The position numbers and the translations under genes were made by a program. Shown here piece by piece: positions 1-24,339 of a DNA stretch of 24,339 nucleotides. The notes beneath the pieces were generated by a model, which searched no databases, had not been told where the DNA came from, and saw only the letters and a list, made by a program, of their open reading frames with translations. The DNA lies in NCBI GenBank assembly GCA_900553295.1, contig USCR01000021.1, forward strand, positions 1 to 24,339. Reading direction: 5' to 3'. Origin of the DNA: an uncultured Eubacteriales bacterium. GTDB lineage: Bacteria; Bacillota; Clostridia; Christensenellales; Aristaeellaceae. The stretch's first letter is position 1, and each line of letters begins with the position of its first letter.

Positions 1-220
1 CCACGGTCTCGGGAGTGATCGCACGCCGAATAAGCTGAGAAATCTCATGGTCACGGTCAAAACCAGACCGGCCAACCTCCTTAGCCCAGTTGTCCATAAC
101 AGCAGAAATTTCCTTATCCTCGCTGCTCAGATTTTTGTCATCCTTAATATAAGTAACAGCCTGTGCCCACTCAACCATGCGGCCATCGGTGGACATGATT
201 TCGCTAAGTTCCTTGTTCAT
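1..220 (-). CDS. Probable major capsid protein, N-terminal 73 residues (cut by window edge)
   Basis: The reading frame starts at the ATG whose first base is 220 and runs off the left edge with no stop, so only the N-terminus is visible. It begins MNKELSEIMSTDG and continues with a charged helical stretch ending near RRAITPETV. A GAGGAG ribosome binding site lies about 5 bases upstream. No signature motif is visible in this part. The assignment rests mainly on position: it is the last gene of a terminase, portal, protease, decoration cassette, where tailed phages normally encode the major capsid protein. A second head protein is the main alternative. Confidence 0.6.
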   Translation of the reverse strand, partial: MNKELSEIMSTDGRMVEWAQAVTYIKDDKNLSSEDKEISAVMDNWAKEVGRSGFDRDHEISQLIRRAITPETV

Positions 221-274
221 AAAATCTCCTCGCATTCTATAAACATATGTTCGTTATTTTTTGTTCAAATAGTC

Positions 275-730
275 TTAGCCACCAACACCAGGAGCGGTGG
301 GCTCAACAACAACGCGCTTCACGGTGTACATAGCAATTCCGGTCGGATCAGAATATTCACCGCAGTACATCCAATCTCCGTCCTCGTCAGCAGCGGCTTT
401 GCCAGAAGTAGCGGCAATCCGATCACCAGCGGTCAGAGACCCTTTTGTAACCTCAGAAGTGGCATACTTCTCACCAATCAGCACGGGAACCAGAATTACC
501 CGCTGGCCCTCTTCAATGTCCTCAAAAGCGCCATCGGTGGGTTCGATCACAGCATTGATGCCGTCATAGTTGGGAGAGACATCCACCAGATACTGGGTAG
601 CACCAGTAGCAGGAGCAACGGTCATATCGTCCTCGTTAGGAGTAACAAAAGCGCCACGCTTCATAGCGGCGGACGCAGTATACATCACGCTCAGGGCCTT
701 ATTAGTATGGCCTTCAACAATTCGCAGCAT
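275..730 (-). CDS. Probable capsid decoration / head-stabilising protein (151 aa)
   Basis: This small protein has no signal peptide, membrane segment or coiled coil. It is rich in Ala, Thr, Val, Gly and Asp and looks like a beta-rich domain, with alternating hydrophobic stretches such as RVILVPVLIGEKY and TVKRVVVE, and a Gly/Pro-rich end (APGVGG). It starts at an ATG preceded by AAAGGAAG. It sits 16 bases after the protease/scaffold gene and about 54 bases before the probable capsid gene, which is where phages often encode the small protein that decorates the expanded capsid. The role is inferred from size and position. A head fibre or other minor head protein is equally possible. Confidence 0.5.
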   Translation of the reverse strand: MLRIVEGHTNKALSVMYTASAAMKRGAFVTPNEDDMTVAPATGATQYLVDVSPNYDGINAVIEPTDGAFEDIEEGQRVILVPVLIGEKYATSEVTKGSLTAGDRIAATSGKAAADEDGDWMYCGEYSDPTGIAMYTVKRVVVEPTAPGVGG

Positions 731-746
731 AATATCTTCCTTTCTT

Positions 747-2087
747 TTATTTCGTCAAGAAATCATTGATGATAACGCGGTAATCCTTGATGTGGTTCTT
801 GTTATCGGCATTATCGTTCATAATCGCAACAGCAGCAGAAGCCGTAGCAGTTGCTCCTTTGCTAGAAGTATTTTTCTTCCGCATAGACTCAACAGCACGG
901 TCAGCAATCTTTTCAGCAAGGCTTGCCTTATCCAAAGCGGAAATCAAGGAGGAAATCTCTTCGCTTTCGATCTCCTCGGTAGTGAAGCAGCCAGAGTCCT
1001 GGACATACTTCTTGAGCTCGGCAACCTGAGCGGCACGTTCAGCAGCGTGATACTTTTCGAGCTCGGAAGCCAGGCGCTCAGTCTCAGCGCGAGCCTCATT
1101 CAGCTTCTTGGTCAACTCAGCAATCTGATTGCACAAGGTGTCCAAAGTAGCTGAAGTGTCTACATCTTCATCATCAGAGGGCTCGTCTTCAGTTTTCTCT
1201 TCAACATCAGGCTCTTCTGCCTCTGCATCCTCCTCGGATTCCAGCTCTTCAGAGTTCTCATGCTCCTCAGAAGACTCCTCTTCGGTCGCGGAGTTCTCTT
1301 CCTGGATCTCAGCCTCTTCGGCCTCGGGCTCAGTCTCAATTTCAGCCTGCTGGGGATTCTCCAGGGCTTCATTTTCCATCACGTTGGTCTCAACATCCAT
1401 TTCCGAATTTTCACCACCTTCATTGTTTTCGCTGCTTTCAGCAGCATCTTTTGCGGCAGCGGTAGCTACCAGCATTGCTGCCTCAGAATTCTGGAGAGCA
1501 GACAAAGAAATCACGCAAGCATCCGGTCCATAGGCAGGATAATTGAAGTTATCAACTCCAAGGAAACAGTTTCCTTCAAAGGTGTAGTCGATAAGTTCTT
1601 TCACTCCTCCGGCCAGATAGCGGCAAGTATCATAAGAAATTTCCCATGAGTTATACAGTTTTCCCTCGGAAAACAGGCGCTTCACCGCCGCCACAATATT
1701 CTTGTTGCGAGTCCAGATTTTCTGTGTAGCAAACAAGCAGGGAAGTTCTTCATAGACACCCTCCGCAGTCTCCACCAAATCGGGCCGTACATTTACAGAT
1801 GTGTGAACACCAATCGGCATAGTGTCGAAAGCGATTTCGCCATCTTCATCCAGATAAGGTTCATGTCCTCCGAATGACGGATCTCCGTTCATATTAGGAA
1901 CATATTTGGCGTACACGGGCATATCAACCAGTGTTTGGGCATACTGCTCAGCAGTTTCCGTTGCGAGGGAAACACTATTCGCATTAGGCTTGCCGTAGTA
2001 ACACACGCGATTTTCCAAAAGCAGGTAGGTTTTGTATTCGGAAAGCTCGACCGATTTACTAGACAAAACAACTCGTTCCTTATTCAT
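747..2087 (-). CDS. Prohead maturation protease fused to an acidic scaffold (446 aa)
   Basis: The N-terminal 200 residues look like a capsid maturation protease. A central segment reads VYAKYVPNMNGDPSFGGHEP, and NSWEISYD follows about 70 residues later. The His in GGHEP (about residue 75) and the Ser in SWEIS (about 147) are candidate catalytic residues, by analogy with His/Ser phage proteases. Residues about 218-312 are extremely acidic. Residues about 313-360 look like a coiled coil (IAELTKKLNEARAETERLASELEKY), as expected of a scaffold that the protease later digests. I chose the ATG at 2087 because GGGAGGG lies just upstream; an in-frame ATG at 2120 lacks this. The start overlaps the preceding gene by 8 bases. 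Position between portal and capsid genes supports the call. Confidence 0.7.
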   Translation of the reverse strand: MNKERVVLSSKSVELSEYKTYLLLENRVCYYGKPNANSVSLATETAEQYAQTLVDMPVYAKYVPNMNGDPSFGGHEPYLDEDGEIAFDTMPIGVHTSVNVRPDLVETAEGVYEELPCLFATQKIWTRNKNIVAAVKRLFSEGKLYNSWEISYDTCRYLAGGVKELIDYTFEGNCFLGVDNFNYPAYGPDACVISLSALQNSEAAMLVATAAAKDAAESSENNEGGENSEMDVETNVMENEALENPQQAEIETEPEAEEAEIQEENSATEEESSEEHENSEELESEEDAEAEEPDVEEKTEDEPSDDEDVDTSATLDTLCNQIAELTKKLNEARAETERLASELEKYHAAERAAQVAELKKYVQDSGCFTTEEIESEEISSLISALDKASLAEKIADRAVESMRKKNTSSKGATATASAAVAIMNDNADNKNHIKDYRVIINDFLTK

Positions 2088-2265
2088 CGTTTCCCTCCCA
2101 TCTTGCGGCGGCAAGCTCAATATGAGCTTCGTTCAGTGCCTTAGTAATTTCGTCTTTCGACGGGGTATGATTAAAAAAGACGAGGCCACTTAACGCAGCT
2201 TCGTCTTCAATCATCGCTATTTTCTTCCCACAACAAGGACAGATGAGATAGTTTTCACTAACCAT
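2080..2265 (-). CDS. Small zinc-ribbon protein of unknown function (61 aa)
   Basis: The product begins MVSENYLICPCCGKK, with a single CPxCG-type knuckle near the N-terminus, and continues as a mainly helical acidic chain. Only one CxxC pair is visible, so metal binding would need dimerisation or a partner. The ATG at 2265 is preferred because GAGGTGA lies 5 bases upstream. An in-frame GTG at 2274 would overlap the portal stop codon and is the alternative. The gene sits between portal and protease/scaffold and is probably translationally coupled to both. I do not recognise a family. Confidence 0.65.
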   Translation of the reverse strand: MVSENYLICPCCGKKIAMIEDEAALSGLVFFNHTPSKDEITKALNEAHIELAAARWEGNDE

Positions 2266-2270
2266 TACTG

Positions 2271-3929
2271 TCACCTCGTCTCGTTGTAAGTCTGGTCATA
2301 CGCACCTTTATCCTCATCCTCAGTAGTTGCCGGACGCCCTACCTCTGTAGGAACAGTAGGATCGGTGAGATAACCCTCTGAGTTGAATGAGGTTGCGTAT
2401 GGGGTAAACACCTCATCGTATCCAGCTTCACTCTCTTTTTGCCGCTTAACATATTCAGATTCCACATCGACGCCAACAAGACCATACGCGGTATCTCTGC
2501 TGCAACCATATGTGGCATACAGCAATTTGGAGAGCTCCATCTTCATATTCATATCCAACAGCTCAGAGTCAATAATCTGGATTGACGGGCGATATGTCCT
2601 ATCAATCCCATTCACATCAAGCAGAGTAGAATAGAAGTGCTCGATCATCCGCTCGACCTGCCTCGAAATACTGTTGATGCATTTGAGAAGCTGGTCAAGG
2701 TTGATGTTCGCAGTGGAAGCGGTCTGAGAGCGGTCTGCGGCCAAGAATGCAACGCCAAGGGAACTAAGAACCTTGTTACGGTAGATATTGATTTTTTCTT
2801 CAGAGATATCCTCCGTCTTCGGTTCAACGTATGAAATCGACTCAATATATGGGCCAGTGGTGGTGACCACGGTGTTATTCTGCCATGCCTGCATCAATTG
2901 CTGATGCGCATACGCCATTTCCTCAAAAGCCTTTCTATCACCGTTGGGTCCAAGGCTTTCCTTCCTCATTTTCTGATGGATGATCTTCTTGCTTTTTGCC
3001 CGAGCCATGCTTGAATCGGCATTCTGATAATCGTCCAATATCAGTGTAGGGGCAAGAGCTCTAAAGATAGGAGTCAAACCATAGCGGCGTCCAAAATTGT
3101 TAATGCGGCAGACGCCGGTGTAGTTTTGGTCAAGGACTGCATAAGTGTCTCGATTCACCAGTGCGTCGTAAACCTCTTTGGGGAAGTTTGCCTCCACCTC
3201 TTCATTGATATTTCCAAAGAATAAGAAGGAACCGTCCCGCTTCTTAACATACGTCTTCGAAAGCGCATTACGCAAATTCTGGATGTTCACAAGCATAACA
3301 GGATTACCATTTTCTTCATATCCGCTATGCTCTATGATCGTGAGAGGAAGCTGTTCAATTTGCCAATTCTCATCTTTGTTCCGAAGCAAACCGCAATAGT
3401 TTCCCTCAAGATAAGTTGTAAGAACGGCATCGTAAATGGTTTGTTTTAGATTTACCTGTTCATTGAAATCTTCCACGAGCTGTTGTACTCTTTCGAGCAT
3501 CCTCGTTTTGTTGCGCTGCCCTTCAAAGCTCTTGTAAGACAGGCGGTATTCTGTGTTGATGTTATTACTGATTGACTGGATAACCATACCAATCAAGTCG
3601 TTTACATTCACATACTGGCGCACAATATCGTTGATCTGAGTGATATTGGATAAGTTGTTCTGCGCATTCTGTCCAAGGGTAGAAATCGTCGACAGTGTAA
3701 GGGTGGACGGCGTTCCAGTATCAGTAAGATAGGCTGAATACTGAATATTTTTTGGATCATACGCCGCAACAGCATTTTTGATGTAGCGATCAATTTGCTC
3801 AGCCGTTGTAAGCACCACAGTATCCTTATCAGGTTTTCCTGCATATACGATATCAATGTTATCTATACCGTTCTGCGAGGCGATACGATTCCCCTGTGAG
3901 GACGACTTGCTTTTTACTTTCTTTGCCAT
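2271..3929 (-). CDS. Phage portal protein (552 aa)
   Basis: The portal forms the dodecameric ring at one capsid vertex through which TerL pumps DNA. Length is typical for the family. The chain starts with a Lys/Ser-rich tail, then an alpha/beta body containing NDLIGMVIQSISNNINTEY and LTTYLEGNYCGLL, a central helical part, and a segment around LSSLGVAFLAADRSQTA where portal proteins often carry conserved small residues. The ATG at 3929 has a strong AAGGGGGTG site 5-6 bases upstream; an upstream in-frame ATG at 3956 would overlap the terL end and lacks such a site. It lies 13 bases after terL and overlaps or abuts the small zinc-ribbon gene, the normal order in tailed phages. No frameshift or intron is seen in it. 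Confidence 0.85.
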   Translation of the reverse strand: MAKKVKSKSSSQGNRIASQNGIDNIDIVYAGKPDKDTVVLTTAEQIDRYIKNAVAAYDPKNIQYSAYLTDTGTPSTLTLSTISTLGQNAQNNLSNITQINDIVRQYVNVNDLIGMVIQSISNNINTEYRLSYKSFEGQRNKTRMLERVQQLVEDFNEQVNLKQTIYDAVLTTYLEGNYCGLLRNKDENWQIEQLPLTIIEHSGYEENGNPVMLVNIQNLRNALSKTYVKKRDGSFLFFGNINEEVEANFPKEVYDALVNRDTYAVLDQNYTGVCRINNFGRRYGLTPIFRALAPTLILDDYQNADSSMARAKSKKIIHQKMRKESLGPNGDRKAFEEMAYAHQQLMQAWQNNTVVTTTGPYIESISYVEPKTEDISEEKINIYRNKVLSSLGVAFLAADRSQTASTANINLDQLLKCINSISRQVERMIEHFYSTLLDVNGIDRTYRPSIQIIDSELLDMNMKMELSKLLYATYGCSRDTAYGLVGVDVESEYVKRQKESEAGYDEVFTPYATSFNSEGYLTDPTVPTEVGRPATTEDEDKGAYDQTYNETR

Positions 3930-3942
3930 GTTCCACCCCCTT

Positions 3943-4479
3943 TTAGAACGAAACAACGCTCACACAATTGGGAGCGAATGCAAAATCGTTATTATTATAT
4001 TTGAGCATATCACGCTCTATCTCTTGTGCTATGTAGTTTCCATATGCAACGCTGGAGTACCTATCCTTCCGTGCGCCGGATGCTTCTTGGACACGGATCT
4101 TACCATTCACAACATCATAGTTCAGGTTGATGGTTTCGTTGCAGAACGCTGTAGTCTGGTAATAAGGAGCTTCAAACAAGAGCTGTTCTTCAGGAGTAAG
4201 TTTGTCGAATCCTTTTAGGCTACTCAAGTATTCGCGTCCTTCCGTTTCGTGTTCAAGGAATTTGATTTTTCCGCGTTTCATGCAATCACGGAGTAACACC
4301 GCCATATCACTGTTCATGCTTTGCGTTGCTTTGATGCTATAGATGACCTTGTTAGCCGACGGGTCTTTGCTTCGCAAAGCCATTCGTTCATCGTTGATGC
4401 ACGACCAGCTTTCGTAAACAGTCCCACGGTCTTCATCGAATAGGTCGATGACTAAACTGTCATATACGGACATTCCAAT
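3943..4479 (-). CDS. terL: terL exon 3: C-terminal half of nuclease domain
   Basis: This exon encodes residues 409-586. It starts IGMSVYDSLV, so the spliced product reads DTNGIGMSVYD, a typical terminase nuclease sequence. A gene caller would start it at the ATG at 4473 and miss the two leading codons. It contains the last predicted metal-binding aspartate in ARKDRYSSVAYGNY. The stop TAA is at 3943-3945, just ahead of the portal ribosome binding site. Confidence 0.85.
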   Translation of the reverse strand: MGMSVYDSLVIDLFDEDRGTVYESWSCINDERMALRSKDPSANKVIYSIKATQSMNSDMAVLLRDCMKRGKIKFLEHETEGREYLSSLKGFDKLTPEEQLLFEAPYYQTTAFCNETINLNYDVVNGKIRVQEASGARKDRYSSVAYGNYIAQEIERDMLKYNNNDFAFAPNCVSVVSF

Positions 4480-7400
4480 CGCCTCAAATGAGGTTTGTTA
4501 CCCTATGGGCTTTTTATCCCATAGTTCTTGCTGTTAATTTCCAGCAAGTCCAGCATATCTTTTTGACTCATAGAGTCAGTGCGGACTCGTGGAAGGATTA
4601 TATTCTGGTCAACCAGTTTCACCTTCTATGCGTTGCCTGTGACTACGATGTTACTCGTAGCCTTCCAGTCGGATTCCCATCTCAGGGTTCCCGATTTCTT
4701 CCGCACTCCAACTTCTGTGTCACCACAGAAGAGGGCATCGCTACCATTTGTGTCCACTACAACAAAATCAGCATCAAAGTCATCATACAATTGTTTCAGG
4801 CGTATGGCTTGGGCTTGACCATGCCCGCCTTCAAGCGTCTCAATATAAGAAACCAGCCTCTGATATTTCCCTCCATATCCAGGAATCATCTGGATAAGGG
4901 CAATCGAAGAGGCATCGTTTTTATTTCCTCCCATTGCAGCTACGTCCATTGCCAGCAGCCGTATCTCGCCGTTCTTCTTTTGCGGCGGCTTAAACTTATT
5001 GTCCGGCAGCAAGGAGTAGTAGTGTTTTGGGTATAAGGGGTAAGTCAGCTTCCGAACGCTGTCCACATTCTGAAAAGTGAAGAAAGCGTTGGCAGATTCG
5101 CCCCAAAAAAAGGAATCCATCTCCATCCGTTACGTTTGGCAAAACCAATCATCATTGCTTCAACGTGTTCCATTTCGTTTCGATGAAACTACTCTGGTTG
5201 GCAACACTCCACAACATTCAAGGGTGTAACGAGTCCCTCTAAGCTGAAGTTCGTTAATGTTGAACTCCATACTTCATCAAATTAAGCGCAGCATTATAAT
5301 CGCGGTCCATTTCAAGTCCGCAGTGTGGGCACCGATATGTGCGCTCACTTAGCTTTAGGTCCGTTTTAATTTCTCCACACGATGAACAAGTCTTGCTACT
5401 CGGGAAATATTTGTCAGCTTCGACTATTGGAATACCATTCCATTCGCATTTGTATTTAATTTGGCGCAAAAACTCACCTATTGCTTGATCTTGTAGATAT
5501 CGATGAAGCAAACGAGTTTCTTTCGATTTGAGCAACTGTGCGCTAGTAAAGTGTTCGATGCAAACTACACTAGGGTGCAAACTCACTAGTGTATGAGTTG
5601 CTTTATGCAGATAGTCGTGACGAATACAATAAATGCGATAAGACAATTTTTTGTAAATACGCATATATTTTTCAATGTTTTTAGTGTTTTCGAAGCTACC
5701 ATTAGTGCGATATTTCCTGGAAATTACTCTCTGAATATACCTTCTCTTTTTCTCTAGGTTCCTCAACCGTGCCGACTTGTTGATGTTTTGAAATACGATT
5801 TTGTCATCCCCAAAAGCAACAGTTGCAAGAGTTTTGATTCCCACATCTATACCCATCGGAATATCAGTTAGAACAGGTGGTTGGTTCTCCCATTCCATTC
5901 CAAAAGATAGTATCCATTTGTTATTGATATGGCTGATTCTTGAATTAACGAATTTGCATCCAGGCCCTTTAGGTATATCATAGTTTGTTTGATATTTTAC
6001 TCTCCCTATTTTTTCAAGTTTTACTGTATCTTCATTGAAATACATTCTGTCCTCACGTGTCGCAAATACCTCTTTTGAGTGCTTTTTGCTTTTATATTTT
6101 GGGAGTCTAGCTCTGCCTTGGAAGAAGTTGTAAAATGCGCGGTCCATATCTCTACAGGAGCGCTCTAGAGTAACCCGCGAAACATTATTCAACCAGACAT
6201 ATTCATCTTCTTTTTTTAACAAGGTGAGCCTTTTCATCAAATCATTGAATGCGAGGTGCTTCCCGGTTTCAATATACTGGTTATTTTGCATTTCAAGCAT
6301 GTAGTTGAAAATGAACCTCGCCGATCCTATATGTTGATACATCTTCATTTCTTGCTCTTTTGTGGGAAGTAATCGTACTTTGAAGGACTTTATCAATCGT
6401 TACACCTCCCCTCTCCTTAGGGGAATTGGAATTCAGGACGCTACTCCTGTACCGTTGGATAAACCAACCTCCATCTTTCGACAGAGCGCAGACTATATCT
6501 TCACCCAGCGGGGGTGCCCTCCACTTCCATCACGCTTGTGATGTACTCCATAATGGATAGTCGTTGAACCTTCCCCTCTTCGGGGCTTGGCTGCTGATTG
6601 CCCATTTCATAGCGTTTAGGATTTAACCATGCGCCATCAAGTCTGTTTTTTTCTACTTTCGTACCCTTCACATATAGGCGTTTCATCCTTGTGTTGTGGG
6701 AAGACTTGCTTTAGGGTGTTCCAGCAATTCAAAGGGATTATTATTCAAACACGTTTCCGTGTAAGCGAGCTATTTGTTTTTCATTAACATGGAAAATAAC
6801 TCCAGGCGATACTATCAAAATCAGCTTCTCGCATTTCGTCCTGCACCTGCTCGATTGGGTAATAGCCTTCGCTAACAGGAAGCTGATACGGAAAACCAAG
6901 AACTGCGTAGTTTTCTCCTGACATCATAGATTTGAAATAAGCCTTAAACTTTGCCCAGGAATAATGCCATTTGTAATGCGCAGAACTGATGTAGGTCTCC
7001 GTGTTCATTTCCTTTGGATAATCCTTATACTCGGGAAGCTGCGTATATCCAGGAGAACGAACACCAGCTTTGAATTTGCGCAAAACCTCATCGATAACGA
7101 TCTTCTTAATGCGCACAAACTCGTCACAAATAACCCAGTTGGCGCGAGCAGAACGAGCGCTATCCCTTGCTGTAACGACCTTCACAGTAGAACCATTCTT
7201 AAATGTGATGTATGCGTTGGCAGGGGAAATAGAATACCCTGCTATCTCGTTGGAAAGGTTAATGGATTTCGAACGAAACTCATTGATGATTTTCTCAAGC
7301 ACGTTGACGGACTGAGTTCTGTTTCCGGCGGCGATAATTATTTCGATGCCTGGATACAAAATTGCCTTTACACAAATAGCCGCAGCCACAATCATGGTTT

Positions 7401-7638
7401 TACCCATGCCTCGGCTTGCGATAATCATTTGGTAAGTGAACTTCATAATGATGTTCAGAAGTATCTTCTGAAAAGGGCGCATCCATGTCATGCCGAGATA
7501 ATCTACAGCAAAACGATGAGGGTTCGCTCTATAGAAAGCCACCCAACGCTCCATACCATCCATGACTCGTTCGTACTTTGACTTGCGGCGCATTCCAGAT
7601 TTGCCATAGGGAGTAGGGGCAATGTATTCGTTATCCAT
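3943..7638 (-). CDS. terL: Terminase large subunit, split by two group I introns (spliced product 586 aa)
   Basis: The coding sequence is best read as the join of 7638-6799, 5126-4743 and 4479-3943, which are 280, 128 and 179 codons, each a whole number. The product is the ATP-driven motor and nuclease that packages phage DNA. Walker A (SRGMGKT, residues 75-81), Walker B (WVICDE, 168-173) and TETYISSAH (from about 213) lie in exon 1. LLAMDVA (D341) and VVVDTNG (D405) lie in exon 2. The third acidic motif (ARKDRYSSVAYG) is in exon 3. The ATG at 7638 has GGAGG 8 bases upstream. Unspliced reading stops four codons into the first insert. It heads the head-gene cassette. The small terminase gene normally upstream is absent because phage DNA ends at about 7650. 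Confidence 0.88.
4480..4742 (-). ncRNA. ORF-less group I intron (263 nt) in the terL nuclease domain
   Basis: The full group I fold can be drawn. P1 is GGUA/UGCC closed by a GCGA tetraloop, with U-G at the splice site. P2 is a perfect 8-bp stem (4712-4719 with 4724-4731, GUGA loop). P3 is a perfect 8-bp pair (4700-4707 with 4578-4585). P4/P5 lie in ATCGGGAACCC...GGGAATCCGA, and P6 is CUACGA/UCGUAG. P7 pairs 4627-4631 with 4553-4557. P7.1 and P7.2 (AAGG/CCUU, CUGG/CCAG) suggest subgroup IA. P8 is GACUC/GAGUC (4565-4577), and P9 is CUUGCUG/CAGCAAG, followed by a further stem at 4503-4524. The last base is G. Excision joins GGT to ATT and restores DTNG-IGM. No homing endonuclease is encoded. Confidence 0.92.
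4743..5126 (-). CDS. terL: terL exon 2: linker and first half of nuclease domain
   Basis: This exon encodes residues 281-408, from MEMDSFFWGESANAFF to VVVDTNG. It has no ribosome binding site, and an in-frame TAA lies two codons before its first ATG, so it is unlikely to be an independent gene. It joins naturally to exon 1 (AWS-MEMD). It carries the first nuclease aspartate (LLAMD) and the second (VVVD). Unspliced reading would add 38 unrelated residues from the second intron and stop at 4626-4628. Confidence 0.85.
5127..5300 (-). ncRNA. Predicted omegaRNA scaffold at the IStron right end
   Basis: IS605-type TnpB guide RNAs overlap the 3' end of tnpB and end at the right end, taking their guide from flanking DNA. 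Here the downstream region contains GGGACTCGTTACACC (5223-5237) and GGAGTGTTGCCAACC, which resemble IS605-group right ends as I remember them. It also holds a GUUUCAU/AUGGAAC stem and a final TTGG/CCAA hairpin. The predicted guide would start at 5126 with ATGGAGATGGATTCC, which is terL exon 2. The 5' limit is approximate. Confidence 0.6.
5254..6396 (-). CDS. tnpB: TnpB RNA-guided nuclease of the IStron (380 aa)
   Basis: TnpB is an omegaRNA-guided DNA nuclease, ancestral to Cas12, that cuts DNA matching the sequence next to the element's right end when a short target motif is present. The N-terminal helical region (about 1-110) carries typical TnpB features (LERSCRDMDRAFYNFF, RLPKYKSKK). RuvC motifs are complete: D184 in GIDVGIKTLA, E281 in VVCIEHF, and D366 in DRDYNAALN. 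A zinc finger is formed by C337, C340, C356 and C359. Length matches active family members and there is no frameshift, so it is probably functional. The start is TTG at 6396, placed 6-7 bases after GGGGAGGTG; no ATG fits better. It has no tnpA partner. Confidence 0.93.
   Translation of the reverse strand: MIKSFKVRLLPTKEQEMKMYQHIGSARFIFNYMLEMQNNQYIETGKHLAFNDLMKRLTLLKKEDEYVWLNNVSRVTLERSCRDMDRAFYNFFQGRARLPKYKSKKHSKEVFATREDRMYFNEDTVKLEKIGRVKYQTNYDIPKGPGCKFVNSRISHINNKWILSFGMEWENQPPVLTDIPMGIDVGIKTLATVAFGDDKIVFQNINKSARLRNLEKKRRYIQRVISRKYRTNGSFENTKNIEKYMRIYKKLSYRIYCIRHDYLHKATHTLVSLHPSVVCIEHFTSAQLLKSKETRLLHRYLQDQAIGEFLRQIKYKCEWNGIPIVEADKYFPSSKTCSSCGEIKTDLKLSERTYRCPHCGLEMDRDYNAALNLMKYGVQH
6434..6798 (-). 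ncRNA. Group I ribozyme core of the IStron (P1 to P9 region)
   Basis: P2 is ACACG/CGUGU with a GAAA loop (6749-6762). P3 can pair CCCUUU with GGAGGG. P4 pairs GCUG of TTGCTGGAA with CAGC of AATCAGCAGCC. P6 has a CCCC/GGGG hairpin. The R element GGTTCAACGACTA (6558-6570) and the S element AAGATATAGTC (6491-6501) form P7 by GACUA/UAGUC, a near-consensus group I core. P8 is CACCC/GGGUG. P9 has a 7-bp stem with a GAAA tetraloop, followed by GUUGG/CCAAC and CAGGA/UCCUG hairpins. The 3' splice site lies far downstream at 5127, beyond tnpB. A 61-codon frame over the core (6501-6686) is judged non-coding. Confidence 0.88.
6799..7638 (-). CDS. terL: terL exon 1: ATPase domain
   Basis: This exon encodes residues 1-280, which cover the whole packaging ATPase. 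It ends ...DSIAWS at the codon AGT. The last T of that codon pairs with G in the predicted P1 helix of the IStron, as expected at a group I 5' splice site. Without splicing, the frame adds only Tyr-Phe-Pro-Cys before TAA at 6784-6786, giving a 284-residue ATPase with no nuclease domain. Confidence 0.88.
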
Positions 7639-7650
7639 CGTCACCGCCTC

Positions 7651-8431
7651 CATGTATGGCGTTTTCTATGCCTTCTCCAAAAACATAATCGAAGACATCT
7701 TCATCAACAACAATACCTTCGGCATGCTGCTGCGCAACACCCTGCTGTACAATCTGGTGTTCATTGTACTGAACATCGTGATCCCTGTGGCCCTGGCCAT
7801 GATGATCAACGAATTGTACTCCAAGCGCAAGAGCAAGGTTTACCAAACCATGATGTTCTTCCCGCACTTTCTGTCCTGGGTGGTGGTCAGCTACTTTGTG
7901 TTCGCTTTCCTCAGCCCGGACAAGGGCCTGATGAACAAAATCGTCATTGCCCTGGGCGGGGAAAAGATCATGTGGTATTCCGAACCTACCTACTGGCCGT
8001 TCATCCTGGTGTTCATGAACCTGTGGAAGGGCGTGGGCTACAACATGGTGGTGTATCTGGCCACCATCACCGGCATTGACCAAAGCTTGTATGAGGCGGC
8101 CATGCTGGACGGCGCCACCAAGTGGCAGCAGGCAAAGTACATCACCTTGCCGCTGATGAAGACCATCCTGATTACCATGTTCATCCTGAACGTGGGCAAG
8201 ATCTTCTACTCCGACTTTGGTCTGTTCTGGCAGGTAACCCAGGGCGTGCCCAACTCCCTGCATAACGTGGCGTCCACCTTCGATACCTTCATTTATTCTG
8301 CGCTGCAAGGTTCCACGCCCATCGGCCGTACCGCTGCGGCGTCCCTGTTCCAGTCCGTGTGCTGCTGCGCTACCATTCTGCTGGCCAACTTCATCGTGTC
8401 CAAGATTGATCCGGACAGCGCCATCATCTGA
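7651..8431 (+). CDS. LplB-type ABC sugar permease, 5' end missing at the phage/host junction
   Basis: This is a membrane subunit of a CUT1-type oligosaccharide importer. The visible part has several membrane segments and the EAA loop that contacts the ATPase (YEAAMLDGATKWQQAKYITLPLM). It ends KIDPDSAII. Family members are about 300-330 residues; here about 260 residues of host coding remain, so the first membrane segment and leader are lost. An ATG at 7622 lies in phage DNA and only opens the frame by chance (its first ten residues read terminase start-region sequence backwards). The exact host boundary, near 7650, cannot be fixed to the base. It is followed 17 bases later by the second permease. 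Confidence 0.82.
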
Positions 8432-8448
8432 CGGAAAGGAGAATCCTC

Positions 8449-9381
8449 ATGGCAAGAGCGCAAAAAGCCGAATTACAAGTGGAATCCATGAAGATGAACC
8501 GCGTCCGTCCGGGCACCAACGCGGGGTTCAACCTGCTGTTTACCTTGCTGGCGGCCATGGCCATCATTCCGGTCCTCTTCGTGTTTATGATTTCCATTTC
8601 CTCGGAGGAGTCCATCCGCGTGTCGGGGTACAGCTTTGTACCGCAGAGCTTCTCCAACTCCGCCTACATGTTCCTGTGGAACGAAAGGGCGACCATCTTG
8701 TCCGCGCTTTGGATTTCCGTGCTGGTCACGGTGAGCGGCACGGTGCTGGGCCTGGCGCTGACCACCACCATGGGTTATGTGCTTTCCCGGCCGGGATTCA
8801 AGCTCAAGGGCTTCTACACCTGGGTGGTGTTTATCCCCATGATCTTCAATGGCGGTATGGTGGCTTCCTACGTGGTGAACGCCAACATCCTGAACATGAA
8901 AAACACCATCTGGGCGCTGATTCTGCCCCTGGCGGTATCTTCGTTCAACATCATTGTTTGCAAGACATTTTTCCGCTCCACCATACCGGACAGCATCATC
9001 GAGTCCGCAAAGATTGACGGCGCCAGCCAGCTGCGCATTTTCGGCACCATCGTGCTGCCCATTTCCAAGCCTGTGCTGGCCACCATCGGCCTGTTCCTTA
9101 CCTTTGGCTATTGGAACGACTGGTTCCAGTCCTCCCTGTACATCTCCAGGGCGGAGCTGGTGTCCCTCCAGGCACTGCTCAACAACATGATGAAGAGCCT
9201 GGACTACATCGCCAACAACCCCTCGGCGGGCCTGAGCTTGCAGCAGTACCGCAACTCCATGCCCAGCGAGTCCGTGCGCATGGCCATCGCCATTGTCATC
9301 GTCATCCCCATTGCCTGCGCGTATCCCTTCTTCCAGAAATACTTTATCTCCGGCCTGACCATTGGCGCGGTGAAGGGATAA
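8449..9381 (+). CDS. YtcP-type ABC sugar permease (310 aa)
   Basis: This is the second inner-membrane subunit of the same importer. It has six predicted membrane segments, beginning with FNLLFTLLAAMAIIPVLFVFMI, and an EAA loop reading IIESAKIDGASQLRIFGTIVLPISKP. It ends in ISGLTIGAVKG, the usual C-terminus of this subfamily. Length is normal. AAGGAG lies about 8 bases before the ATG. It lies between the truncated LplB-type gene and the binding-protein gene. No ATPase gene is present; importers of this class commonly share one MsmX-type ATPase encoded elsewhere. Confidence 0.9.
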   Translation: MARAQKAELQVESMKMNRVRPGTNAGFNLLFTLLAAMAIIPVLFVFMISISSEESIRVSGYSFVPQSFSNSAYMFLWNERATILSALWISVLVTVSGTVLGLALTTTMGYVLSRPGFKLKGFYTWVVFIPMIFNGGMVASYVVNANILNMKNTIWALILPLAVSSFNIIVCKTFFRSTIPDSIIESAKIDGASQLRIFGTIVLPISKPVLATIGLFLTFGYWNDWFQSSLYISRAELVSLQALLNNMMKSLDYIANNPSAGLSLQQYRNSMPSESVRMAIAIVIVIPIACAYPFFQKYFISGLTIGAVKG

Positions 9382-9448
9382 GCAAACCCTGTTCGTCGTT
9401 CCTGCAAGGGAGCAGGAATTCACGATAATATTAAAGGAGGAACTGTAC

Positions 9449-10864
9449 ATGAAAAAGGTTCTGTCTGTGCTTCTGACCCTGGCAATGGTGCTGGGTATGG
9501 TTGGCATGGCGTCCGCTGAGGGCGACGTGGTAACCCTGAAGTGGGTGACCGTAGGCAGCAGCATGCCCACCAACTACGACGCATGGCTGGCCCAGATCAA
9601 CCCCTATCTGGAGGAGAAAATCGGCGTCAACATCGAAATGGACGTGATCGGCTGGGGCGACTGGGACCAGCGCCGCAACGTGATCGTCAACACCAATGAG
9701 CCCTATGACATCATTTTCGGCAACATGAACACCTACAACAACGATGTGCAGCTGGGCGCGTACCTGGACATCACCGACCTGCTGGACACCGCCGCGCCCG
9801 AGCTGAAGGCCATGCTGCCCGAAGGCTACTGGGATGCTTGCCGCGTGAACGGCCGCATCTACGGCGTGCCCACCTACAAGGACAGCTCCATGTCCCAGTA
9901 CTTCGTGTGGGATAAGGATCTGCTGGATGCCAACGGCATCGATGCCAGCCAGGCCACGACCCTGGAGGCCCTGACCCCCATCCTCACCGAGCTGAAGGAC
10001 AAGAGCAACAGCGCCGTGTTCCCCCTGAACAAGAATGGCGCCACCTGGCTGATGACCTTCTACGATGGCATGAACGCCGGCCTGGGCACCCTGGGCGTGC
10101 GCTATGACGACGCCGAGGGCAAGGTGGTTTCCGTCCTGGAGCAGGATGATGTCATGGCGAACCTGAAGATCCTGCATGAGTGGTACAACGCTGGCCTGAT
10201 CAATGCCGACGCCGCCACCCTGCCGGAAGACAACAAGTACAAGGTATGCTCCGTGGCCCAGGGCTGGCCCAGCGCTGCCATCACCAACTGGGGCCCCAAC
10301 ATGGGCGTCAACGCGGTGGCCTATCAGTGGGGCGAAACCGTGGTTTCCAACGATACCGTGCGCGGCTCCCTGAACAGCATTTCCGTGAACTGCGAGCATC
10401 CTGAGAAGGCGCTGGCATTCCTGCAGCTGATCAACACCGACTCCTATGTGCGCGACCTGTTCTACTATGGCGTGGAAGGCGACAACTGGCAGTACACCGA
10501 CGATACCAAGACCGCCGTGCATAAGAACAATGCGGACTGGCCCATGGCCGGTTACACCCAGGCAACCTTCTTCAACGTAACCCCCACCGATGATGTGGAC
10601 TTCAACCAGTGGGACGAAGTGAAGGCACTGAACGAGGCCGCCAAGCCTTCTGTGCTGCTGGGCTTCTACTTTGACACCTCTTCCGTGCAGGACCAGCTGG
10701 CTGCCTGCATCGAAATCTACAACCGCTACAAGGGCGAAGTGCTCACCGGCACCACCGATCCCACCGTTTCCGTGCCGCAGATGATGGAAGAAATGCGCGC
10801 GGCGGGCTTCGATGAAATCGTGGCTGAGGCGCAGACCCAGGTGGACGCTTTCCTGGGCAAGTAA
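9449..10864 (+). CDS. Extracellular sugar-binding protein of the ABC importer (471 aa, DUF3502-like C-terminus)
   Basis: The protein captures an oligosaccharide outside the cell and delivers it to the two permeases encoded upstream. The N-terminus is a signal peptide (MKKVLSVLLTLAMVLGMVGMASAEGD) with an ASA-type cleavage site and no lipobox cysteine, so cell attachment is not obvious from the sequence. The body is a two-lobe family 1 binding fold. The C-terminal segment from about residue 400 (LLGFYFDTSSVQDQLAACIEI) resembles the DUF3502 domain of LipO-like proteins. AAAGGAGG lies 8-9 bases before the ATG. Substrate is inferred from the enzymes downstream, not from the binding site. Confidence 0.9.
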   Translation: MKKVLSVLLTLAMVLGMVGMASAEGDVVTLKWVTVGSSMPTNYDAWLAQINPYLEEKIGVNIEMDVIGWGDWDQRRNVIVNTNEPYDIIFGNMNTYNNDVQLGAYLDITDLLDTAAPELKAMLPEGYWDACRVNGRIYGVPTYKDSSMSQYFVWDKDLLDANGIDASQATTLEALTPILTELKDKSNSAVFPLNKNGATWLMTFYDGMNAGLGTLGVRYDDAEGKVVSVLEQDDVMANLKILHEWYNAGLINADAATLPEDNKYKVCSVAQGWPSAAITNWGPNMGVNAVAYQWGETVVSNDTVRGSLNSISVNCEHPEKALAFLQLINTDSYVRDLFYYGVEGDNWQYTDDTKTAVHKNNADWPMAGYTQATFFNVTPTDDVDFNQWDEVKALNEAAKPSVLLGFYFDTSSVQDQLAACIEIYNRYKGEVLTGTTDPTVSVPQMMEEMRAAGFDEIVAEAQTQVDAFLGK

Positions 10865-10869
10865 GACCA

Positions 10870-10892
10870 TTCCCTCTCCTGATGTGAGGGAA
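10870..10892 (+). terminator. Hairpin just after the binding-protein gene
   Basis: A 7-bp perfect stem (TTCCCTC/GAGGGAA) with a 9-base loop begins 5 bases after the stop codon. No U tract follows, so it is more likely an mRNA-stabilising or partial-termination element than a strong terminator. Confidence 0.4.
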
Positions 10893-10895
10893 CCC

Positions 10896-10960
10896 GCCCG
10901 CAGGGAGCGGGGAACATCGCGAACAGTTAGGTTTTCGATATTCCCCTGCCCCTTGCGGGC
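10896..10960 (+). terminator. Long imperfect hairpin with U-rich tail between binding protein and GH130 gene
   Basis: GCCCGC (10896-10901) pairs with GCGGGC (10955-10960), and GGGGAA pairs with TTCCCC further in, separated by a small internal loop. TTTCTTC follows at once. This could be an attenuating terminator that lets the binding protein be made in excess over the downstream enzymes, a common arrangement in sugar importer operons. Confidence 0.45.
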
Positions 10961-11046
10961 TTTCTTCATGGCCCATGCCGTGGCCGTACCACAGCGGGAC
11001 CACCTATGGCATCACCGAGAGTATCCAAGAAAGCGAGTGTTATGGT

Positions 11047-12033
11047 ATGACCAAAATCATTGGCAAGGCGCTTCCGAATATCCCCTGGGAGGATAAGCCC
11101 GCGGGAGAAACCATGCCCATGTGGCGGTTCTCCGGCAACCCTATTATTGGCCGGCACGGTAACAAGCGTGCGAACTCCGTATTTAACAGCGCGGTAGTAC
11201 CCTTTGAGGATGGATTTGCGGGCGTATTCCGCTGCGACAGCCGCTCCATCAGCATGGACCTGTTCGCCGGACGCAGCAAGGACGGCTATCACTGGGAGAT
11301 TGAGGATGAGCCCCTGCGCATGGAAGGCGCGGAGGAGGAAATCCTCCACAAGGAATACCGCTACGACGCCCGGATCACGCCCCTGGACGGCAAGTACTAT
11401 ATCACCTGGTGCAATGGCTACCATGGCCCCACCATTGGCGTTGCATGGACGGAGGACTTCAAAACTTTTCATCAACTGGAAAATGCTTTCCTGCCCTTTA
11501 ACCGCAATGGCGTGCTGTTCCCCCGGAAAATCGGCGGTATGTATATGATGATGTCTCGCCCCTCGGATAATGGCCATACGCCCTTTGGCGACATTTATGT
11601 CAGCCAGTCCAAGGATCTGGAATTCTGGGGCCGTCACCGCTACATGATGGGCACCATCAAGGGCAACGACTCCGCCTGGCAGTCCACCAAAATCGGCCCC
11701 GGCCCCGCGCCTATTGAGACGGACGAAGGCTGGCTGCTGCTGTACCATGGGGTGATTACCACCTGCAACGGCTTTGTGTATCGCATGGGCAGTGCCCTGC
11801 TGGACCTGGAGCAGCCCTGGAAGGTGCTCTACCGCTCCAAGGATTACGTGCTCGCTCCCTACGAGCTCTATGAGTGCGTGGGCGACGTACCCAACGTGGT
11901 GTTCCCCTGCGCGGCGCTCACGGACGCTGCCACGGGCCGCATCGCCGTATATTACGGCTGTGCGGATACGGTGACCGGCCTGGCCTTTACCACCGTGGAT
12001 GAGCTGGTGCGCTATACCAAGGAAAACTCCTGA
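11047..12033 (+). CDS. GH130 beta-mannoside phosphorylase (328 aa)
   Basis: GH130 enzymes split beta-1,2- or beta-1,4-mannosides with phosphate, releasing mannose 1-phosphate. Family features visible are NSVFNSAVV (about 43-51), the [13 protein letters not shown] strand, [16 protein letters not shown] with predicted catalytic D107, and [23 protein letters not shown]. The five-blade propeller length fits, and no signal peptide is present, so it acts in the cytoplasm. I chose the ATG at 11047, where homology-like sequence begins ([14 protein letters not shown]); the frame is open from 10975, but that part is weak. No strong ribosome binding site is seen. With the GH38 and GH20 genes downstream, the likely substrate is a mannosyl-N-acetylglucosamine or related manno-oligosaccharide. 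Confidence 0.85.
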
Positions 12034-12075
12034 GGCCGGGAGCAGACCCGTACCTGAAGGACGGAGGGTGAAACA

Positions 12076-15000
12076 ATGGTTTTTCTGGACAAGCGAATCA
12101 ACGGCATATGCGATGAAATGAAAAAGTACGCCGTGCGCCAAAGGGTGCCGGTGGAAGAAATCTACTATAAGGAAGGCAATTTTCTGCGCCCCCGGGACGC
12201 GGAAGCGGACGGCACGCCCTTTGCCCCCTTTGACAGCCAGCGTATGCACTGGTATGGACCTGACCGGCACTACTGGTTCCGGGCGGAGATCACCGTGCCC
12301 GAGAGCTTTGCGGGGCGGAGCCTGTGGCTGCATGTGCGAACCCAGATTGACGAGTGGGACGATGCCAAGAACCCGCAGTTCCTGCTCTTTGTCAATGACG
12401 AGATCGTCCAGGGCATGGACATGAACCACCGGGAGGTACTCCTGACCCGGGAAGCCAAGGCGGGGGAGCGCTACCGGCTGGATCTGCAGGCCTATACGGG
12501 CATCCTGCACACGGAGTTCAATCTGATTTTTGAATTGCGGGAGATTGACCCGGACCTGGAGGGCCTGTACTGGGACTTGTACGTGCCCTTGTCCGCTTTC
12601 CCGCGGCTGGACCCTCAGGATACCCGGCGCATGGCCCTGGAGCGGGTGATGAACGACGCGGTGAACCTGCTGGACCTGCGCACGCCCTATTCCGATGCCT
12701 ATATGGACACGGTGCGTCAGGCCCGGGCATACCTGCAAAAGCACCTGTATGAGGAGCTGGGTGGCCATGCGGACATCATTGCCAGCTGCATTGGCCATAC
12801 GCATATCGACGTGGCCTGGTGGTGGACTGTGGCGCAGACCCGGGAGAAGGTGGCCCGCAGCTTTGCCACCGTGCTCAAGCTCATGGACGAATATCCGGGG
12901 TATAAGTTCATGTCCAGCCAGCCCCAGCTCTACGCTTTTTTGAAGGAACGCTATCCGGAGCTGTACGCCCGGGTGAAGGAACGCATCCGGGAGGGCCGCT
13001 GGGAACCCGAAGGCGGCATGTGGCTGGAGGCCGACTGCAACCTCACCAGCGGCGAGAGCCTGGTCCGGCAGTTCATCCACGGCAAACGCTTCTTCCGGGA
13101 GGAGTTTGGGGTGGACAACCGGGTGCTGTGGCTGCCGGACGTGTTCGGCTACTCCGGCGCGCTGCCCCAGCTGATGAAGAAATGCGGCATTGACTACTTC
13201 ATGACCACCAAGCTGGCCTGGAACCAGTTTAACAAGCATCCCTATGACACCTTCCTGTGGCGGGGCATCGACGGTACCCAGGTGCTCACGCACTTGATTA
13301 CCACCCTGGGCGTGGGACAGGATGTGAAAAACTTCTTTACCACGTATAATGGTATGCTTCATCCGGATGCGCTGTTGGGTGGCTGGGAACGGTATCAGAA
13401 CAAGGACATCAACAACGATATTCTCATTTCCTACGGCTATGGGGACGGCGGCGGCGGGCCCACCCGCGGTATGCTGGAAAATTCCATGCGTCTGGAAAAG
13501 GGCGTGGCGGGCCTGCCTACCGTACGCCAGTGCTTTGCCCGCACGTATTTTGAGGAGCTGGACAAGCGGGTTTCCGGCAACAGGCGCCTGCCTGTGTGGG
13601 AGGGCGAACTGTACTTCGAGTACCACCGGGGCACCTATACCTCCATGGCGCGGAACAAACGCGCCAACCGCAAGGCGGAGCTGCACATGATGGACCTGGA
13701 GCTGCTGAGCGTGCTGGCTGCGGACCGGCTGCCTTACCCGGCGGAAGAACTGGACGGCATGTGGAAAACCATCCTGCTCAATCAGTTCCACGATATTCTT
13801 CCCGGCTCGTCCATTCATGAGGTGTACGAGGTGACCAAGGCGGAGTATGCCGCCCTGGAAGAAAAGATCGCCCATATGGAGAAGGAGCGCCTGGCGCTGC
13901 TGGCTCCCGCGGCGGAGAAGCTCACCGTGTTCAATACCAAGGGCTTTGACAGCGATGAGACGGTGTGCCTGGGGGATATGCAGGCCGCTGCCCTGGTGGA
14001 CGAAACCGGCGCGCGGATTCCCGTGCAACAGACTGCCCAGGGCGCGGTGGCGCATCTGCGGGGACTGCCCTCCAAGGGATGGCGCACCTATGGCCTGTCC
14101 GCGGAACCGGCGGAGGTTACCACGCCCTTTGCCCAGGCGGGCAATCGCCTGGAAACCCCGTATTATGTGGTGGAGCTGGACGAAAGCGGCCTGTTCTCCC
14201 GCCTGTATGACAAGACGTACCAGCGGGAAGTGCTCAAGCCCGGGGAGAAGGGCAACCTCCTGCGCATGTATGAGGATAAGCCCATTTACTACGATAACTG
14301 GGACATCGACATTTACTATACCGAGAAGTACTGGGACGTGACGGATGTGCAGTCCCTGCGCTGGACGGAGATGGGCCCCGTGCGCGCGACCCTGGAGGTG
14401 GAGCGCAAGGTGAGCAACAGCCTCATCCGGCAGAAGATTCACTTCTATGCCCACAGCCGCCGCATTGACTTTGAAAGCTACGTGGACTGGCACGACCACC
14501 AGCATCTGCTGAAGGTGCATTTCCCCACGGACGTGCACAGCGACGAGGCTACCTTCGAGATTCAGTTTGGCAACGTGAAGCGCAAGGTGCATCAAAACAC
14601 CTCCTGGGATGTGGCGCGCTTTGAGAGCTGCGCTCAGAAGTGGATGGACTTCTCCGAGGGGCATTACGGCGTAAGCCTCCTCAACGACTGCAAGTATGGC
14701 CATTCCGTGAAGGACGGCTGCATTGCCCTGACGCTGATCAAGTCTGGCATTGAGCCCAATCCCGTTACCGACCAGGAGGAGCATTTCTTTACCTATGCCC
14801 TGTATCCCCACGGCGGGGACTGGCGGGAAGGCGGCACCGTGCAGGAGGCCTACCGGCTCAACCAGCCTGCCTTGTGTGTCCGGGGCGCAGGGGAGGCGCA
14901 GACGTATTCCCTGGCGGCCACGGAGCATCCCAACGTGATGCTGGAGACTGTCAAGCGCGCTGAGGATGGGGATGGCTGGATTGTGCGCCTGTATGAAACG

Positions 15001-15177
15001 GATAATGCCCGCACGGCCTCTGCCCTGCGCTGGAGCCGTCCCGTGTCCAGCGTGGAGGAGTGCAACTGCATTGAAGAACCCGTGGCTCCCGCGGCCTGCG
15101 AAAACGGGCGGATTCCCTTTGTGATCAAGCCTTACGAAATCAAGACCTTCCGCATTCGGGAGAAGGAGGAAGTATAA
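12076..15177 (+). CDS. GH38 alpha-mannosidase (1033 aa)
   Basis: This zinc enzyme removes alpha-linked mannose from oligosaccharides. A beta-rich N-terminal domain (about 1-230) precedes the catalytic barrel. The zinc motif GHTHIDVAWWW supplies H243 and D245. The nucleophile is D355 in WLPDVFGYSGALPQ. A further family motif is LNQFHDILPGSS. The C-terminal half holds the beta domains usual for GH38. Length is typical of bacterial members, and there is no signal peptide, so it is cytoplasmic. GGAGG lies about 8 bases upstream of the ATG. It begins 42 bases after the GH130 stop, and its stop directly abuts the start of the GH20 gene, so the two are probably translationally coupled. Confidence 0.93.
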   Translation: MVFLDKRINGICDEMKKYAVRQRVPVEEIYYKEGNFLRPRDAEADGTPFAPFDSQRMHWYGPDRHYWFRAEITVPESFAGRSLWLHVRTQIDEWDDAKNPQFLLFVNDEIVQGMDMNHREVLLTREAKAGERYRLDLQAYTGILHTEFNLIFELREIDPDLEGLYWDLYVPLSAFPRLDPQDTRRMALERVMNDAVNLLDLRTPYSDAYMDTVRQARAYLQKHLYEELGGHADIIASCIGHTHIDVAWWWTVAQTREKVARSFATVLKLMDEYPGYKFMSSQPQLYAFLKERYPELYARVKERIREGRWEPEGGMWLEADCNLTSGESLVRQFIHGKRFFREEFGVDNRVLWLPDVFGYSGALPQLMKKCGIDYFMTTKLAWNQFNKHPYDTFLWRGIDGTQVLTHLITTLGVGQDVKNFFTTYNGMLHPDALLGGWERYQNKDINNDILISYGYGDGGGGPTRGMLENSMRLEKGVAGLPTVRQCFARTYFEELDKRVSGNRRLPVWEGELYFEYHRGTYTSMARNKRANRKAELHMMDLELLSVLAADRLPYPAEELDGMWKTILLNQFHDILPGSSIHEVYEVTKAEYAALEEKIAHMEKERLALLAPAAEKLTVFNTKGFDSDETVCLGDMQAAALVDETGARIPVQQTAQGAVAHLRGLPSKGWRTYGLSAEPAEVTTPFAQAGNRLETPYYVVELDESGLFSRLYDKTYQREVLKPGEKGNLLRMYEDKPIYYDNWDIDIYYTEKYWDVTDVQSLRWTEMGPVRATLEVERKVSNSLIRQKIHFYAHSRRIDFESYVDWHDHQHLLKVHFPTDVHSDEATFEIQFGNVKRKVHQNTSWDVARFESCAQKWMDFSEGHYGVSLLNDCKYGHSVKDGCIALTLIKSGIEPNPVTDQEEHFFTYALYPHGGDWREGGTVQEAYRLNQPALCVRGAGEAQTYSLAATEHPNVMLETVKRAEDGDGWIVRLYETDNARTASALRWSRPVSSVEECNCIEEPVAPAACENGRIPFVIKPYEIKTFRIREKEEV

Positions 15178-17013
15178 ATGGACTTTCTGCCTATGCCCCA
15201 CCATGTGACCCATGGGGAGGGGAGCTTTGCCCTGGGCTGGCGCACGCCCATCAATCTGGTGGATACGCAGCCCTCGGCGCTGCTGTACGCGCAGATGTTG
15301 CGCCAGGCGGTGGAGGAGTTCACCGGCCTGCGCCTGCGCCTGCTGCGGGGCTGTGCACACAGCGGGGAAATTACCCTGACCCAGGACAGCGGCCTGCCCG
15401 GGGATACCTACCGGCTTTCGGTAGCGCCGGAGGGCGTCACCGTGCGTGGCGGCAGTGATGAGGCGCTGCTTCACGGCATCATGACCCTGCGGCAATGGAT
15501 ACAGCGCCATGGCTCCGCGCTCCCTGCCCTGGAGGTGGAGGACGCGCCGGACATGCCCAATCGCGGCTATTACCTGGATTGCTCCCGGGGCCGGGTACCC
15601 ACCCTGGAAACCCTGAAAAAGACCGCGGACCTGCTGTGCTGCTACAAGATCAATCAGTGGCAGCTCTATGTGGAACATACTTATCTTTTCCGCAACCTCA
15701 GCGAGGCCTGGCGGGAGGATACGCCCCTCACGGCCGAGGAAATCATGGAGCTGGACGCCTACTGCCGGGCCAGGCACATTGAGCTGGTGCCCTCCCTGTC
15801 CAGCTTCGGGCACATGTATGAGATCCTGTCCACCAAGACCTGCGCGGAGCTGTGCGAGCTGCGGGATGCGGAAAAGGTTCCCTTCAGCTACACCTACGCG
15901 GGGGAGCATCATACCCTGAATGTCTCCCATCCCGGGGCCATGGATTTCATCAAGGGGCTGATTACCGAATACCGGGCGCTGTTCACCAGCGACAAGTTTA
16001 ACATCTGCTGTGATGAGACCTTTGACTTGGGCAAGGACCGCAGCAGTGCCCTGGCCAAGGAGAAGGGCGAGCACGCCCTGTATATGGCGCATGTGACGGA
16101 GCTGTGCCGGTGGCTTTTGTCCCAGGGCGTCACCCCCATGTTCTGGGGGGACATCATGTGGCGGCATCCCGAAGCCTACGCGGAGATTCCCCAGGGGGTG
16201 ATCTGCCTGAACTGGGGCTACCTGCCCAACCAGCGGGAAAACGAGATCCGCGACCTGGCGCAGATGGGGGCGGTACAATATGCCTGCCCCGGGGTGTGCA
16301 CCTGGAAACAACTGGTGCCCCTGCTGCGCTACGGCTTCAGCAACAATCGGGTCATGTGCGCCCATGCCCACAAGTACCATGCCATCGGTATGCTGAACAC
16401 GGACTGGGGCGACTATGGGCACCTGTGCCAGCCGGCCTTCTCTGTGCCGGGCATCCTGTATGGCGCGGCCTTTGCCTGGAACGCCAACGGGCTGGACTAC
16501 GAGGAGGTTAACCGCGCCATCTCTTTCCTGGCCTTTGGTGACCGTTCCGGCCGCTTCATGGAGGCCTTTGACGCGCTGTCCTTCCACGAGGTATTTGACT
16601 GGTTCCATACCGTGCGCTGGATTGAGGCCGGGGACGCGGCCAAACGCCACGCCATTTATAACGATCCCGAGCTGAAACTGGCGGGCTTGGCAGAGGCCAA
16701 TGCCCAGGTGAACGCGGCCCTGGCGCAGCTACGGGAGGCCTCGGTGGAGCTGGACAGCGCGCACCGGAGCATCCTCCACGACCTGGACCTGGCCGCCGAA
16801 GGGGTAAAGCTCCTCAACGACCTGGGCTGCTATGTGGGCGCGGTGGAGGAAGGGCGGGACCTGCCCCACCGGGAAGGCCCCGAGCTGGCCTCCGCCCTGG
16901 AGAGCTGGTATCACGCCTATGTGGAGAATTGGCGCCGTGTCTCCAAGGAAAGCACCCTGGCCCGCACCCGCAAGGTCATCTGCGCCTGGGCGGATTATCT
17001 CAGGGGAAGATAA
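15178..17013 (+). CDS. GH20-type beta-N-acetylhexosaminidase (611 aa)
   Basis: GH20 enzymes remove terminal beta-GlcNAc or GalNAc by substrate-assisted catalysis. The N-terminal 125 residues form a GH20b-like alpha/beta domain (VRGGSDEALLHGIMTLRQWI). The barrel follows, with DMPNRGYYLDCSRGRVPT and the catalytic Asp-Glu pair D279-E280 in NICCDETFDLGKDRS. A Trp-rich substrate pocket (MFWGDIMW, NTDWGDYG) follows. The C-terminal 130 residues are helical. No signal peptide is seen, so it works inside the cell on imported sugars. GGAGGAAG precedes the ATG, overlapping the end of the GH38 gene. It is the last gene before a strong terminator. Specificity for GlcNAc rather than GalNAc is inferred from the mannosidase neighbours. 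Confidence 0.87.
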   Translation: MDFLPMPHHVTHGEGSFALGWRTPINLVDTQPSALLYAQMLRQAVEEFTGLRLRLLRGCAHSGEITLTQDSGLPGDTYRLSVAPEGVTVRGGSDEALLHGIMTLRQWIQRHGSALPALEVEDAPDMPNRGYYLDCSRGRVPTLETLKKTADLLCCYKINQWQLYVEHTYLFRNLSEAWREDTPLTAEEIMELDAYCRARHIELVPSLSSFGHMYEILSTKTCAELCELRDAEKVPFSYTYAGEHHTLNVSHPGAMDFIKGLITEYRALFTSDKFNICCDETFDLGKDRSSALAKEKGEHALYMAHVTELCRWLLSQGVTPMFWGDIMWRHPEAYAEIPQGVICLNWGYLPNQRENEIRDLAQMGAVQYACPGVCTWKQLVPLLRYGFSNNRVMCAHAHKYHAIGMLNTDWGDYGHLCQPAFSVPGILYGAAFAWNANGLDYEEVNRAISFLAFGDRSGRFMEAFDALSFHEVFDWFHTVRWIEAGDAAKRHAIYNDPELKLAGLAEANAQVNAALAQLREASVELDSAHRSILHDLDLAAEGVKLLNDLGCYVGAVEEGRDLPHREGPELASALESWYHAYVENWRRVSKESTLARTRKVICAWADYLRGR

Positions 17014-17027
17014 AAGCGCATGGCATT

Positions 17028-17064
17028 GCGCCCTGGCCTCCTTTTTGGGGGCCAGGGCGCCTTT
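17028..17064 (+). terminator. Rho-independent terminator after the glycan operon
   Basis: A perfect 11-bp stem (GCGCCCTGGCC/GGCCAGGGCGC, 17028-17038 with 17050-17060) encloses an 11-base loop and is followed by CTTTG. It lies 15 bases after the GH20 stop and separates the sugar operon from the sporulation cluster. Confidence 0.8.
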
Positions 17065-17136
17065 GCGTCTGTGGGGTCTATCCTGTGCCACCTGCGCGTA
17101 TGCTTTTCTGTGACAGAACAGCGAGGTGAAGGGAAT

Positions 17137-17397
17137 ATGCGGCAGGCCCCTTTGTTTCCCCCGGAGGTGACGGGGAATATACCCAGGATAACCCTGCTGG
17201 GCGGTGACACGGCCCACATTGAGCAGCACCAGGGACTGATTACCTACCAGAACGATCAAATGACCTTCCGCACAGCCCAGGGGGAAGTGACCCTCACGGG
17301 AAAGGGGCTGCATTTTCTGCGCTATACTGCTCAGGAAGCCACGGTGGGCGGGGTGATTGAATCCCTGCGGCTGGAAAGGCGGGGCACGGGCAAATGA
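17137..17397 (+). CDS. yqfC: Sporulation protein YqfC (86 aa)
   Basis: YqfC is a small conserved protein of spore formers, made in the mother cell in B. subtilis and encoded next to yqfD. The sequence shows the usual pattern: an N-terminal PxVTGNIPRITLLGG segment, then IEQHQGLITYQNDQ and GEVTLTGKGLHFLRY, a beta-rich domain related to YabP. Size matches the family (about 90 residues). The ATG at 17137 has GAGGTGAAGGG upstream. Longer upstream readings in this frame cross the terminator of the previous operon and are rejected. Its stop overlaps the yqfD start (ATGA), indicating coupled translation. A promoter should lie in 17061-17125, but I could not identify one with confidence. Confidence 0.87.
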   Translation: MRQAPLFPPEVTGNIPRITLLGGDTAHIEQHQGLITYQNDQMTFRTAQGEVTLTGKGLHFLRYTAQEATVGGVIESLRLERRGTGK

Positions 17398-18551
17398 AGG
17401 ATCACTTTTTGCGGCGCTTCCAGGTGGAGGGCCTGAACCTGGAGAAGCTCCTGCGCCTTGCCGCGGAGCGGGAGATGGATCTGCTGCAGGTCAGGCGCAG
17501 TGGCAGGCGCATGACCGGCCTGGTTGCGGAAAAACGTTTGCCGGAGCTGGAAGAACTGGCGGCCCAGGGTGGTTGGGCCCTTCGCCTGGGGGGATATGCG
17601 GGGCTCAGCCGCTGGCGGGAACGCCTGAAGGCGCGCTGGGTGGTATGCGCGTTGGTGCTCCTGGCACTGGGCGGGGTGCTGCTTTCCATGCAGATGATCT
17701 GGGCGGTGGAGCTCATCGACGCGGGCACCTATGCGGGAGACGTGCGCGCTTTTCTGGAGGAAGCGGGCGTCCGGCCCTTTATATGGAAATCCCGGGTGGA
17801 TACGGCAGCGCTGAAGGAGGCGCTGGAATGGCGCTACCCCAAGGTGGCCTGGGTGGAGGTGGGCTGGCGCGGCACGGTTTTGCAGGTGCGTCTGGTAGAA
17901 GGCACACCCATGGGTGAAACCGTGGACTGGCATGGCAGCCAGGACATTGTGGCCAGCCGGGATGGCGTGGTGGTCAGCGTAGTACCCCTGGCCGGAACCG
18001 CCATGTGCAAGCCAGGGGATACCGTGCGCCAGGGGCAGGTGCTCATTGCCGGTGAGGAACGGGAAGGTACCGACGGCACGCGGCCCGTGTCCGCCCGGGG
18101 AATCGTTATGGCCCGGGTATGGGAGGGAGCGCGGGTGCAGGTTTCCCTGCGGGAAAACCAGACAGAATATACGGGCGCGACCTTTCAGCGGCAGTATGTG
18201 AGCACCCCTTGGTTCAACCTCTGGCCCCGGGAAGAATCCGGCTTTGCGCAGCAGGATATACACGCGGAGATCATGCCCCTGGGCGGCCTGTTCCTTCCCC
18301 TATGGGTGCGCCGGGAAACCTGCCTGGAGGCGCAGGTGACCGTCACATGGCGGGACCTGGACCAGGCAAAAGCTGAGGCTGGGCTTGCCGCCCTGCGGGC
18401 GCTGGGACAAAAGATCGGACGAAATGAGGTTTTCGTTGACAAATGGGTAGATTATTGTATGATAGAGGGTGAGATACTAGAGGCTGTCGCCATGGGGGAA
18501 CGGCGGATCGACATCGGCCGGTCCGAACCCCGCACGGACGGCGGCGTATAG
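17394..18551 (+). CDS. yqfD: Sporulation protein YqfD (385 aa)
   Basis: YqfD (SpoIV-associated family) is a membrane protein of the sporulating mother cell. Its molecular role is not well defined. About 80 N-terminal cytoplasmic residues precede one membrane segment (WVVCALVLLALGGVLLSMQMIW, about 82-103). The rest is a large beta-rich outer domain containing KSRVDTAALKEALEWRYPKVAWVEVGWRGT and GTAMCKPGDTVRQGQVLI, both typical for the family. Length is normal. It is fused by overlap to yqfC and followed 72 bases later by phoH. Confidence 0.9.
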   Translation: MKDHFLRRFQVEGLNLEKLLRLAAEREMDLLQVRRSGRRMTGLVAEKRLPELEELAAQGGWALRLGGYAGLSRWRERLKARWVVCALVLLALGGVLLSMQMIWAVELIDAGTYAGDVRAFLEEAGVRPFIWKSRVDTAALKEALEWRYPKVAWVEVGWRGTVLQVRLVEGTPMGETVDWHGSQDIVASRDGVVVSVVPLAGTAMCKPGDTVRQGQVLIAGEEREGTDGTRPVSARGIVMARVWEGARVQVSLRENQTEYTGATFQRQYVSTPWFNLWPREESGFAQQDIHAEIMPLGGLFLPLWVRRETCLEAQVTVTWRDLDQAKAEAGLAALRALGQKIGRNEVFVDKWVDYCMIEGEILEAVAMGERRIDIGRSEPRTDGGV

Positions 18552-18623
18552 CCCGCATGGCCGCACGGGCACGGATGGTGCGCGAAACCTACGCGCTGAT
18601 ACCGTGGGTTTGCGGCGAGAAGA

Positions 18624-19616
18624 ATGGAGGACGCATATTTGGCACAAGCAAAACAGATGATGCTTTCCGTGGAATCCATGGATGCATACATGTCACTGTT
18701 TGGACTCAACGATCAAAACATGGCGCTGATTGAGCAGGAGTGCAACGTTACGGTGGCCCTGCGCGGCAACGAGCTCATCATTTCCGGTGAGGCGGAGGAT
18801 GTGGAGCTGGCATCGTCGGTATTGGAGAAGCTATTGGATATGCTCCGCCGGCACGAGCAGATGGACCGCGCGCGCATTCGCTACGCCATTGCCCTGGCCA
18901 GGGATGGCAAGGTGGACATGATTGACGACATCCTCAAAAGCGTGGTGGCTATCACCCACCGGGGCAAACAGATCCGCTGCAAAACCCTGGGCCAACAGAC
19001 CTACGTGCAAACGATCCGGGATCACGATTTGACCTTTGCAGTGGGGCCTGCGGGCACGGGCAAAACCTACCTGGCCATGGCGCTGGCTGTGGTGGCGCTG
19101 AAAAACAAAGAGGTGGAGCGTATTGTGCTCACCCGGCCGGCGGTGGAGGCGGGCGAAAAGCTGGGCTTTCTGCCTGGCGACCTGACCCAGAAGGTGGACC
19201 CTTACCTGCGGCCGCTCTATGACGCCCTGTATGACTTTATGGGCGTGGACAGCTATCAGAAGCTGGTGGAGCGGGGCGTGGTGGAGGTGGCGCCGCTGGC
19301 CTACATGCGCGGGCGTACCCTCTCGGATTCCTTCATTATTCTGGATGAAGCCCAGAACACGACCACGGAACAGATGAAAATGTTTCTCACCCGCCTGGGC
19401 TTCCGCTCCAAGGCGGTAGTGACCGGTGACCTGACCCAGACCGATCTTCCCGGCGCGCGGCGGTCCGGGCTCAGCGAGGCCATTGAGGTGCTGCGGGATA
19501 TTCCCGCCATTGGCATGGCGTACCTGACCAGCCGGGATGTGGTGCGCCATGAGCTGGTGCAGCAGATTGTGGACGCCTATGCGGCGTACGACCGTCGTGC
19601 AAAGGAGAATGCCTGA
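18624..19616 (+). CDS. phoH: PhoH-family ATPase (330 aa)
   Basis: PhoH proteins are cytoplasmic P-loop ATPases thought to act in RNA metabolism. They are almost always encoded next to ybeY. A KH-like N-terminal part (about 25-80, VTVALRGNELIISG) precedes the ATPase: Walker A GPAGTGKT (141-148), Walker B FIILDEAQNTT, and TGDLTQTDLPGARRSGL with the arginine-rich sensor region. The start is uncertain. The ATG at 18624 has a weak site, while a TTG at 18639 has GGAGG 8 bases upstream and may be the real start, giving 325 residues. The stop TGA overlaps the ATG of yqfF. Confidence 0.93.
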   Translation: MEDAYLAQAKQMMLSVESMDAYMSLFGLNDQNMALIEQECNVTVALRGNELIISGEAEDVELASSVLEKLLDMLRRHEQMDRARIRYAIALARDGKVDMIDDILKSVVAITHRGKQIRCKTLGQQTYVQTIRDHDLTFAVGPAGTGKTYLAMALAVVALKNKEVERIVLTRPAVEAGEKLGFLPGDLTQKVDPYLRPLYDALYDFMGVDSYQKLVERGVVEVAPLAYMRGRTLSDSFIILDEAQNTTTEQMKMFLTRLGFRSKAVVTGDLTQTDLPGARRSGLSEAIEVLRDIPAIGMAYLTSRDVVRHELVQQIVDAYAAYDRRAKENA

Positions 19617-22060
19617 TGCGGCCGAAAAAGCGTGGAGAAAAACTCCGCAAAAAGTGGGGACACAGAAGCCTGACCCAGTGGCTACGCAGCGCGGATGCCA
19701 AGTGCGCGCTGGTGGTGCTGGTGGGGGCGGTGCTGATGTTCGGGCTTTTTTGCGCTGTCAGTGCTCCAGAGCGGTACAGCCTGACGGTGGGGTCCATTTC
19801 CCACCAGACCATTACTGCCACCAAGGACGTGGTGGACGAGATTACCACCGAAAGCCGGCGCCAGGCGGCGGCGGACGCCGTGGAACCCACCTATCACTTT
19901 CAGGAGGGCGCATCGGAACAGGTACTCAGCGACCTGGCGGCGATTTTCGATGAGCTGCGTACCACGCAGCAGTATGGCCTTACCCTCCGCCGGGAGGGCG
20001 AAACGGATGCGCAGTTCCGTAACCGGGAGTTCACCGAAACGGAACTGGAGTATGCCCGGGGGCTGATTACCACCATCACCCTGTCCGATTACCAGATTGA
20101 AACGCTGTTGCGCACGGACACGGATACCATGGAGGAAATGATCTCCACGGTGACCACCGCCGTGCAGAACACCTTGAATACCACCATCCGTGAGGGACAG
20201 GTAACCCAGTCCATCAACAATATCTTGCAGATCGTGGGCTACCGGGTGGAGACCTCGCTGTTCCAGAATATTGTGCCCACGGTGCTGAAAAGCTGCATTG
20301 CCCCCAACATGGTGATTGACCAGGAGGCCACGGAGCTTGCCCGGCAAAAGGCACGGGACGCGGTGGAGCCGGTGGTGTATCTCCAGGGGCAAAACATCAT
20401 CCGCGAGGGTGAGCGGGTCAGCCGCAACCAGGTGGAAATGCTCCGTGCGCTGGGCATGCTGCAGGATAACGCCTACGACTATTCCGTTTATGCCGGGGCG
20501 GCGCTGCTGGTGGCGGCCGGGATGGCGGTGCTGCTGGCGCTGCTGCGCCTGCTGGATCAGCAGCTGCTGCACGACCTGCGGGGCCTGATGGTGCTGATGA
20601 CCGTTCTGGTGATTACCATGGGCCTGTGCATGCTCTGCGTCAAGGGATTGAACGCATACCTGGCGCCCATTACCATGGCGGCCATGATGCTAACGGGCTT
20701 GCTGGGGGTGCCGGTGGGCATTGCGTCCATTGCCCCCATGGCGCTGATGGTCAGCGGCGTTACGGCGGGGGGCAACGGCAATTATTCCACGGAAATGGTG
20801 CATCTGCTGGTGATGGGCATCGTCAGCGGTACGCTGTCAGTGGTGTTCCTGCGGGAAAAGCCCCAGCGTGTCCGCGTGGCGGTATGCGGCCTGGTGGCGG
20901 CAATCAGCAACGCAGTGCTGCTGGTGGCCATGGAGCTGATGACATCCAATGCCATGGATGACGTGGTCAACAACGTGGCCTGGGCCATGGGCGGCGGTAT
21001 GGCCAGCGGCTTGATGGCCCTGGCGCTGCAACCCGTTTTTGAAACAACCTTCAACCTGGCCACGCCCAGCAAGCTGCTGGAGCTGGCAAATCCCAATCAA
21101 CCCCTGTTGCGGCGGCTGCTGCTGGAGGCTCCGGGCACGTATCATCACTCCATCATTGTGGCCAATTTGTCCGAAGCGGCTGCGGAAAAAATCGGCGCGA
21201 ATCCCTTGCTGGCCCGCACGGGTGCTTATTTCCACGACGTGGGCAAGCTCAAGCGGCCGCTGTATTTCAAGGAAAACCAGATGGGGGAAAATCCCCATGA
21301 CCATACGGACCCCTATGTTTCCGCGGCCATTGTGACCACCCACACCCGGGATGGCTTGCAGTTGGCGCAGAAGTACCGCCTGCCCATGGAGATCCAGAAG
21401 ATCATTGTGGAGCACCATGGAGACACGCCGGTGATGTTCTTCTACCATAAGGCGTTGCAGCAGGCCAATGGCAAGCCGGTGGACATTGCGGACTTCCGCT
21501 ATGACGGCGCCCGTCCCACCAGCAAGGAAAGCGCCATCGTCATGCTGGCGGATACCATTGAAGCGGCAGTACGCTCCATGCCCGATCCCACCCCCCAGGC
21601 CATTGAGCGCTTTATTGAGCGTCTGGTGCGGGGAAAGCTGGAGGATGGGCAGCTAAGCAACTCCCCCCTGACCCTGCGGGATATTGACGGCATTTGCGAA
21701 GCCTTTGCCAAGGTGCTCAATGGTGTGTTCCACGAGCGTATCGAATACCCCTCCACGCCTGTGCCCAAGCGTGACCCCTTCTTCCTGAATCAGCGGGAAG
21801 AGGAACAGCGGGCTGCTGCGGAACATCACGAGGCCAAGACCACCGGGGAGACTGCCCAGGCGCAGACGGCGCCCAAGGAAGCCAAGGAAACCAAGGCCGC
21901 CGCTGCCGATGCGCCCAAGGGGGAAGCCCAGCCACAACCTGTGCCGGAAAAGCAAGCCTATGAGGAACCCGAGGCAGAGAAGGTAAACGTGGAGTTCAAC
22001 GAGGAAGTGCCCGCGCTCTCGGAAAGGACGGAGGACCATGATCCTGCTATGGGAGATTGA
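19616..22060 (+). CDS. pgpH: YqfF/PgpH-type 7TM-HD phosphodiesterase, probably cyclic-di-AMP specific (814 aa)
   Basis: PgpH-type proteins degrade cyclic-di-AMP at the membrane. Order: a cytoplasmic N-terminus, one membrane segment (ALVVLVGAVLMFGLFCAV), an extracellular 7TMR-HDED domain (about 50-290), a seven-helix membrane bundle (about 290-470), and a cytoplasmic HD domain. The HD domain has H510-H511 in TYHHS and H540-D541 in YFHDVGKLKRP, with a later EHHGD motif, so the metal site is complete. After about residue 715 comes a roughly 100-residue tail rich in Ala, Glu, Lys and Gln, which appears to have no counterpart in the shorter B. subtilis protein. The end overlaps the ybeY-cdd start by 23 bases. 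Confidence 0.92.
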   Translation: MRPKKRGEKLRKKWGHRSLTQWLRSADAKCALVVLVGAVLMFGLFCAVSAPERYSLTVGSISHQTITATKDVVDEITTESRRQAAADAVEPTYHFQEGASEQVLSDLAAIFDELRTTQQYGLTLRREGETDAQFRNREFTETELEYARGLITTITLSDYQIETLLRTDTDTMEEMISTVTTAVQNTLNTTIREGQVTQSINNILQIVGYRVETSLFQNIVPTVLKSCIAPNMVIDQEATELARQKARDAVEPVVYLQGQNIIREGERVSRNQVEMLRALGMLQDNAYDYSVYAGAALLVAAGMAVLLALLRLLDQQLLHDLRGLMVLMTVLVITMGLCMLCVKGLNAYLAPITMAAMMLTGLLGVPVGIASIAPMALMVSGVTAGGNGNYSTEMVHLLVMGIVSGTLSVVFLREKPQRVRVAVCGLVAAISNAVLLVAMELMTSNAMDDVVNNVAWAMGGGMASGLMALALQPVFETTFNLATPSKLLELANPNQPLLRRLLLEAPGTYHHSIIVANLSEAAAEKIGANPLLARTGAYFHDVGKLKRPLYFKENQMGENPHDHTDPYVSAAIVTTHTRDGLQLAQKYRLPMEIQKIIVEHHGDTPVMFFYHKALQQANGKPVDIADFRYDGARPTSKESAIVMLADTIEAAVRSMPDPTPQAIERFIERLVRGKLEDGQLSNSPLTLRDIDGICEAFAKVLNGVFHERIEYPSTPVPKRDPFFLNQREEEQRAAAEHHEAKTTGETAQAQTAPKEAKETKAAAADAPKGEAQPQPVPEKQAYEEPEAEKVNVEFNEEVPALSERTEDHDPAMGD

Positions 22061-22937
22061 CACGTCGGTGGAACCCAGGCTGCTGTCACTGATGCAGACG
22101 GCGGCAGACTGCGCCCTGTGGGCGGAAGGCGTGCGCCTGCCCTGCGTGGTCAATGTTCGCCTGTGCGGGGATGAGGACATCCGGGAGATCAACCGGGAAT
22201 ACCGGCAGACGGACCGCGCCACAGACGTGCTGTCCTTTCCCACGGTGAACTATCCCAAGGGCGTGACCGCCGGCCGGGCGGAGCGGCTCATTCGCCGGGA
22301 ATTGGATGACGAACTGGACGCCTGCATGCTGGGGGACCTGATTCTGTCCATTCCGCATGTGCTGGCCCAGGCGGAGGAATACGGACACTCCCCTGAGCGG
22401 GAGGCAGCCTATTTGCTGGTGCATGGGCTGTGCCACCTGATGGGCTATGACCACATGGTGGAGGATGAGAAAAAGGAGATGCGCGCCATGGAAGAAAAAA
22501 TTCTCAGCGCCGTGGGTATGGGCCGGGAGGAAACGCCGCAGGTCAGCGACGAAGCTTTGCTGGCGCTGGCACGTGCCGCCATGGAGCGGAGCTATTCCCC
22601 CTATTCCCGCTATCCGGTGGGCGCGGCGCTGCTGTGCGCCGATGGCCGGGTCTATCAGGGCTGCAACATTGAAAACGCTTCCTTCGGCCTGACCAACTGC
22701 GCCGAGCGCACGGCCCTGTTTAAGGCGGTCAGCGAAGGAGAACGGGAGTTTACGGCCATTGCCATTGCGGCCAAGGGGTCGGCGCCCTGGCCCTGCGGCG
22801 CGTGCCGCCAGGCCCTGCACGAGTTTGCGCCGAACATTCGGGTGCTGGTCACCTGGGGCGAAGGCGAACGCGCAGAGGCAGGGCTGCCGGATCTGCTGCC
22901 CAAGGGTTTTGGCCCCAAGGATCTGCCGCAGGCCTGA
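22038..22937 (+). CDS. ybeY-cdd: YbeY endoribonuclease fused to cytidine deaminase (299 aa)
   Basis: Residues 1-158 are YbeY, a zinc-dependent endoribonuclease needed for 16S rRNA 3' maturation. Seen are TDVLSFP, LGDLILS and the metal motif HGLCHLMGYDH (H129, H133, H139). Residues about 173-299 are a complete cytidine deaminase, which recycles cytidine and deoxycytidine. Seen are SYSPYSRYPVGAAL, GCNIENASFGLTNCAERTAL (C221, E223) and PCGACRQ (C253, C256). The linker (about 159-172, MGREETPQVSDEA) has no stop or frameshift. In B. subtilis and many Clostridia these are separate genes with dgkA between them. Here dgkA is absent from the cluster. CGGAGG lies 3 bases before the ATG. Confidence 0.93.
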   Translation: MILLWEIDTSVEPRLLSLMQTAADCALWAEGVRLPCVVNVRLCGDEDIREINREYRQTDRATDVLSFPTVNYPKGVTAGRAERLIRRELDDELDACMLGDLILSIPHVLAQAEEYGHSPEREAAYLLVHGLCHLMGYDHMVEDEKKEMRAMEEKILSAVGMGREETPQVSDEALLALARAAMERSYSPYSRYPVGAALLCADGRVYQGCNIENASFGLTNCAERTALFKAVSEGEREFTAIAIAAKGSAPWPCGACRQALHEFAPNIRVLVTWGEGERAEAGLPDLLPKGFGPKDLPQA

Positions 22938-22979
22938 GCCTTCGGCAAGAGCATCAAAAGAAACAGAGGAAGAGAATCT

Positions 22980-23864
22980 ATGGGATTTCATTCTGGCTTT
23001 ATCACCATTGTCGGCCGCCCCAACGTGGGAAAGTCCACGCTGATGAACGCCCTGGTGGGCGAGAAAGTGGCTATCGTTTCCAACCGTCCACAAACCACGC
23101 GCAACCGCATCATGGGCGTAATGACCCGCCCGGAGTGGCAGATTGTGTTTCTGGATACCCCCGGCATCCATCATCCCCGCACCAAGCTGGGAGAAAGCAT
23201 GATGCAATCCGTAAAGGACGCCATGGATGGCATGGATGGGCTGCTGACCCTGGTGGATGTTACCCAGGTGGGGGAGCAGGACCGGAAAATTGTCCGGGAG
23301 ATGGGGACGCGAAAGGTTCCCAAGGTGCTGGCGCTGAATAAGATTGACCTGGCGCCCAAGGAACGGCTGCTGACCCTGATGGCCTCCTTCGCCGATGCAG
23401 GCTATGACGCCTTGATTCCCATCAGCGCCAAAACCGGGGACGGCTTGCCTGACCTGGAAGCGCAACTGGTCAAAAACCTGCCCGAGGGTCCGAAATATTT
23501 CCCCGACGACATGATGACCGACCAGCCCGAACGCCAGATTTGCGCGGAGTTGATTCGGGAAAAGGCGCTGCTGCACCTGCGGGATGAGGTGCCCCATGGC
23601 ATTGGCGTGGAGATGATGGCCATGAACAAGGAAAGTGATGATTTCATGGAGATCCATGCCACCATCTACTGTGAGCGGGATGCCCACAAGGGCATTATCA
23701 TCGGCCGCCACGGGGCGATGCTCCAGCAAATTGGTACCGAAGCCCGGGCGGACATCGAAGCACTGCTGGGCATGCATGTAAACCTGAAGCTGTGGGTGAA
23801 GGTTCGCCCGGACTGGCGCAACCGCATGGACGACCTGCGCACCCTGGGTTACGATAACAAATAA
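22980..23864 (+). CDS. era: GTPase Era, ribosome assembly factor (294 aa)
   Basis: Era binds the 3' end of 16S rRNA and helps 30S assembly, in step with YbeY encoded just upstream. The GTPase domain shows G1 GRPNVGKST (12-20), G3 DTPG, and G4 NKID. The C-terminal KH domain contains IIGRHGAMLQQIGTEARADIE and LGMHVNLKLWVKVRPDWR. Length is normal and the protein is complete. AGAGGAAGAG precedes the ATG. The gap from ybeY-cdd is 42 bases with no terminator. The usual downstream recO is not seen; the region beyond is read on the other strand. Confidence 0.96.
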   Translation: MGFHSGFITIVGRPNVGKSTLMNALVGEKVAIVSNRPQTTRNRIMGVMTRPEWQIVFLDTPGIHHPRTKLGESMMQSVKDAMDGMDGLLTLVDVTQVGEQDRKIVREMGTRKVPKVLALNKIDLAPKERLLTLMASFADAGYDALIPISAKTGDGLPDLEAQLVKNLPEGPKYFPDDMMTDQPERQICAELIREKALLHLRDEVPHGIGVEMMAMNKESDDFMEIHATIYCERDAHKGIIIGRHGAMLQQIGTEARADIEALLGMHVNLKLWVKVRPDWRNRMDDLRTLGYDNK

Positions 23865-23885
23865 AAAAAGGAGCCTGTCCGGCTC
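23863..23885 (-). terminator. Minus-strand terminator abutting the era stop
   Basis: Read on the minus strand, GAGCC/GGCTC (23871-23875 with 23881-23885) with a 5-base loop is followed by C and seven T. The T run touches the era stop codon. On the plus strand the hairpin lacks a U tract, so it mainly stops leftward transcripts. Confidence 0.65.
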
Positions 23886-23890
23886 ATGGG

Positions 23891-23933
23891 AAAAAAGCGG
23901 GGCTGCGGTGCGCCGAAAAGGCGGCCGCAGCCC
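23891..23933 (-). terminator. Strong minus-strand terminator upstream of the previous one
   Basis: A perfect 9-bp stem (GGGCTGCGG/CCGCAGCCC, 23900-23908 with 23925-23933) has an inner CGCC/GGCG pairing. On the minus strand it is followed by CGC and six T. Two terminators in a row suggest active leftward transcription from the right edge. Confidence 0.7.
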
Positions 23934-23992
23934 TCACTGTTTATCAGCATGACCCTGCGTCTGCCCCGGTGCGCGCCACAGGCAACAAATAA

Positions 23993-24081
23993 ACGGCGGG
24001 GCCGGCGCAGCGTGAAGCTGGTGCGCAGGGGCCTCCGCCGTGGTGTGTCCGATAAATAGAGAAAGTATAGAAATATCGGAC
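23993..24081. other. Two further stem-loops in the era-side intergenic region
   Basis: ACGGCGG (23993-23999) pairs with CCGCCGT (24035-24041). GTCCGATA (24047-24054) pairs perfectly with TATCGGAC (24074-24081), with an A/T-rich loop. I see no coding potential and no known RNA family in 23865-24145. These may belong to the 3' untranslated region of the small minus-strand gene or to a structured RNA. Confidence 0.4.
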
Positions 24082-24145
24082 GGCAGGTCGGTAAAGAAAG
24101 ACGCTGCCTTGTATGGCAATTTTATCTTATGTGGAACCGCTGAGA

Positions 24146-24313
24146 TTAGATGGCTTGGCTTTGCAGGGCCTGATCCTGAGACGCTTCACCTAGCATGGCC
24201 TCATCCATCAGGTGGCTCATGCGCAGCGCGCCCTCCAGATCGCCTGCATCCCAGGCGTTTTCCAGCTGTATGCGGATGAATAGAATCGGGTCCGGGCGGT
24301 AATGCTGATTCAA
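24146..24313 (-). CDS. Small protein, possibly Spo0E-like (55 aa)
   Basis: A minus-strand frame begins with TTG at 24313, 9 bases after a strong AAGGAGG, and ends at TAA 24146-24148. The product reads MNQHYRPDPILFIRIQLENA, then a helical acidic stretch with GDLEGALRMSHLMDEAML. Spo0E-family phosphatases are two-helix proteins of this size with an SQELD-type motif in helix 2; RMSHLMDEAM sits in the right place but keeps only the Ser and Asp. The family call is weak. That it is a gene is supported by the ribosome binding site and the terminators downstream. Its promoter would lie beyond the window. Confidence 0.5.
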   Translation of the reverse strand: MNQHYRPDPILFIRIQLENAWDAGDLEGALRMSHLMDEAMLGEASQDQALQSQAI

Positions 24314-24339
24314 TGTTGTATCCCTCCTTGTCCGTTCTT

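What the first reader, a model, noticed from the sequence alone, without database searches (positions are those of the whole stretch)
5127..6798. An IStron (group I intron plus TnpB) inside a phage terminase gene
A 1672-nt insert splits terL between its ATPase and nuclease domains. It has a near-consensus group I core (R at 6558-6570, S at 6491-6501, P7 GACUA/UAGUC), an 8-bp P1 helix with U-G at the splice site, a terminal G, and an intact tnpB with all RuvC residues. Excision restores the terminase reading AWS-MEMD in frame. IStrons are best known from Clostridia chromosomes; one in an essential phage packaging gene is notable.
Basis: partly seen in the sequence, partly recalled or inferred. 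Interest (0 to 1): 0.9.

Follow-up and report, generated by a model that had tools for sequence, protein, structure and literature searches.

The report
RNA-guided-nuclease intron in phage terminase
A virus packaging gene in this DNA is interrupted by what looks like a self-splicing intron carrying its own RNA-guided DNA-cutting enzyme; relatives interrupt important genes in other phages, so it may be an intron that spreads with a self-updating guide RNA.

Summary
Confirmed. It splits the terL of an SPbeta/YonF-family phage. Splicing would give ...IAWS-MEMD..., matching YonF and 80 of 80 uninterrupted relatives. A second, ORF-less insert (4742-4480) also splits this terL. IStrons in phages, and IS607-type IStrons without a full transposase, are in print (PMC4227781), so the stated surprise is only partly right. 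The element belongs to a set seen mainly in phage contigs: 25 of 42 related TnpB loci tested have a group I match 60-380 nt upstream. Unlike group B IStrons they use a U-ending 5' exon. The TnpB residue that reads the last target-motif base is Lys in 26 of 33 other rows but in 0 of 25 intron-bearing ones (16 Gln; window Glu). Best reading: a phage intron with an RNA-guided homing endonuclease whose guide is the 3' exon. Splicing and cutting are untested.

The parts
6799..7653 (-). terL exon 1 (ATPase part; 285 codons from ATG 7653; alignable to YonF from about residue 28 of the ORF)
   Evidence: Pfam Terminase_6N; phrog_15503; 47% identity to SPbeta YonF
5127..6798 (-). IStron: whole element, 1,672 nt
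6469..6796 (-). group I intron catalytic domain (RF00028)
   Evidence: 89.2 bits, E 7e-22, full model
6767..6775 (-). internal guide sequence AAAUAGCUC, pairs with exon GAGU and intron UAUUU (P1, U.G at 6799/6770)
   Evidence: first-ranked helix
6397..6406 (-). 5' arm of inverted repeat (GGTGTAACGA), overlapping the GGAGG ribosome-binding site of tnpB
   Evidence: similar repeat at this place in 13 of 24 intron-bearing loci
5254..6396 (-). tnpB, 380 aa, TTG start, RuvC D184/E281/D366, zinc ribbon C337/C340/C356/C359
5223..5232 (-). 3' arm of the inverted repeat (TCGTTACACC)
   Evidence: sequence
5152..5215 (-). RAGATH-18 RNA: probable scaffold of the guide RNA (reRNA)
   Evidence: 48.9 bits, cut-off 44.9, E 6.5e-7
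5127..5151 (-). 3' end of the element, ...AACGG; end of guide scaffold and 3' splice site would coincide
   Evidence: the same kind of ending found in 19 of 25 intron-bearing loci by a pattern that required it, in L159 by eye; not found in L047, L048, L049, L051; L043 runs off its contig
4743..5126 (-). terL exon 2 (128 codons); its first ~20 nt are the predicted guide
   Evidence: 46% identity to YonF 289-413; seed conservation
4480..4742 (-). second insert, 263 nt, no ORF: probable small group I intron; splice GGT^ATTGG would give DTNG-IGMSVYD
   Evidence: fold z -5.54; 75% DNA identity over 205 nt to an insert in Enterocloster phage terL; no group I hit in Rfam
3943..4479 (-). terL exon 3 (179 codons with stop)
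   Evidence: 50% identity to YonF 418-581; phrog_24618, phrog_26582

Best explanation
It is a phage-adapted IStron that behaves as a mobile group I intron with an RNA-guided homing endonuclease. (1) The terL pre-mRNA self-splices at AGU^AUG to give intact TerL [sequence shown, reaction inferred]. (2) Unspliced transcript gives TnpB and a reRNA whose scaffold is the RAGATH-18 stem and whose guide is the start of terL exon 2; because scaffold end and 3' splice site coincide, each transcript makes either TerL mRNA or guide RNA [layout shown, function inferred from ISFba1]. (3) TnpB-reRNA cuts terL copies that lack the intron, in co-infecting or resident related phages, and repair copies the element in; the occupied allele is safe because the exon 1 flank no longer lies next to the target [inferred]. 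(4) After a move to a new site the guide is automatically the new 3' exon, so no endonuclease evolution is needed [inferred]. A transposase that first inserted such elements is no longer carried [absence shown in the element, history inferred].
For: Group I, TnpB and RAGATH-18 all above curated cut-offs. RAGATH-18 is the experimentally shown guide scaffold of IS607 TnpBs (PMC11061315, passages) and is present in a published IStron run as a control (SrISt1 region, L217: RAGATH-18 74.7 bits; group I 49.7 bits, just under its cut-off of 50). Exact junction. P1 fits each member's own exon: nine members, own mean 5.0 pairs, foreign 2.33, 1 of 20,000 permutations as good (biased, see full report). 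Recurrence: 25 of 42 TnpB loci tested (of 114 fetched) have an intron match 60-380 nt upstream; RAGATH-18 in 39 of 41 records; no resolvase within 3 kb of tnpB in the 35 viral records searched, some of which end close to tnpB. Several sites and genes. Related ribozyme cores carry an I-TevI-like nuclease in Enterocloster phage terL (73% identity) and an ISDra2-type TnpB in Clostridioides phage terL (74% over 212 nt), as expected if the nuclease is a replaceable homing module. The guide's first 12 nt have the lowest mean mismatch of 42 windows around the site.
Against: No RNA or activity data. The TAM is unknown: the residues that read AGGAG in ISFba1 are not kept, and even the usual Gln of the set at the -1 reader is Glu in the window. 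No pair of phages with the element homed into the same site was sought. Intron-less TnpBs (L009, L039, L157, L158) sit among intron-bearing ones in the tree. 10 of 24 intron-bearing loci show no repeat of the conserved kind around tnpB, and an 11th (L036) only 7 bp. By number of relatives with at most one mismatch the guide window (8) is slightly beaten by a window 30 nt upstream (9). The phage part of the window stops abruptly at about 7,650 inside a bacterial lplB gene, so this copy may be a remnant or a mis-joined contig.
Confidence: 0.6

Rival explanations
1. An ordinary IS607-type (group B) IStron: spread by a serine transposase acting in trans, spliced to spare the gene, with TnpB only retaining the element after excision.
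For: RAGATH-18 and IS607-type TnpB; 3' end CGG as in group B (PMC4227781 section 15); group B already includes elements with a truncated or missing ORF A (CbISt1, CbISt4, CsISt1), and CsISt1 inserts after AG rather than GG, somewhat like TGGAG here; one phage record (G018) holds a short resolvase near another RAGATH-18.
Against: GG-core insertion would predict an ancestral terL one codon short (W-M-E), but 80 of 80 relatives have the codon. A G-ending 5' exon would shift the terL frame; in window, L045 and L155 frame and homology fix a U. No tnpA in the element or within 3 kb in 35 viral records.
Confidence: 0.24
2. A mainly antagonistic tool: TnpB-guide as an exclusion weapon that destroys terL of competing phages, mobility being secondary.
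For: The guide seed lies on conserved codons (MEM[DE]) of the terminase family, so it could hit relatives; phage homing endonucleases can act this way (recalled).
Against: 44 distinct relatives have 1-4 mismatches in the first 12 nt and 2-8 in 16 nt. Other members sit in genes of quite different kinds.
Confidence: 0.1
3. A dead relic: the prophage fragment is defective and the element neither splices nor moves.
For: Phage genes end abruptly at lplB near 7,650; window TnpB is on a long branch (0.69 against a median of 0.3) in the tree.
Against: Reading frames of tnpB, the terL exons and portal are open; ribozyme core, P1, RuvC and zinc-ribbon residues are kept.
Confidence: 0.06

Closest known systems
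Group B IStrons (BcISt1, SrISt1, CbISt1-4, CsISt1; IS607-type), Tourasse et al. 2014, PMC4227781
   Same: Group I intron with TnpB downstream of P9; ends CGG; SrISt1 region also has RAGATH-18; CbISt3 and CbISt4 are in phages; CbISt1 and CbISt4 have a truncated ORF A and CsISt1 none.
   Different: 5' exon ends in U not G, no GG-ending target, and the TAM -1 reader is Glu (mostly Gln in the set) where SrISt1 has Lys.
Group A IStrons (CdISt1; IS200/IS605-type)
   Same: U at the end of the 5' exon with canonical P1; published 6-10 bp balanced repeat around the ORF region; related ribozyme core; an unannotated group A-like element sits in the terL of Clostridioides phage ES-S-0173-01 (L071; Rfam itself did not call its intron).
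   Different: Different TnpB (28.8% identity between L071 and window), TTGAT-type target, TCAG 3' end, no RAGATH-18 found in L071.
ISFba1-type IS607 TnpB with RAGATH-18-derived reRNA (PMC11061315; 8IAZ)
   Same: TnpB family and catalytic residues, RAGATH-18 scaffold downstream of tnpB, guide at its 3' end.
   Different: That paper does not mention group I introns or IStrons (0 occurrences of either term); its AGGAG-reading residues are not kept here.
Phage terL group I introns with protein homing endonucleases
   Same: Same gene, exact intron insertion; core 73% identical to that of an intron in Enterocloster phage CB457P2 terL whose nuclease is annotated as I-TevI-like (GIY-YIG by recall).
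   Different: Protein-guided homing endonuclease instead of an RNA-guided one.

Membership tests
IStron | Group I intron core | tested here: met
   RF00028 89.2 bits, full length
IStron | IS protein ORF inside the intron, downstream of the P9 region, enclosed by an inverted repeat | tested here: met
   tnpB starts 72 nt after the Rfam match; 10-bp repeat GGTGTAACGA/TCGTTACACC (at least 1 of 40 shuffles also reached 10 bp, but the repeat recurs at this place in 13 of 24 loci); P9.2 itself not resolved
IStron | Removal restores the host reading frame | tested here: met
   WS^ME matches YonF 288/289 without gap; 80 of 80 relatives
IStron | Self-splicing in RNA | not testable with these tools
   no RNA data
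Group B (IS607) IStron | Insertion after a GG-ending site, 5' exon ends in G | tested here: not met
   TGGAGT^; U fixed by frame and homologs in window, L045 and L155
Group B (IS607) IStron | Ends in CGG | tested here: met
   ...GTAACGG
Group B (IS607) IStron | IS607 serine transposase ORF A (not universal: missing in CsISt1, truncated in CbISt1 and CbISt4) | tested here: not met
   no such ORF in the element; no resolvase within 3 kb of tnpB in 35 viral records of relatives
Group B (IS607) IStron | Long AU-rich inverted repeat (15-34 bp) | tested here: inconclusive
   longest perfect repeat 10 bp, half G+C; imperfect stems not examined, and the same test gave only 7 bp on SrISt1, whose 5' arm may lie before tnpA
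RAGATH-18 reRNA-guided TnpB | RAGATH-18 RNA downstream of tnpB | tested here: met
   5215-5152
RAGATH-18 reRNA-guided TnpB | RuvC triad and zinc ribbon | tested here: met
RAGATH-18 reRNA-guided TnpB | Reader residues of the AGGAG TAM | tested here: not met
   K80 and K83 of ISFba1 align with V75 and E78 in both alignments; N121 and N122 align with R114 and E115 in the pairwise one and with Asp and a gap in the multiple one
RAGATH-18 reRNA-guided TnpB | RNA-guided DNA cleavage | not testable with these tools
   needs an assay

The most novel reading that the evidence does not exclude
A lineage of phage IStrons has dropped its transposase and become an ordinary mobile group I intron whose homing endonuclease is RNA-guided and rewrites its own specificity at every new site. 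Alongside, TnpB changed the residue that reads the last TAM base (Lys, reads G in ISFba1, to mostly Gln, which reads T in ISDra2), in step with a shift from a G-ending to a canonical U-ending 5' exon, so one base serves both as TAM -1 and as the U of the U.G splice-site pair.
Probability: 0.33. Interest if true: 0.82.

Novelty: new variant of a known kind. Interest (0 to 1): 0.6.

Why it matters
Classical homing endonucleases must evolve a new specificity to enter a new site. An intron whose nuclease takes its guide from the flanking exon would not, which could explain how one element type reaches several phage genes. It would also give a phage setting in which the conflict between splicing (TerL needed for packaging) and guide production can be measured, and a set of compact TnpBs with probably new target motifs.

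Tried and rejected
IS607 GG-core insertion as the origin of this copy: rejected, since it predicts a terL one codon short. A 5' splice site with G as last exon base: rejected, it shifts the terL frame. Intron 2 as a known Rfam family: no group I hit; the two matches are far below their cut-offs. AGGAG as the TAM of the window TnpB: not supported by reader residues; the ten 5' flanks GGAGT, CGGGT, ACTAT, GGAAT, CCTAT, GGGAT, GGAGT, CGGAT, GAACT, GATAT share only the last T, which the search required, and a G-rich tendency in some may reflect P1 pairing. L040 as a terL insertion: 3' exon is terL but the 5' side is an endolysin-like ORF, so the contig may be chimeric; not counted. The first TerL scan gave four distant loci, not used. 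Structure prediction was not run because sequence matches to solved TnpBs were strong. A 2024 Science paper on conflict between transposon-encoded introns and guide RNAs (C. botulinum IStron) is recalled, not seen; one search listed three papers that hold the phrase.

Full report
WHAT IS THERE. On the minus strand of the window, the large terminase gene of an SPbeta/YonF-family phage runs from 7653 to 3943 in three pieces: exon 1 7653-6799, IStron 6798-5127, exon 2 5126-4743, second insert 4742-4480, exon 3 4479-3943. The pieces align to SPbeta YonF (L007) at residues 34-288, 289-413 and 418-581, with no gap at the IStron. A portal gene (phrog_2739) and an ORF of unknown function (phrog_3313) follow.

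THE ISTRON. The group I domain is 6796-6469 (RF00028, 89.2 bits, E 7e-22). TnpB is encoded at 6396-5254 with a TTG start 8 nt after GGAGG. Its best solved relatives are an AI-designed nuclease (9YYG, 185 bits), ISDra2 TnpB (168 bits) and ISFba1 TnpB 8IAZ (165 bits); the three RuvC acidic residues and the four zinc-ribbon cysteines are kept. Between tnpB and the 3' splice site lies a RAGATH-18 RNA (5215-5152, 48.9 bits), the guide scaffold of IS607 TnpBs in PMC11061315 (passages seen). The plasmid locus of the published group B IStron SrISt1 (L217), used as a control, has RAGATH-18 at 74.7 bits and a group I match of 49.7 bits, just under the cut-off. A 10-bp inverted repeat GGTGTAACGA/TCGTTACACC encloses tnpB and overlaps its ribosome site. 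A repeat of at least 9 bp at this place was found in 13 of the 24 intron-bearing loci tested, window included; L036 has 7 bp there and 10 show none of this kind. At least one of 40 shuffles of the window also reached 10 bp.

THE JUNCTION. P1 is GAGU^UAUUU with AAAUAGCUC; it ranked first in a scan of U.G-centred helices. Splicing would join AGT to ATG. In 80 of 80 YonF relatives from IMG/VR the protein runs through this point in one alignment, 47 of them as [WF]SME. These are the best 80 of 269 found, and 27 are 90% or more identical to YonF, so they are not independent. A group B style boundary (U in the intron) would shift the frame. Insertion at a GG core would imply an ancestor lacking the codon that all 80 have.

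A SET IN PHAGES. Alignments of TnpB relatives brought in 24 genome loci and 90 viral loci. Of these 114 I tested 42 (in 41 records), mostly the closest. A group I match lies 60-380 nt upstream of tnpB in 25 of 42. That counts L037, whose intron is cut by the contig end, and L160/L161, which look like near-copies. Seven of the 25 are below Rfam's cut-off (one of these, L044, is above it). L020 has a further weak match about 400 nt upstream, not counted. Only 39 of the rows printed were carried into the mapping script; the rest lay on other contigs or far from tnpB. RAGATH-18 matches occur in 39 of 41 records, 35 over the cut-off. A resolvase domain occurs in 7 of 39 records, none within 3 kb of the tnpB locus in the 35 viral ones, although some of those records end close to tnpB. 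On a tree of 57 TnpBs the intron label needs 7 changes against 18.9 expected, 0 of 500 shuffles as low. Many deep branches are unresolved, the bootstrap had not settled, one row (L203) is full of stops, and four intron-less rows (L009, L039, L157, L158) sit among the intron-bearing ones.

TARGETS. YonF-type TerL is split in the window (after residue 288), L045 (about 230), L155 (about 391, by eye; 3' exon phrog_24618) and L163 (about 552, by eye; 5' exon TerL-like, 3' side only a short stretch). L164 interrupts a different TerL (phrog_38 on both sides). By one flank only: L011 DnaB-like helicase (its 3' side gave no PHROG hit), L012 Erf-like annealing protein, L160 best PHROG 'exonuclease', L038 and L046 tape-measure genes of the same contig. 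L040 looks chimeric. The other loci were not assigned. In ten members (window, L011, L012, L038, L045, L155, L159, L160, L163, L164) an in-frame join after a U can be written by hand; the U is independent of the P1 search only for the window, L045 and L155, because looked for U-ending exons only.

P1 AND ITS OWN EXON. For nine members the internal guide pairs with its own exon over 4-6 contiguous pairs (mean 5.0, U.G included) and with foreign exons over 2.33; 1 of 20,000 permutations did as well. The test is biased: the guide segments were picked by pairing with the own exon, and the site used ranked first for six and second for three (L012, L038, L159). Eleven of the 20 loci scanned were left out, among them L163, whose exon side has no run beyond the U.G pair.

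OTHER NUCLEASES ON RELATED CORES. Of 22 ribozyme regions, 18 could be cut to the core; the window's is 65-76% identical to the other 17. The Enterocloster phage CB457P2 terL intron with an I-TevI-like nuclease ranks seventh (73%), the Clostridioides phage ES-S-0173-01 terL insert with an ISDra2-type TnpB twelfth (69%; 74% over 212 nt by blastn). The latter has TTGAT before and TTCAG at the end of the insert by eye, but Rfam found neither a group I intron nor RAGATH-18 in it at E 0.01. The core tree is poorly supported. This fits, without proving, a ribozyme lineage in which the endonuclease is exchangeable.

TAM AND SPLICE SITE. ISFba1 reads G(-1) with K83; ISDra2 reads T(-1) with Q80 (PMC11061315, passages). 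The aligned residue is Gln in 16 of 25 intron-bearing rows (window included) and Lys in none; the window has Glu. In the 33 other rows it is Lys in 26 and Gln in 3. Those 33 include two with introns of other types (SrISt1 with Lys, L071 with Gln). The contrast may be a single change on the tree. It goes with the last base of the 5' exon: U here, G in group B (PMC4227781 section 15).

GUIDE. The predicted guide starts at exon 2. Among 44 distinct relatives its first 12 nt have 1-4 mismatches (mean 2.0) and the first 16 nt 2-8. In a comparison of 42 12-nt windows around the site this one has the lowest mean (2.04), but a window 30 nt upstream has one more relative with at most one mismatch (9 against 8).

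SECOND INSERT. 4742-4480 is 263 nt without an ORF. It folds at -93.9 kcal/mol (z -5.54, 0 of 200 shuffles), contains by eye P3-P8-like helices, and is 75% identical over 205 nt to an insert near YonF residue 172 in Enterocloster phage terL. Rfam does not recognise it. At about the same site (after YonF residue 415) fecal phage L074 has a 1.1-kb insert whose start is 77% similar over about 125 nt.

LITERATURE. IStrons in phages and IS607-type IStrons without full ORF A: PMC4227781 (sections 14, 15; passages). terL introns in gut phages, with splicing seen in metatranscriptomes: PMC12363816 (passages). 'RAGATH-18' with 'group I intron' gave one paper, PMC13346280 (passages), which lists both in Silviavirus phages; no link was made in the passages seen. 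PMC12350094 (passages) concerns group II introns in phages. The listings of searches showed no report of RAGATH-18 IStrons in phages by that name or of TnpB as the homing endonuclease of a phage intron; the library holds open-licence papers only, and I opened only the papers named here and PMC3984707.

VERDICT. The class is known; the U-ending, RAGATH-18-guided phage lineage with a changed TAM reader appears to be a new variant. Splicing, guide use and homing are predictions.

Noticed in passing
window 4742-4480 (-): Second, ORF-less intron-like insert in the same terL, related by DNA to inserts in Enterocloster and fecal phages but not recognised by Rfam.
   Followed up: partly
window about 7650-7694: Phage DNA (about 45% G+C) abuts a bacterial sugar-transport operon (about 60% G+C) inside lplB, whose N-terminal part appears to be missing; terL would be the first phage gene. 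Integration, deletion or a mis-joined contig.
   Followed up: partly
L038/L046 (IMGVR_UViG_3300037249_000367, 66 kb): One phage contig with nine group I intron matches, three RAGATH-18 RNAs and two TnpB introns beside tape-measure sequence.
   Followed up: partly
L071 about 2167-4060: Unannotated group A-like IStron with ISDra2-type TnpB in the terL of Clostridioides phage ES-S-0173-01.
   Followed up: partly
L072 2893-5340: Enterocloster phage CB457P2 terL, annotated as separate hypothetical proteins, appears split by two introns, one with an I-TevI-like nuclease.
   Followed up: partly
L215, L216: Staphylococcus phages Twort and SEP1 carry RAGATH-18 TnpBs annotated as transposase, with no intron match in the 7 kb examined.
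   Followed up: no
L009 5180-7786: A fecal phage contig has a ROOL RNA shortly before a TnpB with RAGATH-18, followed by two tRNAs.
   Followed up: no
L040: IStron whose 5' side is an endolysin-like ORF and 3' side terL: possible chimeric assembly or recombination between copies.
   Followed up: no
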